A stretch of DNA of 64,000 nucleotides from Hyphomicrobiaceae bacterium (GTDB lineage: Bacteria; Pseudomonadota; Alphaproteobacteria; Rhizobiales; Hyphomicrobiaceae): NCBI GenBank assembly GCA_022842785.1, contig JALHOW010000001.1:868001-932000 (forward strand), given 5' to 3'. The notes beneath the pieces are model-generated. The model did no database searches, was not told the origin of the DNA, and worked only from the letters and a program-made list of their open reading frames with translations. Positions 1 through 64,000 of the stretch are shown here, in pieces. Positions within the stretch are counted from its first letter, which is position 1; each line of letters begins with the position of its first letter. The position numbers and the translations under genes are program-made.

Positions 1-1270
1 GCGAGAAGCAGATCTCGGCGTCGCGCTCAGCAACCAGCGCCTCGCAGATGAGATCGTCGAGAGAACCCGAGAAATTGCCGCGGCGATAGAGCAGCGTGTC
101 CGTACGCGCAAGCTCCGTCGAGAGCATGGCTTCGTGGGGCGCGCGAATGTCGTCGATCAGGCGCGCCATGTCGGGATCGGGCGTGATGACGTCGGCGAGC
201 ACCGGCATGAGCGAATAACTGAAGTCCGCGATGCGTCCGCCCCTCACGTCGAGATCGAGGCGCGAGAGAAACTTGCCGTTCGATCCCGTGGCGATCAGCA
301 GCGTGCTGCCGACGCGCTCGGGGCGCGGAATGGCATCGTGTGTGTGGGCGGTCAGAATGACGTCGATCCCCTCGACGCGTCCCGCGAGCTTGCGATCGAC
401 GTCGAAGCCGTTGTGCGAGTTGAGTACCACGACCTCGGCACCCGCAGCGCGCACCGCGGCAACATTGCGCCGGACTTCCTCCTCGCGAATGCCGAATGAC
501 CATGCCGGCATCATCCAGCGCGGATTGGCGATCGGCGTATAGGGAAATGCCTGGCCGATGACGCCGATGCGCACACCACCCTTCTCGTAGATGCGCCAGG
601 CCTTGAAGACCGGCTCATCGAAATCATTGTCCATGATGTTGCCGGCGAGGAAGTCGAGCTTCGCCGAGCCACGTCCGTTCTTATCGCCGAACAGCGCGCT
701 GACATGCTTGTGGCCGAGCGTGAACTCCCAATGCGCCGTCATCGCGTCGACGCCCAGCGCCTCGACAATGCGCAGCATATCGGCGCCCTTGGTGTGCAGC
801 GCCGTGAACGAGCCCTGCAACGTATCGCCGCCATCGAGGAGCAGCGTGCGCTCGGAACCGCGTTCGGCGCGCACCGCTTTTACGAGCGCCGCCAGACGGT
901 CCATGCCGCCAACGCGTCCATATTCCTTGGCGAGCGTCGCATAGTCCGTGGACGAGAGCATGTACGCATCGGTCGAGCCGGACGCGATGCCGTAATGGGC
1001 GAGGAACTCGCGGTCGGTCAGATGCGGCGGCAATCCGCGCACATCACCGACGCCGAGGTTGACCGAGGGCTCGCGAAAATAGACTGGACGGATCTGCGCG
1101 TGGCAGTCCGAGAAGTGCAGGATCGTCACCTGACCCTTGGCGTCGAAGCGGAGAATATCCTCCTGCCTCAAGCCGCGACGCAGTGTCTGGCCGAACGCGG
1201 GCGCGCCAGCTCCCGCGGTGAGTGTCGCCGTCGCCAGCGCGATCTGCAGGAACTCCCGGCGGGAGTGCAT
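1..1270 (-). CDS. soxB: SoxB, thiosulfohydrolase of the Sox system (3' end outside the window)
   Basis: SoxB is the di-manganese periplasmic hydrolase that removes the sulfonate group as sulfate from the SoxYZ-bound thiosulfate adduct. About 423 codons are visible and the C-terminus is cut by the window edge. The N-terminus carries a twin-arginine signal (SRREFL at residues 3-8, then a hydrophobic stretch), as expected for a Tat-exported cofactor enzyme. Metallophosphoesterase motifs follow: HFSDCHAQIRP (D56, H58), GGDTLQGS, AHWEFTLGH, LNSHNG and LTAHTHD. The start at 1270 has a GAGGTGAGG Shine-Dalgarno; an in-frame GTG five codons upstream is possible but less attractive. The gene lies 72 nt after soxX and closes the visible Sox operon. 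Assignment is secure. Confidence 0.96.
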   Translation of the reverse strand, partial: MHSRREFLQIALATATLTAGAGAPAFGQTLRRGLRQEDILRFDAKGQVTILHFSDCHAQIRPVYFREPSVNLGVGDVRGLPPHLTDREFLAHYGIASGSTDAYMLSSTDYATLAKEYGRVGGMDRLAALVKAVRAERGSERTLLLDGGDTLQGSFTALHTKGADMLRIVEALGVDAMTAHWEFTLGHKHVSALFGDKNGRGSAKLDFLAGNIMDNDFDEPVFKAWRIYEKGGVRIGVIGQAFPYTPIANPRWMMPAWSFGIREEEVRRNVAAVRAAGAEVVVLNSHNGFDVDRKLAGRVEGIDVILTAHTHDAIPRPERVGSTLLIATGSNGKFLSRLDLDVRGGRIADFSYSLMPVLADVITPDPDMARLIDDIRAPHEAMLSTELARTDTLLYRRGNFSGSLDDLICEALVAERDAEICFS

Positions 1271-1303
1271 GAACGGGCACCTCACCTCTGCGGCGGACGG
1301 ACT

Positions 1304-1334
1304 AAGGGCGGCCTGCGCGCGCACAGCCGCCCTT
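1304..1334 (-). other. GC-rich stem-loop between soxX and soxB
   Basis: A perfect 9-bp inverted repeat (AAGGGCGGC at 1304-1312 and GCCGCCCTT at 1326-1334, 13-nt loop) sits just after the soxX stop and before soxB. There is no T-run on either side, so it looks more like an mRNA-stabilising or partly terminating hairpin that could lower soxB expression relative to soxAX than a full Rho-independent terminator. The structure is seen directly; the role is inferred. Confidence 0.45.
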
Positions 1335-1342
1335 CGCAGTAC

Positions 1343-1957
1343 CTACTTGTTGACCGGGCTATCCGGACTCATCACAAGCGCAACGAGATCCTTGATCTGG
1401 TCGATGGTGAGCACCGTATTCGAGCCGAAACGCGGCATGAGCGAGCACGGGAAGGAAGCATGGGCATTGTAGATCTTATCATACACCGCCTTCACATCCG
1501 CCTCGGCGTATTTCCTGATCTTGCCATACTCGCGGAGGCTCGGTCCGACCGTGCCATAGCTCAGTTCGGCTTGCGTCATCTGATGGCAGGCGTAGCAGTT
1601 GCCGCCGTTGGGGCGGGTAGCGGGATAGTCCGTGAAGCGTTGGCCATAGCCGCTCTGCGCCCACCCCTCGCCCTTCTTCCAGTCACCCATCAGCTTGCCG
1701 TCTTCGGGATATTTGATCGTGGCCTTCGCGGCGGCCATGATCTTATCCGCTTCGACGGTCGAGGGTGCATTGCGCTTGGCGCTGCACACTTTCAGTGTCT
1801 CGTCCTGCGTGACGCGGTTGGCCCAATCCTTCGGCGCTTGCGAGAAGGCAAACGTCATCAGCACATCCGCATGAAGCGGGTCGATCTTCGTCTCCTGAGC
1901 CGTGGCCGGGGCGACCAGGAGCGCTGCGAGAGCAGCGAGGATCACAGGTGTTTTCAT
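1343..1957 (-). CDS. soxX: SoxX, monoheme c-type cytochrome subunit of SoxAX
   Basis: SoxX is the electron-accepting partner of SoxA in the periplasmic SoxAX complex, which couples thiosulfate to the SoxYZ carrier. The 204-residue protein has a Sec signal peptide (residues 1-20, ending APATA), one CxxCH heme site (C121-H125, within GGNCYACHQ), a PSLREYG segment typical of the family, and a C-terminal LMPRFG segment whose Met is the likely distal heme ligand. It starts 14 nt after the soxA stop codon, so the two are co-transcribed and probably translationally linked. Length and motif order match SoxX. Confidence 0.93.
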   Translation of the reverse strand: MKTPVILAALAALLVAPATAQETKIDPLHADVLMTFAFSQAPKDWANRVTQDETLKVCSAKRNAPSTVEADKIMAAAKATIKYPEDGKLMGDWKKGEGWAQSGYGQRFTDYPATRPNGGNCYACHQMTQAELSYGTVGPSLREYGKIRKYAEADVKAVYDKIYNAHASFPCSLMPRFGSNTVLTIDQIKDLVALVMSPDSPVNK

Positions 1958-1971
1958 TGTGCCGCCCTCCC

Positions 1972-3024
1972 TCAGCGCTTCAGGCCGGGCGCGGCGATCT
2001 CGCCGTCGCGCGCGCGATCATAGAGATATGACGACAGCGCCACGCTGACGTCCGAGCCGAAGTCCAGACGATGCAGCCGCATCTGCCAGTAACAGTCGAG
2101 GAGGCGATGCTGCATGGTCATGACATGCGTGCTGGAGACGCGGTACGCGGGCCATTCGCCGATGACGGCCTTGGCTTCCTTGGGTTCGGAGAGATAAGGC
2201 AGCGGCTGGAGGCGGATGCGTTTTCCCGACTCCGAATGGCACGTCGCGCAGGAGAAATCGAACGGCCCCTGGCGGCGGAAGAATAGCACCTCACCGAGCG
2301 CAATCGCCTCCTTCTCCTTGGCGTGCTCGGCCTTCGGCGCAATCTTCATGCCGGACGACTTGTGCGAGATGAACGTCGCAATGGCGCCGATGTCCCTGAC
2401 CGGCGCGCCACCACCCGGATGGGGGTTCTTGCGGAATGCCGTGCTGTCGAACGCCTGGAAATTCTCCATGCACCACAGGACGCGCGTCTCCGTATCCATA
2501 ACGCGATCGGCGTCCTCGAAGTAGCGCGGCATCTCGGCGAACGCGCCATCGACGATGCCAATGCCCTTGCCGAGGTCGCACGTCTCGGCAAGCGAAACAT
2601 TCTTCGGCCCCTTCTTGGCCGCCCATAGCGCCTCACCGCGATCGGAATCGAGCAGCGCCGGATTGCTCCAGGGATCTTCCTTCATCATGCGCCGGTACTG
2701 CTCGAGCCCACGCTCGGTGGCGGCGTCCTGATCAGCCTGCGACGCTGCAGCGGTTTTCGGCGCGGCGGGCGGTGCAGCTGCGGCAGGTGGCGGAGGTGGT
2801 GCGGCAGCGGGCGGTGCTGGAGTTGGCGCCGCTGGCTTGGCGGCCGCCGCCTTCTCCGCCTCATCCATGCGGCGCATGTGGTCCTCGTAGGCCTTGCGCG
2901 CCTGCTCGAGCTGGGCGGGCGTCTGGGCCTCCACCCATGGCACGACGGCCGTGGCCATCAACCCAAGGCCAAGCCCGACCACGGCTAACGCCGCGCCAGG
3001 GGTTCGCAGTCGCCACCCTCGCAT
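1972..3024 (-). CDS. soxA: SoxA, catalytic cytochrome subunit of SoxAX
   Basis: SoxA catalyses the oxidative attachment of thiosulfate to the SoxYZ swinging-arm cysteine. The 350-residue protein has an N-terminal signal sequence, an unusual Ala/Pro-rich linker (about residues 63-93), then the SoxA core. One heme-binding CATCH is present (C259, C262, H263), and C311 in RLLDCYWQMR is the expected active-site cysteine ligand. The first heme site seen in diheme SoxA is absent; C149 and C185 remain, as in the monoheme type where they form a disulfide. Start at 3024 has a strong GGAGGCAGGAG Shine-Dalgarno. It is the first visible gene of the soxA-soxX-soxB run; soxYZ are not in the window. Confidence 0.93.
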   Translation of the reverse strand: MRGWRLRTPGAALAVVGLGLGLMATAVVPWVEAQTPAQLEQARKAYEDHMRRMDEAEKAAAAKPAAPTPAPPAAAPPPPPAAAAPPAAPKTAAASQADQDAATERGLEQYRRMMKEDPWSNPALLDSDRGEALWAAKKGPKNVSLAETCDLGKGIGIVDGAFAEMPRYFEDADRVMDTETRVLWCMENFQAFDSTAFRKNPHPGGGAPVRDIGAIATFISHKSSGMKIAPKAEHAKEKEAIALGEVLFFRRQGPFDFSCATCHSESGKRIRLQPLPYLSEPKEAKAVIGEWPAYRVSSTHVMTMQHRLLDCYWQMRLHRLDFGSDVSVALSSYLYDRARDGEIAAPGLKR

Positions 3025-3098
3025 CTCCTGCCTCCCTTGCCTTTCCTCAAGCCATCAGCACGTCTTTGCCCGGCTATCATGGATGCCGGGATGAGCTG

Positions 3099-3120
3099 AT
3101 ATTCAAATATTACGGTATTT
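3099..3120. promoter_or_regulatory. AT-rich inverted repeats upstream of soxA, possible sulfur-responsive operator
   Basis: In otherwise GC-rich DNA, 75-97 bp before soxA, there are two overlapping AT-rich dyads: ATATT-CA-AATAT (3099-3110) and AAATA-TTACGG-TATTT (3105-3120). ArsR-type repressors (SoxR/BigR/SqrR) commonly control sox and sulfide genes through such sites. The dyads are seen; binding by a particular regulator is inference. Confidence 0.3.
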
Positions 3121-3169
3121 GCTGAAGCAGCACGGTGCAACAGATTAGATTGATTTCAGTTCCAGCCGG

Positions 3170-3358
3170 TCAGCTGTCCGGGGTGCGCGGACCGCGCCTG
3201 CGCTCGAATGTCCGTGCGCCCCAAACGATTAGGGCGACGAGGGCGCCGAGCGCGCCAGTGACCAGCAATATCGGCACCAGTATCGGCACGAAGGCCCACA
3301 CCATGGCGATGCCCAGCAGAACCGCCGTACCGATCAGCCAGATCTGGAGAAAGCTCAT
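3170..3358 (-). CDS. Small two-helix membrane protein, unknown function
   Basis: This 62-residue protein is almost entirely hydrophobic: two predicted membrane helices (about residues 5-24 and 26-48), separated by almost nothing, then a basic tail rich in Arg (FERRRGPR). It starts inside the end of the MreB-like gene with a 4-nt ATGA overlap (3355-3358), which implies translational coupling and a shared job. I do not recognise a family. A plausible reading is a membrane anchor or partner for the actin-like protein, but nothing in the sequence proves this. Ordinary codon use and GC suggest a native gene. Confidence 0.65.
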   Translation of the reverse strand: MSFLQIWLIGTAVLLGIAMVWAFVPILVPILLVTGALGALVALIVWGARTFERRRGPRTPDS

Positions 3359-4392
3359 GCGTGCACGAGAAGCTGCTCACGCTCGCCGAGCGTAGCGAGG
3401 ATGACGGCGGTGCCTCCGACGACGCACAGCATGGGATTGGGCGCTACGCGGAACGGAATGCCGAGAATGCGCGTGAGCTCCGTATCGAGCCCATGAAGCA
3501 GCGCGCCGCCGCCAGTCATCACCACACCGCGCTTGCCGATGTCACCGCGCAGCTCTTCCGAAAGATCCTCGAGTGCGCGCCGCACGAGTTCCGCCATGTT
3601 CGCGATCGGGCCCTCGAGCGCGGCGCCGACATCATGCGGCCTCAGCACGACCGACTTCATGCGGCGACGTACGACATCGCGCCCGCGAATGTGCGCTTCG
3701 GCGACCCGGCCATTGGCCCGCGCCCCGGCACCTCCCGCTTCGATCTTGATGCGTTCGGCACTGGTGAGACCGATGGCGAGTTGATGGGCGCGCCGCACGT
3801 ACCGTCGTATGGCCTCATCGAAGGCGTTGCCGGCAACTTTCAGCGATGCCGTGTGGACGATCTCACCTTTGGACAGCACCGCGATGTCGCTGGTGCCTCC
3901 GCCGATATCGAGGATCATCGTCGCATCTTCCCTGTCGATCTCGATGCCGGCGCCGATTGCGGCGGCCACCGGTTCCTCGACGAGATAGACGCGCCGGGCG
4001 CCTGCAGCGCGGGCGGTCTCGAAGACGGCGCGGCGCTCGACGGGTGTCGCGCCGGCCGGCACACAGATGAGAATGCGCGGGCGACGGAAGCCGAACTTCG
4101 ACTTGGCCCGTGCGATGAACGTGCGCAGCATTTCCTCGGTCGCGACGAAATCCGCGATCACGCCGTCGCGTAGCGGATGGACGAGTTCGATGGGCTCGGG
4201 ACTGCGCTCCTTGAGGACCAGCGCTGCCTCGCCGACGGCGATCACATGCCGGGGAATATCCTTGGCGCGAACGGCAACGACCGACGGCTCATCGATGATG
4301 ATGCCACGACCGGCCACATGGACCAGCGTGTTGGCGGTCCCGAGATCGATCGCAATATCGTCGGAGAAAACGCCGCCAACCTTCTTCCGCAT
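3355..4392 (-). CDS. MreB-family bacterial actin, stand-alone paralogue
   Basis: MreB-type actins form ATP-dependent filaments under the inner membrane and guide wall synthesis. All nucleotide-fold motifs are visible: phosphate-1 IDLGTANT near the N-terminus, VPAGATPVERRAV, EEPVAAAIGAG, phosphate-2 LDIGGGTSDIAV, and the adenosine motif MTGGGALLHGL. The protein is about 345 residues, normal for MreB. Unlike the canonical gene it is not followed by mreC, mreD, pbp2 or rodA; instead it overlaps a small membrane protein. It is therefore probably a divergent second copy rather than the main shape determinant. An in-frame TTG at 4398 has better Shine-Dalgarno spacing (GAGGG) than the ATG at 4392, so the start is uncertain by two codons. 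Confidence 0.85.
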   Translation of the reverse strand: MRKKVGGVFSDDIAIDLGTANTLVHVAGRGIIIDEPSVVAVRAKDIPRHVIAVGEAALVLKERSPEPIELVHPLRDGVIADFVATEEMLRTFIARAKSKFGFRRPRILICVPAGATPVERRAVFETARAAGARRVYLVEEPVAAAIGAGIEIDREDATMILDIGGGTSDIAVLSKGEIVHTASLKVAGNAFDEAIRRYVRRAHQLAIGLTSAERIKIEAGGAGARANGRVAEAHIRGRDVVRRRMKSVVLRPHDVGAALEGPIANMAELVRRALEDLSEELRGDIGKRGVVMTGGGALLHGLDTELTRILGIPFRVAPNPMLCVVGGTAVILATLGEREQLLVHA

Positions 4393-4550
4393 GGCCAAGC
4401 CAGACTGCCCTCAACACCCCACGCGCAGCTCCGCCGCTCGCGCGCTCGACGTTGAAGACGATAAACGAGCTGGTGCAGAAAACCAACACACGATGGCAAA
4501 AATACAGAAGTTGCAGGAGCTTCGCTCGCAACCGGCCAAACGCGGCTGAA

Positions 4551-4584
4551 CCTCTCCTCTCCCGGCGTACCGGGAGAGGAGAGG
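4551..4584. terminator. Hairpin terminator after leuA
   Basis: A perfect 15-bp inverted repeat (4551-4565 with 4570-4584) around a 4-nt loop lies 6 nt past the leuA stop and upstream of the MreB-like gene. The stem is a CT-rich/AG-rich repeat (CCTCTCCTCTCCCGG). There is no long T-run, so efficiency is unknown, but the stem is very stable and should separate the two minus-strand transcription units. Confidence 0.65.
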
Positions 4585-4589
4585 TCTTG

Positions 4590-6182
4590 TCAGCTCACCA
4601 TCATCTGCGCCGCGGGACCGCGCTGACGCTTCATCATGAGCTTGTTGAGCGCCGCGACATACGCGCGGGCCGACGCGACCATCGTATCCGTATCGGATCC
4701 GCGGCCCGTCACCTGACGGCCGTCCTCCTCGAGGCGGACCATCACTTCGGCCTGGGCGTCCGTGCCTTCCGTGACCGCCATGACCTGGTAAAGCGGCAGG
4801 CGCGCCTCGTGCGGCACGATCGACTTGATCGCCTTGAAGATGGCGTCCACCGGGCCATCGCCCGTCGCCTCGCGCGTGATGTTCTTGCCGTCGACCTCGA
4901 GCGTGATCTCGGCCATCTGCGGTCCGCCCGTTCCGGCGACGACCTTCAGCGCCATGACCTTGATGCGATTGGTCTGGGTCGCGACCTCCTGGTCGACCAG
5001 CGCCTCGATGTCCTCGTCGAACACGAGCTTCTTCTTGTCGGCGAGATCCTTGAAGCGGCGGAACGCATCCTGGAAGGCGTTGTCGCCGAGCTCATAGCCG
5101 AGCTGCTTCAGCTTGTCCTTGAACGCCGCGCGGCCCGACAACTTGCCGAGGCTCAACGTCGACTTCGAGAGGCCGACGCTTTCCGGCGTCATGATCTCGT
5201 AGGTCTCGGTGTTCTTGAGCATGCCATCCTGGTGGATGCCGCTCTCGTGCGCGAACGCATTACGGCCGACGATCGCCTTGTTGTACTGCACGGGGAAAGC
5301 AGAGACCGCCGCGACGAGCTTCGAGGCTCGCGTGAAGTAGGTCGCGTCGACTTCCGTCCAGTACGGCAGGATGTCGTTGCGCACTTTCAGCGCCATCACG
5401 ATTTCTTCGAGCGCCGCATTGCCTGCGCGCTCGCCGAGGCCGTTGATCGTGCATTCGATCTGCCGTGCACCCGCCCGCACGCCGGCGAGCGAATTGGCGA
5501 CCGCCATGCCGAGGTCGTTGTGGCAGTGCGTCGACCACACGACCTTGTCGCCGCCGGGCACGGTCTCGCGGAGCATCTTGATGAGGGCGTAGTACTCCTC
5601 CGGCACGGAGTAGCCGACAGTGTCGGGGATATTGAGCGTCGTCGCGCCCTGCTTGATGGCGATCTCGCAGCAGCGGAGCAACACCTCGCGCTCGGTCCGC
5701 GTCGCGTCCTCGGCACTCCACTCGACATTGTCGGTGTAGTTGCGGGCGCGCGACACGCTGGCGCCGACAGCGGCGATCACCTGGTCCGCATCCATGTTGA
5801 GCTTCCACTTGCGATGCACGGGGCTCGTGGAGATGAACGTGTGGATGCGGGGGCGCTTGGCGTACTTCACGGCCTCGCCGGCGCGGTCGATATCGGCGAA
5901 GCTCGAACGCGAGAGGCCGCAGACGACCGAGTTCTTGACGATCTTCGCGATCTCGCAGACGGCCTCGAAGTCGCCGTTCGAGGAGATCGGAAAGCCCGCC
6001 TCGATGATGTCGACGCCCATTTCATCGAGCACCTCAGCCACCTTCAACTTGTCCTCGAGCGTCATGGCGGCGCCCGGCGACTGTTCACCGTCGCGGAGCG
6101 TGGTATCGAAAATGAGGACGCGATCGGCCTCGTTACGGGCGGGTGTTTCGGAGGACGGTTTAGCGGCGTCGTTCATGGCCAA
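4590..6182 (-). CDS. leuA: 2-isopropylmalate synthase
   Basis: LeuA condenses acetyl-CoA with 2-oxoisovalerate, the committed step of leucine synthesis. The 530-residue protein begins the HMGL/TIM-barrel domain with LIFDTTLRDGEQSPG, and contains the metal-site segment STHCHNDLGMAVANSLAG and the NGLGERAGNAALEE signature. The C-terminal LeuA dimer/regulatory domain (about residues 390-510) is intact, so the enzyme should be feedback-inhibited by leucine. It is a single-gene unit, bounded downstream by a strong hairpin and upstream by a probable leucine-leader region (6249-6400). Confidence 0.97.
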   Translation of the reverse strand: MAMNDAAKPSSETPARNEADRVLIFDTTLRDGEQSPGAAMTLEDKLKVAEVLDEMGVDIIEAGFPISSNGDFEAVCEIAKIVKNSVVCGLSRSSFADIDRAGEAVKYAKRPRIHTFISTSPVHRKWKLNMDADQVIAAVGASVSRARNYTDNVEWSAEDATRTEREVLLRCCEIAIKQGATTLNIPDTVGYSVPEEYYALIKMLRETVPGGDKVVWSTHCHNDLGMAVANSLAGVRAGARQIECTINGLGERAGNAALEEIVMALKVRNDILPYWTEVDATYFTRASKLVAAVSAFPVQYNKAIVGRNAFAHESGIHQDGMLKNTETYEIMTPESVGLSKSTLSLGKLSGRAAFKDKLKQLGYELGDNAFQDAFRRFKDLADKKKLVFDEDIEALVDQEVATQTNRIKVMALKVVAGTGGPQMAEITLEVDGKNITREATGDGPVDAIFKAIKSIVPHEARLPLYQVMAVTEGTDAQAEVMVRLEEDGRQVTGRGSDTDTMVASARAYVAALNKLMMKRQRGPAAQMMVS

Positions 6183-6248
6183 TGGTCCTTGATGTCAGGC
6201 CGGCGCCTCCAGGGCGCGGCAAATCTGCTCTAGTGTGGCTGATTCGGT

Positions 6249-6296
6249 CCCCTGAGCGCCGTCCCGGATTGAACCGAGACCTCTAAGGCTCAGGGG
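6249..6296 (-). promoter_or_regulatory. Large nested hairpin in the leuA 5' leader, candidate attenuator
   Basis: The leader folds into an outer 9-bp stem (6249-6257 with 6288-6296, CCCCTGAGC/GCTCAGGGG) enclosing a 7-bp inner stem (6261-6267 with 6274-6280). The outer 5' arm contains the stop codon of a short reading frame whose last codons include three consecutive leucines. A ribosome stalled at those codons would cover the 5' arm and change the fold, the classic arrangement for amino-acid attenuation. No obvious T-run follows, so control could act on translation or on Rho rather than by an intrinsic terminator. Confidence 0.45.
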
Positions 6297-6400
6297 CTGG
6301 TAAGGAGCAGGATGGACCGAAGCAGGGGCGCAGCGGGCTTCGGGGCGCCATCCCGCGTGGGGATCGCCTCCTCAATCCAGCCCTGGCCAATACCTGCCAT
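6290..6400 (-). CDS. Putative leuA leader peptide, ends in a leucine run
   Basis: A short frame on the minus strand ends 107 nt before leuA with the residues PLLRSILLLTSP and a TGA. Five of its last twelve residues are Leu, three of them consecutive (CTG CTC CTT), placed directly at the base of the large hairpin. The ATG at 6400 would give 36 residues; the frame stays open further upstream, so the true start is unknown. Leucine leaders before leuA are known in alphaproteobacteria; this assignment rests on position and leucine content only. Confidence 0.4.
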   Translation of the reverse strand: MAGIGQGWIEEAIPTRDGAPKPAAPLLRSILLLTSP

Positions 6401-6803
6401 CGTCGCGAATCTCTCGCCGGTCATACAGCAGTGATTCGGCTCCAAAACGGTTCGGCCGCGCTGCTTGGGCGCAAATAAGCCGCAACTCGGCGTGGTTTGC
6501 AAGCTGAAATACCAGCTCCCTTGCGCGATCGATCTGCCCTGGTGCAGCACCCGCGACAAGAAAGCTGGGGGTTAATGAGGTGTTTGCCACTTTCCTGTAG
6601 CGCTGGCCTGCGGATCGCCGAATGGTCATATTTCCGCTCGCAGGCTCAACTAAGAGATCTGGTGAGAGCATCGGCCTTGCAGATTGGGTTTGTCTGCGCC
6701 GTGCATCGGGTACCTCAGTGAGCAGTGATTTCGGTGCTACAGAAACGCGCGGTGCGCGAGCCGAAGAAACAGGCTGAAGAAACAGGAACGAGGACTGATA
6801 CAT
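6401..6803. other. Divergent leuA/pal intergenic region
   Basis: About 400 bp between the leucine leader and pal, noticeably less GC-rich than its surroundings. It must hold both divergent promoters. A 148-codon minus-strand frame crosses it (6372-6818), but it overlaps the pal start, has no recognisable domain and reads like chance. I see no tRNA or repeat. Confidence 0.4.
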
Positions 6804-7343
6804 ATGTCCGTGATTCAAGCGGGGTCGGTGCGCGTCGTTCGCCTCATGATGGTCTTGTCGCTCAGCCTCTTTGTGGCCGCCTGCTCTCAGAACCCCAGAC
6901 CTGAAGACGTGGGTCTCTCGCCCTACGGCAAGGGTGGACCGGCGACGCCGGGCTCACAGCGCGACTTCACGCAGAACGTCGGCGACATCGTCTACTTCAC
7001 GACGGACAGCACCGATATTTCGCCGGAGGCACAGCAGACGCTCGCGCAGCAGGCTCGCTGGCTCCAGCAGTATGCCCAGTACACGATCACCATCGAGGGT
7101 CATGCCGACGAACGCGGCACGCGCGAGTACAACATCGCGCTCGGCGCCCGACGCGCCCAGGCCGTACGCGACTTCCTCGCCCGCAACGGCGTGAACGCTG
7201 CGCGGATCCGCACGATCTCCTACGGCAAGGAGCGCCCGGTCGCCGTCTGTAACGACATTTCCTGCTGGTCGCAGAACCGTCGCGCGCAGACCGTCCTCAA
7301 TAACCGCGGCGTCGCAAGCAACAACCGCCCGCCGGGCACCTGA
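6804..7343 (+). CDS. pal: Pal, peptidoglycan-associated outer-membrane lipoprotein
   Basis: Pal anchors the outer membrane to peptidoglycan and works with TolB in constriction during division. The 179-residue protein has a lipoprotein signal with lipobox FVAAC (Cys about residue 27) and a C-terminal OmpA domain: IVYFTTDSTDIS, then ITIEGHADERGTREYNIALGARRA (diaminopimelate-binding Asp/Arg region), and CWSQNRRA near the end. The alphaproteobacterial Cys pair (VCNDISC) is present. Unusually, tolQRAB are not upstream; the neighbour is the divergent leuA. Downstream come a second OmpA-domain gene and cpoB. Confidence 0.95.
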   Translation: MSVIQAGSVRVVRLMMVLSLSLFVAACSQNPRPEDVGLSPYGKGGPATPGSQRDFTQNVGDIVYFTTDSTDISPEAQQTLAQQARWLQQYAQYTITIEGHADERGTREYNIALGARRAQAVRDFLARNGVNAARIRTISYGKERPVAVCNDISCWSQNRRAQTVLNNRGVASNNRPPGT

Positions 7344-7362
7344 TCACCGTTGCTCCACGTGT

Positions 7363-7400
7363 GTGGCCGAGATGCGTTGCATCTGGGCCGCAGCGGCCAC
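7363..7400 (+). terminator. Stem-loop after pal
   Basis: Twenty nucleotides past the pal stop, a 7-bp stem (7363-7369 with 7394-7400, GTGGCCG/CGGCCAC) encloses a 6-bp hairpin (7370-7375 with 7379-7384, AGATGC/GCATCT). There is no T-run, so this may be a partial terminator or an mRNA 3'-end stabiliser that keeps pal more abundant than the downstream genes. Confidence 0.4.
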
Positions 7401-7529
7401 AGCCTGCGGCACCAGGGTGACGACCGTATCAAATCGGCAACGTCCATCTGTTGATCGCGTGGCCACGCGAACCCTAAGGCTCGATCTACCCCAAAACGGC
7501 CCTATTGTTTCGTTCATTGCTTGGGTGAG

Positions 7530-8543
7530 ATGACTGCGGGGTCATATCAAGCCATGGAATCGAGCGAAGGCATTCGCGCGCCGGCCTTAGGCCATGTGTC
7601 GGCGTGCGGCATCAGCACCATCAGGCGAGCGCGCCGGCCAATGTGGCCCGGCGCCAGCCTCGTGGGCGTGCTTGCGCTTGCGTCGGCCATCTCGCTGCTC
7701 GCGCCTGCGTCGGTTTCGGCACAGCAGGGCAATGCAAAGCGCCCCGGCGTCACCCAACTGGCCGTGCCGGAGGCCGACACCGATGCGACGCGGCAGGAAG
7801 CGGCCAATGAACGCGTCGCTGCATTCCTGATCGCCGAAGCGCGAGAGGAGCTGGAACTGGGCGAGCTTCGCAGCGCGCGCCGTCGGCTCGAAATTCTTGT
7901 AACGCGCTATGCATCGACGACCGTTGCACCTCGGGCGCGTCGTCTGCTCGAGCAGCTCGCCATGATCGACGGCTATCCCATTCCGCCGCTCCCGAAGGGT
8001 GCCGCGCAGATCGACCCCAAGCAGACCGTCCAGCCCGGCGCAGGGGCACTCAGCGCACCCCCCCCCGGCACGAGCCTCATCGAGGCCGATTTCAGTGCGA
8101 GCGGCAGTGATCGGCTCTTTTTTGCCGATGGCAGCGACGAGGTTGGCGGTCGCGGCGTGCGAATCCTCCGCGAGAAGGCCGTTTGGCTCCAGCGCAATGC
8201 CAAGGTGTTCGTACGCATCGAAGGACATGCGGACGACCAGGGCGGCGACGAGATCAACAGCGCGCTCGCTTTGAAGCGTGCCGAGACGGTCCGGGATCTA
8301 CTGGTCGAGGCTGGCGTTCCCGCGACGCGCATGCATATTGCCGCATTCGGACGGGAGAGCCGCATATCACCGTGTCCGGCTCCGGGCTGCTCTGCGCAGA
8401 ACCGGCGCGCGGTCCTCGTTTTGACAGATGCCCGCGGTACACGGCTGTCGGCGTCGACGCCGCAGTCGGCCAGCGCCGAAGCAGCGAGAGGATCGGCCCA
8501 GATACCTGCCGGTCCCGGTCCCATGCTGCGCCGAGACAGGTAG
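7530..8543 (+). CDS. OmpA-domain periplasmic protein, second Pal-like protein
   Basis: The protein ends in an OmpA/Pal peptidoglycan-binding domain (FFADGSDEV, VRIEGHADDQGGDEINSALALKRA, then CSAQNRRAVLVL) preceded by an Ala/Gln-rich helical segment (about residues 80-150) and a Pro-rich spacer. A signal peptide, MWPGASLVG...SVSAQ, begins at the internal ATG at 7641; starts at 7530, 7554 and 7641 are all possible. It has no lipobox, so it is probably soluble in the periplasm or an ordinary envelope protein rather than a lipoprotein. It sits between pal and cpoB, where most genomes have nothing, and probably works in the same envelope-constriction machinery. Confidence 0.75.
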   Translation: MTAGSYQAMESSEGIRAPALGHVSACGISTIRRARRPMWPGASLVGVLALASAISLLAPASVSAQQGNAKRPGVTQLAVPEADTDATRQEAANERVAAFLIAEAREELELGELRSARRRLEILVTRYASTTVAPRARRLLEQLAMIDGYPIPPLPKGAAQIDPKQTVQPGAGALSAPPPGTSLIEADFSASGSDRLFFADGSDEVGGRGVRILREKAVWLQRNAKVFVRIEGHADDQGGDEINSALALKRAETVRDLLVEAGVPATRMHIAAFGRESRISPCPAPGCSAQNRRAVLVLTDARGTRLSASTPQSASAEAARGSAQIPAGPGPMLRRDR

Positions 8544-8621
8544 GCGGGGCCGCGATAAGGTACGTTGAGAATTGGCGCGCGATGCCGTTTGGAAACGGAT
8601 ATCAGCGCGCCCATTGCGAAC

Positions 8622-9701
8622 ATGACAACAAGAAGGGATCGGCGTCTTCGCCGAAAGCTCGCCGTGACATTTGCAGTTTTCTCCTGGCCGAAGTCCTCCG
8701 GCGCCCGCGGGCATTCGATCCTGCGCGCCGGTGTGGCGGCCGTCATCTGTGCTGCCACCTTGGCGCTGTTCGCCTCCTCGTGGGCCTACGCGCAACAGCA
8801 GCCTCCGATCGGCGCACCGGCGGCGCCGCGCGCGCAGCCCAAGGCTGCTCCCAAGGCGCCATCAGCTGGTGCGCCTGCTACCGACGGCCAGCTCCGCCAG
8901 CGCGTTGAGCAGCTCGAAGAGCAGCTCGTCGACATGCAGGTTCTGGTCGGCACGCTCGAGTCTCTTGCGCGCGGCGGAGGTGCTCCGGCACGGGCTGGAG
9001 GCTCCAGCGGCGCCAGCGATGCAGCACGTATCGATGCGCTCGAAACGCAGATACGCGCCATGACCATGCAGATCGAGGAGCTGAGCCGCCAAGTGCGCCA
9101 GCGCCAGGGACGCAGCGACGAGAGCGCGCCGCCCGTACGTGAAGGCGCACTGCCGCCGCCTGCGAGCCAAGGCTTTGCCGCTGCCCCACCTGCCGCGCCT
9201 GGAGGCTTCGGCTCGCTGACGGTGACGCCGCAGGGTGGCGGCGGTGACCGCATTGGGCAGATGATCAGCGCCACGCCGGGCCCTGTGGAGGGCGGTCGTC
9301 CGCCGCCGGCCGTCAGTGATGCCGGCAGCGCCAAGGAGCTCTACGAGACGGCCTACGGCTATCTCCTGCAGCAGGACTATGCCGCTGCCGAGGCCGCGTT
9401 CGACGAGTTTCTCAGCCGCTACCCCAATGATCACCTGACCGCCGATGCACAGTACTGGCTCGGCGAGACGCTGTTCGTGCAGCGGCGCTACAAGCCCGCC
9501 GGCCAGGCGTTCCTGCGCGTCATGCAGAACCACCGCCAGAGCAGCAAGGCGCCGAACAGCCTGCTCATGCTGGCCATGACGCTCGAGCAGCTCGGCCAGA
9601 AAGACTGCGCGCTCTTCACAGAACTCGAGACGCGCCATCCCACTGCGCCGCAGGACATCAAGACCCGGGCCCGCGTCGTGAAGCAGCGCGTCGGGTGCTA
9701 A
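8622..9701 (+). CDS. cpoB: CpoB (YbgF), Tol-Pal associated periplasmic coordinator
   Basis: CpoB links the Tol-Pal system to peptidoglycan synthesis by class A PBPs during division. After a long basic N-region and signal peptide ending AQQQ, there is a coiled coil (QLRQRVEQLEEQLVDMQ), a second helical heptad segment (ALETQIRAMTMQIEEL), a Gly/Pro-rich linker, and a C-terminal TPR domain: ELYETAYGYLLQQDYAAAEAAF, then DAQYWLGETLFVQRRY, then SSKAPNSLLMLAMTLEQLGQ. The ATG at 8622 gives about 359 residues; an upstream in-frame ATG at 8565 is less likely. A class A PBP follows after 83 nt, which fits the known CpoB-PBP1 partnership. Confidence 0.9.
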   Translation: MTTRRDRRLRRKLAVTFAVFSWPKSSGARGHSILRAGVAAVICAATLALFASSWAYAQQQPPIGAPAAPRAQPKAAPKAPSAGAPATDGQLRQRVEQLEEQLVDMQVLVGTLESLARGGGAPARAGGSSGASDAARIDALETQIRAMTMQIEELSRQVRQRQGRSDESAPPVREGALPPPASQGFAAAPPAAPGGFGSLTVTPQGGGGDRIGQMISATPGPVEGGRPPPAVSDAGSAKELYETAYGYLLQQDYAAAEAAFDEFLSRYPNDHLTADAQYWLGETLFVQRRYKPAGQAFLRVMQNHRQSSKAPNSLLMLAMTLEQLGQKDCALFTELETRHPTAPQDIKTRARVVKQRVGC

Positions 9702-9784
9702 GCGCGCGGGGCACCTTCTAACCAATCCTTAGCCTTGTTGTGGCTCACTTGTGATCGCGGGCGGCAGACGCGGGCAGGCGGGCC

Positions 9785-11821
9785 ATGAATGGGGGAGCAG
9801 AGCACGGCAGTGCAGTGCCGGGCGCACCTGGGGAGCACCCGCACGCCGAACGCGCGCGGCCGCGCCGATGGCGCTTGCGACTTCTCGTTCGGGGCACGGT
9901 GCTGGTCACTACCCTCGCCGCGATCCTCATCGCCACCGCGTTCGTCCGCTACACGATCCGCTTCCCTGATCCCTCGTCGCTCCGCCAACGCACGCAGGCT
10001 CCTGTCGTTCGTGTCGTGGCGCGCGACGGCGCCCTTCTCGCCGAGCGAGGCAATGCCGCGCGGCCCGTACCTCTCTCTGAGTTGCCGCCACACGTCATCC
10101 ACGCTGTGGTCGCCATCGAAGATCGGCGGTTTTTCTCGCACATCGGACTCGACTTCCGCGGCTTGGCGCGTGCCATGCTGGCGAACCTGCGCGCCGCACG
10201 CTATGCGCAGGGCGGTTCGACGCTGACGCAGCAGCTCGCCAAGAACCTCTTCCTCGCGTCCGACCGCACCATGGAGCGCAAGCTCGAAGAGGTCGTCCTC
10301 GCGCTCTGGCTGGAACTGCGCCTCGGCAAGCCCGGCATTCTCGAGCTCTATCTCAACCGCGTGTACTTCGGCGCCGGCGTCTATGGCATCGAGGCGGCGG
10401 CCCAGCGTTACTTCGCCAAGTCCGCCCGCGCGCTCAGCGTTCCCGAAGCAGCCATCATCGCGGGACTGCTCAAGGCGCCGTCACGTCTTTCGCCCGCAAG
10501 CCGTCCCGAGATGGCGGCCACCCGCGCCGTGCTCGTGCTCGCGGCCATGCGGGAGGAAGGCTTCATCAGTGAGGTCGGCTACCAGGAAGCCCTCCATCAG
10601 CAGGTCACGTACGCCGCGAGCGATACGCCACGCGAGGAGACTGGCCTCGAGTTCGCCGTGGACTATGTCCTCGATCGCCTGCCACCGCTCGCGGGGCATG
10701 GCCAATCCGCCATCACCGTCGAGACGACCATCGACGCCGATCTCCAGCGCCATGCCCAGGCGACGATCGCGCGCCGTCTCGCAGCAGCCGGCACAGCGGC
10801 CGAGAACGCGGAAGGCGCACTCGTCATCCTCGATCCGGAGGGCGGCGTACGTGCCATGGTCGGCGGGCGCGCATGGTCGCGGAGCCAGTTCAATCGCGCC
10901 GTCCGCGCCCGTCGTCAGCCAGGCTCCGCGTTCAAGCCCGCACTCTATCTGGCGGCGCTTGAAGCCGGTATCACACCCGACACGATCGTGCACGACCGGC
11001 CGATCACCATCGGCGGGTGGAGCCCGCGCAATGACAGCGGCACCCATGCGGGCGCAATGACGGTACGCCACGCACTCGCGCATTCCGTGAACACGGTGGC
11101 CGTGACCCTTCAGCGTGAGATCGGAACTGAGCGTGTCGTCGCCATGGCGCGCCGCCTCGGTATCACGAGCACGCTGCGCGCCGACGCGTCGCTCGCGCTC
11201 GGCACGTCCGAGGTTACACTGCTCGAGCTGACAGGGGCCTACGGCACGCTCGCGACGGGCGGTCATAATCTTTCACCGCACGTCATCCGCCGCGTGCGCA
11301 CGGACCGTGGCGTCGTTCTTCACGCGCGCGGAAAATCAGCACCAACGATCGCCGTTCCGACCCCGCTCGTCGGCAAGCTCAACAGCATGATGCACACGAC
11401 CCTCGTCTCGGGTACGGGTCGGCGCGCGGCTCTGCCGAACCACGTAGCCGCAGGCAAGACAGGAACGACACAAGACAATCGCGATGCGTGGTTCGTGGGC
11501 TTCACCGGTCATCTGACTGGCGGCGTGTGGATCGGTAATGACGACAACAGTCCTATGGGCGGCATCAGCGGCAGCGGACTGCCTGCGATCATCTGGCGCG
11601 ACGTGATGATGGTCGCGCACCGCGGGTTGGAACTCATGCCACTCGCGGGCGTGAGCGATCCGCCACCTGTCCCGGAGGCTCCCGTTGCTTCAACACGCGA
11701 GCCCGCACAGACGATGCCTCGTCGCCCGCTCGCGCCGATTGATCCAGCGCTGTTCATCACACCCAAGGATCCGCCTGCCTTGGACCGACGCCGTCTGGAA
11801 GCGCTGCTGAAGTCCGAGTGA
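9785..11821 (+). CDS. Class A penicillin-binding protein (PBP1A family)
   Basis: A bifunctional peptidoglycan synthase: glycosyltransferase then transpeptidase. The 678-residue protein has a basic cytoplasmic tail, one membrane helix (about residues 34-54), the GT51 domain with the catalytic Glu in AIEDRRFFSH (E112) and GGSTLTQQLAKNLF, and the transpeptidase domain with SxxK at S381 (RQPGSAFKP), an SVN motif (HSVNTVAV) and KTGTT at K558. The C-terminus is a Pro-rich tail. It is shorter than typical PBP1A because the inserted OB-type domain appears reduced. It follows pal and cpoB, so envelope division genes are grouped here. Confidence 0.93.
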   Translation: MNGGAEHGSAVPGAPGEHPHAERARPRRWRLRLLVRGTVLVTTLAAILIATAFVRYTIRFPDPSSLRQRTQAPVVRVVARDGALLAERGNAARPVPLSELPPHVIHAVVAIEDRRFFSHIGLDFRGLARAMLANLRAARYAQGGSTLTQQLAKNLFLASDRTMERKLEEVVLALWLELRLGKPGILELYLNRVYFGAGVYGIEAAAQRYFAKSARALSVPEAAIIAGLLKAPSRLSPASRPEMAATRAVLVLAAMREEGFISEVGYQEALHQQVTYAASDTPREETGLEFAVDYVLDRLPPLAGHGQSAITVETTIDADLQRHAQATIARRLAAAGTAAENAEGALVILDPEGGVRAMVGGRAWSRSQFNRAVRARRQPGSAFKPALYLAALEAGITPDTIVHDRPITIGGWSPRNDSGTHAGAMTVRHALAHSVNTVAVTLQREIGTERVVAMARRLGITSTLRADASLALGTSEVTLLELTGAYGTLATGGHNLSPHVIRRVRTDRGVVLHARGKSAPTIAVPTPLVGKLNSMMHTTLVSGTGRRAALPNHVAAGKTGTTQDNRDAWFVGFTGHLTGGVWIGNDDNSPMGGISGSGLPAIIWRDVMMVAHRGLELMPLAGVSDPPPVPEAPVASTREPAQTMPRRPLAPIDPALFITPKDPPALDRRRLEALLKSE

Positions 11822-11823
11822 GC

Positions 11824-12020
11824 TTCGCGCTCGCGCGCGAACGATGGCCAGCCCTCGCGCTCCCCCGTGCCGGAGGCGCGTCTTCGACACGACGAGGGAC
11901 ACCCTCCCTGACCCACCCGCTTTTATGAGTTAGACCTACACGCGACCTGTCCGCATCGCCGCCGCGGGCATAGCACCACCGATGAAGGCGATAGCATCCC
12001 TTCCCAGCAGCCCGCGGCAC
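11824..12020 (+). repeat. Convergent-junction repeat, copy A
   Basis: Copy A of a dispersed multi-hairpin repeat, lying between the 3' ends of the PBP gene and the acyl-CoA synthetase gene. Parts in order: GC-rich hairpin TTCGCGC/GCGCGAA (11824-11841), conserved block 1 (GAGGGACACCCTCCC ... CCCGCTTTTATGA, 11891-11930), and conserved block 2 (11942-12020) with a 9-bp stem GCCGCGGGC/GCCCGCGGC (11961-11969 with 12010-12018). Blocks 1 and 2 recur at 51.8 and 54.6 kb and block 1 at 24.1 kb. Confidence 0.85.
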
Positions 12021-12038
12021 TAAACAAGAGACCCGTCG

Positions 12039-13664
12039 CTACAGTTTCTCCGCCGTGTCGCGCAGGACAAATTTCTGGATCTTGCCCGTGGACGTCTTCG
12101 GCAGCGGACCGAACACGATGGTCCTCGGCGCCTTGTAGTGCGCCATGTTCTCGCGGCAGTAGGCGATGATCTCCTCGGCCGTAACCGTCCCGGCATCCGC
12201 CCTCAGCGTGACGAACGCACACGGCGTCTCGCCCCACTTCTCATCGGGGCGCGCGACGACGGCGGCCTCCATGACTTTCGGATGCCGGAAGAGCACTTCC
12301 TCGACCTCGAGCGACGAAATGTTCTCGCCGCCGGAGATGATGATGTCCTTCGAGCGATCCTTGACCTCGATATAGCCATCCGCATGCCAGACGGCGAGAT
12401 CGCCCGAGTGATAGTAGTCACCAGCAAACGACTCGGTTGTCGCCGACGGGTTCTTGAGATAGCCGCGCATGATCGTGTTTCCGCGCAGCATGATCTCGCC
12501 GATGGTCTCGCCATCACGCGGTACGGGTTGCATGGTCTCCGGATCGGCGACGATCATGTCTTCGATGAGCACGACCGGAAGGCCCTGACGCGCCATCAGG
12601 CGATAGCGCTCGTCTTCGCCGAAGCCCTGCCACTCGGTATAGGGCGCGCAGTAGGTCGACGGGCCGTAGCTTTCCGTCGTTCCGTAAAGATGAAGCACCT
12701 CGAAGCCCATGGCCTCCATGCGCTGGATGACGATCGCAGGGGGTGCTGCACCGCCCGTCGCCACTTTCGTGCGCACGGGAAGCGGCTTCTTCGCTGCATC
12801 CGGCGCGTGGATCAGCATGTTGAGCACGATGGGCGCGCCGCACATGTGCGTGACGCGCTCCGCCGCAATCAGCTCGAAAATGCGCTGGGGCTCGACGCGC
12901 CGCAGGCAAACGTGCGTGCCGCCCGCCGCTGTCACCGCCCAGGTATAGGTCCAGCCTGAGCAGTGGAACATCGGGAGTGTCCAGAGGTAGCGGCTCTCGT
13001 TGTCGAGCTTGAACGTCAGTGCATTGGCGAGCGCGCCGAGATAGCAGCCGCGATGGGAGAACACGACGCCCTTGGGATTGCCGGTCGTTCCCGAGGTGTA
13101 GAGCAGGCAGATCGCGTCCCACTCATCCTTCGGTCCCGAGTAGGCGAAATCGGGCTCGCCCGCGGCGATGAAGCTCTCGTACTCGATGCCGCCGAATGCC
13201 GGCGCGCCGGCCGTCTCGTCGTCCGCAATATCGATGACGATCGGCCTCTTGGTCCCCATGAGTTCGAGCGCCGGCGCGATCGTTGAATGGAACTCACGAT
13301 CGGCGAGGAAGATCTTGGCTTCGCCGTGTTCCAGGCAGAAGGCGATCGCCGCCGGATCCAGACGGATGTTGATCGGGTTCAGCACGGCGCCGATCATGGG
13401 CACGGCGTAGTGCGCTTCGAGCATGGCCGGAATATTCGGCGCGAGGATCGCCACCGTATCGCCGCGTCCGATACCCGCCTTGGTCAGCGCGTGCGCAAGC
13501 CGGCGCGAGCGCGCATAAAGATCGTGGTACGTGAAGCGGCGCGCACCGTGCACGACCGCGGTGCGCTCACCGAAGAAAGCATCCGCGCGCTTGAGGAAGC
13601 TGATCGGGCTCAACGGCACGAAGTTCGCCGTACATTTCTCGAGCTCGGGCCCGTCCACCTTCAT
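12039..13664 (-). CDS. Acyl-CoA synthetase (AMP-forming)
   Basis: An ANL-family ligase that adenylates a carboxylic acid and transfers it to CoA. Motifs: the P-loop LLYTSGTTGNPKGVVFSH, HLYGTTESYGP, YHSGDLAVWHADGYIEVKDRSKDIIISGGENIS, and the C-terminal PKTSTGKIQK containing the adenylation lysine. The segment LNPINIRLDPAAIAF is typical of the medium/short-chain group related to AlkK and DmdB, so the substrate may be a medium-chain or branched fatty acid; this cannot be settled by eye. The start at 13664 has GGAGG six bases upstream, giving 541 residues; longer upstream frames lack this. No operon partner is adjacent. Confidence 0.88.
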   Translation of the reverse strand: MKVDGPELEKCTANFVPLSPISFLKRADAFFGERTAVVHGARRFTYHDLYARSRRLAHALTKAGIGRGDTVAILAPNIPAMLEAHYAVPMIGAVLNPINIRLDPAAIAFCLEHGEAKIFLADREFHSTIAPALELMGTKRPIVIDIADDETAGAPAFGGIEYESFIAAGEPDFAYSGPKDEWDAICLLYTSGTTGNPKGVVFSHRGCYLGALANALTFKLDNESRYLWTLPMFHCSGWTYTWAVTAAGGTHVCLRRVEPQRIFELIAAERVTHMCGAPIVLNMLIHAPDAAKKPLPVRTKVATGGAAPPAIVIQRMEAMGFEVLHLYGTTESYGPSTYCAPYTEWQGFGEDERYRLMARQGLPVVLIEDMIVADPETMQPVPRDGETIGEIMLRGNTIMRGYLKNPSATTESFAGDYYHSGDLAVWHADGYIEVKDRSKDIIISGGENISSLEVEEVLFRHPKVMEAAVVARPDEKWGETPCAFVTLRADAGTVTAEEIIAYCRENMAHYKAPRTIVFGPLPKTSTGKIQKFVLRDTAEKL

Positions 13665-13782
13665 TCCTGCCTCCGTGACAAATCCGCAGCGATCCGACCG
13701 GTGCCGGATGCCGGGGAACCTATACTGTCTCAACCGAAATTTGGCGATCCCCGTGCGGCGTATAAGCTTTCCACACGCCGGC

Positions 13783-16053
13783 TCAGGCGCCGATGTTGCA
13801 GGCAGCGAGCGCCGCCATGGGCAGAATGTCGTTGTCCATGGCGCCGAGTTGGCAGATCTGCACGGAATGCGACAGACCCGTCAGGATCGGCCCCAGCACG
13901 GTCGCGCCCCCAAGCTCCTTGAGCATTTTCGTCGAGATGGACGCCGCATGGAAGGCGGGCATGACGAGCACGTTCGCCGTGTCCGTGAGCCGGCAGAAGG
14001 GATACATGCGCCTCAGATCGGGATTGAGCGCCACGTCCGCCGACATCTCGCCGTCGTACTCGAAATCGACGCCACGCTGATCGAGAATGCGGACGGCCTC
14101 GATCATCTGGTCCGAGCGCTCGCCGCGCGGCTGGCCGAAATTCGAATAGGCGATCATGGCAACGCGCGGCTCCATGCCGAAGCTGCGCGCAGCCCGCGCC
14201 GCCTCGATGGCGATATAGGCCACCTGCTCGGCCGTCGGCATGTCCGTGACGCTCGTATCGGCGACGAGTACCGCGCGCCCGCGGCAGAGCGCGAGCGATA
14301 CGCCGACCACGCGGCGGCCCGGCTTCGGGTCGATCACGCGCTGCACATCCTGGAAGACGCTGCTCCAGTTGCGCGTGACGCCCGAGACCATGGCATCCGC
14401 ATAGCCGTGCACGACCATCAGCGCCGCGAACACGTTGCGCTCATTGAGCACGAGGCGCTCGCAGTCGCGGCGCAGATATCCGTGCCGCTGCAGACGCGCA
14501 TAGAGGTAGTCCGTGAACTGGTTCGTGTAAGGCGAGCGGCGCGTGTCGAAGAGCTGGAACTCGTCCTTGAACCGCACCCCGAGGTTCTTGAAGTTCGCCT
14601 TCACCGTATCGAGCGAACCAACGAGCAGCGGCGTCCCATACTCCTGGTTGAGATAGGCATTGGCTGCCCGGATCACCGCTGGCTCTTCGCCTTCGGCGAA
14701 AACAATGCGCTTCGGATTGCTGCGCGCCTTCTCGAGCGTGGCCGTGAGCCAGCCGGCCATGGGATCCAGCCGTCCGCGGAGCCGCGATACATAGGCGCTT
14801 TGGTCAGTGAATGCCTTGCGCGCGACACCACTCTCCACTGCTGCTCGCGCCACAGCCGGCGGCACGGACGTGATGAGCCGTGGATCGAAAGGCGCCGGAA
14901 TAATGTACTCGGGGCCGAACGTCGGACGGCGCCCGTAGAGCGCGGCCGCTACCTGATCGGGCACCTCCTCGCGCGCCAGTGCCGCAAGCGCACGCGCTGC
15001 CGCGATCTTCATCTCGATGTTGATCTCGCGCGCACGCACATCGAGCGCGCCACGGAAGATGAAGGGAAAGCCGAGGACGTTGTTGATCTGGTTCGGGTAG
15101 TCCGAGCGCCCCGTCGCAATGATCGCATCCGTGCGCACCGCGTACACATCTTCCGGTGTGATCTCGGGATCGGGATTGGCCATGGCGAAGATGATTGGCT
15201 TCGGCGCCATGCTCTTGACCATGGCCTGCGTGACGGCGCCCTTGGCCGAGAGGCCGAAGAAAGCGTCCGCCCCCTTCATGGCGTCGCTGAGTGTCCGCGC
15301 CTTGGTCTTGACGGCATAGGTGGACTTCCACTGGTTCATGCCGTCCTTGCGGCCCTGGTAGATGACGCCCTTGGTGTCGCAGAGCAGGATGTTCTCGCGC
15401 GTCATACCCATGGCGACGAGCAGATCGAGACAGGCAATGCCGGCCGAACCGGCGCCGTTCACGACGAGCTTGAAGGTCGAGATATTGCGGTCGGTCAGCT
15501 CCAGCGCATTGATGAGGCCGGCCGCAGCGATGATGGCCGTGCCGTGCTGGTCATCGTGGAATACGGGGATGTCGAGCAGCTCCTTGAGGCGCTCCTCGAT
15601 GACGAAGCAGTCCGGCGCCTTGATGTCCTCGAGATTGATGCCGCCGAAGCTTGGCCCCAGATAGCGCACGGCATTGATGAAGGCATCGACGTCCTCCGTG
15701 TCGACGAGCAGGTCCATCGCGTCGATATCGGCAAAGCGCTTGAAGAGCGCGCCCTTGCCTTCCATGACCGGCTTCGAGGCCTGCGCACCGAGATTGCCGA
15801 GGCCGAGAATAGCCGTGCCGTTCGACACGACGGCAACGAGGTTACCCTTGTTCGTGTAGTCGTAAGCGAGCGACTTATCCTCGGCGATGGCGAGTACGGG
15901 TACGGCCACGCCCGGCGAATATGCGAGCGAGAGATCGCGCTGGGTCGTCAGCGGCTTGGTCGGCGTGATCTCGAGCTTGCCGGGTTTGCCCTCGGAATGA
16001 AAGCGCAGCGCATCTTCAGCGGTGAACTTGATGGCAGGCGTATCGGCGGCCAT
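13783..16053 (-). CDS. maeB: NADP-dependent malic enzyme with C-terminal phosphotransacetylase-like domain
   Basis: Converts malate to pyruvate and CO2 with NADP reduction, feeding acetyl-CoA and NADPH supply. The 756-residue protein has the MaeB layout: malic domain (SLAYSPGVAVPVLAIAED, Tyr and Lys region VVSNGTAILGLGNLG, VEDVDAFINAVRYLGPSFGGINLEDIKAPDCF), NAD(P)-binding domain (LVVNGAGSAGIACLDL) and a phosphotransacetylase-like C-terminal half (from about residue 430, AEGEEPAVIRAA onward), which in this family lacks transferase activity and acts in regulation and oligomerisation. Complete, no truncation. Confidence 0.95.
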   Translation of the reverse strand: MAADTPAIKFTAEDALRFHSEGKPGKLEITPTKPLTTQRDLSLAYSPGVAVPVLAIAEDKSLAYDYTNKGNLVAVVSNGTAILGLGNLGAQASKPVMEGKGALFKRFADIDAMDLLVDTEDVDAFINAVRYLGPSFGGINLEDIKAPDCFVIEERLKELLDIPVFHDDQHGTAIIAAAGLINALELTDRNISTFKLVVNGAGSAGIACLDLLVAMGMTRENILLCDTKGVIYQGRKDGMNQWKSTYAVKTKARTLSDAMKGADAFFGLSAKGAVTQAMVKSMAPKPIIFAMANPDPEITPEDVYAVRTDAIIATGRSDYPNQINNVLGFPFIFRGALDVRAREINIEMKIAAARALAALAREEVPDQVAAALYGRRPTFGPEYIIPAPFDPRLITSVPPAVARAAVESGVARKAFTDQSAYVSRLRGRLDPMAGWLTATLEKARSNPKRIVFAEGEEPAVIRAANAYLNQEYGTPLLVGSLDTVKANFKNLGVRFKDEFQLFDTRRSPYTNQFTDYLYARLQRHGYLRRDCERLVLNERNVFAALMVVHGYADAMVSGVTRNWSSVFQDVQRVIDPKPGRRVVGVSLALCRGRAVLVADTSVTDMPTAEQVAYIAIEAARAARSFGMEPRVAMIAYSNFGQPRGERSDQMIEAVRILDQRGVDFEYDGEMSADVALNPDLRRMYPFCRLTDTANVLVMPAFHAASISTKMLKELGGATVLGPILTGLSHSVQICQLGAMDNDILPMAALAACNIGA

Positions 16054-16242
16054 GAGGGTGTACCCCGTGCTCTTGGCGTCCGCGCGCGAGCCCGAGGGCC
16101 CTCAGCTCGTCGCGCGACGCGATGAATGACTAAATTCCCTTTGACGATAAGCCGCGGCCGCCCTGTGTACAACTCGCCACTTGCCTCGCACTGCAGCATG
16201 TTCCATGTGGTCGGGACGGGAGCAGCCGGGGGCGGCAACGGA

Positions 16243-19023
16243 ATGGCAAAGCGCGCGAAAAGCGGCAGCAGCGAGAGCGACGGACAGGATGCCGCACCGC
16301 CGAACGCGGATGAGGGTGCGCGCGCGCCCGTTGGCGACGTCACGCCCTCCATGGCGCAGTTCCTGGAGATCAAGGCCGCCAATCCGGACAGCATTCTCTG
16401 GTACCGGATGGGTGATTTCTACGAGCTGTTCTTTGACGATGCCGTAGTCGCCTCGCAGGCGCTCGGCATCGTGCTGACCAAGCGCGGCAAGCACCTCGGG
16501 CAAGACATTCCCATGTGCGGCGTGCCCGTGCATCGCGCCGACGAGTATCTCCAGCGTCTGATCCGCAAAGGCTTTCGCGTCGCCGTATGCGAGCAGCTCG
16601 AGGATCCGGCGGAGGCACGCAAGCGCGGATCGAAGGCGGTCGTGAAGCGGGATGTCGTCCGTCTAGTGACGCCGGGCACGCTCACCGAGGACACGCTGCT
16701 CGACGCGCGTGCGCGCAACTACCTCACAGCGCTGTTTGCGCCGGCATCTGCTGCGGACACCGCTCATGCGCTCGCGTCGCTCGACATTTCGACGGGAGAA
16801 TTCGAGATCGCGAGCGTCCCGGCGGCCGATCTTGCCGGCGAACTCGTGCGCCTCGCGTCGGGCGAGATCCTGCTTCCGGATCGCCTCATGGACGACAAGA
16901 CCGTCGCCGCCTGCGCCAATCTTACGGGCAGCGCGCTGACACCGCTTGCGACATCCTTCTTCGACAGCATGGGTGGTGAGCGGGCCCTCCGCGAGCGCCT
17001 CGGCGTCGCCGAACTCGACGGCTTCGGCACGTTTTCGCGCACGGAGCTGGCCGCCGTCGGCGCGCTCCTCAAATACGTTGACCTCACGCAGATCGGCGCG
17101 CGTCCGGTGGTTCGTCCGCCGCGGCGGACTGGACCGGCAACGACCCTCGTCATCGATGCGGCGACACGGAACAGTTTGGAACTGCTGCGCTCGACGCGCG
17201 GCGAGCGCGAGGGAAGTCTCCTCTCGGCCATCGATCGCACCGTGACCGGGCCCGGTGCGCGAGAGCTTGCAAACCGTCTCGCAAGCCCACTCCGCGACGC
17301 GGCGCAGATCGGTGCGCGGCTCGACGCCATTGCGTTCCTGCTCGCTGAGCCACAGGCGCGGGAAATCCTGCGCGACGCTCTCAAGGGCGCACCGGATGTC
17401 GCGCGCGCAACATCGCGGCTTGCACTCGGCCGCGGCGATCCGCGCGATCTTGCAGCCGTGCGCGACGCGCTCGCGGCCGCCAAGTGGTGCCGAGAGATCT
17501 TGAATGGCGCCGCCGGAGCCATGGGTTTGCCCTCCGATCTGGCGCGCGCTGTCGCGCATCTCGGAAACGAACAACAGGCTCTCGCCGATCTCCTCACGCG
17601 CGCACTCATCGAGGCACCGGGTCACCAGCGCCGGGATGGTGGTTTCGTGCGCGCGGGCTTCCGATCCGATCTCGATGAAGCACAGGCCCTGCGCGACGAT
17701 AGCCGCCGTGTGATGACGGGGCTCGAGGTCAAATACGTCGAGCAGACCGGCATCAAGACGCTCAAGGTCCGGCACAACAACATCCTCGGCTTCTACATCG
17801 AGGTCGGGGCGCAGGGTGCGCGGCCCATGCTCGCCGAGCCGCTGTCGGAGACCTTCACGCATCGCCAGACCATGGCCAATGCCGTGCGCTTCACGACGGT
17901 GGAGCTCGTCGAGGTCGAGGGCCGCATTGCCGGTGCTGCCGAGCGCGCGCTCGCCATCGAACAGGAGGTCTTCAACGACCTGGCCCGCGCCATCGCTGCG
18001 GAAGAACAGGCACTGGCGCGGGTCGCGGAAGCCTTGGCCGCGATCGATGTGGCGGCTGGCCTCGCGGAGCTGGCGGAAGCGGAGAACCACGTACGTCCCG
18101 AGCTCGACGAGAGCACAACCCTCGCGATCGAGGGTGGGCGCCATCCTGTGGTCGAGCAGGCGCTCCGTGCGGCCAAGGCCGGTCCGTTCGTCGAGAACCA
18201 TTGCGTACTCGGCAATGACGGCTCGGGTTTCGAGGATAGCGCTACAGGCCGCATCTGGCTCGTCACCGGCCCCAACATGGCCGGCAAGTCCACCTTCCTG
18301 CGCCAGAACGCGCTCATCACGGTGCTCGCGCAGATGGGGGCGTTCGTGCCGGCGCGGCGAGCACGCATCGGCATTGTCGATCGCCTCTTTTCGCGCGTCG
18401 GTGCCGCGGACGATCTCGCGCGCGGCCGTTCGACCTTCATGGTCGAGATGATCGAGACGGCGGCCATTCTGAACCAGGCGGGTGAGCGCAGCTTCGTCAT
18501 TCTCGACGAGATCGGGCGCGGCACCGCGACTTTCGACGGCCTCTCTATTGCCTGGGCGACCGTCGAGTATCTGCACGATGTCTGCCGCTGTCGTGCGCTC
18601 TTCGCGACGCACTACCACGAGCTGACGGCACTTTCGGGCCGCCTCGCCGAGGTCGCCAATGCGACCATCGAGGTCAAGGAGTGGAACGACGAGATCGTCT
18701 TCCTGCACAAGGTGCGCGCCGGCGCCGCTGACCGCAGCTACGGCATTCAGGTCGCCAAGCTCGCGGGGCTACCCGGTCCTGTGATCACCCGTGCGGGTGA
18801 GGTGCTCGCGCTCCTCGAGAAAGCTGACCGTCGTTCGGAAGGCGCCGCGCCTGCGCTCGACGACCTACCGCTCTTTGCGGCCTCTCGCCCGACATCGCCT
18901 GCATCCAACTCTGGGGTGCCGAGCCCCCTCGTCGAGGCTGTTGGCGCGCTCAATCCCGATGACATGAGCCCCAAAGAAGCGCTGGAGGCACTCTACCGGC
19001 TTAGGCAGCTGGCGGGTCGCTAA
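16243..19023 (+). CDS. mutS: DNA mismatch-repair ATPase MutS
   Basis: MutS recognises mismatches and recruits MutL. Domains in order: mismatch-binding domain (MAQFLEIKAANPDSILWYRMGDFYELFFDDA, with the Phe-x-Glu wedge in GDFYELF), connector, lever/clamp (HRQTMANAVRFTTVELVEVEGRI), and the ABC-type ATPase with Walker A GPNMAGKSTFLRQ, Walker B FVILDEIGRGTATFDG and ATHYHELT. The ATG at 16243 (MAKRAK) gives about 926 residues; upstream in-frame ATGs at 16126 and 16198 would add residues not typical of the family. It opens the mutS-glnD-murJ block common in Rhizobiales. Confidence 0.96.
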   Translation: MAKRAKSGSSESDGQDAAPPNADEGARAPVGDVTPSMAQFLEIKAANPDSILWYRMGDFYELFFDDAVVASQALGIVLTKRGKHLGQDIPMCGVPVHRADEYLQRLIRKGFRVAVCEQLEDPAEARKRGSKAVVKRDVVRLVTPGTLTEDTLLDARARNYLTALFAPASAADTAHALASLDISTGEFEIASVPAADLAGELVRLASGEILLPDRLMDDKTVAACANLTGSALTPLATSFFDSMGGERALRERLGVAELDGFGTFSRTELAAVGALLKYVDLTQIGARPVVRPPRRTGPATTLVIDAATRNSLELLRSTRGEREGSLLSAIDRTVTGPGARELANRLASPLRDAAQIGARLDAIAFLLAEPQAREILRDALKGAPDVARATSRLALGRGDPRDLAAVRDALAAAKWCREILNGAAGAMGLPSDLARAVAHLGNEQQALADLLTRALIEAPGHQRRDGGFVRAGFRSDLDEAQALRDDSRRVMTGLEVKYVEQTGIKTLKVRHNNILGFYIEVGAQGARPMLAEPLSETFTHRQTMANAVRFTTVELVEVEGRIAGAAERALAIEQEVFNDLARAIAAEEQALARVAEALAAIDVAAGLAELAEAENHVRPELDESTTLAIEGGRHPVVEQALRAAKAGPFVENHCVLGNDGSGFEDSATGRIWLVTGPNMAGKSTFLRQNALITVLAQMGAFVPARRARIGIVDRLFSRVGAADDLARGRSTFMVEMIETAAILNQAGERSFVILDEIGRGTATFDGLSIAWATVEYLHDVCRCRALFATHYHELTALSGRLAEVANATIEVKEWNDEIVFLHKVRAGAADRSYGIQVAKLAGLPGPVITRAGEVLALLEKADRRSEGAAPALDDLPLFAASRPTSPASNSGVPSPLVEAVGALNPDDMSPKEALEALYRLRQLAGR

Positions 19024-19028
19024 GCGAT

Positions 19029-19142
19029 TTAGATAAATAGGGCTACGGAGAGGCCTACAACGACCCCACTGGCGACGACCAGCATGCGATCGATACGGCG
19101 GATGTAGTCGTCGGCGGAAATGGCACGGGCGGGTTTGTGCAT
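19029..19142 (-). CDS. 37-residue membrane peptide between mutS and glnD
   Basis: A small gene antisense to the mutS end, stopping 5 bp after mutS. The peptide has a polar basic N-terminal half (MHKPARAISADDYIRRIDRM) and a single C-terminal membrane helix (LVVASGVVVGLSVALFI-like composition). A GGAGAG Shine-Dalgarno 4 nt before the ATG at 19142 decides the start over longer upstream frames. I do not know its function; the layout (charged head, tail anchor) suggests a small inner-membrane protein. Confidence 0.6.
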   Translation of the reverse strand: MHKPARAISADDYIRRIDRMLVVASGVVVGLSVALFI

Positions 19143-19371
19143 GGTTCTCTCCAGAGGCATCGAGGGCTTACCCGGTACGCCTCCACACCGCCGGGTCACG
19201 CTTCTGTTGTGCCAAACGCGCGCCCCGCCCCGCTGTTTCCGCGGGAACACGGTAATCCACAGGCTGTTTTGCCGAAGCCTCAATTCGGGCCCAGTGCCGC
19301 GGACTGGACCGCGCTCAGCCCGAGTTGCCGCAGCTTACTATTCCCGGCCGGGGCGAAATACGCTATGCCGC
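19143..19371. other. Intergenic region before glnD, no gene seen
   Basis: About 230 bp between the small membrane peptide and the CTAG-bounded palindromes. It presumably carries the promoter for the peptide. No ORF with a ribosome site, tRNA or strong hairpin is evident. Confidence 0.35.
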
Positions 19372-19449
19372 CTAGTGTGATGATCGCGAATTCCGCTACA
19401 TCGTATGGGCTGGACTCGTAAGCGGATTTCTCGATCTGAATCGCACTAG
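19372..19449. repeat. CTAG-bounded palindrome 1
   Basis: A 78-bp imperfect inverted repeat bounded by CTAGTG (19372) and CACTAG (19449). The arms share the core GATCGCGAATTCCGCT (19382-19397) against AGCGGATTTCTCGATC in the other arm, with a 23-nt centre. It belongs to the same family as the palindrome 13 bp downstream. REP-like elements with this look are known in alphaproteobacteria, but this family identification is by eye. Confidence 0.7.
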
Positions 19450-19462
19450 AAGCATGAATTTG

Positions 19463-19536
19463 CTAGTGTCCTTTTGATCGCGAAATTCGTTCCGAACCCG
19501 CGGCGGACTGAGACGAATTCGCGATCAGGGCACTAG
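19463..19536. repeat. CTAG-bounded palindrome 2
   Basis: A 74-bp imperfect inverted repeat with the same boundaries (CTAGTG/CACTAG) and the same core (GATCGCGAA-ATTCGT at 19476-19490 against ACGAATTCGCGATC at 19513-19526). The arms match palindrome 1 through the GATCGCGAATTC core. Together they form a two-hairpin unit directly upstream of glnD, resembling a paired (BIME-like) REP arrangement. Confidence 0.7.
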
Positions 19537-19619
19537 CGAGTTGTATGATGCAGGGCGCCTGCGATTCGGGCGTGCCCGGCGGCGTCGTGGCAACATGGCC
19601 CGCCGCGAGAGCGGACAGC

Positions 19620-22421
19620 ATGGACACACTGCTCAAGGACGCGCTGGCCCCCAAGCGGGACGCCCATGGGCTGACCGATCCGCCGTATTTCGACCCCGTG
19701 GCACTGCGCCGGGAACTCACGGCCATTTACCGCGCCCATGACGAGAGCGCAGAAGCCGCGCGTCCCGCCATTGTCGAGCGCCTGCGCGCGCTCATGTCTA
19801 ATGCGCGCGAAGAAGCACACGCTCAGCTTTTGGCAGACGGGAAAGGACGACGCTGCGCTGAAGGGATCTCGACCTTCCAGGACGAGCTGATTGCGCTGGT
19901 GTTCGACTATACCCGCGCGCACGTCTACCGCAGCAACAACCCCGCCGACACCGAGCGCCTGACGATTGTCGCGACCGGCGGCTATGGCCGCGCTCTGCTG
20001 GCGCCCGGTTCGGACATCGACCTCCTCTTTCTGCTGCCCTACAAGCAGACGCCCTGGGGCGAAAGCGTCGTCGAGTACATCCTCTACATACTCTGGGATC
20101 TGCGCCTGAAGGTCGGCCACGCGACCCGCACGGTCGACCAATGCCTGCAGCTCTCGCGCGGCGATGTGACCATCTGCACGACGCTTCTCGACGCGCGCTA
20201 CCTTCTCGGCGATCGCCCACTTTTCGACGAGCTCGTGCGCCGCTTCAGCAATGAGGTCGTCAAGGGTGGCGAGCGCGCCTTCATCGAGGCAAAGCTCGCC
20301 GAGCGCAGCAGCCGGCACCAGCGCTCGGGCGCCTCACGCTACCGCGTCGAGCCGAACATCAAGGATGGCAAGGGGGGCTTGCGTGACCTGCACACACTCT
20401 ACTGGCTCGCCAAATACATGGCCGGCGGTCCTGGTGTGGGTGACCCGATCGTCCCACCGATCTTTACAGCCGAGGAACAGACGACCTTCCGTCGCTGCGA
20501 AGACTTCCTCTGGACCATCCGCTGTCATCTTCATTTTCTCACAGGCCGGCCCGAAGAGCGCCTGACCTTCGAGTACCAGCCGCAGCTTGCCGAGATCCTC
20601 GGTTATGCGAACCGCATGGGACTGAAGGCCGTCGAGCGCTTCATGAAGCACTACTTCATGGTCGCCAAGGATGTCGGCGACCTGACCACTGTGCTCTGCT
20701 CCTGGCTCGAAGTGCAGCAGCTGACGACCTCGCCGAGGTTCGATACGCTTTTCGATCCCATGAGCTGGCGCATGCGCCGACGCGTGCGCCGCACGACGGC
20801 CTTCCGCATCGACAACGGCCGCCTCAATGTCGCCGACGCCGAGGTTTTCCGCCGCGATCCCGTAAACCTGATCCGTTGTTTCGCACAGGTCGAGGAAACG
20901 GGCGCCCTGCTGCACCCGCAGGCGATCCGCCTCATTCGCCAGTCACTGCGCCTAATCGACGACAATCTGCGCAATGATCCGGAGGCCAACCGGATCATGC
21001 TGAGCCTCATGACCGCGCGCGGCACCCCTGAGCTGACACTCAGGCGCATGAACGAAGCCGGCGTGCTCGGGCGCATGATTCCGGAGTTCGGCCGCGTCGT
21101 CGCGATGATGCAGTACAATCTCTACCACCACTACACAGTGGACGAGCACCTCATCCGCACGGTCGGTGTGGTCTCCGAAATCGAGCGCGGCGAGAGCGAA
21201 GACAAGCATCCACTCTCTCACAACATCTTCAAGGCCATCATCAATCGCCGCGTGCTCTATGTCACCGCCTTCCTGCATGACATCGGTAAGGGCCGCGCCG
21301 AGGATCACTCGAAGCTCGGTGCTAGGATTGCACGCAGTCTCTGCCCGCGCCTGGGCCTCAGCGAGGCCGAGACCGAACTTGTCGCCTGGCTCATCGAGAA
21401 CCACCTGCTCATGAGCAACATTGCACAGAGCCGTGACATCGCCGATCCGAAGACGATACGCGACTTCGCCGAAACTATGCAGAGCGTCGAGCGTCTGCGC
21501 CTGCTGCTGTTGTTGACTGTTGCGGATATCCGCGCGGTCGGCCCCAACACGTGGAATGGCTGGAAGGGGCAGCTCCTGCGCTCGCTCTACTATGCGACCG
21601 AGCCGCTGCTTTCAGGTGCCTATGAGCCGGTCGCACTCAGCGAACGCGTCGGCTCGGCGATCGAAGCCTTTCGCGTGAAGGCCAAGGACAAGCCGGCGGA
21701 GCACGTGCAGGCGTTCATCGAGCGCCAGTACGACGACTACTGGATCAAGACGTCCCTGCCAAAGCAGGTCGAGCACATGGGGCTGATGGCGCGCACGGAC
21801 GGCAACGGCAAGAAGTTCGGGACGAGCTTCACGACCAACGCATTCACCGCCGTGTCGGAGCTTTCGCTGATCGCCCCCAACCACCCGCGCGTGCTTTCAC
21901 TCTTCGCGGGTGCCTGCGCGGCTGCCGGCGCCAACATTGTCGGCGCGTATATCGCCTCGACGCGCGACGGCTTCGCCCTCGACACGTTCCTGCTGCAGCG
22001 GGCTTTCGAGCACGAGGATGACGAAAAGCGGCGCGCCAAGCGCATTGGCGAGACCATCGAGAAACTGCTGCGTGGCGAGGTGCGGCTCAGCGCCCTGATG
22101 GCCAAGAAGTTCGGAGCCCCATCGATCATCAATACCTTTACCGTCGAGCCGGAGGTCGTGATCGATAATGTCGTCTCCGACCACTTCACCGTCATCGAGG
22201 TTTCGGGCCTCGACCGCCCCGGGCTGCTCTATGATGTCACAACAGTGCTCTCCGACCTCAATCTCGACATCAACTCCGCGCACATCACGACCTTCGGCGA
22301 GAAGGCCGTGGACACGTTCTACGTCACCGACCTCACCCGTAAGAAGATCACCTCATCCCAGCGCCAGGAAGCGATCCGGGCGCGCCTGATCGACGTGCTC
22401 AGCGGCGATCCGCCGAATTGA
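19620..22421 (+). CDS. glnD: [Protein-PII] uridylyltransferase / uridylyl-removing enzyme
   Basis: GlnD senses glutamine and modifies the PII proteins, setting nitrogen control. Domains in order: nucleotidyltransferase (ATGGYGRALLAPGSDIDLLF, with both catalytic Asp), a helical domain (GKGGLRDLHTLYWLAKY), an HD domain for deuridylylation (YVTAFLHDIGKGRAEDHSKLGA), and two C-terminal ACT domains (NHPRVLSLFAGACAAAGANIVGAYIASTRDG, then SGLDRPGLLYDVTTVLSDLNLDINSAHITTFGE). The ATG at 19620 (MDTLLKDAL) gives 933 residues; a longer frame reaching 19545 would run back towards the palindromes and is unlikely. murJ follows after 34 nt. Confidence 0.96.
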   Translation: MDTLLKDALAPKRDAHGLTDPPYFDPVALRRELTAIYRAHDESAEAARPAIVERLRALMSNAREEAHAQLLADGKGRRCAEGISTFQDELIALVFDYTRAHVYRSNNPADTERLTIVATGGYGRALLAPGSDIDLLFLLPYKQTPWGESVVEYILYILWDLRLKVGHATRTVDQCLQLSRGDVTICTTLLDARYLLGDRPLFDELVRRFSNEVVKGGERAFIEAKLAERSSRHQRSGASRYRVEPNIKDGKGGLRDLHTLYWLAKYMAGGPGVGDPIVPPIFTAEEQTTFRRCEDFLWTIRCHLHFLTGRPEERLTFEYQPQLAEILGYANRMGLKAVERFMKHYFMVAKDVGDLTTVLCSWLEVQQLTTSPRFDTLFDPMSWRMRRRVRRTTAFRIDNGRLNVADAEVFRRDPVNLIRCFAQVEETGALLHPQAIRLIRQSLRLIDDNLRNDPEANRIMLSLMTARGTPELTLRRMNEAGVLGRMIPEFGRVVAMMQYNLYHHYTVDEHLIRTVGVVSEIERGESEDKHPLSHNIFKAIINRRVLYVTAFLHDIGKGRAEDHSKLGARIARSLCPRLGLSEAETELVAWLIENHLLMSNIAQSRDIADPKTIRDFAETMQSVERLRLLLLLTVADIRAVGPNTWNGWKGQLLRSLYYATEPLLSGAYEPVALSERVGSAIEAFRVKAKDKPAEHVQAFIERQYDDYWIKTSLPKQVEHMGLMARTDGNGKKFGTSFTTNAFTAVSELSLIAPNHPRVLSLFAGACAAAGANIVGAYIASTRDGFALDTFLLQRAFEHEDDEKRRAKRIGETIEKLLRGEVRLSALMAKKFGAPSIINTFTVEPEVVIDNVVSDHFTVIEVSGLDRPGLLYDVTTVLSDLNLDINSAHITTFGEKAVDTFYVTDLTRKKITSSQRQEAIRARLIDVLSGDPPN

Positions 22422-22455
22422 GCATCCCCGCCCGACTGGATACGGCCCGCGCCCC

Positions 22456-24030
22456 ATGAGACTTTACCGCGCCTTCGCGACCGTCGGCGGCCTCAGCATG
22501 GTGAGTCGCGTCTTCGGCTTCCTGCGCGACATCCTGATCGCCGCCGTGCTCGGCACCGGCATGATTGCCGATGCGTTCGTCGTCGCCTTCCGGATGCCAA
22601 ACCTCTTCCGCCGCCTCTTCGCAGAGGGCGCCTTCAACGCAGCCTTCGTTCCGCTGTTCGCCAAGCGCCTCGAAACAGGCGGCAAGGACGCAGCGCGTGT
22701 ATTCGCTGAAGAAGCGCTGGCCGGACTATTCGCGGTGCTGCTCGTGGTGACGGCGATCGCCCAGATCGCCATGCCGTGGCTCGTGCTCGGGCTCGCTCCT
22801 GGCTTCGCGAGCGAGCCCGAAAAACTCGACCTTGCAACGGCTCTGACGCGGATCGCCTTTCCCTATCTCTTGTGCATGTCGCTCGTGGCGCTGCTCTCCG
22901 GCCTGCTGAATTCCCTGCATCGTTACATCGCCGCGGCGGCGGCACCCATCGTGCTCAATGTCGTGCTCGTTGCCGTTATGCTGTTTGCGCACTGGCGCGG
23001 CTATCACAACGATCCGATCGCCGGTCATCTCCTCGTATGGGGCGTCTTCGCAGCGGGCCTACTGCAGCTGGCCATGCTCTGGATTGCCGCGAAGCGAGCG
23101 GGATTTGCACTGCGCTTGCGCCTGCCGCGCATGACGGAGGGCGTCCGCCGCCTCGTGGCACTCGGCATTCCTGGCCTCATCGCCGGCGGCATCACGCAGA
23201 TCAACATCGTCGTCGGCACGATCATCGCCTCACTCGAAGCGAGCGCCGTCTCATATCTCTACTATGCCGACCGCCTGTATCAGCTTCCGCTCGGCATTGT
23301 CGGTGTCGCCATCGGCGTCGTACTGCTGCCTGATCTCTCGCGCCATCTCGGGGCTGGCGACCGGGAAGCCGCCATGGACAGCCAGAACCGCAGCATGGAG
23401 CTCGCGCTGCTGCTCACGTTGCCGGCCGCCGTCGCGCTGCTCGTCGCGGCCGAACCCATCATCCGCGTGCTCTTTGAGCGCGGCGCCTTCACACCCGCTG
23501 ACACGCACGCGACAGCCTGGGCGCTCGCCGCATTCGCCATTGGCCTGCCCGCATTCGTGCTCATCAAGGTTCTGCAGCCAGGCTTCTTCGCGAACGAGGA
23601 TACGAAAACGCCCATGCACTATGCGGGCGTCAATCTGGTCCTCAATGCTGCAGGATCGCTCGTGCTGTTCTTCGCCTTCAAGGCCGCAGGATTCATGCCG
23701 CATGTCGGCATTGCGCTCGCGACTTCGCTGGCCGCCTGGATCAACGCGCTGTTGCTCTGGATCGCGCTCAGGCAACGCGGCCACTTCGTCACGGACCAGC
23801 GTCTCGCCAAAAGCCTGCCGCTCATTGCTCTCGCGAGCCTGATCATGGGAGCCGGCGTGTTCGGTATCGGCCACGTGCTCGAGCCGTGGCTGAGATCCGG
23901 CGCGGGACTTGTCGCGCAGGCGATCGCACTCGCAGCACTCGTGACATTCGGCGTGGTTCTGTTCGCGAGCATCATCCTTGCGACCGGCGTGATGACCCCT
24001 GCGCAGCTCAAGCGCAAAATGCGGAGATAG
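22456..24030 (+). CDS. murJ: MurJ, lipid II flippase
   Basis: MurJ flips the peptidoglycan precursor lipid II across the inner membrane. The 524-residue protein is a polytopic MOP-fold protein with about 14 membrane helices. It carries the family pattern SRVFGFLRDILIAAVLGTG at the start, FRMPNLFRRLFAEGAFNAAFVPLF, and IIRVLFERGAFTPADT further on. It lies 34 nt after glnD on the same strand, the usual order in Rhizobiales, and is followed by a repeat-rich convergent junction. Confidence 0.95.
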   Translation: MRLYRAFATVGGLSMVSRVFGFLRDILIAAVLGTGMIADAFVVAFRMPNLFRRLFAEGAFNAAFVPLFAKRLETGGKDAARVFAEEALAGLFAVLLVVTAIAQIAMPWLVLGLAPGFASEPEKLDLATALTRIAFPYLLCMSLVALLSGLLNSLHRYIAAAAAPIVLNVVLVAVMLFAHWRGYHNDPIAGHLLVWGVFAAGLLQLAMLWIAAKRAGFALRLRLPRMTEGVRRLVALGIPGLIAGGITQINIVVGTIIASLEASAVSYLYYADRLYQLPLGIVGVAIGVVLLPDLSRHLGAGDREAAMDSQNRSMELALLLTLPAAVALLVAAEPIIRVLFERGAFTPADTHATAWALAAFAIGLPAFVLIKVLQPGFFANEDTKTPMHYAGVNLVLNAAGSLVLFFAFKAAGFMPHVGIALATSLAAWINALLLWIALRQRGHFVTDQRLAKSLPLIALASLIMGAGVFGIGHVLEPWLRSGAGLVAQAIALAALVTFGVVLFASIILATGVMTPAQLKRKMRR

Positions 24031-24033
24031 TAG

Positions 24034-24137
24034 CCGCGCCTTCGGCGCGAGCGAGGCTTGCCTCGCGCTCCCAAATTCTTGTGGCGCGCCTTCGGCGCGA
24101 CGAGGGACACCCTCCCTGACGCACCCGCTTTTATTGA
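24034..24137 (+). repeat. Convergent-junction repeat, copy B (truncated)
   Basis: Copy B starts 4 bp after murJ. It has two copies of the GCGCC-TTC-GGCGC hairpin, a GAGCGAGGC/GCCTCGCGCTC hairpin, and conserved block 1 (24099-24133), but lacks block 2 with the GCCGCGGGC stem found in the other copies. The sequence after block 1 switches to a different palindromic element. Confidence 0.75.
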
Positions 24138-24165
24138 CGAAGTACTCTCGGCGAACTCCACTTCC

Positions 24166-24279
24166 CCTTCTCCCCGTTTTACACGGGGAGAAGGTTGGGG
24201 TGAGGGGCGGCAACTAGCGCAACGTTTGTGTATGCCGCCGCCCCTCACCCTAGCCCTCTCCCCGCGCGCGGGGAGAGGG
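24166..24279. repeat. Composite three-hairpin REP-like element
   Basis: Three nested hairpins form one large inverted repeat: CCTTCTCCCCG/CGGGGAGAAGG (24166-24176 with 24184-24194), GGGTGAGGGGCGGC/GCCGCCCCTCACCC (24198-24211 with 24237-24250), and a perfect 26-bp palindrome at 24254-24279 (CCCTCTCCCCGCG and its complement). The outer two hairpins are near-copies of each other. Elements of this composition are common in intergenic DNA of Proteobacteria. Here it probably also ends transcription from murJ and from the opposing dehydrogenase gene. Confidence 0.75.
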
Positions 24280-24334
24280 GATGATAGAGCGCGAGGCGGC
24301 AGCCTCGCTCGCGCAGCGACCAACCGAGCCGCAG

Positions 24335-25738
24335 CTAACCCGCCGGCAAGATCTTCCCGGGATTGAGGATGTTCTCGGGATCGAGCGCCTGCTTGATCGC
24401 GCGCATGGTGGCAAGCGCAGGGCCGTGCTCGGCCTTGAGGTATTTCATCTTGCCCTGGCCGACACCATGCTCGCCCGTGCAGGTGCCCTCCATGGCGATG
24501 GCGCGCTTTGCCATCTTCTCGATCAGCAGCTCGGCGGCCGCGATCTCCTTGGGATTGGACATGTCCACCATGGGCATGGTGTGGAAGTTGCCGTCACCGA
24601 CATGCCCGACGATCGGCGCACTGAGACCCGAGGCGCGAATGTCCTCCATGGTTTCGGCGAGGCATTCGGCGAGACGCGAGATCGGCACGCACACATCCGT
24701 CGCGATGGCTTCGCGGCCCGGATGGGCGGTCTTCACGGACCAGTAGCTCTCGTGACGTGCTTTCCATAGTCGGCGGCGGTCCTCTTCCTTCTCGGCCCAG
24801 TCGAAACCGATGGCACCTTCGCCGCGCGCGATCTCCTCGAAGATGCGCACCTGATCCCGCGTACCGGCTTCAGTGCCGTGGAACTCGAGAAAGAGCATCG
24901 GCTTCACGGGTAGATTGAGCTTGGCCTGCTCATTGAGAACACGCACGTTGGCTTCGTCGATGAATTCCATGCGCGCGAGGCCGAGGCCAAGCTGAATGGC
25001 CATGATGACGGAATTGCACGCGCCTTCGACGCTCTCGAAGGGGCAGACCGCAGAGAGAATGCTCTCAGGGATGCCATAGAGCTTGACCGTCACTTCGGTC
25101 ATGATGCCGAGCGTACCTTCCGAGCCGACGAGCAGCTTGGTGAGGTCATAGCCGGCCGAGGATTTGCGCGCGCGCCGGGCCGTGCGGATGACGGAACCGT
25201 CGGCCATGACTGCCGTCACGTTGAGCACATTCTCGCGCATGGTGCCGTAGCGGACGGCGGTCGTGCCGGAAGCCCGTGTCGCGCTCATGCCGCCAATCGT
25301 GGCTTCCTCCGCTCCGGGATCGACCGGGAAGAACAGGCCCATATCGCGCAGATGATCGTTGAGCTGCTTGCGCGAGACGCCCGCTTCGACGGTCGCATCA
25401 AGATCGCGATCATTGACCACGAGAATGCGGTTCATGCGCGAGAAGTCGAGCGAGATGCCCCCCCGCGGCGCATTCAGATGCCCTTCGAGCGAGGTGCCAG
25501 CGCCGAATGGGATGATCGGCACGCGATGCGTGCCCGCGATACGCACGACCTCCTGCACTTCCTCCGTATTGTCCGGCCACACAACGGCGTCGGGCGGCTG
25601 GTTCGGCAACCAGGTGAGGGTGTGGGCGTGCTGGCGGCGCACGGCCTCGCCTGTCTGGAAGCGCTCGCCGAAGCGCTGGCGGAGAATGGCAAGCGCAGTC
25701 GCAACATCGGCGGTGCCGGGAGACAGGGTCTCGGACAT
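24335..25738 (-). CDS. FAD-linked D-lactate/glycolate-type dehydrogenase
   Basis: A VAO-family flavoenzyme of the Dld/GlcD type that oxidises a 2-hydroxyacid and passes electrons to the respiratory chain. The FAD-binding domain has PFGAGTSLEGH, VEAGVSRKQLNDHL and the GGMSATRASGTTAVRYGTMRENVL pyrophosphate loop; the C-terminal substrate domain ends with GHVGDGNFHTMPMVD (metal-type His residues), EGTCTGEHGVGQGK and DPENILNPGKILP. At 467 residues it is a single-polypeptide D-lactate dehydrogenase (cytochrome) by length; glycolate or D-2-hydroxyglutarate are alternative substrates. No partner glcE or glcF genes are adjacent. Confidence 0.85.
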   Translation of the reverse strand: MSETLSPGTADVATALAILRQRFGERFQTGEAVRRQHAHTLTWLPNQPPDAVVWPDNTEEVQEVVRIAGTHRVPIIPFGAGTSLEGHLNAPRGGISLDFSRMNRILVVNDRDLDATVEAGVSRKQLNDHLRDMGLFFPVDPGAEEATIGGMSATRASGTTAVRYGTMRENVLNVTAVMADGSVIRTARRARKSSAGYDLTKLLVGSEGTLGIMTEVTVKLYGIPESILSAVCPFESVEGACNSVIMAIQLGLGLARMEFIDEANVRVLNEQAKLNLPVKPMLFLEFHGTEAGTRDQVRIFEEIARGEGAIGFDWAEKEEDRRRLWKARHESYWSVKTAHPGREAIATDVCVPISRLAECLAETMEDIRASGLSAPIVGHVGDGNFHTMPMVDMSNPKEIAAAELLIEKMAKRAIAMEGTCTGEHGVGQGKMKYLKAEHGPALATMRAIKQALDPENILNPGKILPAG

Positions 25739-25889
25739 CAGGGGCTTCCTCGATCAATACAGGCGCCGTTCTGCTCGCTGCGGCACTTCGTGGCACTGCC
25801 CTGCACCGGACGGCACGGGGAGACTGCTCGCACTATACAGGTGAACCACCCACAGTGTCACACGGGCGAACCCGCTGCTCCATTACCGA

Positions 25890-26639
25890 TCAGCCCGGAT
25901 CCATACCCATTTCGCGGATTGCCGGCGCGGCCCCTGGCGCAGTGAGAAATGCGAGCAAAGCGGCCGCAGCCTCGGGGACAGCTTGCGGATGAAGGCCGAT
26001 CGCGTACACCGTCAGGACCTGAATATCGGATGGGAGCGGTCCGAGATAGACAATCCCCGTCCTCTTAAAGAGCTCACTCACCTGCTGAAAGCCGAGATCC
26101 GCCTCGCCGCGCGCCAGCAGATCGCTAATCTGCGTGCCTGAGGGTGGCTGCTTGACCCGGTCTTTGATCTCATCGGAGATGCCCATCTTCCGGATCATCT
26201 CGGCAACATGAAAGCCGCTCGGCCCTGAAGAGTAGGCGATCGATTTGGCGGCGAGGATTGCGCGCTTCACGCCTGCGCCCGAGGAGATATCGGGTTTGTC
26301 GATGCCAGTGCGAAGGGCGACGCCGACGCCTGACTTGGCGAAGTCTTTTCTGCTTCCGGCGGCCAGCTTCCCGTCGGCGATGAGTTTGTCGATGTTCGCA
26401 CTTCCGATGATGACGATATCGACCGCTTCGCCCTTCGCGACGCGCTGCGCCGCAGCTTCAGTACCGGCCCATGTCAGCGTGACCTTGTGCCCAGTCGATT
26501 GCTCGAAGCGCGCCGCGAGATCGGTGACTGCCTCTTTGACGGCATTTGCGCTAAGCACCTTGATTTCGGCGCCTTGGCCCTTGCTCAGAGAGAATGCGGA
26601 AAGGAAAAGGGCAGCCAGAAAGACGAGCACGCCATGCAT
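25890..26639 (-). CDS. Orphan periplasmic substrate-binding protein, ModA-like
   Basis: A 249-residue exported protein with a signal peptide (MHGVLVFLAALFLSAFSLSKGQGA) and a type-II solute-binding fold resembling molybdate-binding ModA: IKVLSANAVKEAV at the N-terminus, FEQSTGHKVTLTWAGT, VDIVIIGSANIDKL, and YSSGPSGFHVAEMIRKMGI. No permease or ATPase gene accompanies it, so it may scavenge a ligand for a transporter elsewhere or have a sensing role; the ligand is not predictable. The start at 26639 has GGAGAG upstream; a longer frame would run into hemB. Confidence 0.75.
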   Translation of the reverse strand: MHGVLVFLAALFLSAFSLSKGQGAEIKVLSANAVKEAVTDLAARFEQSTGHKVTLTWAGTEAAAQRVAKGEAVDIVIIGSANIDKLIADGKLAAGSRKDFAKSGVGVALRTGIDKPDISSGAGVKRAILAAKSIAYSSGPSGFHVAEMIRKMGISDEIKDRVKQPPSGTQISDLLARGEADLGFQQVSELFKRTGIVYLGPLPSDIQVLTVYAIGLHPQAVPEAAAALLAFLTAPGAAPAIREMGMDPG

Positions 26640-26715
26640 TACTCTCTCCGTAGGCTGGAGTGCCGGAACACTCCAATCTAGCGGTAGGGTCAGCCAGCAG
26701 GCAAGCTCATCCGGA

Positions 26716-27858
<1,143 letters not shown>

Positions 27859-27964
27859 TCATTCTTATTCTACGCTTCGACGCCCCGCTGTCCACGGCTC
27901 TCGCAAACGTGTCGCGCCCGCCCCCTTGCGCTGCAAAAAAGAGGGGCGTAGAAGACCGACTTTA

Positions 27965-28918
27965 ATGAACACCCAGGCACACGCGTCATTCTACTTCCCC
28001 GGGCGCCACCTCCTCACTTGCGAGGGTTTGAGCGCTCAAGAGATCAATTCGCTCCTCGATCTCGCCGACAGAGCCGCCGAAACTAGTCGACAGGTTAACA
28101 AGAAGCGCGACGTCCTTCGCGGGCGCACGCTCATCAACCTGTTCTTCGAGGTCTCGACGCGCACGCAGGCGTCATTCGAGCTAGCGGGCAAGCGCCTCGG
28201 CGCCGACGTCATGAATATGCACGTCGCGACGTCTTCGGTGCAGAAAGGCGAATCGCTGATCGACACAGCGATGACGCTCAACGCCATGCGCCCCGACCTG
28301 CTCGTCGTGCGCCACCACGCGGCCGGCGCCGTCGAGCTCCTCGCACAGAAGGTGGACTGCTCGGTCATCAATGCAGGCGACGGCGCGCACGAGCATCCGA
28401 CTCAGGCCCTCCTCGATGCGCTGACCATCCGCCGCGCCAAGGGGCGTATCGCGGGCCTGACGGTCGCCATCTGCGGCGACATCCTGCATTCGAGAGTCGC
28501 GCGCTCGAACATTCACGTGCTCAACGCCATGGGCGCGCGGGTCCGGCTCATCGCGCCCTCGACGCTGCTGCCGCCCGGCATCGAGCGCCTCGGCGCCGAG
28601 GTCTACACGGATATGTGGAAAGGCCTCGAGGACTGCGACATCGTCATGATGCTGCGCCTCCAGCGCGAGCGCATGGAAGGCAACTACGTCCCCACCTCGC
28701 GCGAGTACTACCACTTCTTCGGGCTCGACCAGGAAAAGCTCGACTGCGCGAAGCCCGATGCGCTCATCATGCATCCGGGTCCGATGAATCGCGGCGTCGA
28801 GATCGCCTCGACGATCGCCGACCATTCTCGCAGTGTGATCCGCGAGCAGGTCGAGATGGGCGTTGCCGTACGCATGGCCGTGCTGGAAGCCCTGGCGCGC
28901 CATCTGCCGAACCATTGA
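27965..28918 (+). CDS. pyrB: Aspartate carbamoyltransferase catalytic subunit
   Basis: PyrB makes carbamoyl-aspartate, the first committed step of pyrimidine synthesis. The 317-residue chain has the carbamoyl-phosphate loop [13 protein letters not shown], the catalytic segment [18 protein letters not shown], and [15 protein letters not shown] with LRLQRERM further on. It starts with ATG at 27965. The next gene is a non-catalytic dihydroorotase (PyrC'); in bacteria with this pair, the PyrC' subunit is needed to assemble active PyrB dodecamers. Gap to pyrC' is 41 nt. Confidence 0.97.
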
Positions 28919-28959
28919 GGTGCGCTTAGCGCGCCCACACCGCTAGACGAGGTACGAGC

Positions 28960-30297
28960 GTGAGGCCGCCAACTGGCAGGGACGGTACGAAAGTGAGCGC
29001 GGAAACCGCTGCAGGCACAGTATTCATCAATGCCCGCATCATCGACCCGGCATCGGGGCGCGACGAACCCGGCGGGCTGCTCGTCACGGATGGCGTGATC
29101 ACGGACGTCGGCGGACATCTGCGCCGCAATGCACCGGCTGGCGCGGCCGTCGTCGACTGCAACGGGCACATTCTGTGCCCCGGTCTCATCGACGCGCAGG
29201 TCTATACCGGCGATCCCGGTCAGGAGCACCGCGAAACCCTCAAAACCGCGAGCTTTGCTGCCGCGGCCGGGGGCGTCACGAGCATCGTGTGTATGCCGGA
29301 TACCGAGCCGGTTATCGACCAGGTGGCGCTGGTCGACTACGTACAGCGCCGCGCGCGCGAGCGGGCCGTGGTCCATGTCCATATCATCGCGGCGCTGACC
29401 AAGGGCCTCAAGGGCCAGGAGCTGGCTGAGATCGGGCTCCTGCAGCGCGCCGGTGCCGTGGCCTTTTCGAACGGCAAGTCCTCGATCGCGAATACCGGCG
29501 TCATGCGCAATGCGCTGAACTATTCGAAGGACTTCGGCGCGCTCATCATGCATCACACCGAGGATCCCTACCTCAGTGAAGGCGGTGCGATGAACTCGGG
29601 CGAGGTCTCGACCCGTCTCGGCCTCAAGGGCGTGAACAAGGCCGCCGAAGCCCTCGTTGTGGAGCGCGACGTGCGCCTCGTCGGCATGACGGGCGGTCGC
29701 TACCATGCCTCGACGATCTCGTGCGCGGAGAGCCTCGCAGTTGTACGCGGTGCCAAGGCGCGCGGGCTCCCCGTGAGCTGCGGTGTCTCGATCAATCACC
29801 TCACGCTCAACGAGAATGACATCGGCTCATATCGCACATTCTTCAAGGTGCGCCCGCCATTGCGCTCCGAGGAAGATCGCACCGCGATGGTGCGCGCGCT
29901 TGCCGCCGGCGATATCGACGTCGTCGTCTCGAGCCATGACCCGCAGGATGCCGACGTCAAGCGGCGCCCGTTCGCCGAGGCCGCCGACGGCGCCATCGGC
30001 CTCGAAACGCTGCTGGCTGCTGCGCTTCGCCTCTATCATGCGGACGAAATCGGGCTTCTGCCGCTGCTTCGCGCCATGACCATCAACCCCGCGAAGCTCC
30101 TGGGGCTCCCTGGCGGCCGCCTCGAAAAAGGTGCGCCGGCTGACCTGCTGCTGTTCGACCTCGGCCAACCCTGGGTCGTCGACCGGGAGCAGTTGCGCTC
30201 GCGCTCGAAGAACTCGCCGTTCGACGAGCAGAAGCTCCAGGGCCGTGTGCTCAAGACCATGGTTGCCGGGCGCATGGTCTATCAGTACGGTTCGTGA
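28960..30297 (+). CDS. pyrC': PyrC', dihydroorotase homologue lacking the metal-binding HxH
   Basis: An amidohydrolase-fold protein of the class I dihydroorotase group (445 residues). The usual DxHxH zinc site after the CPGLID motif is replaced: the sequence reads LIDAQVYTGDPGQEHRET, with Q-V-Y where H-x-H belongs, and the late TDHAPH motif is SSHDPQD. Such PyrC' proteins are structural partners of PyrB in pseudomonads and alphaproteobacteria, so this chain most likely assembles ATCase and does not hydrolyse dihydroorotate; a true pyrC should be elsewhere. GTG at 28960 and GTG at 28993 are both possible starts. plsY follows after 47 nt. Confidence 0.88.
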   Translation: MRPPTGRDGTKVSAETAAGTVFINARIIDPASGRDEPGGLLVTDGVITDVGGHLRRNAPAGAAVVDCNGHILCPGLIDAQVYTGDPGQEHRETLKTASFAAAAGGVTSIVCMPDTEPVIDQVALVDYVQRRARERAVVHVHIIAALTKGLKGQELAEIGLLQRAGAVAFSNGKSSIANTGVMRNALNYSKDFGALIMHHTEDPYLSEGGAMNSGEVSTRLGLKGVNKAAEALVVERDVRLVGMTGGRYHASTISCAESLAVVRGAKARGLPVSCGVSINHLTLNENDIGSYRTFFKVRPPLRSEEDRTAMVRALAAGDIDVVVSSHDPQDADVKRRPFAEAADGAIGLETLLAAALRLYHADEIGLLPLLRAMTINPAKLLGLPGGRLEKGAPADLLLFDLGQPWVVDREQLRSRSKNSPFDEQKLQGRVLKTMVAGRMVYQYGS

Positions 30298-30344
30298 CCG
30301 CCCTGCGCGCCTGAGCTGTTCTTCACCGACCGGACCTGCACGAG

Positions 30345-30995
30345 ATGTCTTCTTCCCTTCTTCTGCCCGCGCTGGCGGCGCTCGCGTTCGGCTATCTGCT
30401 GGGCTCCATTCCCTTTGGGCTGATCCTGACGCGTGCGGCAGGTCTCGGTGATGTGCGCGCAATCGGCTCGAAGAGCATCGGCGCGACCAATGTGCTCAGG
30501 ACGGGCAACAAGAAGATCGCGGCACTGACGCTGCTGCTCGACGCCCTCAAGGGAACGGCGGCCGTGTTGCTGGCCTCGGTGCTGGGTGCGTGGTTCGTCG
30601 CTGACGGGACGCCGGCATCACAAGGCTTGCTCACGGCGATGCTCATGCCGTGGATGGCGGGTCTCGGCGCCGTCGTCGGTCATCTGTTTCCAGTCTGGCT
30701 CGGCTTCAAAGGTGGCAAGGGCGTCGCGACGTACATCGGCGTGCTCATCGGCGCCTACTTCCCGGCAGCGCTCGTGTTCTGCGCCGCGTGGCTCGTCGTG
30801 GCGGCCGTCACGCGCTATTCGTCGCTCGCATCGCTCGTCGGCACATTCGTCGTCTTTCTCTATTTTACAGTCATCGGCGGCAATCTCATCGTCCCGATCG
30901 TCGCGATCATTTCAGCACTCATTTTTTGGAAGCACCGCGAGAACATCCGCCGGCTCGTCGCGGGGCAGGAGAGTCGTATTGGTGCCAAGGCCTGA
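30345..30995 (+). CDS. plsY: PlsY, acyl-phosphate glycerol-3-phosphate acyltransferase
   Basis: PlsY transfers an acyl group from acyl-phosphate to glycerol-3-phosphate, starting phospholipid synthesis. The 216-residue polytopic membrane protein has the family motifs [31 protein letters not shown] and [17 protein letters not shown], with about five membrane helices. Its end overlaps the dprA start by 14 nt, indicating coupled translation in the pyrB-pyrC'-plsY-dprA run. Confidence 0.95.
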
Positions 30996-32163
30996 AGGAT
31001 CTTCCCGAGGACGCGCTGCGCCGCTTCCAATTGCCGAACTGGGTGAAGCAGAGCGACTTGCCTGCCTGCGCCTCATCCGCACCGAGAACGTCGGTCCGGT
31101 CACGTTTCGTGAACTGGTCAACCATTGTGGCGGCGCCGAGCGAGCGCTGAAGGCACTGCCGGATCTCGCGCATCGCGGCGGGCGGCGGCAGCCCGTGAAA
31201 ATCTATCCGCGCGACAAGGCCGAAGCGGAGCTCGACGCGGCACGCAAGATCGGCGCGCGTCCACTCTTCACGATCGAGCCCGGATATCCGGCCGTGCTGG
31301 TTCATGCGGGCGTGCCGCCGCCCCTGCTTTACGTGAAGGGCCGCACGGATCTCTTCGACATGCCGGCCGTCGCGATCGTCGGCGCGCGCAATGCCTCGGC
31401 GGCAGGCCGAACGATGGCAAGCCGTCTGGCAACAGCGCTCGGCGCCGCCGGTATGATAATCGTTTCGGGCCTCGCGCGCGGCATCGACGGCGCGGCACAT
31501 GAAGCGGCACTCAAGACGGGCACCGTCGCCGTGCTCGCGGGTGGCCTCGACCACATCTATCCGCCGGAGCATGAGAAGCTGCATGCGGATATCGCCGCGG
31601 AAGGCTGCCTCGTCAGCGAGCTTCCGCCGGGGTTCAAGGCACGCGGCAACGATTTCCCACGGCGCAATCGCATTGTTTCGGGGCTGGCGCTGGGCACCGT
31701 GGTTATCGAAGCCGCTCTGCGCTCGGGCTCGCTCATCACCGCGCGCCGCGCCGCCGACCAGGGGCGCGAAGTGTTTGCCGTACCCGGTCACCCGCTCGAT
31801 CCTCGCGCCGAGGGCACCAACATGCTCCTCAAGCAGGGAGCGACTTTAGTCACGTCGGCCGAAGATGTTCTCGAGTCGCTGCGACCTCAGATGGACCACA
31901 CGCCCCGCGGGATGGCGGCTGCATCGGTGGATCTGGGGCTCCATCCGGATGAGGACAGCGCGCCGCCGTCGTCATTGCCGTCCGACGCTGCCCAGCTCGT
32001 GGTGCTCCAGGCGCTTGGGCCGGCGCCTGTGTCCGTCGATGAACTGGCTCGCTCGACAGGCCTCGCAATTCGCGCGCTGAGGGGTGTACTCATCGAGCTG
32101 GCGCTTGCCGGGCGCATCGAACATCAGGGCGCTCAGCTCATTGCTCTCAAATCCAGCTTCTGA
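30982..32163 (+). CDS. dprA: DprA (Smf), DNA-processing protein
   Basis: DprA loads RecA on incoming single-stranded DNA in transformation. The 393-residue protein has an N-terminal SAM-like region, the Rossmann core ([87 protein letters not shown]) and a C-terminal winged-helix domain ([37 protein letters not shown]). The GTG at 30982 has GGAG 10 nt upstream and overlaps plsY; TTG at 30979 is the alternative. Together with comM at 49.7 kb this hints at DNA-uptake capability. Confidence 0.92.
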
Positions 32164-32175
32164 ACGCCGGGCCGA

Positions 32176-32385
32176 TCACCGGCGCTGCGCCTGGATGATG
32201 GCCTCGCGGTAAGCAACGACGAGAACGCCGGCAAGCGTGGCGCAACCGAGGTTATCCGCGAGTTCCTTGAGCTCCAGCGTGAGATCGGCAAGATACTCGA
32301 GCTGATCGGACCGGGAGAGCTTATCGGCGCCCCCGAACTCATCCTCTTCTGCACCGCGCCTGCTGACGTGTGATGAGATAGTCAT
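32176..32385 (-). CDS. Conserved small cytoplasmic protein, unknown function
   Basis: A 69-residue soluble protein, antisense to dprA and stopping 12 bp after it. The conserved-looking part is DQLEYLADLTLELKELADNLGCATLAGVLVVAYREA, a two-helix segment that resembles small proteins found widely in Rhizobiales (recalled from general knowledge, not searched). AGGAGG precedes the ATG at 32385, which supports translation. Function unknown. Confidence 0.7.
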   Translation of the reverse strand: MTISSHVSRRGAEEDEFGGADKLSRSDQLEYLADLTLELKELADNLGCATLAGVLVVAYREAIIQAQRR

Positions 32386-32703
32386 GACGGCTGAATTCCT
32401 CCTCTCGGCAACTCCTGAAATATGGTTGCTTCGAGAATATTATGCAATCACTGGTTGCATGCCAATGCCGGCCACCTGACTTGTCCACATCGGGTTGTCG
32501 GTCCCCGAGCGAGCCGTATTCGCTCCATTAATTGATTGATAATACGAACTAAACTAGAGAGGCCGACGGATGGTGGCGCCCTGACGGTTTGACAGGCCCC
32601 GCGCCATAACCCATGTTCTCGCGCAATCACTGACCTGCGGTCGGCTGCGTGTGTGGGGACCGCAATGCGGCCCGCCAGGCGCCGAGAACGGCATTGGAAA
32701 CCA
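32386..32703. other. Divergent intergenic region upstream of topA
   Basis: About 320 bp between the small conserved gene and topA, AT-richer than the flanks in its middle part. It holds a dyad ATGCAA-tcactgg-TTGCAT (32442-32460) that could be an operator for the divergent small gene, and a candidate topA promoter at 32589-32617. No further gene is seen. Confidence 0.4.
32589..32617 (+). promoter_or_regulatory. Candidate sigma-70-type promoter for topA
   Basis: A perfect -35 hexamer TTGACA (32589-32594) is followed after 17 bp by CATGTT (32612-32617), a weak -10. Placement 87 bp before the topA ATG is reasonable. Consensus match only; no transcript data. Confidence 0.4.
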
Positions 32704-35451
32704 ATGAAAATCGTCATTGTCGAGTCGGCTGCCAAGGCCAAGGCCATCAACAAGTACCTTGGGTCGACTTTCAAGGTTATCGCCAGTTACGGCCACATCC
32801 GGGATCTCCCGTCCAAGGACGGCTCCGTCGAGCCGGACAAAGACTTCGAGATGCACTGGGACGTGGACGGCCGCGCCCAGAAAGTGGTGCGTGAGATCAC
32901 CGCAGCCGTCAAAGGTGCCGACAAGCTCATTCTGGCCACCGACCCCGATCGCGAGGGGGAGGCCATCTCCTGGCACATTCTAAAGGTGCTCGAGGAGAAG
33001 AAGGCGCTCAAGGGCATTCCCGTCGAGCGCGTGACGTTCAACGCGGTCACCAAGCAGTCCGTGCTCGATGCCATGAAGGCGCCGCGCGCCATCGATGCGC
33101 CGCTGGTCGAGGCTTATCTCGCACGCCGCGCCCTCGACTATCTCGTGGGCTTCACGCTTTCCCCTGTGCTCTGGCGCAAACTGCCGGGCTCGCGTTCGGC
33201 GGGCCGCGTTCAGTCGGTCGCCCTCCGCCTCGTCTGTGAGCGTGAGCGCGAGATCGAGGCCTTCAGGACCGACGAATACTGGACCATCGAAGCCCTGCTC
33301 GCGACGCAGAAGGGCGAGGAGGTTCGCGCGCGTCTCACGGCCGTTGCCGGCACCACGCTCAAGAAGCTCGACATCAAGGACGGCGCCTCAGCGAACGCGA
33401 TCAAGGCCGCCATCGAGGGCGGCGACTTCGTCATTACTTCCGTCGACAAGAAGGCGACGCGGCGCAATCCGGCGCCTCCCTTCACGACCTCGACGCTGCA
33501 GCAGGAAGCCTCGCGTAAACTCGGCTTCTCCGCCAAGCAGACGATGAACGTCGCCCAGCGCCTGTATGAAGGCGTGGACATCGGCGGCGAGACCGTCGGC
33601 CTCATCACGTACATGCGAACGGACGGCGTCCAGATCATTCCCGAGGCCATTGGGCCGATCCGCCGCTCCATCGAGGACACGCTCGGCAAACGCTACGTCG
33701 CGCCCTTCATCCGCGAGTACAAGACCAAGGCCAAGAATGCCCAGGAAGCGCACGAGGCCATCCGCCCGACGGACGTATCGCGCCGACCCGAGAATGTCGC
33801 GCGCTACGTCGAGCGCGATCAGGCACGCCTTTATGAACTGATCTGGAAGCGCGCGGTCGCGAGCCAGATGGCGTCTGCCGAGTTGGAGCAGACCACCGCT
33901 GAAATCGAGGTCAAGGGCCGCGACGGCAAAGTCTATGGCGTGCGTGCGACCGGCACCGTCGTGCTCTTCGATGGCTTTCTCAAGCTCTACGAGGAAGGCC
34001 GCGACGAGGAGGACGAGGAGAGCCGCCGCCTGCCGCCGCTCTCGCAGGGTGACCACCTCAAGGATCGCGGCGTCGACGCCAAGCAGCACTTCACCGAGCC
34101 GCCGCCACGCTACACGGAGGCGACGCTCGTCAAGAAGATGGAAGAGCTCGGCATTGGCCGCCCTTCGACGTATGCCTCGACGCTCGCCGTGCTCGAGGAT
34201 CGCGGCTATGTGAAGATCGACCGGAAGCGGCTCATCCCCGAGGACAAGGGCCGTCTCGTCACGGCCTTCCTCGAAGCCTTCTTCAAGCGCTATGTGGAAT
34301 ACGATTTCACGGCCAGCCTCGAAGAGAAGCTCGACCTCATCTCGGATCACCAGCTCGACTGGAAGGAAGTCCTGCGCGACTTCTGGAAGGAGTTCACGGG
34401 CGCGGTCGACGAGACCAAGGAGCTGCGCGTCAGCGATGTGCTCGAAGCGCTGAACGAGCTACTCGGTCCGCACATCTTCCCCGACAAGGGCGATGGTACG
34501 GATCCGCGCGCCTGCCCGAACTGCGGCGAGGGTCGTCTCTCGCTCAAGACGAGCAGGTTCGGCCCCTTCGTCGGCTGCTCGAACTACCCCGAGTGCCGCT
34601 TCACGCGCCAACTTGCCGACACCAACAAGAACGGTGATGAAGCGGCGAACCCCGATGGCAAGCTGCTCGGCTATGACCCCGATACGGGCCTCGCCGTGAC
34701 GCTGCGCACGGGCCGCTTCGGCGCATACGTACAGCTCGGTGAAGCCGACAAAGAAAAGAAGGACGACAAGCCGAAGCGCAGTTCGATCCCGAAGGGTGTC
34801 GACGCTGCCTCGGTCGATCTCGAGAAGGCACTACAGTTGCTGAGCCTCCCGCGTGAGGTCGGCGTGCATCCGGAGTCGGGAAAGCCGATCGTCGCGGGGC
34901 TCGGCCGCTATGGACCGTTCATCCTCCACGATGGCAAGTACGCCAACCTCGAATCCATGGAAGAGGTGTTCTCGGTCGGCATCAACCGTGCGGTGACGAT
35001 CCTCGCCGAGAAGGCCGCGGGCGGTAAGGGCCGCTTCCAACGGGCTGGACCGACGGTCCTCAAGGAACTCGGCGAGCATCCCGATGGCGGCGGGCCCATC
35101 AAAGTGCTGTCGGGCCGATACGGGCCGTACATCAACCAGGGCAAGATCAACGCGAACGTGCCCAAGGGCAAGGAGCCGACGACGGTAACCGTCGAAGAAG
35201 CCATTGCCCTTCTCGCCGAGCGCGCGGCCAAGGGCGGCGGCAAGCCGGCCAAGGGACGCAAGGCGCCGAAGAAGGCCGCCGCTGAGCCTTCAGAGAAAAA
35301 GCCCGCCAAGAAGGCGCCAGCAAAGAAAGCCCCTGCCAAAAAGACTCCGCCTAAGAAGGCAGCGGCCGCTTCATCGGAAAAGCCGGCAACAAAGGCTAAA
35401 CCGAAGACCGCAGCGAAAAGCCCACCGCGTCGTCGTGATGCTGCCGAATAA
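32704..35451 (+). CDS. topA: DNA topoisomerase I
   Basis: A type IA topoisomerase that relaxes negative supercoils. The ATG at 32704 opens the Toprim domain (KIVIVESAAKAKAINKYL; acidic DPDREGEA triad later), then GSRSAGRVQSVALRLV and the catalytic tyrosine in GLITYMRTDG. A four-Cys zinc ribbon (CPNCGEGRLSLKTSRFGPFVGC) is followed by further ribbon-like repeats of the TGRFGAYVQLG and LGRYGPFI type. The C-terminus is a lysine/alanine/proline tail (about 60 residues with AKKAPAKKAPAKK repeats), a histone-like DNA-binding extension common in alphaproteobacteria. rnr follows after 20 nt. Confidence 0.96.
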   Translation: MKIVIVESAAKAKAINKYLGSTFKVIASYGHIRDLPSKDGSVEPDKDFEMHWDVDGRAQKVVREITAAVKGADKLILATDPDREGEAISWHILKVLEEKKALKGIPVERVTFNAVTKQSVLDAMKAPRAIDAPLVEAYLARRALDYLVGFTLSPVLWRKLPGSRSAGRVQSVALRLVCEREREIEAFRTDEYWTIEALLATQKGEEVRARLTAVAGTTLKKLDIKDGASANAIKAAIEGGDFVITSVDKKATRRNPAPPFTTSTLQQEASRKLGFSAKQTMNVAQRLYEGVDIGGETVGLITYMRTDGVQIIPEAIGPIRRSIEDTLGKRYVAPFIREYKTKAKNAQEAHEAIRPTDVSRRPENVARYVERDQARLYELIWKRAVASQMASAELEQTTAEIEVKGRDGKVYGVRATGTVVLFDGFLKLYEEGRDEEDEESRRLPPLSQGDHLKDRGVDAKQHFTEPPPRYTEATLVKKMEELGIGRPSTYASTLAVLEDRGYVKIDRKRLIPEDKGRLVTAFLEAFFKRYVEYDFTASLEEKLDLISDHQLDWKEVLRDFWKEFTGAVDETKELRVSDVLEALNELLGPHIFPDKGDGTDPRACPNCGEGRLSLKTSRFGPFVGCSNYPECRFTRQLADTNKNGDEAANPDGKLLGYDPDTGLAVTLRTGRFGAYVQLGEADKEKKDDKPKRSSIPKGVDAASVDLEKALQLLSLPREVGVHPESGKPIVAGLGRYGPFILHDGKYANLESMEEVFSVGINRAVTILAEKAAGGKGRFQRAGPTVLKELGEHPDGGGPIKVLSGRYGPYINQGKINANVPKGKEPTTVTVEEAIALLAERAAKGGGKPAKGRKAPKKAAAEPSEKKPAKKAPAKKAPAKKTPPKKAAAASSEKPATKAKPKTAAKSPPRRRDAAE

Positions 35452-35471
35452 GGCCAACTGAAAGAGCGCGC

Positions 35472-37808
35472 GTGCCGAAGAAGCAGAAGCGCCGTGAGAA
35501 GCCTGATCGGCCGAGCCGGTCGGGCCAGCCGCGCAACGAGGGCAAGACAGCACCGCTACCGACGCGCGAGCAATTGCTCGAGTACCTGTCGAGCACCACG
35601 GAGAAGGTCGGCAAGCGCGAGATCGCCCGTGCCTTCAATATCCGCGGCGAGGATCGCATTGCCCTGAAGGCGCTCCTCCTGCAGCTGTCGAGCGAAGGTG
35701 CCATCGTCGGTAACCGCAAGGCCGTCAAGCCGCGCGGCAAGCTGCCGCCTGTCGGCGTGTTGGAGATCGTCGCACGCGACGACGAGGGCGAACTTGTCGC
35801 CGTCCCGGCCAACTGGGAAGCCTCCGAAGGCGAGCGCCCGAAGATCCTCGTGCGGGAAGGGCGCCGGTCGATCGGTCCCGACGGCAACGGCGCGCTCGCG
35901 ATCGGCGACCGCATTCTCGCGCGCCTTGCCCGCATCCGCGATACCGACCCCTTCGGCTATGCGCACGAGGCCGAGCCCATCAAGCGACTGCCGCGCGAGC
36001 GAAAGCGCCTGCTGGGCATCTTCCGCGCCGCCAAACGCGGCGGTGGCGGCATGATCGATCCGGTCGATCGCAAGGATCTCAAGGAGTGGCCGGTCCACGC
36101 CGGCAACGAGGGCGATGCCGCTGACGGCGAGCTCGTACGCTTCGACATCGTACGCCGCCATCGCGAGGGCGTGCCCGAGGCGCGTGTCGCGGAGCGGCTC
36201 GGCAATCCGCAGGACCAGCGCCAGATCAGCCTGATCGCTATCCATGTCCACGGCCTGCCCGATGGCTTTCCCGATAGCGTGCTTGCCGAAGTCGAGGATC
36301 TGCCGCCAATCGAAACAGAAGGCCGCTTGGATCTGACCAAGCTGCCGCTCGTCACCATCGATCCCGTCGATGCGCGTGACCACGACGATGCCGTGCTCGC
36401 GGAGCCCGATGCCGATCCGGCCAATGAAGGCGGCTTCATCGTCACGGTCGCCATTGCCGATGTCGCGCATTACGTCCGCTCAGGCACGCGCTTGGATCGT
36501 GAGGCCAAGACGCGCGGCAACTCCGTCTATTTCCCCGATCGCGTCGTGCCGATGCTGCCCGAGCGCATCTCGAACGACCTCTGCTCACTGCGCGAGGGCG
36601 AGGTGCGCGCCTGTCTCGCAGCCCGCATGATCTTCGACCGTGACGGTGAGAAGCGCCGCCACACCTTCCATCGCGCACTCATGCGCTCGGCTGCGAAACT
36701 CTCCTATCAGGAAGCGCAGGCGGCCATCGACGGCAAGCCCAGTGAACGCGCCGCGCCCATGCTCGACAAGGCACTCAAGCCTCTGTGGGCCGCTTATGCC
36801 GCGCTCGCCGCCGCACGCGATCGTCGTGCACCGCTGGATCTCGATCTGCCCGAGCGCAAGATCGAACTCGGCGAAGATGGCATGGTTCGCCGCGTGCATG
36901 TGCCCGAGCGGCTCGATGCGCATCGCCTCATCGAAGAGTTCATGATCCAGGCGAACGTGGCTGCCGCCGAGACGCTCGAGCAGGCGCGCGCTCCCGTCGT
37001 CTATCGCGTGCACGACAAGCCCAGCACGGAAAAGCTCAAGTCTCTGCGCGAGCTGCTCGAGGGCTTGGACCTGAGCTTTCCACCGGGCGACCACGTTCGC
37101 CCCAAGCATTTCAACACCGTCCTGACCCGCGCCAAGGACCAGCCGTATGCCGAATTCGTCAATGAGGTGATCCTGCGCTCGCAGGCGCAGGCCGTTTACG
37201 ACACCGCGAACCTCGGGCACTTCGGCCTCAATCTCCTCCGCTATGCGCACTTCACTTCGCCGATCCGCCGCTATGCCGATTTGCTCGTGCACCGGTCGCT
37301 GATCGCGGCACTGAAACTCGGCGCCGGTGGCATGACACCGGAGGAGAAGCCGGGCCTCAAAGCAACTGCCAAAGACATCTCGGATGCCGAGCGCCGAGCC
37401 ATGGTCGCTGAGCGCGAGACCATCGATCGGCTGATCAGCGCCTTCCTTGCCGATCGCGTGAACGCGGAGTTCTCGGGCCGCATCTCGGGTGTCACGCGCT
37501 CGGGGCTCTTCGTGAAGCTCCGCGATACGGGTGCCGACGGCTTCATTCCGGCGTCGACGCTCGGCGGAGGCGAGTTCTGGCGCCACGTCGAGGAAGCGCA
37601 CGCCCTGGTCGGCGACCGCAGCGGGCGTGGTTTCCGCCTGGGCGATTCCGTCGAGGTCCGGCTCGTGGAGGCCATACCCACGGCCGGCGCACTCAGGTTC
37701 GAGATGCTGAGCGAACCGGGGCAGATGCCCGGCGGCCACGCAGCCCGCGGGGGTGGCACTCACCGACGCGGACCGCGGATTGGTAACCGTCGCCATAGAC
37801 GCCGCTAA
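35472..37808 (+). CDS. rnr: Ribonuclease R
   Basis: RNase R is a processive 3'-5' exoribonuclease able to digest structured RNA. GTG start at 35472, 778 residues. Basic N-terminus, a winged-helix segment (TREQLLEYLSSTTEKVGKREIARAF), cold-shock domains, the RNB catalytic core (PVDARDHDDAVLAEPD, with the metal-binding Asp cluster; GNSVYFPDRVVPMLPERISNDLCSL; LLRYAHFTSPIRRYADLLVHR) and a C-terminal S1 domain (FSGRISGVTRSGLFVKL), ending in a basic Arg/His/Gly tail. Adjacent to topA in the common Rhizobiales order. Confidence 0.95.
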   Translation: MPKKQKRREKPDRPSRSGQPRNEGKTAPLPTREQLLEYLSSTTEKVGKREIARAFNIRGEDRIALKALLLQLSSEGAIVGNRKAVKPRGKLPPVGVLEIVARDDEGELVAVPANWEASEGERPKILVREGRRSIGPDGNGALAIGDRILARLARIRDTDPFGYAHEAEPIKRLPRERKRLLGIFRAAKRGGGGMIDPVDRKDLKEWPVHAGNEGDAADGELVRFDIVRRHREGVPEARVAERLGNPQDQRQISLIAIHVHGLPDGFPDSVLAEVEDLPPIETEGRLDLTKLPLVTIDPVDARDHDDAVLAEPDADPANEGGFIVTVAIADVAHYVRSGTRLDREAKTRGNSVYFPDRVVPMLPERISNDLCSLREGEVRACLAARMIFDRDGEKRRHTFHRALMRSAAKLSYQEAQAAIDGKPSERAAPMLDKALKPLWAAYAALAAARDRRAPLDLDLPERKIELGEDGMVRRVHVPERLDAHRLIEEFMIQANVAAAETLEQARAPVVYRVHDKPSTEKLKSLRELLEGLDLSFPPGDHVRPKHFNTVLTRAKDQPYAEFVNEVILRSQAQAVYDTANLGHFGLNLLRYAHFTSPIRRYADLLVHRSLIAALKLGAGGMTPEEKPGLKATAKDISDAERRAMVAERETIDRLISAFLADRVNAEFSGRISGVTRSGLFVKLRDTGADGFIPASTLGGGEFWRHVEEAHALVGDRSGRGFRLGDSVEVRLVEAIPTAGALRFEMLSEPGQMPGGHAARGGGTHRRGPRIGNRRHRRR

Positions 37809-37967
37809 CCGCGCGATAGAGCGCGGCCGCACGTGTGCTCGTGACGCACCCCACCATGCGGTCTGCGCCATGGACCTCGCCGCCGATTGGCACTATTTCC
37901 TCGATAGGCGACATGCTGAATATTCGGGCAGCGATGCTCCCGAGGTCGCCGGGTGGAAGGGCAGACC

Positions 37968-38447
37968 ATGACCCACACGCACGAACCCCACACACACGAA
38001 CCCCACACACACCACGCTGTCGATCCCCTCGCGCCGCGCGACACTTGGCAGGCGATGGGACGCGCCTCGCTCGGCAAGTGTCCAGCTTGCGGTGAAGGGC
38101 ACCTCTACCGCGCGTATCTGAAGGTTGCAGATAACTGCGATCATTGCGGCGAGGAATTGCATCACCAGCGCGCCGATGATGCACCGGCTTATTTCACCAT
38201 CTCGATCGTCGGCCACATCGTGGTCGGCGGTGCGCTCATTCTGGAGCGTGCCCTCGCGCCTGCGACCTGGATCCACATGGCGATCTGGTTGCCGCTGACG
38301 CTCTTCCTCTGCCTCACCATGTTGCCCGCGGTTAAGGGCGCGCTCATTGGCATTCAGTGGTCGAAGCGCATGCATGGTTTCGGCGGCAGCGAGGATATGC
38401 CCGAGCCCGAGCCCGCAATTGCCGGAGAACGCGGGAGCACGCGTTGA
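37968..38447 (+). CDS. DUF983-family membrane protein with His-rich N-terminus
   Basis: A 159-residue protein: a zinc-ribbon-like CPACGEGHLYRAYLKVADNC-x2-C followed by two membrane helices (ISIVGHIVVGGALILERAL and HMAIWLPLTLFLCLTML). DUF983 proteins are uncharacterised. The N-terminus is unusual: three near-identical copies of a 14-nt unit (37976-38017 region) encode HTHEPHTHEPHTHH, a likely metal-binding stretch. The ATG at 37968 has GGAAGGG upstream. Its stop overlaps the TTG start of the NUDIX gene, so the two are translationally coupled. Confidence 0.8.
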   Translation: MTHTHEPHTHEPHTHHAVDPLAPRDTWQAMGRASLGKCPACGEGHLYRAYLKVADNCDHCGEELHHQRADDAPAYFTISIVGHIVVGGALILERALAPATWIHMAIWLPLTLFLCLTMLPAVKGALIGIQWSKRMHGFGGSEDMPEPEPAIAGERGSTR

Positions 38448-39268
38448 GCGAGAACGAAGCCTTCAAGGCGCTGGTGGCCGAGCGCGCAGCCGCCAAGGGC
38501 AGCGCACCAGCAGCGGCCAAGGCGAAGGCACCCGTACTGCGTCCGCGCGATGCATCGACCCTGATCATCATCGACAGCAAGGGCGCAGCTCCGCGCGTGC
38601 TGCTCGGCAAGCGCCGCGACGACCTCAAGTTCATGCCGGGAAAGTACGTCTTTCCGGGTGGTCGTCTCGACGCCGACGACAAGATCATGATCGCGGCGCG
38701 CGAGTTGCGCGAAAGCGAAGCCGAGAAACTCATGCTCGACATGAAAGGGCACCCGAGCCCTGCTCGTGCGCGTGGCCTCGGCATGACCGCCGTGCGTGAG
38801 ACCTTCGAGGAAGCCGGCATCATCATCGGCGGAACGGCGGCGGCATCCTCCGAGATCGCACCGCCAGCCGAGAACCCATCGCTGGAGAGCCCCGCGGCAA
38901 AGACCTGGCGTCAGTTCCAGGCGCACGGCTTCGTCCCCGACCTCGCCCCGCTGACCTACCTCGCGCGCGCCATCACGCCACCTGGCCGCCCGCGCCGGTT
39001 CGATACGCGTTTCTTCTGTGTGGAGGCGTCCGCCATCACCAAAAGCACCGATCACAACGACGGCGAGTTGTCCGGTCTCGTCTGGATGACACTCGTTGAA
39101 GCGCGCGAACTCGATCTGCCGCCGATCACGCGTGTGATCCTGGAGGATCTCGGCGAACGCATAGCAAAGCGCTCGCTCGACGACGCTTCGGTGCCGATCC
39201 CCTACTACTTCAATCGCCACGGTACCTTCCGCCGCGAGATGCTCCATCTCCCCGCGTCAAGCGCCTGA
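38444..39268 (+). CDS. NUDIX hydrolase with a long insertion in the Nudix box
   Basis: A 274-residue NUDIX-fold hydrolase for a nucleoside-diphosphate-linked substrate. The glycine part of the Nudix box (KYVFPGGRLDADD) and the catalytic half (AVRETFEEAGIIIGG) are present but separated by about 50 residues instead of 14; a similar insertion is known in the NUDT19-type group, which act on CoA. Substrate is therefore possibly CoA or an acyl-CoA, but uncertain. The TTG start at 38444 overlaps the DUF983 stop codon (TTGA). Confidence 0.82.
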   Translation: MSENEAFKALVAERAAAKGSAPAAAKAKAPVLRPRDASTLIIIDSKGAAPRVLLGKRRDDLKFMPGKYVFPGGRLDADDKIMIAARELRESEAEKLMLDMKGHPSPARARGLGMTAVRETFEEAGIIIGGTAAASSEIAPPAENPSLESPAAKTWRQFQAHGFVPDLAPLTYLARAITPPGRPRRFDTRFFCVEASAITKSTDHNDGELSGLVWMTLVEARELDLPPITRVILEDLGERIAKRSLDDASVPIPYYFNRHGTFRREMLHLPASSA

Positions 39269-39505
39269 GCCCGCCCACTTTTTCGACTGATTGCGCGACT
39301 TTGCTTCGCTCGTAGGAAGCGGTCGGAGCTTATGCTCGCGCGCGCATAACGAACGCGGCGTAATGCGGCCTTCTGACGCATAAATTGTGGCCAAATTCAA
39401 TCACCTGATGAATCGAATTCAGACGCCGTGGTTGACGCCCACGCCTACCCCTGCTTGTCTCCGCCTGCCAGAGACGCGGAGAAGCAACACCGCGGCTTGT
39501 CAGCC
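39269..39505. other. Intergenic region after the NUDIX gene
   Basis: Non-coding by all signs: short frames only, no ribosome site. Two small hairpins near its right end (CTCCGC/GCGGAG at about 39460-39480 and CGGCT/AGCCG near 39493-39505) lead into the structured-RNA candidate. Confidence 0.4.
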
Positions 39506-39668
39506 GGCGACGGGGGACCATCTGGCGGTCCGAGCGAGGGAGCACAACACCGAAAGCCCGAATGCGATGCGGTAGCCGCACTCAGCGGCTCACGTTCCGG
39601 CTTCCGGTGTCGATGCGGTGCTGAGCCTCCACCACGGGACTGCGCTTGCGCAGCCCGGGTCGCCTTTT
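39506..39668 (+). ncRNA. Candidate structured RNA with a closed multi-branch fold, upstream of rlpA
   Basis: By-eye folding gives a closed multi-branch structure of about 160 nt: closing stem GGCGAC (39506-39511) with GTCGCC (39659-39664); hairpin GGACC/GGTCC (39515-39531); a long branch with GAGG/CCTC, AGCAC/GTGCT and the 12-bp, one-mismatch stem ACACCGaAAGCC/GGCTTcCGGTGT (39547-39558 with 39599-39610), capped by AGCCGC/GCGGCT (39574-39590); and a third hairpin GGGACTGCGC/GCGCAGCCC (39636-39656). TTTT follows the closing stem. It could be a free small RNA or an rlpA leader. I do not recognise it as 6S, SRP, tmRNA, RNase P or a known riboswitch. Confidence 0.45.
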
Positions 39669-39684
39669 GAAGACTGGAGGTCGT

Positions 39685-40284
39685 ATGCGTATCCTGCGAG
39701 CACTGCCGATTGCCATCGGTATGACTGTTGCCGCTCTGGCAACGCCGGCATCAGCAGATTCAGGTTACACATTTGAAGGCAGAAGCGAATATCGCGACAG
39801 TATCTCGGTCAACTCCTACCGTCGCTCGAACCTCGGCGCCATGGACGCACGTCCCTCACAGCGAGCCGAACGCCAGGAAGGCCGCCGGAGCCGAACGGCA
39901 CGCGTCCGTGACGATGAAAGCCGCGAAACACGGCGGACTTCGCGCCGCAGCGCGCGGGTCGCCTCGCTCGGTAACGATACCGGCGCAAGCTCGAGTGGTG
40001 GCGGACATCACGGCGTTGCGTCGTTCTACTGGCAGCCCCAGCGCGTCGCTTCCGGCGGCTGGTTCAATCCCAATGCCATGACGGCCGCCCACAAGACGCT
40101 GCCATTCGGCACACGCGTACGTGTCACGCACGCCGCCAACGGCCGTTCGGTGGTCGTGACGATCAATGACCGTGGACCGTACATCGCGGGCCGGATCATC
40201 GATCTCTCGAAGGCTGCTGCTGGTGTGATTGGTATGCAGGGTCAGGGCATTGCGCGGATACGCATGGAAGTTCTGGGGCGCTGA
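39685..40284 (+). CDS. rlpA: RlpA-like septal lytic transglycosylase / DPBB protein
   Basis: RlpA proteins cut denuded peptidoglycan glycans at division sites. The 199-residue protein has a signal peptide (MRILRALPIAIGMTVAALATPASA), a long basic low-complexity region (about residues 45-95, Arg/Ser-rich) and a C-terminal double-psi beta-barrel: GVASFYWQPQRVASGGWFNP, AAHKTLPFGTRVRVTHAANG, VVVTINDRGPYIAGRIIDLSKAAAGVIGM. There is no lipobox and no SPOR domain, so it is a short RlpA-like form. GGAGG precedes the ATG at 39685. Confidence 0.88.
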   Translation: MRILRALPIAIGMTVAALATPASADSGYTFEGRSEYRDSISVNSYRRSNLGAMDARPSQRAERQEGRRSRTARVRDDESRETRRTSRRSARVASLGNDTGASSSGGGHHGVASFYWQPQRVASGGWFNPNAMTAAHKTLPFGTRVRVTHAANGRSVVVTINDRGPYIAGRIIDLSKAAAGVIGMQGQGIARIRMEVLGR

Positions 40285-40312
40285 AACCCCGGTAATGCGA
40301 GGCAACATTAAG

Positions 40313-40342
40313 CGGCACGCCAACACCTGGCGTGCCGTTTTT
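40313..40342 (+). terminator. Rho-independent terminator after rlpA
   Basis: Perfect 10-bp stem CGGCACGCCA/TGGCGTGCCG (40313-40322 with 40328-40337), 5-nt loop, then TTTTT. Located 28 nt after the rlpA stop. Confidence 0.9.
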
Positions 40343-40487
40343 CCTTTCCGCTGCTCTCGGCCCTCTCACAAAAAGCTGATGCCCGACCGAACTTGCAGGC
40401 GGGTCGCGGCGTCTCATCTTTATGCAGTGGCCGAGCAGAAGGTGCCTGGATGGAGCCCGGGACCTGCCGGCCAAAGGAGCCGCCAAC

Positions 40488-40703
40488 ATGTACGAAAAAA
40501 CAAACGATGATCTTGAGCAGCCCGTTCGCCGGACTTACCCGGCCATGATGCTGAACGCCGATGACGTAGCAGCCCTGTCAACGCTCATGTTCGAACTTCG
40601 TGAGATGACACAGTCGCGCCGGTCCTTTGCCGCGGCGAGCACTTTCCTGCGCCGCTTTGGTGCCGAGAGTGAAGGTCCCCGCCTCGTCCCGGTGGATGCC
40701 TGA
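40488..40703 (+). CDS. Small hypothetical protein
   Basis: A 71-residue soluble protein with an AAAGGAGC Shine-Dalgarno before the ATG at 40488. It is mostly helical, with an acidic N-terminus and the segment MFELREMTQSRRSFAAASTFLRRFG. No recognised domain. It stands alone between the rlpA terminator and a VOC gene. The strong ribosome site and codon pattern support a real gene. Confidence 0.55.
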   Translation: MYEKTNDDLEQPVRRTYPAMMLNADDVAALSTLMFELREMTQSRRSFAAASTFLRRFGAESEGPRLVPVDA

Positions 40704-40808
40704 CGCTGCTGCACGCTGGTATTCCTCCCCTGCGCCGATGAGCTTGGCCGGGAGCCTCGCAGCGCGCTAGGCTCCCTTAAGCAAACAGCTCAAACGGGAG
40801 GATCACCG

Positions 40809-41195
40809 ATGGCGACGTTCAAGTGGGACCACATTCATCTGCGCAGCCCCGATCCGGAGGCGACAGCGGCGTTCTACCAGCGCATGTTCGGCGCCGAGGT
40901 GATCCGCACCCAGCAGCCGGGAGGCAAGACCCGCGTCGACCTCAAGATCGGTGGCGGCAGCGTATTCATTGCGCCGGTCGCGCCGGGCGATGGCGTCGCC
41001 TCGCCGCCGAAGACGCCCTATCAGGGCCTCGATCATTTCGGGCTCGAAGTGACCGGCATCGACGCGGTGGTCGCGGATCTCAAGAAGAAGGGCGCCGAGT
41101 TCACCATGGAGCCGAACAACATTCGGCCCGGCGTGCGCATTGCTTTCCTGCGCGGGCCCGAGGGCGTCTCCATCGAGCTGCTCGAGCGGAGCTGA
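40809..41195 (+). CDS. VOC-family (glyoxalase/bleomycin-resistance fold) protein
   Basis: A 128-residue single-domain VOC protein: KWDHIHLRSPDPEATAAFYQRMFG at the N-terminus with the metal-ligand His, GLDHFGLEVTGIDAVVADLKKKG in the second half and a C-terminal Glu in EGVSIELLERS. Members bind a metal and act as isomerases, dioxygenases or drug-binding proteins; the substrate here is unknown. GGGAGG upstream supports the start. Confidence 0.85.
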   Translation: MATFKWDHIHLRSPDPEATAAFYQRMFGAEVIRTQQPGGKTRVDLKIGGGSVFIAPVAPGDGVASPPKTPYQGLDHFGLEVTGIDAVVADLKKKGAEFTMEPNNIRPGVRIAFLRGPEGVSIELLERS

Positions 41196-41208
41196 GACTT
41201 AAGCGCCC

Positions 41209-41949
41209 TCAGCAGCGCTGCTTGATCTCGGCCTGGAGTTCGGCACGGACTTCCCCGGCCAGCGCTGCCACGCGCGCGCGCTGGCCGGTTTGCATGCCGT
41301 CGACCTCGCGCCCGAATGTATCGAGCGCCCAGTCGAGTTCGGCACTGGCAAAGCGCAGCTTGCCGCAGTCGAGTGTCTTGCGCAGCGCGCGGTAGGCGAA
41401 GAGCCGCGTGCCGTTGGAGAACTCCATCGGCGTCGGCGCCCGCATCATCCAGGATTGTGTTGGATCGGCGATCATCGCGCGCAGGAGCGCGAGGCAGTCG
41501 ACTCCGGCACCGCAGCGTGCCGTGTCCTGCTCGAGATCGCGCTCGGTAAGCGCCTTCGGCTGTGGCGTCGGCGGCGGCCGAACAGCCGGCGGTGCCGAAA
41601 TAGCGAGATCTGGTGGAGCTGGCTTGGTCGGCACGGGCTTTACTGGTGGTGCAGGCGGCGGTGCCGGCGCGACGACGCGGGGCCTTTCGGGAGCTACGGG
41701 CGCGCGACGCGGCTCGGGCGGCGGCGCGTACACGATCTTCGCAGGAGGCTGCGCAGCCCGATGTACCGTCGTGCCATTGTCCCACGAATCCTTGAGCGAG
41801 AGCCGCTCCTGTTCTTGCTGAGCTTCGATTTCGCCTGTGTAGCGCTCGGGCGGCGGCTCCTCCGCGCACGCCGTCACGCCGACAGCGATCAGAGCCGCGA
41901 GAACGGCTCTGTATCCATGTCGGCACTGACGCGCGGCTGGCAATGGCAT
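41209..41949 (-). CDS. Proline-rich lipoprotein of unknown function
   Basis: A roughly 246-residue lipoprotein: basic N-region, hydrophobic stretch and lipobox GVTAC. A Pro/Ala-rich middle (about residues 70-135) precedes a folded C-terminal part with Cys residues (DLEQDTARCGAGVDCLALLRAMI, ALRKTLDCGKLRFASAELDWALDTFG). It lies downstream of the TonB-dependent receptor on the same strand (gap about 90 nt), so it may belong to the same metal-uptake unit. An in-frame TTG at 41976 is an alternative start inside a hairpin. No recognised domain. Confidence 0.7.
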   Translation of the reverse strand: MPLPAARQCRHGYRAVLAALIAVGVTACAEEPPPERYTGEIEAQQEQERLSLKDSWDNGTTVHRAAQPPAKIVYAPPPEPRRAPVAPERPRVVAPAPPPAPPVKPVPTKPAPPDLAISAPPAVRPPPTPQPKALTERDLEQDTARCGAGVDCLALLRAMIADPTQSWMMRAPTPMEFSNGTRLFAYRALRKTLDCGKLRFASAELDWALDTFGREVDGMQTGQRARVAALAGEVRAELQAEIKQRC

Positions 41950-41960
41950 CCCGGTCTGTC

Positions 41961-41984
41961 CGGACGAAATGAACAATTCGTCCG
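41961..41984 (-). other. Small hairpin before the lipoprotein start
   Basis: Perfect 8-bp inverted repeat CGGACGAA/TTCGTCCG (41961-41968 with 41977-41984) with an 8-nt loop, located just upstream of the ATG at 41949. It could mask the ribosome site or mark a processing point between receptor and lipoprotein. No T-run. Confidence 0.35.
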
Positions 41985-42042
41985 TAAGACTATGGGTCAG
42001 CCTTTAAGTTCCTCTTAATGCTGTGGATGCCACCGCGATCCC

Positions 42043-44292
42043 TCAGTTGTATCTCACTACGCCGTAGAGGCGGATCGTGCGCCCGGGCTGAAGCACTTCG
42101 TCCTTCTTGTAGGAGACGTGATTGCGCACATCCTGGTCGAGCAGATTCTCGCCCCTGAGCCCGATGGTCATCTGCGGTGATATCCGGCCGATCTCGGGTT
42201 GCAGCGCGAATGTGTACGAGAGATCGGCATTGAGCAGCGTGTAGCCATCCGTCGGCGTGTCCTTGATATCGTCGAGTGCCACCTTGTCCTGGTCGAAAGC
42301 GTGGAGTGCAAAAACACGCGCGAGCCAATTGGCATCGCGATAGTAGATACCGGCGCCGAGACGATGCGGCGGAATGCGCGGGACATAGCCGCCACCGGAA
42401 AACTTCGCGTGGACGAAGTCGTACTGCCCTTCAAAGCCGATCACGCCGCGCCCAAAGGACAGGGCATCCCACTGGGCGGAAAGCTCCACGCCGCTGAATG
42501 CCGCATCGCGTTGGGAGAACACGAGCTGATCCGATGCCCCGTGCGCGTGATCATGATCGTCGTCATCATCATCGTGATCGTGCTCGCCGCAGGAGCCGAG
42601 CGTTCCCTCGCATTCGATGCCCGTGAAGCGCTTGAAGATGAAGTTGCGGTAGCGCGTATGGAAGGCGGTCGCGTCAAAACGCACCGCACCGCGCGCACGC
42701 TTGAAACCGAGTTCGATCGTCGACGCCTTCTCGACCTTCAGATCCGGATTGCCGATCTCGAAAGTACCAGCCGCGTGATGCAGCCCCTTCGAGAAGAGCT
42801 CCGCGACATCCGGCGCGCGCTCGGTGTACTGGCCGGTCAGACGCGCGACCACGCCGAGCGGCAGTTCATAGAGCGCACCGAGACTGGCACTTTTCGGGGC
42901 AAATGAGCGACTGCGCTTCTCGACATGATAGTGGAAGTGATCATCGTGCGCTTCGATCTCGACGCCCGTCCCCTCGGCGCGAACGCTCTCGATGCGCGCT
43001 GCCGCCTGCAGCCGCAGGCGCTTCGTGATCTCGAGTTCTTCAAACCAGAAGGCGGCAATGCTGTTCGAACGCGCCGGCGGATCGATGAGCCCATCCATCT
43101 CCTCGGCGAGATGGTCGTCGTAGATGAAGCCCCGCACGCGCTTCTGGTCGAAGTGCACGCCGACGGCACCACGGAAAATGCCAAGCGGCGAGTTGAAGGC
43201 CTGATGCTGGACTTCGAGGCGCGCTTCGTGCTGGCGGTTCGTGTAGCGGCTCTCGATCTCATCGTGGAAATGATCGTCATGCGCGTGAGCGACGATCTCA
43301 TCGTGCTTGTAGCGGGTGGTGCCGAGCCAGAAGCGGATAGCCTCGATGCCATAGTCGTTGATGCGCCATTCGCCGCGCGACTGGAACTTCTCCTGGTCGA
43401 GATCGATGCGCGGCCGGTGATCCTCGGCCTCCTCACCCGGAATGCCGTAGAAGCTCTTGAAGCGGGTGTATGAGACGCCGATGAACCCGCTCTCGCCGAC
43501 AATGGAGGCGCCGAGCGAATAGCCGGAGCTTTCGACGAACGAGTTAGCCTGCCGGCCACGCGGCGTGTCGTAGTCGTCGGCCTGACGACGGAAGGCATCG
43601 GCATAGAGGACGATGTTGCCGGCGCCGGAAATGACCTTGAAGCCACCATCGTGGCTGTCGTCGACGGAGCCGAGCCCGCCCTTGAGCACGGCGCTGAAGC
43701 CATCCTTGGGCATGAACTGCGGAATGCGATCGTTCGAGACGTCGACGACGCCGCCAATGGCCTGCGAGCCGTAGCGTAGTGTCGCCGGACCGCGGATGAT
43801 CTCGACGCGCTCGGCCGCGAATGGATCGATCGGCACGGCATGATCCTCGGACAAGGCCGAGACGTCGTGCGAGCCGATGCCGTTTTCCTGCACGCGCACG
43901 CGGAAGCGATCGAGACCGCGAATGATCGGTCGGCTGGCGCCAGGCGCGAATGTCGAGGCGGTGACGCCGGGCTTCTGCGCCGTCACATCACCGATGTTGG
44001 ACACGGGCCGCGCCTCGATCTCCGGGCCGCTCATGACGGTGATCGGGACAAAGGCATCCTCATCGACGAGCAGCGTGCCCGGCAGCGGCGCAGGCGCGGC
44101 CACGGGCTCGGCAGGAACGGCCACGGTTGCCGGGCGCGGCTGAGGCGCCCGACGCGGGCGCTGCACCGGGCTTGGGCTTGTGACGACAATGCCCGGGAGC
44201 TGGATCTGAGCTTCGGCCTTTTCCGCCAAGACGCCAGCAACCGCCAGAAGCGCCATCCCACCCTGTAGCCCTCGATAGAACCACAACCGCAT
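42043..44292 (-). CDS. znuD: ZnuD-like TonB-dependent outer-membrane receptor with His/Asp-rich loops
   Basis: A 749-residue outer-membrane receptor. Signal peptide, Pro-rich spacer, a plug domain (IGDVTAQKPGVTASTFAPGASRPIIRGLDRFRVRVQENGI; PIDPFAAERVEIIRGPATLRYGSQAIGGVV) and a beta-barrel ending in VRLYGVVRYN-type sequence. Three predicted extracellular loops are His/Asp-rich (around residues 340, 452 and 570, the last with an EHDHDDDDDDHDHAHG stretch), which is the hallmark of zinc receptors such as ZnuD. A Zur-like operator precedes it and a TonB gene is divergent. An in-frame TTG at 44298 is an alternative start, but the ATG at 44292 has a GGGGG Shine-Dalgarno. Zinc is inferred; nickel or cobalt is possible. 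Confidence 0.82.
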   Translation of the reverse strand: MRLWFYRGLQGGMALLAVAGVLAEKAEAQIQLPGIVVTSPSPVQRPRRAPQPRPATVAVPAEPVAAPAPLPGTLLVDEDAFVPITVMSGPEIEARPVSNIGDVTAQKPGVTASTFAPGASRPIIRGLDRFRVRVQENGIGSHDVSALSEDHAVPIDPFAAERVEIIRGPATLRYGSQAIGGVVDVSNDRIPQFMPKDGFSAVLKGGLGSVDDSHDGGFKVISGAGNIVLYADAFRRQADDYDTPRGRQANSFVESSGYSLGASIVGESGFIGVSYTRFKSFYGIPGEEAEDHRPRIDLDQEKFQSRGEWRINDYGIEAIRFWLGTTRYKHDEIVAHAHDDHFHDEIESRYTNRQHEARLEVQHQAFNSPLGIFRGAVGVHFDQKRVRGFIYDDHLAEEMDGLIDPPARSNSIAAFWFEELEITKRLRLQAAARIESVRAEGTGVEIEAHDDHFHYHVEKRSRSFAPKSASLGALYELPLGVVARLTGQYTERAPDVAELFSKGLHHAAGTFEIGNPDLKVEKASTIELGFKRARGAVRFDATAFHTRYRNFIFKRFTGIECEGTLGSCGEHDHDDDDDDHDHAHGASDQLVFSQRDAAFSGVELSAQWDALSFGRGVIGFEGQYDFVHAKFSGGGYVPRIPPHRLGAGIYYRDANWLARVFALHAFDQDKVALDDIKDTPTDGYTLLNADLSYTFALQPEIGRISPQMTIGLRGENLLDQDVRNHVSYKKDEVLQPGRTIRLYGVVRYN

Positions 44293-44322
44293 TCTCAACC
44301 CCCTCGACTTGCTGACGTATGC

Positions 44323-44347
44323 TATAACGTTACTGTTATAATGTTAC
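44323..44347. promoter_or_regulatory. Zur-like direct-repeat operator between znuD and tonB
   Basis: An 11-bp unit TATAACGTTAC (44323-44333) is repeated as TATAATGTTAC (44337-44347) after a 3-bp spacer, 31 bp before the znuD ATG on one side and 219 bp before the tonB ATG on the other. The unit resembles the alphaproteobacterial Zur half-site (TGTTATAA/TTATAACA type). Inference from motif resemblance and receptor type. Confidence 0.5.
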
Positions 44348-44566
44348 GTCTAGGGCAGAGAGCGAGCGGGGACAAGAGGTGCAAATGGCGGGCAAGACTG
44401 GCAGCAGCACGGTTGCCCTCGGCCTGTGGCCTCGTGGGCACGCCCCTTTGCGAGAGGCCGGCGGCCTCCCAGATGCATGAGGACCGCGTGGCGGCCGCGC
44501 CGCCCCTTGATTGCTGCGACGGAACATGGTGGAGAGCACGGATTGCACCGGGCACAACCGCAAGAG

Positions 44567-45634
44567 ATGACTGACGACGCTCCACCTGTGAAGCTGCCCC
44601 CACTTGGCGATCATCGCCCGGAGCGCGGCGACATGCCGTCCGATGCCGCTCGCGCGACCATGCCGCTGGAGATTTCGCCGAGTCCGAAAGATGCTGACGC
44701 CGCGCCGACAAAGGCTGCTGTTGAACTAGCGCCGGCCGATCCCGAGACCGCGCCCACCGTCACAGCACGCCATCCCATGCGCCGGACAGCCGCCGTGCTT
44801 GCGGCTGGCGGTGCGCATGTGCTGGTGCTGCTGGCCCTCGTCTCCGCTCCACCGCTCGAATACGGAAGCGGCGGCAGCGGTCAGGACGCGATCAGTGTCT
44901 CGATTATTTCGGCGAGCGCGCTCGACGCCCGCCAGCCCACAACCGACCTCGACGCAAAGTCAGCCACCGGTCAGATGTCGCCAGAGTTGGGTGACGACGA
45001 TCGAGAGAGCAAGGCCGAACCCGAGACGACGAAGCCACCCGAACCAGCCCGCGAACGTGCCGCGGATGAGATGGCAGAGCCTGATCTGCGTCTCGCGGCA
45101 CCTGCAGAGCCGGCACCTGAAGCCGTGCCCGACCAAGCGCCAAAGCTGACGAGCCCGCCGGAGCCGCCCGAAGAGACGAAAATGGCGAGCGCAGAGCCGC
45201 CAACCCAGATCGAAAAGAAGGAAGAGGCGCCGCCCGAGAAACAGGCCGCGCAGCCGAAACCCGAAACCCGAACGGACGGCGGTGAGACATCGGTCGGCGC
45301 GGCACCTGCTCCATCGCCCAAGGCGGCCGCTGCAGAGGCCAGTCGCGGGCAGATGATAGCCTACGGTATCGCCGTGCAGTCGGCCCTGCTTGCGGTCGAT
45401 CAGAGTGAGGCACGAGTCGCGCTCGCGGCGACCAAGGCCAAAGGCACTGTCGTCATCAAGCTGATTCTCGACCGGAGCGGCGCACTCACCCGCGCCGAAA
45501 TCGCTACCTCGAGCGGCATTCCTCGGCTCGACGAACTGGCATTGCTGCTGACGCGTCAGGCAAGTTTCCCGCCGCCGCCCGCAGAGTTGGCGGCCACCGA
45601 GCTCGCTTACACCGCCCCCATCCGCTTCCGATAG
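44567..45634 (+). CDS. tonB: TonB energy transducer
   Basis: TonB carries proton-motive-force energy from ExbBD to outer-membrane receptors. The protein has a cytoplasmic N-tail, one membrane helix (TAAVLAAGGAHVLVLLALVSAPP), a long Pro/Glu/Lys-rich periplasmic spanner and the C-terminal TonB domain (KGTVVIKLILDRSGALTRAEIATSSGIPRLDELALLLTRQASFPPPP). The ATG at 44567 gives about 355 residues; a longer frame to 44426 is less likely. It is divergent from the ZnuD-like receptor and shares the Zur-like operator region, so it is probably dedicated to metal uptake. exbBD are not nearby. Confidence 0.85.
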   Translation: MTDDAPPVKLPPLGDHRPERGDMPSDAARATMPLEISPSPKDADAAPTKAAVELAPADPETAPTVTARHPMRRTAAVLAAGGAHVLVLLALVSAPPLEYGSGGSGQDAISVSIISASALDARQPTTDLDAKSATGQMSPELGDDDRESKAEPETTKPPEPARERAADEMAEPDLRLAAPAEPAPEAVPDQAPKLTSPPEPPEETKMASAEPPTQIEKKEEAPPEKQAAQPKPETRTDGGETSVGAAPAPSPKAAAAEASRGQMIAYGIAVQSALLAVDQSEARVALAATKAKGTVVIKLILDRSGALTRAEIATSSGIPRLDELALLLTRQASFPPPPAELAATELAYTAPIRFR

Positions 45635-45977
45635 CTGCCTTTAGCGGCCTATGCTGCACTGCAAAATCAGCACTCTCGCTTTTGCCATTGTCGGCCATTA
45701 CACTTCACAAGCTCGTGAAGGCAGCGCTTGAACTGCCAGCGGCGCCGGCAACGTCACGCCAGAAGGCACGGTGCCGAGACACTGGGTTGAACAACGATCC
45801 AAGAGGCCAGCACGTAGCAAACCTGCTGCGTCGCCGGCCTTACGTTAGAGGCGCCCATATCGGGCACACATAGGACGATAGGCCTCGCATGGGTCTGCTG
45901 CCGGTTCTCGCGAAGCGGGTAACAAGCGCGCGCGCTCTCGGGCGGCCATTCGTCATTTCCCTCGGGATCCACATCAC
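45635..45977. other. Intergenic region between tonB and the ABC exporter, no gene seen
   Basis: About 340 bp without a convincing ORF, tRNA or strong hairpin. Short frames lack ribosome sites. It may hold the promoter for the ABC transporter. Confidence 0.35.
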
Positions 45978-47792
45978 ATGACCACAAGCGCGGGTACGCC
46001 CGACGCATCTGCAGCGCGCAACCTCGACCTCGATTGGCGGGTGGTCAGGAGCTTCGCACACTTCGCAAGCGGCTTCTGGCGTGGGGAAGGCGCGCGCCGC
46101 GCCTGGATGCTCACGATCGTGCTCGCGTTCTGTCTCCTGCTCAGCACGACGGCGACCGTCGCACTCAATCATTGGACGCGCTGGTTCTTCGATAGCCTCG
46201 AAGCCCGCGATGCGGTGGCACTCTGGGAGTCGGTGCTGGTCTTCTTCCTGATCATTGCTTGCATGGCCGCCATCGGCGTCGGCATCGTCCTCACGCGCGA
46301 ACGCCTGCAGGTGCATTGGCGGGCGTGGATCGTCGGCGACGTCGTCTCGCGCTGGCTGGGCCGCCGGCGCTTCTACCATCTTGCGCAATCGGGCAAGCAG
46401 CCGGCCAACCCCGAATACCGCATTGCCGATGACTCGCGCTGGGCGAGCGAGCCCCTCGTCGATCTCGGCATCGGTCTCGTCACCGCGATCATCTCGGCCG
46501 CAGCCTTCATCTCCATCCTCTGGTCGGTCGGAGGATCGTACACGCTCGCGCTCGGCGGCAGTCAGCTCACCATCCCCGCCTACATGGTGCTGATCGCTCT
46601 GGCCTACGGGGTCATTGGATCGCTACTCACCATGTGGGTCGGGCGGCGTCTCGTCGGCTATGTCGGCCGCAAGAATGAGGCCGAAGGCGACTTCCGCTTT
46701 GCCCTCATGCGCCTGCGAGACAATTCAGAAAGCGTCGCCCTCATGGGCGGCGAACAGAGCGAGCGGCGCATCCTCGCCCGCATCTACGACACCGTCGTCC
46801 AGCGCTGGCTGAGGATCGTCCAGCAGCATGGCCGGCTGACCTGGATCACGAACTCGATCGGCCCGATGACCCCCGTCGTACCGCTGTTGTTCGCGGCCCC
46901 AAAGTATCTGCAGGGTGAGCTGTCGCTCGGCGAGGTGACGCAGCTCGCTGCCGCCTTCTCGCAGGTGCAGATGGCCATTTCCTGGGTCGTCGACAATTTC
47001 AATCGCATTGCGGAGTGGTACGCCTCCGCGCGTCGCGTCATGGACATGGTCGATGCCTGTGACGACGTCGACCGGCGCGACGCCGAGGGCCCGCGCGGGA
47101 TCGCGATCACGCCGTCACCGAGCGAAGGCTTGGTGCTCGAGGGGCTGGCGGTCCACGATCCGGCGGGCCGCCCGCTCGTCGCCCGCGCCGACCTCATGGT
47201 GCCGCCGGCCACCTCGCTCGCGATCGCGGGTGACACGAGTTCGGGCAAAACGGCCATTGTGCGCGCGATCGCCGGCCTCTGGCGCGAAGGACATGGCACG
47301 GTCCACATCGGTGAACGGGCGCGGATCATGATCGCGCCTCAGCAGGGCTATCTGCCGCTCGCGACGCTGCGCGACGCGCTGATCTACCCCTCTGACGGCG
47401 CACCGCCTGCGGACGCAGAGATTGCTGCAGCGCTTGCCGGCGCAGGCCTCGGCCATCTGACCGGAATGCTCGACGACACCGGCCGATGGGACCAGTCCCT
47501 CTCGGCGGGCGAGCGCCAGCGTGTCGCCATTGCGCGCCTGCTGCTGCACCGTCCCGACGTGGTCATCCTCGATGACGCGATGACTGCGCTCGATGAAAGC
47601 GCGCGCGCCGATCTGTTGACGGCGCTGCGCGAGGCGATGCCCGAAGCGGCCATCCTCAACGTCGGTCAATCACCGCGCGTACTTCCTGGTGCTGGCCGCG
47701 CGCTCGCGCTCGAGCGAAGGCCCGGTGGGACGGTCGTCGGCGACCAGCCGCAGGCCTACGATCCGAAGCGCCCGATGACCGCCGACCTCTAA
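45978..47792 (+). CDS. SbmA/YddA-type ABC transporter with altered ATPase residues
   Basis: A 604-residue half-transporter: an N-terminal membrane domain of the ABC_membrane_2 type (WFFDSLEARDAVALWESVLVFF, RERLQVHWRAWIVGDVVSRWLGRRRFYHL; about six helices) fused to an ATPase domain. Walker A GDTSSGKTA (about residue 419) and signature LSAGERQRVAIARLL look functional, but Walker B reads DVVILDDAMTALDE with Asp in place of the catalytic Glu, and the switch-loop position reads LNVGQSP with Gln instead of His. The pump may hydrolyse ATP slowly or serve a regulatory role. SbmA/YddA relatives move vitamins, peptides or acyl-CoAs; the substrate is unknown. Confidence 0.8.
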   Translation: MTTSAGTPDASAARNLDLDWRVVRSFAHFASGFWRGEGARRAWMLTIVLAFCLLLSTTATVALNHWTRWFFDSLEARDAVALWESVLVFFLIIACMAAIGVGIVLTRERLQVHWRAWIVGDVVSRWLGRRRFYHLAQSGKQPANPEYRIADDSRWASEPLVDLGIGLVTAIISAAAFISILWSVGGSYTLALGGSQLTIPAYMVLIALAYGVIGSLLTMWVGRRLVGYVGRKNEAEGDFRFALMRLRDNSESVALMGGEQSERRILARIYDTVVQRWLRIVQQHGRLTWITNSIGPMTPVVPLLFAAPKYLQGELSLGEVTQLAAAFSQVQMAISWVVDNFNRIAEWYASARRVMDMVDACDDVDRRDAEGPRGIAITPSPSEGLVLEGLAVHDPAGRPLVARADLMVPPATSLAIAGDTSSGKTAIVRAIAGLWREGHGTVHIGERARIMIAPQQGYLPLATLRDALIYPSDGAPPADAEIAAALAGAGLGHLTGMLDDTGRWDQSLSAGERQRVAIARLLLHRPDVVILDDAMTALDESARADLLTALREAMPEAAILNVGQSPRVLPGAGRALALERRPGGTVVGDQPQAYDPKRPMTADL

Positions 47793-48067
47793 GGTGCCGC
47801 CTCGCATCCGCGCACTACTTGCGAAGATAAATAGATATTCATTCTGGAGCCCGACTTGGCCTTCGACGGTGGCTCTCTATGAATATTTGACAACAAACAT
47901 CAGGGTTTTTGCTTAGTCACTGCATGTCGCGGATGAGTTTCTATTCATCGCAGATATCATTCTAAGTATTAACCCATCTTTTTTCTTGCAGACGACAGGC
48001 AACCGCATGTAGAGCGGTTCTGTCACGCATGGGGATGCGCGCACACTTGAAAACTGTGGAGGTTTGA
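47793..48067. other. AT-rich leader region before the lysine-rich peptide gene
   Basis: About 275 bp markedly richer in A and T than the rest. It contains a perfect TTGACA (47887-47892) with a weak downstream -10 (TGCTTA) and a long 5' stretch before the peptide gene, consistent with a strong or regulated promoter. No other gene seen. Confidence 0.4.
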
Positions 48068-48271
48068 ATGACCCGTCTGCTCGCTGCTCTTGGTACGGCT
48101 GGCCTTGTCGCGATCGCCTCGGCGCTCCCGGCTGCTTCGGCTCCTGTTCTCTCGTCCGTCGCTGGCGTTTCCCAGTCTGACGTGACCACCGTCCAGGACA
48201 AGAAGCCCGCCAAGAAGAAGACTGCGAAGAAGAAGGCCCCGGCCAAGAAGGCCGCGCCGAAGAAGGGCTGA
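48068..48271 (+). CDS. Small exported lysine-rich peptide
   Basis: A 67-residue protein with a Sec signal peptide (MTRLLAALGTAGLVAIASALPAASA) and a mature part whose last third is a lysine/alanine/proline tail (KKPAKKKTAKKKAPAKKAAP). A GGAGG site precedes the ATG, and a strong terminator follows, making this a single-gene unit. The tail resembles the histone-like tail of the topA product in this window but is exported, so it could bind anionic envelope polymers or act outside the cell. Function unknown. Confidence 0.7.
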   Translation: MTRLLAALGTAGLVAIASALPAASAPVLSSVAGVSQSDVTTVQDKKPAKKKTAKKKAPAKKAAPKKG

Positions 48272-48321
48272 TTTTTGAGGGTGCGCGCGCCGGCTTAAGG
48301 CCGGATCGCGTTGCTCCATTC

Positions 48322-48358
48322 AAAGCCGCATCGGGATAACTTCCCGGTGCGGCTTTTT
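48322..48358 (+). terminator. Rho-independent terminator after the lysine-rich peptide
   Basis: An 11-bp stem GCCGCATCGGG/CCCGGTGCGGC (one T-G wobble; 48325-48335 with 48343-48353), 7-nt loop, flanked by AAA and TTTTT. Typical strong terminator. Confidence 0.92.
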
Positions 48359-48475
48359 CTATTGCCTGCCCTGCTGCGCGGCCCTCTGGATCGGCAAGGC
48401 CCGAAACGGTACATCCGATGCCGGGGCCGCCGTCATGGCGTGCCGAGTACAAAAAATGTCCTCAGGGAGCGCCAC

Positions 48476-49564
48476 GTGAGCACACCATCGATCGAAGTCC
48501 TGCACGAGCTCATCAAGCCGGCCCGCGAGGCGCTCTCGAAGGAGACGTGGGACTATCTCATGGGCGGTGCGGATACCGAGACGACGCTTGAGCGCAATCG
48601 CCTCACGATCGAATCCATCGCCTTCCGCCCGCGCGTCCTGCGCGATGTTGCGAACGTTGACCTCTCGACCATCTTCCTTGGCCACAAGCTAAGTCTCCCG
48701 ATCATTCTCGCGCCGATCGGCTCGCTGCAGGATCTCTGCCCCGCCGGCGGCCTTGCGCCAACGAAGGCGGCTGCAGCATACGGCGTCCTGCACATGCTGA
48801 GCTCCGTCTGCAAGCCGGGCCTCGAAGAAGTCGCCGCCGCCGCACCGAGCTATCCGAAGCTCTTCCAGCTCTATGTGCGTGGTGATGCTGCCTGGGTCGA
48901 CGAGCGCGTCGCGGCAGCGGTCGCGAGCGGTTATGCCGGCCTCTGCCTGACGGTCGACCTCGACTACTACGGACGGCGCGAACGCGACATCGCGAAACGC
49001 TACAAGCCGACGGCCCGTCGCGCGTCGGGTAGCTCGGGTGCAGGCGATCCCTTCCAGCAAGCCTTCTCGTGGGCCGACATCGCCCGCATTCGCAAGAATT
49101 GCCCGATCCCGATGATCATCAAAGGCATCGCGACGGCGGAAGATGCACGCATTGCCATCGATCACGGCATCGAGGTCGTCTACGTGTCGAACCATGGCGG
49201 CCGCCAGCTCGATCATGGGCGCGGCAGCCTCGGCGACCTGCCCGAGGTGGTCGATGCCGTGAAAGGCAAATGCCATATCGTCGTCGACGGTGGCATCTAC
49301 CGCGGTACGGATGTCGTGAAAGCGATTGCACTCGGCGCCGATGCCGTCGGGATCGGCCGCCTGCAGGGATTGGCGCTTGCAGCCGGTGGCGAAGCTGCGC
49401 TCACGCGCGCGCTCGAACTTCTCGAGGACGAGACGCGCCGCGTGCTGGGATTGCTCGGCTGCACGAGCTTCGGGCAGCTCGACCGCAGCTACCTCGCCAA
49501 TGCCACGCCACTTTCCCGACGCGGCTTCGACAGCGCTTTCCCGCTCCTCAGCGAAGGATACTGA
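48476..49564 (+). CDS. FMN-dependent 2-hydroxyacid dehydrogenase (LldD/glycolate-oxidase family)
   Basis: A 362-residue TIM-barrel flavoenzyme. Conserved parts: FRPRVLRDVANVDLST, LAPIGSLQDLCPAGGLA, LFQLYVRGD, LCLTVDLDYYGRRERD, the FMN-phosphate and active-site His region VVYVSNHGGRQLDHGRGSLGDLPEVV, and VDGGIYRGTDVVKAIALGADAVGIGR. Members oxidise lactate, mandelate or glycolate; the exact substrate cannot be read. The GTG at 48476 is chosen because AGGGAG precedes it and the upstream frame crosses a terminator. Confidence 0.86.
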   Translation: MSTPSIEVLHELIKPAREALSKETWDYLMGGADTETTLERNRLTIESIAFRPRVLRDVANVDLSTIFLGHKLSLPIILAPIGSLQDLCPAGGLAPTKAAAAYGVLHMLSSVCKPGLEEVAAAAPSYPKLFQLYVRGDAAWVDERVAAAVASGYAGLCLTVDLDYYGRRERDIAKRYKPTARRASGSSGAGDPFQQAFSWADIARIRKNCPIPMIIKGIATAEDARIAIDHGIEVVYVSNHGGRQLDHGRGSLGDLPEVVDAVKGKCHIVVDGGIYRGTDVVKAIALGADAVGIGRLQGLALAAGGEAALTRALELLEDETRRVLGLLGCTSFGQLDRSYLANATPLSRRGFDSAFPLLSEGY

Positions 49565-49694
49565 GCGCATCCACAGCGACTGCAGTGGATTTGTTCTCAT
49601 ATTGTTCTTGCGTCAGTCCCGTCTGGTCGCGTAGCCTGCAGCCATTGATCTCAATGGATCGGGCGGCGGGTGCCGCGGCATTGCGGGGCGCATC

Positions 49695-51224
49695 ATGTAC
49701 GGGCAGATCTCTACGCTCGCGTTCGTCGGCATCGAGGCGCGCCCCGTCGAGGTGCAGGTTCGCATCAGCGGCGGGCGGCACGTCTTCGCGATCGTCGGCC
49801 TGCCCGACAAGGCGGTGGCCGAAAGCCGCGAGCGCGTGCGAAACGCGTTGCACGCGGTAGGTCTCGCCCTTCCCTTCCGGCACATCACCGTCAACCTCGC
49901 ACCCGCCGACCTGCCGAAGGAAGGGAGCCACTTCGACCTCGCGATCGCCCTCGCGCTCATGGTGGCGACCGGAGCGATCGCACTCGATGCCGTCGAAGGT
50001 TACGCGGCCGTGGGCGAACTGGCGCTCGATGGCTCCATCCGTGCCGTTCCTGGCGCGCTGCCGGCCGCAATCGGAGCTAACGCGCTCGGCAAGGGCCTCA
50101 TCTGCCCGGCAAGCTGCGGCGCCGAAGCCGCCTGGGCTGCCGAAGACATGGCCATTCTTGCAGCGCCGCACCTCCTCTCGCTCGTCAATCACTTCAAAGG
50201 CACGCAGGTCATGGCGCGGCCCGCGCCGGGTGGTCCGGCCGGCCCCGAGACCATGCTCGATTTGGCCGATGTCAAAGGCCAGGAGAGCGCGCGCCGCGCA
50301 CTCGAGGTCGCCGCTGCCGGCGGACATAATCTCCTGATGGTGGGGCCGCCAGGATCGGGCAAGTCCATGCTGGCCTCGCGTCTCCCTTCTATCCTGCCAC
50401 CGCTTGAACCCGCGGAGATGCTCGAAGTCTCGATGATCAAGAGCCTCGCCGGAGAGCTTGGCGAAGGGCGCATCGCGCGTTCGCGCCCCTTTCGCTCCCC
50501 GCACCATTCCGCGAGCATGGCCGCGCTCGTCGGTGGCGGAATGCGTGCGCGACCGGGTGAGGTTTCGCTCGCACACCTGGGCGTGCTCTTTCTCGACGAA
50601 CTGCCTGAGTTCCAACCGAACGTGCTCGATGCCTTGCGCCAGCCGCTCGAAACGGGCGAAACCGTCATCGCGCGCGCCAATCACCGCATCACATATCCAT
50701 CGCGCTTCCAGCTCGTCGCCGCGATGAACCCCTGCAAATGCGGCGGTGCCGGTCCTGGCACGACGTGCAAGCGCGGCCCGCGCTGTGCCGACGACTACCA
50801 GGCGCGCGTGTCCGGGCCCTTTCTCGATCGCATCGACATGCAGATTGAACTCGCGCCCGTCTCAGCCGCCGATCTCGTCCTACCGGCACCGCGCGAAGGA
50901 AGTGCGGAAGTCCGTGCGCGCGTCGCCACCGCGCGCGCACGCCAATCCGCCCGTTTTACTACGCTGGGTGCAGCGCGTGTGCGCACGAACGCCGACAGCT
51001 CGGGGCGGCTGCTCGAGCAGATCGCCATGCCGGAAGAGAGCGGCCTCACGCTCCTTCGATCGGCATCCGAAGCCATGCGCCTCTCGGCACGTGGTTTCCA
51101 CCGCACACTCAAGGTCGCCCGCACCATCGCCGACCTCGACGGCGCCGAGCATGTCGGTCGCGCTCATATCGCCGAGGCCCTCAGCTATCGCGGAGAGGCC
51201 CTACGCGCGACGCGCGCAGCCTAG
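49695..51224 (+). CDS. comM: ComM/YifB, Mg-chelatase-like AAA+ helicase
   Basis: ComM is a hexameric helicase that promotes branch migration in natural transformation. The 509-residue protein has an N-terminal Lon-like domain (FAIVGLPDKAVAESRERVRNAL), Walker A GPPGSGKSMLASRLP, Walker B LFLDELPEF, sensor ARANHRITYPSRF and a four-Cys segment CKCGGAGPGTTCKRGPRCADDY typical of YifB. With dprA at 31 kb it suggests this organism handles incoming DNA, though no pilus genes are in the window. Confidence 0.94.
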   Translation: MYGQISTLAFVGIEARPVEVQVRISGGRHVFAIVGLPDKAVAESRERVRNALHAVGLALPFRHITVNLAPADLPKEGSHFDLAIALALMVATGAIALDAVEGYAAVGELALDGSIRAVPGALPAAIGANALGKGLICPASCGAEAAWAAEDMAILAAPHLLSLVNHFKGTQVMARPAPGGPAGPETMLDLADVKGQESARRALEVAAAGGHNLLMVGPPGSGKSMLASRLPSILPPLEPAEMLEVSMIKSLAGELGEGRIARSRPFRSPHHSASMAALVGGGMRARPGEVSLAHLGVLFLDELPEFQPNVLDALRQPLETGETVIARANHRITYPSRFQLVAAMNPCKCGGAGPGTTCKRGPRCADDYQARVSGPFLDRIDMQIELAPVSAADLVLPAPREGSAEVRARVATARARQSARFTTLGAARVRTNADSSGRLLEQIAMPEESGLTLLRSASEAMRLSARGFHRTLKVARTIADLDGAEHVGRAHIAEALSYRGEALRATRAA

Positions 51225-51304
51225 AACGCGTGCCGAACGTGCGGCTTGAGATTTCGCGGCCGACGGGGCAAGTAGCGCGCATGGGAAGTACAGGGGAGAG
51301 CGAT

Positions 51305-51766
51305 ATGAAGCTGCTGGGCCAGGGCCTCTATTGGCAGGAAATGCCTGTCGGCGCGAAGTACAAGACCTTCGGCCGCACGATCACCGAGACCGATATCGTC
51401 AACTTCATTTCCTGTACGGGCTTTCTCGAAGTGCTTTTCACGGACATGGAGTTCGTCAAGGCACACTCGGCCATCCAGGGCCGCGTCGCGCCGGGCGCGC
51501 TCGTCTATGCCATCGCCGAAGGCATGACCATGCTCGGCACCATTCAAGGCACCGGCCTCGCCTTCCTCAACATGGAGCTCGATGTGAAGGGGCCGACCTT
51601 CGCCGGCGATACCATCCATTGCGAGATCGAGGTGATCGAGCAGCGCGCGACATCCAAGGGCGGACGCGGCCTCGTGCGCACGCGCAACAGCGTTCTCAAT
51701 CAACGCGGCGAGACGGTGCTCGTCTACACGCCGCTGCGCATGATGGTGGGTAAGCCGGAGGCGTGA
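51305..51766 (+). CDS. MaoC-like hydratase/dehydratase
   Basis: A 153-residue hot-dog-fold protein of the MaoC/R-hydratase type, likely acting on an enoyl-CoA or related thioester. The segment FGRTITETDIVNFISCTGF carries the usual substrate-loop positions, followed by GRVAPGALVYAIAEGMTMLG with the hydratase-type Gly/Ala run. GGGGAG precedes the ATG at 51305; longer frames upstream lack such a site. Its 3' end meets repeat copy C. Confidence 0.84.
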   Translation: MKLLGQGLYWQEMPVGAKYKTFGRTITETDIVNFISCTGFLEVLFTDMEFVKAHSAIQGRVAPGALVYAIAEGMTMLGTIQGTGLAFLNMELDVKGPTFAGDTIHCEIEVIEQRATSKGGRGLVRTRNSVLNQRGETVLVYTPLRMMVGKPEA

Positions 51767-51769
51767 TCT

Positions 51770-51964
51770 TTCGCGCCTTCGGCTTTGCTTACTTGCCGCG
51801 GGCTGCTGGGAAGGGGTGCTTTCGCATCCCGACGTGGTGCTATGCCCGCGCCCGCCATACCGATAGCTTGCGTCTGGCCGAAGTCATAAAGGCGGGTGGG
51901 TCCGGGAGGGTGTCCCTCCCGGTGGAGCCGCGAGGCCTAGCCTCGCTCGCGCCGTAGGCGCGAA
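51770..51964 (-). repeat. Convergent-junction repeat, copy C (reverse orientation)
   Basis: Copy C fills the gap between maoC and accA in the opposite orientation. Block 2 with GCCGCGGGC (51795-51803) paired to GCCCGCG (51844-51850), the block 1 hairpin as a perfect 9-bp stem CCGGGAGGG/CCCTCCCGG (51902-51910 with 51914-51922), and the outer hairpin GCGAGGC/GCCTCGC (51930-51946) are all present. It is the best-preserved copy of block 1. Confidence 0.85.
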
Positions 51965-52918
51965 CTACAGCGAGCGACCGATATTCAAGAACCGCTCGTG
52001 CCGCTGCTTGCGAACTTCGTCCGGCGACATCTTGTCGAATGCGGCGAGTGCCTTCGCGATGGCATCACCGGCGCGTCGTACCGCACCTTCCTTGTCGCGA
52101 TGCGCACCACCGACGGGCTCGGCAACAATCTCGTCGATCACACCAAGCTCGTGCAGATCCTGCGCCGTGATCTTCATGCTCGTCGCGGCATCGACGGCAC
52201 GCGTCGAGTCGCGCCACAGGATCGAGGCTGCAGCTTCCGGCGACGCCACGGTGTAGACGGCGTGCTCGAGCATGAGAATACGGTTGGCGCTCGCAATGGC
52301 GATCGCGCCGCCCGAACCGCCTTCCCCGATCACGACGGCGATCATGGGCACGCCGAGCGAGAGGCAACGGTCCGTCGAACGCGCGATGGCCTCCGCCTGT
52401 CCGCGCTCCTCGGCGCCGACGCCGGGATAGGCCCCGGCGGTATCGACGAGCGTAACGACCGGGAGCGCGAAACGCTCGGCCATGTCCATCAGTCGCACGG
52501 CCTTGCGATAGCCCTCGGGACGCGCCATGCCGAAGTTGTGTTTTATGCGCGTCTCGGTGTCATGGCCCTTCTCGTGCCCGATCACCATCACGGAGCGCCC
52601 GCGGAACTTCCCGATACCGCCGGTGATGGCGGCGTCCTCCGAGAAGTAGCGATCGCCGGCCAGCGGCGTGAAGCTCTCGATGAGCTGCTCGATGTAGTCG
52701 AGGCAGTGCGGCCGGTCGGGATGGCGCGCGACCGTGGTCTTCTGCCAGGGATTGAGCCCACCGTAGGTCTCGACGAGGAGCTGCGCGGCGCGGCCCTCGA
52801 GCTTGCTGATCTCCTCGCCGATCGCGGTACTCTCGTCGTCCTGGGTCAGCGCGCGCAGTTCCGCGACCCGGCTCTCCAGCTCGGCAATCGGCTTCTCGAA
52901 GTCCAGATATGTGGCCAT
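51965..52918 (-). CDS. accA: Acetyl-CoA carboxylase carboxyltransferase, alpha subunit
   Basis: AccA with AccD transfers carboxyl from carboxybiotin to acetyl-CoA, giving malonyl-CoA for fatty acid synthesis. The 317-residue chain has MATYLDFEKPIAELESRVAELRAL at the start, HPDRPHCLDYIEQLIESF, GIGKFRGRSVMVIGHEKGHDT, PVVTLVDTAGAYPGVGAEERGQAEAI and VIGEGGSGGAIAIA (oxyanion and CoA-binding glycines). The ATG at 52918 is preceded by a longer frame without support. Divergent from crcB. Confidence 0.97.
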   Translation of the reverse strand: MATYLDFEKPIAELESRVAELRALTQDDESTAIGEEISKLEGRAAQLLVETYGGLNPWQKTTVARHPDRPHCLDYIEQLIESFTPLAGDRYFSEDAAITGGIGKFRGRSVMVIGHEKGHDTETRIKHNFGMARPEGYRKAVRLMDMAERFALPVVTLVDTAGAYPGVGAEERGQAEAIARSTDRCLSLGVPMIAVVIGEGGSGGAIAIASANRILMLEHAVYTVASPEAAASILWRDSTRAVDAATSMKITAQDLHELGVIDEIVAEPVGGAHRDKEGAVRRAGDAIAKALAAFDKMSPDEVRKQRHERFLNIGRSL

Positions 52919-53133
52919 GGCCTCGGCAAGCATCCTCAAGCGGTCCACGGCGCCAAATGCGACCGTGCACCTATGATTTGGCGGGACATTCCCCGGGGGG
53001 CACTCCGAAGTCAAGTTAAGGAATGGGCCGGTTCGGCTTATGCCTACCGGCGGCACATCAAGCGGCCCCGCGACATCCCTGCGCGAACGCGCTAAGAGGG
53101 TGGTCAAACACTGAAAATGAGGCCCTTTCCGCC

Positions 53134-53514
53134 ATGCAGCACCTGCTGCTCGCCGCGGTCGGCGGCGCGCTGGGCGCCGGCGCCCGCCATCTCGTGAACG
53201 TTGCCATGCTGGCGTGGTTCGGCCCGGGATTCCCCTGGGCGACCTTCACGGTGAACGTTATTGGCTCGCTGATCATGGGGATCGTTGTCGAGGCCCTCAT
53301 GCCCCTCAGCGGTGCGTCCGGTGCTGCCTGGAGGATCTTCCTGGCCACCGGCATCCTCGGTGGCTTCACGACGTTCTCCGCCTTCTCACTCGACGCGTGG
53401 CTTCTCTATGAGCGCGGCCAGCACGTCGCCCTGGTCCTGTATGTGGCGCTCTCCGTCATTCTCTCCGTTGCCGCGCTCGTGCTGGGCATGGCTCTCGTCC
53501 GAGGCTTCCGATGA
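53134..53514 (+). CDS. crcB: CrcB/Fluc fluoride channel
   Basis: A dimeric fluoride export channel. The 126-residue protein has four membrane helices and the family motifs GGALGAGARHLV, WATFTVNVIGSLIMG and GILGGFTTFSAFSLD (Phe and Thr residues of the fluoride pathway). No fluoride riboswitch was recognised in the 215-bp upstream gap. Its stop overlaps the start of the pseudouridine synthase gene by 4 nt (ATGA), indicating coupling. Confidence 0.94.
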   Translation: MQHLLLAAVGGALGAGARHLVNVAMLAWFGPGFPWATFTVNVIGSLIMGIVVEALMPLSGASGAAWRIFLATGILGGFTTFSAFSLDAWLLYERGQHVALVLYVALSVILSVAALVLGMALVRGFR

Positions 53515-54542
53515 CTGAACCTGTCGAAACCATCAGAGTCGCGCGCGACGAGACCGGCATGCGGCTCGACCGCTGGTTCCGCGTGCACTTTCCCGATGTG
53601 GGTCACGTCTACCTGCAGAAGCTGCTGCGCTCAGGCCAAGTGCGCGTCGACAGCCGCCGCGTCGAAGCGAATGCACGGCTCGAAGCCGGTGCCGAGATCC
53701 GCGTTCCGCGCGTCGTACGTCAACCACCCAAGGCAGCAGCCAACGAGCAGAAGAGCGCGCCGCCTGCCGGCAAGACCGACCGCGAGCTGATCGAGAGCTG
53801 CATCCTCTTCGAGGACGACGACATCGTCGTGCTCAACAAACCCTTCGGTATCGCCGTGCAGGGCGGCACGGGCACGCGCCGCCACATCGACGGCATACTC
53901 GCGGGCATGACCGATCGCTTCGGCGATCGCCCGCGCCTCGTACACCGGCTCGACCGCGATACCACCGGCGTACTGCTGATCGCGAAGAAGCGCGACATCG
54001 CCGCCAAGCTCGGCCGCACCTTCCAGACCCGCGCCGCAGCGAAAACCTACTGGGCTCTCCTCAAAGGCGTGCCCGTCCCGCGCCAGGGCAAGATCGAAGC
54101 CGCGCTCGTGAAGGCTTCCGGTCCCGACGGCGATCGTGTGCGCAAGGCCGAAGCCGGCGAGCAGGACGCGGCCATGCACGCGACGACGCACTACTCGGTG
54201 ATCGACCGCGTGGCCAATCGCGCAGCGTGGGTCTCACTGAAGCCCGTCACCGGCCGCCAGCATCAGCTTCGCGCGCACATGGCCATGATCGGCCACCCCA
54301 TTATCGGCGACAACAAATACGAGGGCGGCATCACGCAGATCATGGAGGCGCTGGAACCCAAGTTGCATCTCCATGCGCGCCGTCTCGTGCTGCCGCATCC
54401 GCGCGTGGGCAAGCCTCAGATCGACGTGACGGCACCGCTTCCCGCCCACATGCTGCGCTCGTTCGAAATCATCGGCCTCAATCCGAACCAGTTCGAGCCG
54501 AGCGAAACCAAGGCGCCCGATAAATCGAAGCGGAAGCGGTGA
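53511..54542 (+). CDS. RluA-family pseudouridine synthase
   Basis: Converts uridine to pseudouridine in large-subunit rRNA (RluC-type by domain layout). The 343-residue protein has an N-terminal S4 RNA-binding domain (MRLDRWFRVHFPDVGHVYLQKLLRSGQVRVDSRRV) and the catalytic domain with the active-site Asp in LVHRLDRDTTGVLLIAK, followed by GRQHQLRAHMAMIGHPIIGDNKYEGG. A Lys-rich C-terminus ends it. Position-level specificity cannot be read. Confidence 0.93.
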   Translation: MTEPVETIRVARDETGMRLDRWFRVHFPDVGHVYLQKLLRSGQVRVDSRRVEANARLEAGAEIRVPRVVRQPPKAAANEQKSAPPAGKTDRELIESCILFEDDDIVVLNKPFGIAVQGGTGTRRHIDGILAGMTDRFGDRPRLVHRLDRDTTGVLLIAKKRDIAAKLGRTFQTRAAAKTYWALLKGVPVPRQGKIEAALVKASGPDGDRVRKAEAGEQDAAMHATTHYSVIDRVANRAAWVSLKPVTGRQHQLRAHMAMIGHPIIGDNKYEGGITQIMEALEPKLHLHARRLVLPHPRVGKPQIDVTAPLPAHMLRSFEIIGLNPNQFEPSETKAPDKSKRKR

Positions 54543-54716
54543 GCATTCGCGCTTTCAGCGCGAGCAGGGCCGCAGGCCCTGCGACCCGCGCGGGGGACAC
54601 CCTCGCACCCCCGTCTTTTATGACTTTGGAGTTCCGGGCGACCTGTCCGCATCTCGGCCGCGGGCATAGCACCACCATTGAGTGCGACAGCACCGCTTCC
54701 CAGCAGCCCGCGGCAC
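54543..54716 (+). repeat. Convergent-junction repeat, copy D
   Basis: Copy D lies between the pseudouridine synthase and the CoA-transferase, both ending toward it. It has outer hairpins (GCAGGGCC/GGCCCTGC), a degraded block 1, and a well-kept block 2 with the 9-bp stem GCCGCGGGC/GCCCGCGGC (54657-54665 with 54706-54714). Sequence matches copy A closely in block 2 (ACCTGTCCGCATC, CATAGCACCACC, CTTCCCAGCAG). Confidence 0.85.
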
Positions 54717-54778
54717 TTAAGTTAAGCCGTCCCTCCCGGTTGGGGCGTGGGGCGAAAGTCCCACTCGCGAAGCGACGG

Positions 54779-55903
54779 CTACCCCAAAAACTCCTCGCGC
54801 ACCGCACGCGTATTCGCGCCCAACACAGGAACCGTATCGCTCGTGAGAAGCGCCTCGCCCATCCACTGCGCGGGCGGCACGGGCATTTTGACGGCGCCGA
54901 CTTCGGTCGTCACGGGCATCATGCGCAGATGCGGATGCTTGTGCAGTCCAAACACATCATTCACGCGACCGAAGGCGATGTCCGCCGCGTCGAGCTTCGC
55001 GATTGCCGGCTCCGCGTCTTGAGCTGCGAACCATGCAGCGACGAGGCCATCGGTATCGTCCCGGTTCGCGACACGTGCCGGCGAAGTCGCAAAGCGCGGA
55101 TCGCTTCCGCATTCCGGGCGCTCGAAGACTTTCATGCAGAGCGCGCGCCACTCGCGGTCGTTCTGGATGCTGATGAGGATCGGGATGCCGTCGCGCGTCG
55201 TGAAGACGCCATAGGGCGCGAGCGAGATGTGCGAGAGGCCAATGCGGCGCGGGGGCGCGCCGTAAATGCCCTGCATCAGCGGCACGCTCATCAGCTCGGC
55301 CATCGTATCGAACATGGAGACGCGGATGTCGGCGCCCTTGCCCGTTGTCGCGCGACGCAGCAATGCCTCGAGAATGGCTTCGTAGGCGTGGAGCCCCGTG
55401 GAGACATCGACGATCGAGACACCGACGCGCGCGGGCTCGGCGGCACTGCCAGTCACCGAAGCCAAGCCGGACTCTGCTTGAATGAGGAGGTCATAGGCCT
55501 TGCGATCGGCGTAGGGCCCAGTGTCGCCGTAGCCCGAAATCGAGCAGGCGACGAGCCGCGGATGGCGCGCGCAGATTTCCTCGACGGGATAGCCGAGCTT
55601 GGTCAGCGCGCCGGGCTTCAGGTTCTGCACGAAGACGTCGGCTTTCGCGAGTAGCGCCTCGAAGAGTGCGCGATCCTCGGCCTTGCCGAGATCGACGACG
55701 ACCGACTCTTTCCCGCGATTGAGCCAGATGAAGTAGACGCTCTGCCCCTCGGCGAGCTGGTCATAGCCGCGCGCGAAATCGCCCTCGGGACGTTCGATCT
55801 TGATGACGCGCGCGCCGGCGTCGGCAAGGCGACGTCCAGTCATGGGTGCGGCGACGGCCTGCTCGAGAGAGACGACGAGAATGCCTTCCAGGGGCTTCTG
55901 CAT
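54779..55903 (-). CDS. Family III CoA-transferase (CaiB/BaiF type)
   Basis: A 374-residue CoA-transferase that moves CoA between carboxylates through an Asp-anhydride mechanism. Conserved parts: MQKPLEGILVVSLEQAVAAPMTGRRLADAGARVIKIERPEGD, the FIWLNRGKESVVVDL region, SGYGDTGPYADRKAYDLLIQAESGL (with the catalytic Asp), and TGLHAYEAILEALLRRATTGKGADIRVSMFD. The exact acid pair is not predictable; citramalate, formyl, succinyl and others occur. ATG at 55903 is chosen over an upstream one. Confidence 0.85.
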   Translation of the reverse strand: MQKPLEGILVVSLEQAVAAPMTGRRLADAGARVIKIERPEGDFARGYDQLAEGQSVYFIWLNRGKESVVVDLGKAEDRALFEALLAKADVFVQNLKPGALTKLGYPVEEICARHPRLVACSISGYGDTGPYADRKAYDLLIQAESGLASVTGSAAEPARVGVSIVDVSTGLHAYEAILEALLRRATTGKGADIRVSMFDTMAELMSVPLMQGIYGAPPRRIGLSHISLAPYGVFTTRDGIPILISIQNDREWRALCMKVFERPECGSDPRFATSPARVANRDDTDGLVAAWFAAQDAEPAIAKLDAADIAFGRVNDVFGLHKHPHLRMMPVTTEVGAVKMPVPPAQWMGEALLTSDTVPVLGANTRAVREEFLG

Positions 55904-56013
55904 TCCGGAAATTTCCCTGCTTGGACCGGCCTGCAGCACCGGCACTGAGCGCTTTTAACGACCGATGCCCGAGACGTCTTCCTCATATTCGGCAGGGCGC
56001 CATGCGGCCCTCT

Positions 56014-56049
56014 GAAAACACGAGCGGCGCCCTCCGAAGAGAGCGCCGC
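56014..56049 (-). terminator. Rho-independent terminator after the Tim44-like gene
   Basis: On the minus strand an 11-bp stem with one T-G wobble (GCGGCGCTCTC/GAGGGCGCCGC; 56039-56049 with 56024-56034), TTCG tetraloop, then a short T-run (56015-56018). It lies 27 nt past the stop of the Tim44-like gene. Confidence 0.85.
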
Positions 56050-56076
56050 CGGTTGAACTCAATGCGAGACGTCAGC

Positions 56077-57036
56077 TCAGGACGACTGGATCGCCGAGAG
56101 CTCCCACTGGCTGGCCGTGCCGCGGACGGGACGCGAGAACGTCCAGATCTCTGTGAGCTCGGTCGGCTCGTCGCGGCTGCCTTCGACCACGCGGCCGGAA
56201 GCTGTCTCGATGGTCGCGTCCTTGAGCGTGTAGCGCAGCGCAACCGTCGCGTACTCGAGGTGCTGTTCGCGCCACGCTTCGGCGAGATCACCCTGCTGGA
56301 GCTGCACGTCGGAGACGACGTTGAGCAGGCCCTTCTTGGCGTTGTCGTCGAGCTCTGCTGCGAAGTACGAGAGCATCTCCGGCGTCAGGTGCTTCTCGAG
56401 CCCTTCGACGTCGTTCTTGCCGTACGCCGTCTGGACTTCACCGAGCAGGCGCTCGAAGGCGTCATAGTCGGACGGGCCGATCTCCAGCTCGTCGACACTG
56501 CCGCCGCCAGCGCTGCCGCTGCGGTTCAGGATGTCCGCGGGATTGCGACCGCTGTAGGTGTTCTGCGCACCTGCCGTGGCCATGGCGGGCTTGGCGCCGC
56601 CGAAGCCACCGCGGAACAGCCGGAAGACGAGGTAGATGATGCCGCCGATGAGCAGCATCTGAAGCAGGAAGCCGGCGATCGAGGCCAGCGCGCCCATGCC
56701 GAAGATGCCTGCGAGCGCGGCGGCGAAAAGGCCGCCCATGAGCAGGCCGCGCATACCGCCGAAGCGCGAGGCGCCCTGTGCGGCGGCTGCGCCCGGGCGC
56801 ATGGCCTGATTGGCACCGGCCGTAGGTGCGCCCGGCTGCGTGATGGACTTGTTGATCGGCTGAGCCGCATTCGGTGCCGTGTTGGTCGTCGGCGGCGCTT
56901 GATGCGTCTTGGCACCGCGGCTGCCGAAGCCGCCGCCACGCCGCGCGTCCGCATCCGTCGGCATGGTCGCGAGCACGACCGCTGCGCCGAGCGCGACGAC
57001 GCAAGCCCTACCGATCCATCGCCTGAAACTTGTCAT
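56077..57036 (-). CDS. Tim44-like domain membrane protein
   Basis: A 319-residue protein with a signal/anchor, a glycine/arginine motif RRGGGFGSRGAKTHQAPP, two or three hydrophobic segments (GLLMGGLFAAALAGIFGMGALASIAGFLLQMLLIGGIIYLVFRLF) and a C-terminal Tim44-like domain (DAFERLLGEVQTAYGKNDVEGLEKHLTPEMLSYFAAEL; EIWTFSRPVRGTASQWELSAIQ). The family is widespread in alphaproteobacteria and may act at the inner membrane in protein handling, but its role is not well defined. The ATG at 57036 has GGGAGG upstream. Confidence 0.83.
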   Translation of the reverse strand: MTSFRRWIGRACVVALGAAVVLATMPTDADARRGGGFGSRGAKTHQAPPTTNTAPNAAQPINKSITQPGAPTAGANQAMRPGAAAAQGASRFGGMRGLLMGGLFAAALAGIFGMGALASIAGFLLQMLLIGGIIYLVFRLFRGGFGGAKPAMATAGAQNTYSGRNPADILNRSGSAGGGSVDELEIGPSDYDAFERLLGEVQTAYGKNDVEGLEKHLTPEMLSYFAAELDDNAKKGLLNVVSDVQLQQGDLAEAWREQHLEYATVALRYTLKDATIETASGRVVEGSRDEPTELTEIWTFSRPVRGTASQWELSAIQSS

Positions 57037-57184
57037 TCTGCCTCCCCTGGCTTTGCCGCACGGCCTATGCATGGCCGCGCACTCTGCCTTGCATATATAA
57101 GTGTTCATTGCGCGAAGTCCACACTGCGGCGCACACGAAACATGGCAATTCGCGCGCACGAATTCCGCCAGATGAACGACAATC

Positions 57185-58723
57185 TCAATCCGGGACGAAA
57201 ATATTAACGCCGTCAGCGTGTTGGACCCGTCCGTGTGCACCGAGAAAATCGCGTGTGGTCATGTCCGTCAGCAATGCCGGATCGTCCGGCGTGTTGGCCA
57301 TGAACCGGCGCCCGTCATCGAGCCGTCCGAGCAGCACGCTGTACGTCGGCCCCTTACGGTCGTGCATGACGGTATAGGTTTCGATCGTAGCAGAGCCCTC
57401 CGCGACCTCGGCGACCACCGGCCCGCGGTCATGGTCGATCACGGCTTGGTAAAGAGCCGGATCGCGTGGTGCGAAGACCGTTTCCGGCGGCGTCGTCGAA
57501 TAGATTCCGGCGGACTGTTTCGTGACGTAATTGCCGTTCGCGGTGACGAGGCCGAACGACCCTGGCGCAGCGCGCACGCGGTTCATCATCTCGGCAATGG
57601 AGTGCGTGACGTAATTGTTGCCGGGCCCACCGAAGTAGGGAAGACCGCCGGTGATGGTCAGACCGCGCGGATCGTCGAGCGGGATGCCCATCTCTGCGCA
57701 CGCGATTTCGACGGCTGAGGGAAAGCAGCTGTAGAGATCGATGTGCGCGATGTCGTCGAGAGATCTCTCCGCCATTTCGAACGTCTCGCGTGCCACCGTC
57801 CGCATGGCCGGCGAAGAATGGTAGTTGTGGCGGTCCGAGATGTACCAGTGGTCGTGCGCGTCGGCGCAGCCGTGCAGATAGACCCACTTCTCCTGCGGGA
57901 TGCCGAGCGCCTTTGCCTTGGCGACCGAAGTCAGCACCAGGGCCGCCGCCTGATCGATGTAGGCATTGGCATTCATGAGCTTGGTGTAGGGAAAGCCGAT
58001 GTAGGGATTGTCGGCGCTGACGGCCGCAATCGCCTCAGCGCCATAGCCCGCGCGCCGATCGGCTAGCGGATTGGCTTTGGCGACGGCCGCAAAGTGCGCG
58101 AACAGCTTGCCCGCCTCGGCGAGATGCTCCGGGACGGTGCGGCCGAGATGCCCGCGAATGCCGTTCTCGAAGAGTGGATAGGCGAAGATGGCGCCCGCCA
58201 TGCGGTGGCGCTGCTCCATGTCGCTCCAGCCGCGCTTGGCGACGCCCCAGACCTCGTCCGGCTCACCGCCCGGATCTTCCGACCAGTCGAGCGCGAGCTT
58301 GGCGCGCTCCGCTGCCTTCTGCGTTGCGAGCGCCTCGCCGCCGGCAATCAGCGCGGCCTCGCAGTCTCCGCGCACAATCATCTCGAAGAGCCGGTTCACG
58401 CACCATTGCGGCATGTTACCGCCGGGATGCGTGTAGATGAGGCGCTTGGCGGTTGCGGCACCGAGGCGGTTCGCCAGAGAGCGGGGCGGATTGTTGTATC
58501 GCCCGAAGGCTGAGGCGAAGCGCCAGCTCGTATCGGAGAACGAGCGGATCATCACGACCGTATCGAGTGCCGCGAGCAGTGCCGCCCCCGCACCAGCGTC
58601 CTCGGCTGCGAGGCGCGCGGCATCGGCGGTCAGATCCATGGGCGAGCGCGCCACCGCCGGATCCTTTTCGCGCTGGGTGATCTGCCCGCAGCCAACCAAC
58701 ACCGGAGTCCGGCTCTCATCCAT
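57185..58723 (-). CDS. Thiolase-like acyl-CoA protein lacking canonical catalytic motifs
   Basis: A 512-residue thiolase-fold protein (annotated in genomes as acetyl-CoA acetyltransferase of the SCP-x-like type). By eye the canonical nucleophile position reads GGNMPQW instead of a Cys, the GHP-type His motif reads GGLPYFGGPGNNYVTH, and the second Cys position reads VTANGNYVTK. Such variants are a known clade and may use other residues or act as partners rather than thiolases. ATG at 58723 has a TAGGAGA ribosome site. It stands alone between the Tim44-like gene and a divergent peptide gene; substrates unknown. Confidence 0.7.
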   Translation of the reverse strand: MDESRTPVLVGCGQITQREKDPAVARSPMDLTADAARLAAEDAGAGAALLAALDTVVMIRSFSDTSWRFASAFGRYNNPPRSLANRLGAATAKRLIYTHPGGNMPQWCVNRLFEMIVRGDCEAALIAGGEALATQKAAERAKLALDWSEDPGGEPDEVWGVAKRGWSDMEQRHRMAGAIFAYPLFENGIRGHLGRTVPEHLAEAGKLFAHFAAVAKANPLADRRAGYGAEAIAAVSADNPYIGFPYTKLMNANAYIDQAAALVLTSVAKAKALGIPQEKWVYLHGCADAHDHWYISDRHNYHSSPAMRTVARETFEMAERSLDDIAHIDLYSCFPSAVEIACAEMGIPLDDPRGLTITGGLPYFGGPGNNYVTHSIAEMMNRVRAAPGSFGLVTANGNYVTKQSAGIYSTTPPETVFAPRDPALYQAVIDHDRGPVVAEVAEGSATIETYTVMHDRKGPTYSVLLGRLDDGRRFMANTPDDPALLTDMTTRDFLGAHGRVQHADGVNIFVPD

Positions 58724-59197
58724 GGGCGTTCTCCTACGCGTTTCTTGGTCTATTTGCTCTCTGCGGGCCATGCTGAGGCCCGCGGACGGCAGGGTCAACG
58801 GCGCGATGTCGGCCCACTCGAAGTGATTTGCTTGTGACCATCCTGTGGCAGCGGGCCGTTTGTCCACCTCATGGCCATATTTCGCGGCAGGCGCCGAATT
58901 GGGCTCGAAAAATTCTTTCGACGGAGCGTCGCGATGCCGCAACGCTGCTGTGTCGAGGGCAACACGGATTAATACTTATTACTTGCGAGATCATCTTTGG
59001 TTAATTGGCCGCTCTGCTCGCAAGTGGCCGTTTGAGCACACAAACTACATAGATTCATTTGAGCAAAATGGTACACTTTTTGCTGTGCGGGAACGTTTTC
59101 CCTTGCCACGCGTCTTTAGCGAACCTTACTGTTTGTTCATTGGCACCCCGCGGTGCCGTGGCAAAGACGCTGGAGCAGATCAGTTATGGAGGGTTCG
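58724..59197. other. Divergent intergenic region before the 27-residue peptide
   Basis: About 470 bp with a lower GC content in its middle. It holds a GGCACC/GGTGCC hairpin (59142-59157) and must carry promoters for the thiolase-like gene and the small peptide. No other gene is supported. Confidence 0.4.
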
Positions 59198-59281
59198 ATG
59201 CAGCTTCGAGTAGGGCTGAACGTCGCCGCCGCGATCATGTCGTTTGCGTTTCTCGCCGCAGTTGTGCTCGGAATGGTCTGA
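59198..59281 (+). CDS. 27-residue single-helix membrane peptide
   Basis: A 27-residue frame with a GGAGG site 7 nt before its ATG. After a short polar start (MQLRVGLN) it forms one membrane helix rich in Ala, Val, Leu and Phe, ending GMV. A perfect 11-bp terminator hairpin follows 50 nt downstream, making a complete monocistronic unit. Peptides with this look appear in many Rhizobiales. Function unknown. Confidence 0.6.
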   Translation: MQLRVGLNVAAAIMSFAFLAAVVLGMV

Positions 59282-59332
59282 ATTCCGACGCACGAACTCC
59301 GCACTCAAGGCGAAGTAGAGAGTTTGAATCAG

Positions 59333-59358
59333 GAAAGGCGCGGTCACCCGCGCCTTTC
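59333..59358. terminator. Hairpin terminator, probably bidirectional
   Basis: Perfect 11-bp stem GAAAGGCGCGG/CCGCGCCTTTC (59333-59343 with 59348-59358), 4-nt loop. The A- and T-rich stem base can serve transcripts from both the peptide gene and the opposing CoA-transferase gene. Confidence 0.85.
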
Positions 59359-59396
59359 TGCATTTCTGGAAGTTGAGGCGGAAGTCGAGATGCCAC

Positions 59397-60080
59397 TCAG
59401 GCAGCCTTGCGCTTGAGCTTCGCGCCTGTCTGGGCTTCCAGCGCCTCCATGGAGAGGCCTGGCGCCATATCGATGACTTCGAAGCCCTGCGGCCCCACGT
59501 CGATCACCGCGAAGTTCGTATAGACGCGGCTCACGGCCTTGAGCGCCGTCAAAGGTAGTGCGCAGCGCTCGAGCAGCTTCGGCCGGCCATCCTTCGACGT
59601 ATGGTCCATGATCACCCAAAGGCGCTTGGCGCCCACCGCGAGGTCCATGGCGCCGCCCACGGCCGGGACGCCATCCGTCAGCGAGGTCGTCCAGTTGGCG
59701 AAGTCGCCGTTCTCCGCGACCTCGAAGGCACCGAGCACGCAAAGGTCGATATGACCGCCGCGGATCATGGCGAAGCTGTCGGCGTGGTGCACGATCGAGG
59801 CACCGGTGACCAGGTTCACATTCTGCTTGCCGGCATTGACGAGCCACGGCTCGAGCTCTTCGGGCTTCTGCAGCCCGCCCATGCCGACAATACCGTTCTC
59901 CGAGTGGAAGATGACCTCACGGCCTTTCACGAAATTCGACACGAGCAGCGGAATGCCGATGCCAAGGTTCACGCACCAGCCCTCAGGGATATCCTTGGCG
60001 AGCCGGGCGGCCATCTCGGGGCGCGTCCAGGGTTTGAAGCCCTCGGCGGCGCCGGTCGCGCGCGAAGCGGTCGTTGTCAT
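59397..60080 (-). CDS. 3-oxoacid CoA-transferase, subunit B
   Basis: The B subunit of a two-subunit family I CoA-transferase (succinyl-CoA:3-ketoacid or related). The 227-residue chain has NLGIGIPLLVSNFVKGREVIFHSENGIVGMGG with the catalytic Glu in SENGIVG, and the FANWTTSLTDGVPAVGGAMDLA region typical of the fold. It starts 28 nt after subunit A, in the same operon. Substrate pair uncertain. Confidence 0.9.
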   Translation of the reverse strand: MTTTASRATGAAEGFKPWTRPEMAARLAKDIPEGWCVNLGIGIPLLVSNFVKGREVIFHSENGIVGMGGLQKPEELEPWLVNAGKQNVNLVTGASIVHHADSFAMIRGGHIDLCVLGAFEVAENGDFANWTTSLTDGVPAVGGAMDLAVGAKRLWVIMDHTSKDGRPKLLERCALPLTALKAVSRVYTNFAVIDVGPQGFEVIDMAPGLSMEALEAQTGAKLKRKAA

Positions 60081-60108
60081 GATGCGGCTCCTCGGCAGAA
60101 AACTGATC

Positions 60109-60810
60109 TCAAGCTGTGGTGACGAGCGCGGGCGCGGGATCGCCGTACGGCACATGCACGACGCGGTTCACGTACACACCCGGCGTATGGATATGCTCGG
60201 GCCCAAGCGCACCGAGCTCGACGATATGTTGTGCCTGCACGATGGTGAGCTCGGCGGCCGTCGCCATGATCGGATTGAAGTTCCGTCCTGAGAGCTTGTA
60301 CGTCAGGTTGCCCCAGCGGTCCGCCTGCCACGCCTCGACCAGCGCCACGTCCGCGCGGATGGCGTGCTCCAGCAGATACATCCGCCCATTGAACTCGCGC
60401 ACTTCCTTGCCCTCGCCGAGCGCGGTGCCATAGGCCGTCGGCGTGTAGAAGGCGGGAACTCCGGCACCGGCCGCGCGAATGCGCTCCGCGAGCGTGCCCT
60501 GCGGTACGAGCTCCAGCTCGAGCTTGCCTGATTTGTGCATCTCGTCGAACACGACAGAGCCGGCGCTGCGCGGAAACGAGCAGATGATCTTGCGCACGCG
60601 CCCGGTCGCAAGCAGGCGCACGAGCGGTTCGACGCGGCCCGAGCCGGCGTTGTTGCCGACGAGCGTCAGATCCTTGGCGCCGTGCTCGATGAGGCCATCG
60701 ATGAGTTGCCCCGGATGGCCCACGGCGCCGAAGCCGCCGAACAGGACGGTCGAGCCGTCCTTGATCCCCTTCATCGCGTCGGCGATGGACGTCACCCGCT
60801 TATCGATCAT
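60109..60810 (-). CDS. 3-oxoacid CoA-transferase, subunit A
   Basis: The A subunit of the same family I CoA-transferase. The 233-residue chain has DGSTVLFGGFGAVGHPGQLIDGLIEHGAKDLTLVGNNAG and FPRSAGSVVFDEMHKSGKLELELVPQGTLAERIRAAGAGVPAFYTPTAYGT, followed by the AGVP/ALVEAWQADRWGNLTYKLSGRNFNPIMATAA segment. A/B order is as usual. ATG at 60810 has AGAGA upstream. The reaction exchanges CoA between succinyl-CoA and a 3-oxoacid, or a similar pair. Confidence 0.9.
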   Translation of the reverse strand: MIDKRVTSIADAMKGIKDGSTVLFGGFGAVGHPGQLIDGLIEHGAKDLTLVGNNAGSGRVEPLVRLLATGRVRKIICSFPRSAGSVVFDEMHKSGKLELELVPQGTLAERIRAAGAGVPAFYTPTAYGTALGEGKEVREFNGRMYLLEHAIRADVALVEAWQADRWGNLTYKLSGRNFNPIMATAAELTIVQAQHIVELGALGPEHIHTPGVYVNRVVHVPYGDPAPALVTTA

Positions 60811-60957
60811 GATCTCTTGCTTCCGGCCCTGGACCGGGTGTCCCTGCACCCGCGCGGCGGCGATGCTATCCGAAATCGACGCCTCCGCCACCCCAAAGCA
60901 GCGGATGGCAGCCTTCCCAACAACCACGCGGAAAAATGGATTGGCCGGAGATCTTAT

Positions 60958-61443
60958 TTAGCGCTTGCCGCGCGTAGCCGTCAGAAGCTCGGGAAACGCC
61001 CCGTAGGAAAGCTTGCCGCAGGTATAGGAGTTCTTCATTGCGGCCGCGAAGGCGCCACCGGCGGCTGGATTGCTTGCATGCGGATTGAAGACCTCGGCTA
61101 TCTGTCCGTTCTTGAATGTGAAGCCGAAAGTCGCATCCTGCTGAATGTACGTGCCTTGGAAGTTCATCTTCGCGCAAACAATGGGCGTAGGAGTTCCGAG
61201 GCCAAACGGTCCCACCCATACGCCGGGCCGGGAAATCTGCGCGCTCAAGATCCTGATTTCTCTGGAGCGCGATGCCATGCTCCGCGCAACGAGCTGGCGA
61301 TAGTTACTCGGAACCGCGTTTGAATCCTTCGTCGCGCGCTGCGTTTTCCCATTTACCTGCGCGAACACGCTAGGTGAGCCCACGATCAATGTGGTGGAGG
61401 CGACGAAAACGAGCAGACCAACAAACCTGAAATGTCTATGCAT
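60958..61443 (-). CDS. Secreted hypothetical protein
   Basis: A 161-residue protein with a clear signal peptide (MHRHFRFVGLLVFVASTTLIVGSPSVFAQ). The mature part has SREIRILSAQISRPG, then ICA/VCAKMNFQGTYIQQDATFGFTFKNGQIAEVF, and two Cys (near residues 109 and 142) that may pair. No domain recognised. It is a lone gene between the CoA-transferase operon and divergent sfsA. Confidence 0.55.
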   Translation of the reverse strand: MHRHFRFVGLLVFVASTTLIVGSPSVFAQVNGKTQRATKDSNAVPSNYRQLVARSMASRSREIRILSAQISRPGVWVGPFGLGTPTPIVCAKMNFQGTYIQQDATFGFTFKNGQIAEVFNPHASNPAAGGAFAAAMKNSYTCGKLSYGAFPELLTATRGKR

Positions 61444-61648
61444 GAACTCCCTCCCGGACGATACTTGCGAAGCCTAGCATCGAGATTGTGGGCGGATCAT
61501 CCCTAGCGCAGCGTTTCCCTGCTGGGTGTAGCGCCACGATCACCAGGCCCGGCTTGGATGGAGCTTAGATCAGTCCTCACGGCTCCGTTGTGTGCCCCGA
61601 ACTGTGTGGTACGACGCGTCAAGCGTCGACGCTCTCATCGGATACACC

Positions 61649-62362
61649 ATGCAATTCCAGACACCCCTGCTCCGCGGCACGCTCATTCAGCGCTACAAGC
61701 GCTTTCTCGCCGATATCCGCCTCGACAGTGGCGAGGCGATCACCGCGACCTGCCCCAATACCGGCTCGATGATCGGCCTCACGACGCCCGGCCTGCCCGT
61801 TTGGGTCTCGACGTCGGACAGCCCGACGCGGAAGTACAAGCACACCTGGGAAATGCTGGAGGTCGATCTCGGCAAGGGGCCGGGCCTCGTCGGCATCAAC
61901 ACGAACCACCCCAATGTGCTCGTCAGCGAGGCGATCATGGCCAAGCGCGTTGCCGCCCTGAAGGGCTACAACAGCCTGCGCCGTGAGGTGAAGTACGGCG
62001 CGAACAGCCGCATCGACATTCTGCTCGAAGGCCCGGACAAACCCCCGGCCTACGTCGAGGTCAAGAACGTGCACATGATGCGCGCGGCCGGCGTCGCGGA
62101 ATTCCCCGACTCGGTCACGGCCCGCGGCCTCAAGCACCTCGTCGAACTCGGCCAGATGGTCCGCGATGGCCATCGCGCTGTGATGGTTTTCCTCATCCAG
62201 CGCAATGACGCAACGCGCCTCACGTTCGCGCGCGACATCGACCCGAGTTATGCCGCCGGCCTTGCGGAGGCACTCGAAATCGGTGTCGAGGCGATCGCGC
62301 TCAAGTGCTCGCTTTCGCAGGAAGGCATTCGCGTCGAGAAGAGCGTACCGCTCAAGCTTTGA
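61649..62362 (+). CDS. sfsA: SfsA, DNA-binding nuclease-fold protein
   Basis: A 237-residue SfsA-family protein (nuclease-like fold, role in sugar metabolism control in enterobacteria). Features: TPLLRGTLIQRYKRFLADIRL, ATCPNTGSMIGLT, INTNHPNVLVSEAI and YVEVKNVHMMRAAGVAEFPDSVTARGLKHL, with the acidic/Lys residues of the fold. ATG at 61649; a longer upstream frame is less likely. Alone on its strand. Confidence 0.9.
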   Translation: MQFQTPLLRGTLIQRYKRFLADIRLDSGEAITATCPNTGSMIGLTTPGLPVWVSTSDSPTRKYKHTWEMLEVDLGKGPGLVGINTNHPNVLVSEAIMAKRVAALKGYNSLRREVKYGANSRIDILLEGPDKPPAYVEVKNVHMMRAAGVAEFPDSVTARGLKHLVELGQMVRDGHRAVMVFLIQRNDATRLTFARDIDPSYAAGLAEALEIGVEAIALKCSLSQEGIRVEKSVPLKL

Positions 62363-62388
62363 GGATTAGGATTTGAGGACGGGCGCCC

Positions 62389-63267
62389 TCAATCCTGCTG
62401 ATTGAGGCGCGCGAGCAGGCTCGACGTATCCCAGCGCTTGCCGCCGAGACGCTGTACCTCGGCATAGAACTGGTCGACGAGCGCCGTCACGGGCAGCGTC
62501 GAACCATTGGCGCGCGCTTCCTCGAGGGCAATCGAAAGATCCTTGCGCATCCAGTCAACGGCGAAGCCATAGTCGTACTTGGCGTCGCCCATGGTCTTCC
62601 AGCGGTTGTCCATCTGCCAGGAGCCGGCCGCCCCTTTGGAGATGGTCTCCATGACCTTCGGCAGGTCGAGCCCCGCCTTCTGCGCGAAATGAATGCCCTC
62701 GGCGAGGCCCTGCACGATGCCCGCAATGCAGATCTGATTGACCATCTTGGTGAGCTGGCCGGCACCCGGCGCGCCGATCAGCGTGACCATGCGCGCGAAG
62801 GCCGCGATCACCGGCTCGGCCTTGGCAAACTGGTCCGCGTCCCCGCCGACCATGACTGTCAGCACGCCATTCTGCGCGCCCGCCGAGCCGCCCGAGACCG
62901 GGGCATCGAGGAAGCCGAAGCCCTTCTGCTTTGCAGCGGCATAGAGTTCGCGCGCGATGTTCGCCGACACGGTCGTGTTGTCGATGAAGACCGAGCCCTT
63001 GCGCACGGTCTCAAAGGCACCGTCTTTTCCGAGCGTCACGGCGCGCAGGTCGTCATCGTTGCCGACGCAGGAGAAGACGAAATCCTGATCCTTGGCAGCT
63101 TCGGCCGGCGTCGCCGCCGTCTTGCCCGAACCGTACTCCTTGACCCAGGCCTCGGCCTTGGCGCGATTGCGGTTGTAGACGGTCAGCTCGTGGCCACCCT
63201 TCTTGAGAAGGTGCCCCGCCATGGGATAGCCCATCACGCCCAAACCGATAAAAGCCACCTTCGCCAT
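62389..63267 (-). CDS. Beta-hydroxyacid dehydrogenase (3-hydroxyisobutyrate / tartronate semialdehyde reductase type)
   Basis: An NAD(P)-dependent enzyme of the GarR/MmsB family. The 292-residue chain opens with the dinucleotide fold AFIGLGVMGYPMAGHLLKKG, has the family cysteine/DAPVSGG segment FLDAPVSGGSAGAQNGVLTVMVGG and the catalytic Lys region GQLTKMVNQICIAGIVQGLAEGIHFAQ. Substrate is one of 3-hydroxyisobutyrate, 2-hydroxy-3-oxopropionate or succinate semialdehyde relatives; not decided here. Confidence 0.86.
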   Translation of the reverse strand: MAKVAFIGLGVMGYPMAGHLLKKGGHELTVYNRNRAKAEAWVKEYGSGKTAATPAEAAKDQDFVFSCVGNDDDLRAVTLGKDGAFETVRKGSVFIDNTTVSANIARELYAAAKQKGFGFLDAPVSGGSAGAQNGVLTVMVGGDADQFAKAEPVIAAFARMVTLIGAPGAGQLTKMVNQICIAGIVQGLAEGIHFAQKAGLDLPKVMETISKGAAGSWQMDNRWKTMGDAKYDYGFAVDWMRKDLSIALEEARANGSTLPVTALVDQFYAEVQRLGGKRWDTSSLLARLNQQD

Positions 63268-63363
63268 TGTGCCGCTCCCATGAAGTAGCTGATCGTTCGG
63301 GAGCCGTTCTAGCGGATGGGGGCAGCGTTGTCAGGCTTGGATCGCCAAGCCGCCCCCTTTGGC

Positions 63364-63738
63364 TCAGGAATGGCCGAGCGGAAGAACCATGGTCCGGCGG
63401 GCCCCAATGTCGTAGGCGCACACGGGCCCACCCGAGGCGTTGGCCGTCGCGACGAATATGAAGGGTGTGCGATATCGCTCGCCCCAGCGTGCGTGATCTA
63501 CCTGCCAGACGGAGACATCGGCGTGCGGATTGCCGACGCCGAACCAGACCTGCGAGGGGCTCGCCCATGCCGTGCGATCGGCGAGGCCGGTCGCCGTGGC
63601 ATCACGCTGGCAGGCGGCAACGGCCTGGTCCCTGAAGGTCGTGACCATCACGTCGGACGTGGTCGCTCGGTAGAGATATTGCTGATAGCCGAGCTTGCCC
63701 GATGCGAGCAGGATCAGAATGACGGCGATGAACCTCAT
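63364..63738 (-). CDS. Small membrane-anchored/secreted hypothetical protein
   Basis: A 124-residue protein with an N-terminal helix (MRFIAVILILLASGKLGYQ) that may be a signal anchor. Mature part: VMVTTFRDQAVAACQRDATATGLAD (one Cys), AWASPSQVWFGVGNPHADVSVWQV, and a C-terminal CAYDIGARRTMVLPLGHS. No family recognised; the N-terminal helix suggests envelope location. It lies between the beta-hydroxyacid dehydrogenase and a truncated gene, all on the minus strand. Confidence 0.6.
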   Translation of the reverse strand: MRFIAVILILLASGKLGYQQYLYRATTSDVMVTTFRDQAVAACQRDATATGLADRTAWASPSQVWFGVGNPHADVSVWQVDHARWGERYRTPFIFVATANASGGPVCAYDIGARRTMVLPLGHS

Positions 63739-63829
63739 GACGCGACGCCCTTCCGGCACGCGCACGAGCGAATGCCGGCAGCATCGAGAGTCGGTCGGTA
63801 CGGTTAACAAAAGGTTGAGATGCGGCCGA

Positions 63830-64000
63830 TCAGACGCCCAAGTTGCCGAGATCATCGCCCTCGACGCGCGAAGCGAGGGCATCCCGATGCCGAACGAGGG
63901 ACTGGAGCGAGAGCTCCATCTGCTGCAGCACGCGCTGACGCAAGGCGCTGTCGATGGCGGTGCTGTCATCAATTTCCGCCCGGAAACGCTCGATCCGACG
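63830..64000 (-). CDS. Partial hypothetical protein (5' end outside the window)
   Basis: Only the last 56 codons are visible, ending at a TGA at 63830. The stretch is helical, acidic and Gln/Arg-rich (RRIERFRAEIDDSTAIDSALR, then MELSLQSLVRHRDALASRVEGDD). It has no recognisable domain in the part seen. Continuity of the frame to the window edge and normal codon use support a real gene. Confidence 0.55.
   Translation of the reverse strand, partial: RRIERFRAEIDDSTAIDSALRQRVLQQMELSLQSLVRHRDALASRVEGDDLGNLGV

Follow-up and report, generated by a model that had tools for sequence, protein, structure and literature searches.

A BIME-like mosaic family of palindromic repeats with asymmetric stop-codon docking at gene 3' ends in a relative of Hyphomicrobium

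Four composite repeats between facing genes

The window, by which we mean the whole 64,000-nucleotide stretch of DNA that was analysed, lies in contig C1 of a 4.98 Mb genome (27 contigs) and carries four copies (A to D) of a repeat set between the 3' ends of facing genes. The four copies listed in the initial annotation are borne out by their sequences and by alignment, which places the first of its two conserved blocks in A, B, C and D and the second in A, C and D only, and shows copy C to be inverted relative to the other window copies. The repeat family is a mosaic of three separable modules, X1, M2 and an optional R3. X1 (∼83 bp) comprises three hairpins, a C-rich stretch and a T-run: H1 is of the type TCGCGCC-TTCG-GGCGCGA, H2 of the type GCGAGGC-TA-GCCTCGC and H3 of the type CCGGGAGGG-ACA-CCCTCCCGG, after which come the C-rich stretch and TTTTATGA. 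M2 (∼82 bp), the second block of the initial annotation, has inverted ends of 9 bp, and R3 is a CTTCTCCCCG...GGGGAGAAGG repeat of about 125–170 bp found in copy B. X1 and M2 also occur on their own, apart from each other, and R3 stands between X1 and M2 in several junctions of a related genome, G002. Copies A, C and D consist of X1 and M2; copy B had been described as having the first block without the second, which is correct, but beyond that block it also holds R3 and then a truncated X1 on the opposite strand. The features are as follows, in window coordinates, with E values from cmsearch with the covariance models R1 (M2) and R2 (X1).

Copy A, 11824–11931, + strand: X1, with H1, H2, a linker variant, H3, the C-rich stretch and TTTTATGA (R2, E 1.4e-10)
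Copy A, 11945–12026, + strand: M2, GCCGCGGGC...GCCCGCGGC plus flanks (R1, E 8.6e-22)
Copy B, 24033–24139, + strand: X1 (R2, E 4.9e-10)
Copy B, 24156–24280, + strand: R3, the CTTCTCCCCG... repeat (BLAST query stretch; the true element is somewhat longer)
Copy B, 24269–24320, − strand: truncated X1, H1 and H2 (hairpins by eye; R2 11.8 bits, E 0.23, not significant alone)
Copy C, 51770–51783, + strand: H1 stump, TTCGCGCCTTCGGC (by eye)
Copy C, 51787–51868, − strand: M2 (R1, E 2.2e-18)
Copy C, 51881–51964, − strand: X1, starting at the stop codon of the gene on this strand that ends at 51965 (R2, E 3.9e-27)
Copy D, 54546–54626, + strand: X1 (R2, E 3.8e-17)
Copy D, 54641–54722, + strand: M2 (R1, E 1.7e-20)
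Copy D, 54715–54776, − strand: truncated X1, H1, H2 and part of H3 (by eye; R2 10 bits, E 0.73, not significant alone)

The gene to the left of copy A ends at 11821, and X1 has its 5' end 2 nt past that stop; the facing gene ends at 12039, its stop 12 nt from the 3' end of M2. The truncated X1 of copy B belongs to the facing gene ending at 24335, its weak match overlapping the end of R3, and that of copy D adjoins M2 and belongs to the facing gene ending at 54779. The H1 stump of copy C, between the plus-strand stop and the end of M2, reads as the remnant of an older X1, and in G002 a whole X1 is found where copy C has the stump.

R1 was built from 30 sequences and R2 from 13, taken from copies in this genome. 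Within the window R2 detects four copies of X1 with E values from 3.9e-27 to 4.9e-10, the next match lying at E=0.23, and R1 detects three copies of M2 at E ≤ 2.2e-18 with nothing else up to E=1. The window copies are partly among the model-building sequences, and those match by construction; the independent check against chance is provided by further copies elsewhere in the genome. By our own gene calls the window has six convergent gaps, of which the four occupied ones measure 217, 304, 198 and 236 bp and the other two, of 13 and 26 bp, are empty, as expected from the earlier description of copies at every long convergent junction in the window.

Hairpin structure and placement at gene 3' ends

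Compensatory changes are found in X1, while M2 is mostly conserved by sequence. Over 68 aligned copies of X1, 96.6% of cells are paired and double-sided changes occur in 15 of the 22 pairs, spread over all three helices; the alignment was fitted to the structural model, which favours structure, and against this background double-change cells number 161 compared with 37 in shuffles (0/500 shuffles as high), while slid controls collapse. Of the 11 pairs predicted for M2, only two show double changes. The mispairs of X1 (13 G-U against 28 A-C, some outer H3 pairs possibly being misaligned) are not tilted to G-U on the would-be transcribed strand, which argues against selection on the sense-strand RNA; the X1 strand is thus not singled out as a folding RNA, and DNA palindromes or a role of the opposite strand would agree with these counts at least equally well.

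An intrinsic terminator consists of a GC hairpin and a T-run. X1 resembles such terminators in having a GC hairpin, a T-run on one strand and a position directly behind stop codons, and differs from them in that the T-run starts ∼6–12 nt past the hairpin instead of directly behind it. In addition, none is called inside C or D: a simple scan of these two copies for a stem-loop with a T-rich tract within 0–2 nt gave no site inside either, the sole terminator-like site (against 1.8 expected in shuffles) being in the coding end of the gene to the right of D. The bidirectional terminator proposed in the initial annotation is not borne out by these features: the T-run is confined to one strand and the two sides are two different modules, with no symmetric structure. 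The distal C-rich arm could pair with the 5' arm of H3 beside the T-run, which would make X1 a bistable terminator with competing arms. Among copies of at least 40 bits (93/101) the competing arm fits its own copy better than shuffled arms within the genus (0/500 shuffles, 81/93 copies parsed); in other genera the figure is 99/500 shuffles (28/30 parsed), and the idea is unsupported there.

A search of the whole genome at E ≤ 0.001 returned at least 127 X1 and at least 83 M2 matches, both lower bounds because 150 of 4846 (X1) and 150 of 4100 (M2) first-look candidates were scored; 28 of 30 locally found M2 are also among the whole-genome matches. M2 also forms head-to-tail arrays of two or three units with ∼80–87 bp spacing, for example at C10 126777–127021, C1 945110–945275 and C8 90302–90456 of the window's genome (G000). 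Placement was analysed in 1.1 Mb of this genome (C1 327331–1027330 and C3 1–400000), a sample taken around the window and from another contig and hence not random. Genes were called by an in-house script whose calls cover 80–84% of the sequence; genes may have been overlooked in some of the gaps, and a few of the short calls are perhaps spurious. The tolerance between element and junction was 45 nt in the placement and docking counts, and 20 nt in an earlier placement run.

In this sample 59 X1 and 30 M2 (E ≤ 0.01) fall in 54 of 931 junctions. Of these 89 copies 48 lie in convergent gaps, 40 in codirectional gaps, one in a divergent gap and none outside junctions, a distribution far from copies lying mostly inside genes or at random junctions and in keeping with the earlier suggestion of a REP-like interspersed repeat that settles at 3' ends. 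Counted by junction, the occupied gaps are 31/155 convergent, 22/621 codirectional and 1/155 divergent; the corresponding values are 16/94, 11/335 and 1/93 in 600 kb of G002, and 6/32, 4/118 and 0/31 in 200 kb of a further relative, G004. The convergent bias is strong, yet not exclusive. X1 or M2 occupies 25/47 convergent gaps of at least 120 bp in our genome, 14/28 in G002 and 5/14 in G004, with R3 alone adding 0, 3 and 1 occupied gaps, respectively. The initial annotation's rule that every long convergent junction is occupied thus holds within the window but not genome-wide, given these 25/47 gaps and the 40/89 codirectional copies, and the window is a rich sample. Where X1 lies in a codirectional gap it is sense in 14 and antisense in 10 cases in our genome, and 7 and 8 in G002 and G004 combined; with the antisense orientation, not all copies can serve an upstream gene.

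The position of the modules within their gaps is asymmetric. Of the 59 X1 copies of our genome, 30 have their 5' end −6 to 12 nt from a stop codon on their own strand (random mean 6.5, maximum 17), as do 23 of the 42 in G002 and G004 together (random mean 5.4, maximum 12). In M2 it is the 3' end that docks: 16 of the 30 copies of our genome have it −6 to 16 nt from a facing stop (random mean 4.8, maximum 10), and so do 9 of 16 in the two relatives (random mean 2.0, maximum 5). The opposite ends are undocked, with counts in our genome of 7 against 8.0 at random for the 3' end of X1 and 1 against 4.2 for the 5' end of M2. The random control placed elements at uniform position and strand within the same gaps (2000 trials), and the docking ranges were set after the first distances were known, part of both samples included, so that these counts are not blind. 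With X1 starting at the same-strand stop and M2 ending at the facing stop, an X1-M2 composite fits from stop to stop, and it is mainly this asymmetric docking that leads us to see the modules as 3'-end parts and not as mere gap-filling repeats.

The tail of X1 supplies the stop codon of a neighbouring gene in 7/101 copies, all at one offset. Read on the reverse complement, the codon is TAA in six and TAG in one; the gene so served is the facing one, except in a single copy where it is the upstream member of a codirectional pair. Examples lie at C1 offsets 245310, 260457 and 650268 of our genome (joined sample). At C1 offset 527679 an X1 occupies the same place and orientation in our genome, G002 and G004; it lies 93–111 nt past the left gene, ends at the facing stop and has an ortholog rank against G002 of only 26/29.

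Much of this placement would also be found if the modules were selfish miniature elements, functionless and landing anywhere, that survive where they do least harm, between 3' ends: none lies outside junctions and a single copy in a divergent (promoter) gap in 1.1 Mb, codirectional gaps contain antisense copies, and M2 forms tandem arrays. Random landing within gaps would, however, give no defined end at the stop codon, nor does it sit well with occupancy being kept across species while the arrangement turns over (see below), and we regard this explanation as doubtful, if worth keeping in mind.

Occurrence in relatives and turnover of arrangement

The family is lineage-specific, and its host is a soil bacterium related to Hyphomicrobium. 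M2 is found, with stricter filters, in 4/103 genomes of the bacterial family (our own included), all of them in the window's genus and none in the other 24 genera tested, and in 4/60 genomes in a search of family and order; its carriers are our genome, G002, G003 and G004, and it is absent from G001 (87% complete). X1 reaches further, to 15/40 genomes (our own included, E ≤ 1e-6) and 11/36 genera, patchily within the family and once outside it, and R3 gives BLAST matches in 33/60 genomes (our own included) and 25/49 genera, six of these genomes belonging to other families of the order. The exact M2 core recurs in 17 stretches of named genomes, a count that may omit the window's own genome, of which 14 are in Hyphomicrobium sp. 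CS1BSMeth3, taken to be G002, and one (L092) is probably G003 itself. A metagenome-assembled genome (MAG) labelled Verrucomicrobia holds a true M2 without X1 (L090, 865–946, 93 bits), which may reflect misbinning or transfer and which counts against a strict restriction to the genus; the core match in a MAG labelled Rubripirellula (L093) is a chance one, as this locus holds no M2.

The layout of X1 is kept in 30 copies from eight other genera, several with longer T-runs. Five of these copies are convergent, 14 codirectional, one divergent and 10 of indeterminate context, and where the distance could be measured, in 15 copies, 10 begin 0–26 nt past a same-strand stop, the context being weak here as the gene caller was trained on the window's genus. 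For R3, one copy in G002 (L242, C2 ∼1427739–1428095) is split by a DUF559 gene (PF04480, E 3.1e-30; a restriction-endonuclease-like family scores just under cut-off) with R3 motifs on both sides. This is the sole such gene in 1.9 Mb and the other loci examined, and the locus could be a mobile endonuclease element of which R3 is the short form.

Comparison of orthologous junctions shows occupancy to be largely shared. Between our genome and G002, 58 orthologous convergent junctions divide into 13 occupied in both, two in ours only, one in G002 only and 42 in neither (Fisher p 4.5e-10), and for our convergent gaps of at least 100 bp the corresponding counts are 13, 1, 0 and 6 (Fisher p 1.8e-4). 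For codirectional junctions they are 6, 2, 3 and 211, and for divergent ones 1, 0, 0 and 58; against G004, convergent junctions give 4, 0, 0 and 12. The occupants are less constant, with the same arrangement at five of the 13 junctions shared with G002 and an inverted or changed one at eight (joined C1 sample coordinates):

Same arrangement (5): 245310, 260457, 436381, 527679 and 595212 (= D)
Inverted arrangement (2): 552491 (= A) and 592436 (= C)
Changed arrangement (6): 193372, 221562, 450114, 454349, 564700 (= B) and 621231

Such persistence of occupancy raises the alternative that the copies are vertically inherited, functional terminators whose likeness reflects shared constraint, infrequent gene conversion and a local inversion now and then, and not mobility. 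The ortholog ranks, for which copies >40 bits were compared (X1, 53/59 in our genome and 29/31 in G002), fall on both sides of the question. Where each side has one X1 in the same orientation they are 2, 2, 5, 7, 26 and 22 of 29, and in two-X1 junctions the same-orientation pairs rank 3, 4, 10, 1, 6, 13, 5, 1 and 27 as against 16, 20, 15, 19, 12, 25, 21, 6 and 27 for crossed pairs; the same-orientation values count in favour of vertical descent, as does the kept pairing of the hairpins. Inverted single X1 pairs rank 3, 27, 26, 21 and 12 of 29, mostly unlike orthologs, and so mostly look like replacements; the inverted X1 pair at 621231 ranks 14. Among M2 pairs the ranks out of 13 are 2, 10, 12, 3, 12 and 1 for the same orientation and 7, 10, 12, 4 and 3 for inverted pairs; the 4 belongs to A and the 3 to C, which is a point for vertical descent and leaves room for local inversion at these two junctions. 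In-place inversion at A and C is nonetheless not favoured by the sequences, given the ranks of inverted X1 and the H1 stump that C has besides its complete X1. Vertical inheritance is further opposed by the differing arrangement at 8/13 shared junctions, by the restriction of M2 to a single genus of 25 with X1 remnants adjoining some M2, and by the conservation of M2 through sequence more than paired change (2/11 pairs). The strongly shared occupancy (13/2/1/42) speaks for inherited terminators, which in our view are nonetheless an unlikely account of the family.

The H1 stumps and truncated X1 beside some M2 suggest that M2 and R3 arrived on top of older X1. Mean identities of X1 are 0.706 within our genome, 0.696 within G002 and 0.699 between them, and those of M2 are 0.757, 0.746 and 0.750; with identity within genomes close to that between them, there is no sign of a recent burst. 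Nor do these equal identities support the idea that the modules have been homogenised across the lineage. Clean empty sites are few, the clearest being junction D in G001, where the flanking matches are 52 bp apart as compared with 273 here and the genes end close together. In G003, junction D holds X1-like and R3-like sequence and junction B R3-like and X1-like pieces, both by eye; junction C is taken up by ∼580 bp of different sequence in G001, and in G003 each of its flanks continues into sequence that is likewise different. For A and B in G001, and for A in G003, flanks are absent or lie on separate contigs.

Proposed role and comparison with known families

The observations describe a real, large, BIME-like mosaic family with asymmetric stop-codon docking. 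The reading we consider probable is that these are BIME-like mosaic repeats in which each module docks by a fixed end at a stop codon and gives the adjoining gene a structured 3' end. X1 comes after the stop codon of the same-strand gene and the reverse complement of M2 after that of the gene on the opposite strand, so that a convergent gap is filled from stop to stop by an X1-M2 composite or by two opposed X1. In RNA the hairpins would form a barrier at the 3' end of one facing gene's transcript or of both, by terminating or pausing transcription or by shielding the transcript from 3'-5' decay. New copies would be made by copying or conversion, the machinery acting in trans, and may be tolerated or selected at 3' ends, where a barrier is gained and little is broken.

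Were this so, bacterial 3' ends would be furnished with mobile structured ends, the occupancy of a junction being kept while its occupant is swapped, and the genus would offer a natural system in which to take up the old open question of whether REP/BIME repeats are passengers that the host tolerates or have been recruited as terminators and as barriers to decay. The natural swaps at orthologous junctions, X1 for M2 and in both orientations, form a set for transcript mapping. A bolder version, which we put forward tentatively and think rather unlikely as it stands, makes gene 3' ends a landing site set aside for exchangeable end cassettes: some process would repeatedly set X1, M2 or R3 exactly behind stops in either strand sense, the same junction would be re-occupied independently in each species, and the cassette would give the gene its terminator and sometimes its stop codon.

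Two explanations borrowed from known mobile elements fare less well than structured gene ends carried by mosaic repeats. It is improbable that these genomes carry an intact insertion sequence of which M2 is the MITE: its 9-bp inverted ends and sequence-conserved inner arms would suit a MITE, but 1.9 Mb contain just two lone M2 arms, in different genomes, so that no arm pair there flanks a transposase-sized gap, and inspection by eye for target duplications noted none. REP elements of the classical kind, moved by a RAYT (Y1_Tnp) transposase, share the intergenic palindromes in mosaic and dimer arrangements, and are nevertheless a very improbable source, as the RAYT domain (PF01797) is found in 0/5 genomes of the genus, our own included (the control being positive in 5/14 known genomes), and the GTAG tag occurs near the start of X1 in 7/101 copies, with 0/46 M2 copies carrying it within their first 20 nt.

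The initial annotation did not recognise the element as a named family, and within our searches (Rfam, the Br-REP1 core and REP features) this holds. Rfam 15 gave no match at gathering score in the window, and at permissive E copies A and C alone gave only weak matches (E 0.45–2.7). The Br-REP1 core CCGGAATCTCGAGATTCCGG has no match in the window at up to three mismatches. Among the papers listed from the literature searched, whose coverage leaves out most subscription journals, none appears to concern X1, M2 or R3.

CGTC is present in the tail of 51/101 X1 and in the first 20 nt of 3/46 M2. By eye, the X1 stems do not follow the CGTC REP layout, for which the available text of PMC3733652 gives the tag on an 8–9 bp stem whose first two pairs are AT, a loop of 4–5 and a CCA tail, a comparison of layout and not of the published consensus letters. 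According to the same text REPs and BIMEs are found mainly between codirectional (unidirectional) and convergent genes, and X1 and M2 are like BIMEs and GTAG/CGTC REPs as described there in being small intergenic palindromes that form dimers and mosaics (PMC3733652). They are unlike them, as far as that description goes, in having no GTAG beyond a few copies, no RAYT, and units of 80–200 bp with several hairpins. The separable palindromic modules are intergenic, vary in order and orientation and also occur alone, as in BIME mosaics. By definition, BIMEs are built from REP units, and here GTAG is present in few copies only.

The MIRU of mycobacteria lie between codirectional genes, have ends that coincide with stop codons and are not known to be hairpin arrays. 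X1 and M2 likewise have one end at stop codons and differ from MIRU in being hairpin arrays. Br-REP1 of Bradyrhizobium, in the portion of PMC5082802 available, consists of three palindromes in the overlapping 3' UTRs of two convergent genes, which occur singly or jointly and vary strongly in abundance among related species, and Br-REP2 is likewise found in intergenic regions (PMC5082802). The multi-palindrome layout at convergent 3' ends is shared with Br-REP1 (PMC5082802), the sequences being unrelated as far as the Br-REP1 core was compared and Br-REP2 being compared by its description only. What sets the present family apart from Br-REP1 and Br-REP2, as they are described in that portion, is that two asymmetric modules dock on opposite stops, sometimes with a third module between them. 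The family is a new, lineage-specific cousin of the bacterial REP/BIME repeats.
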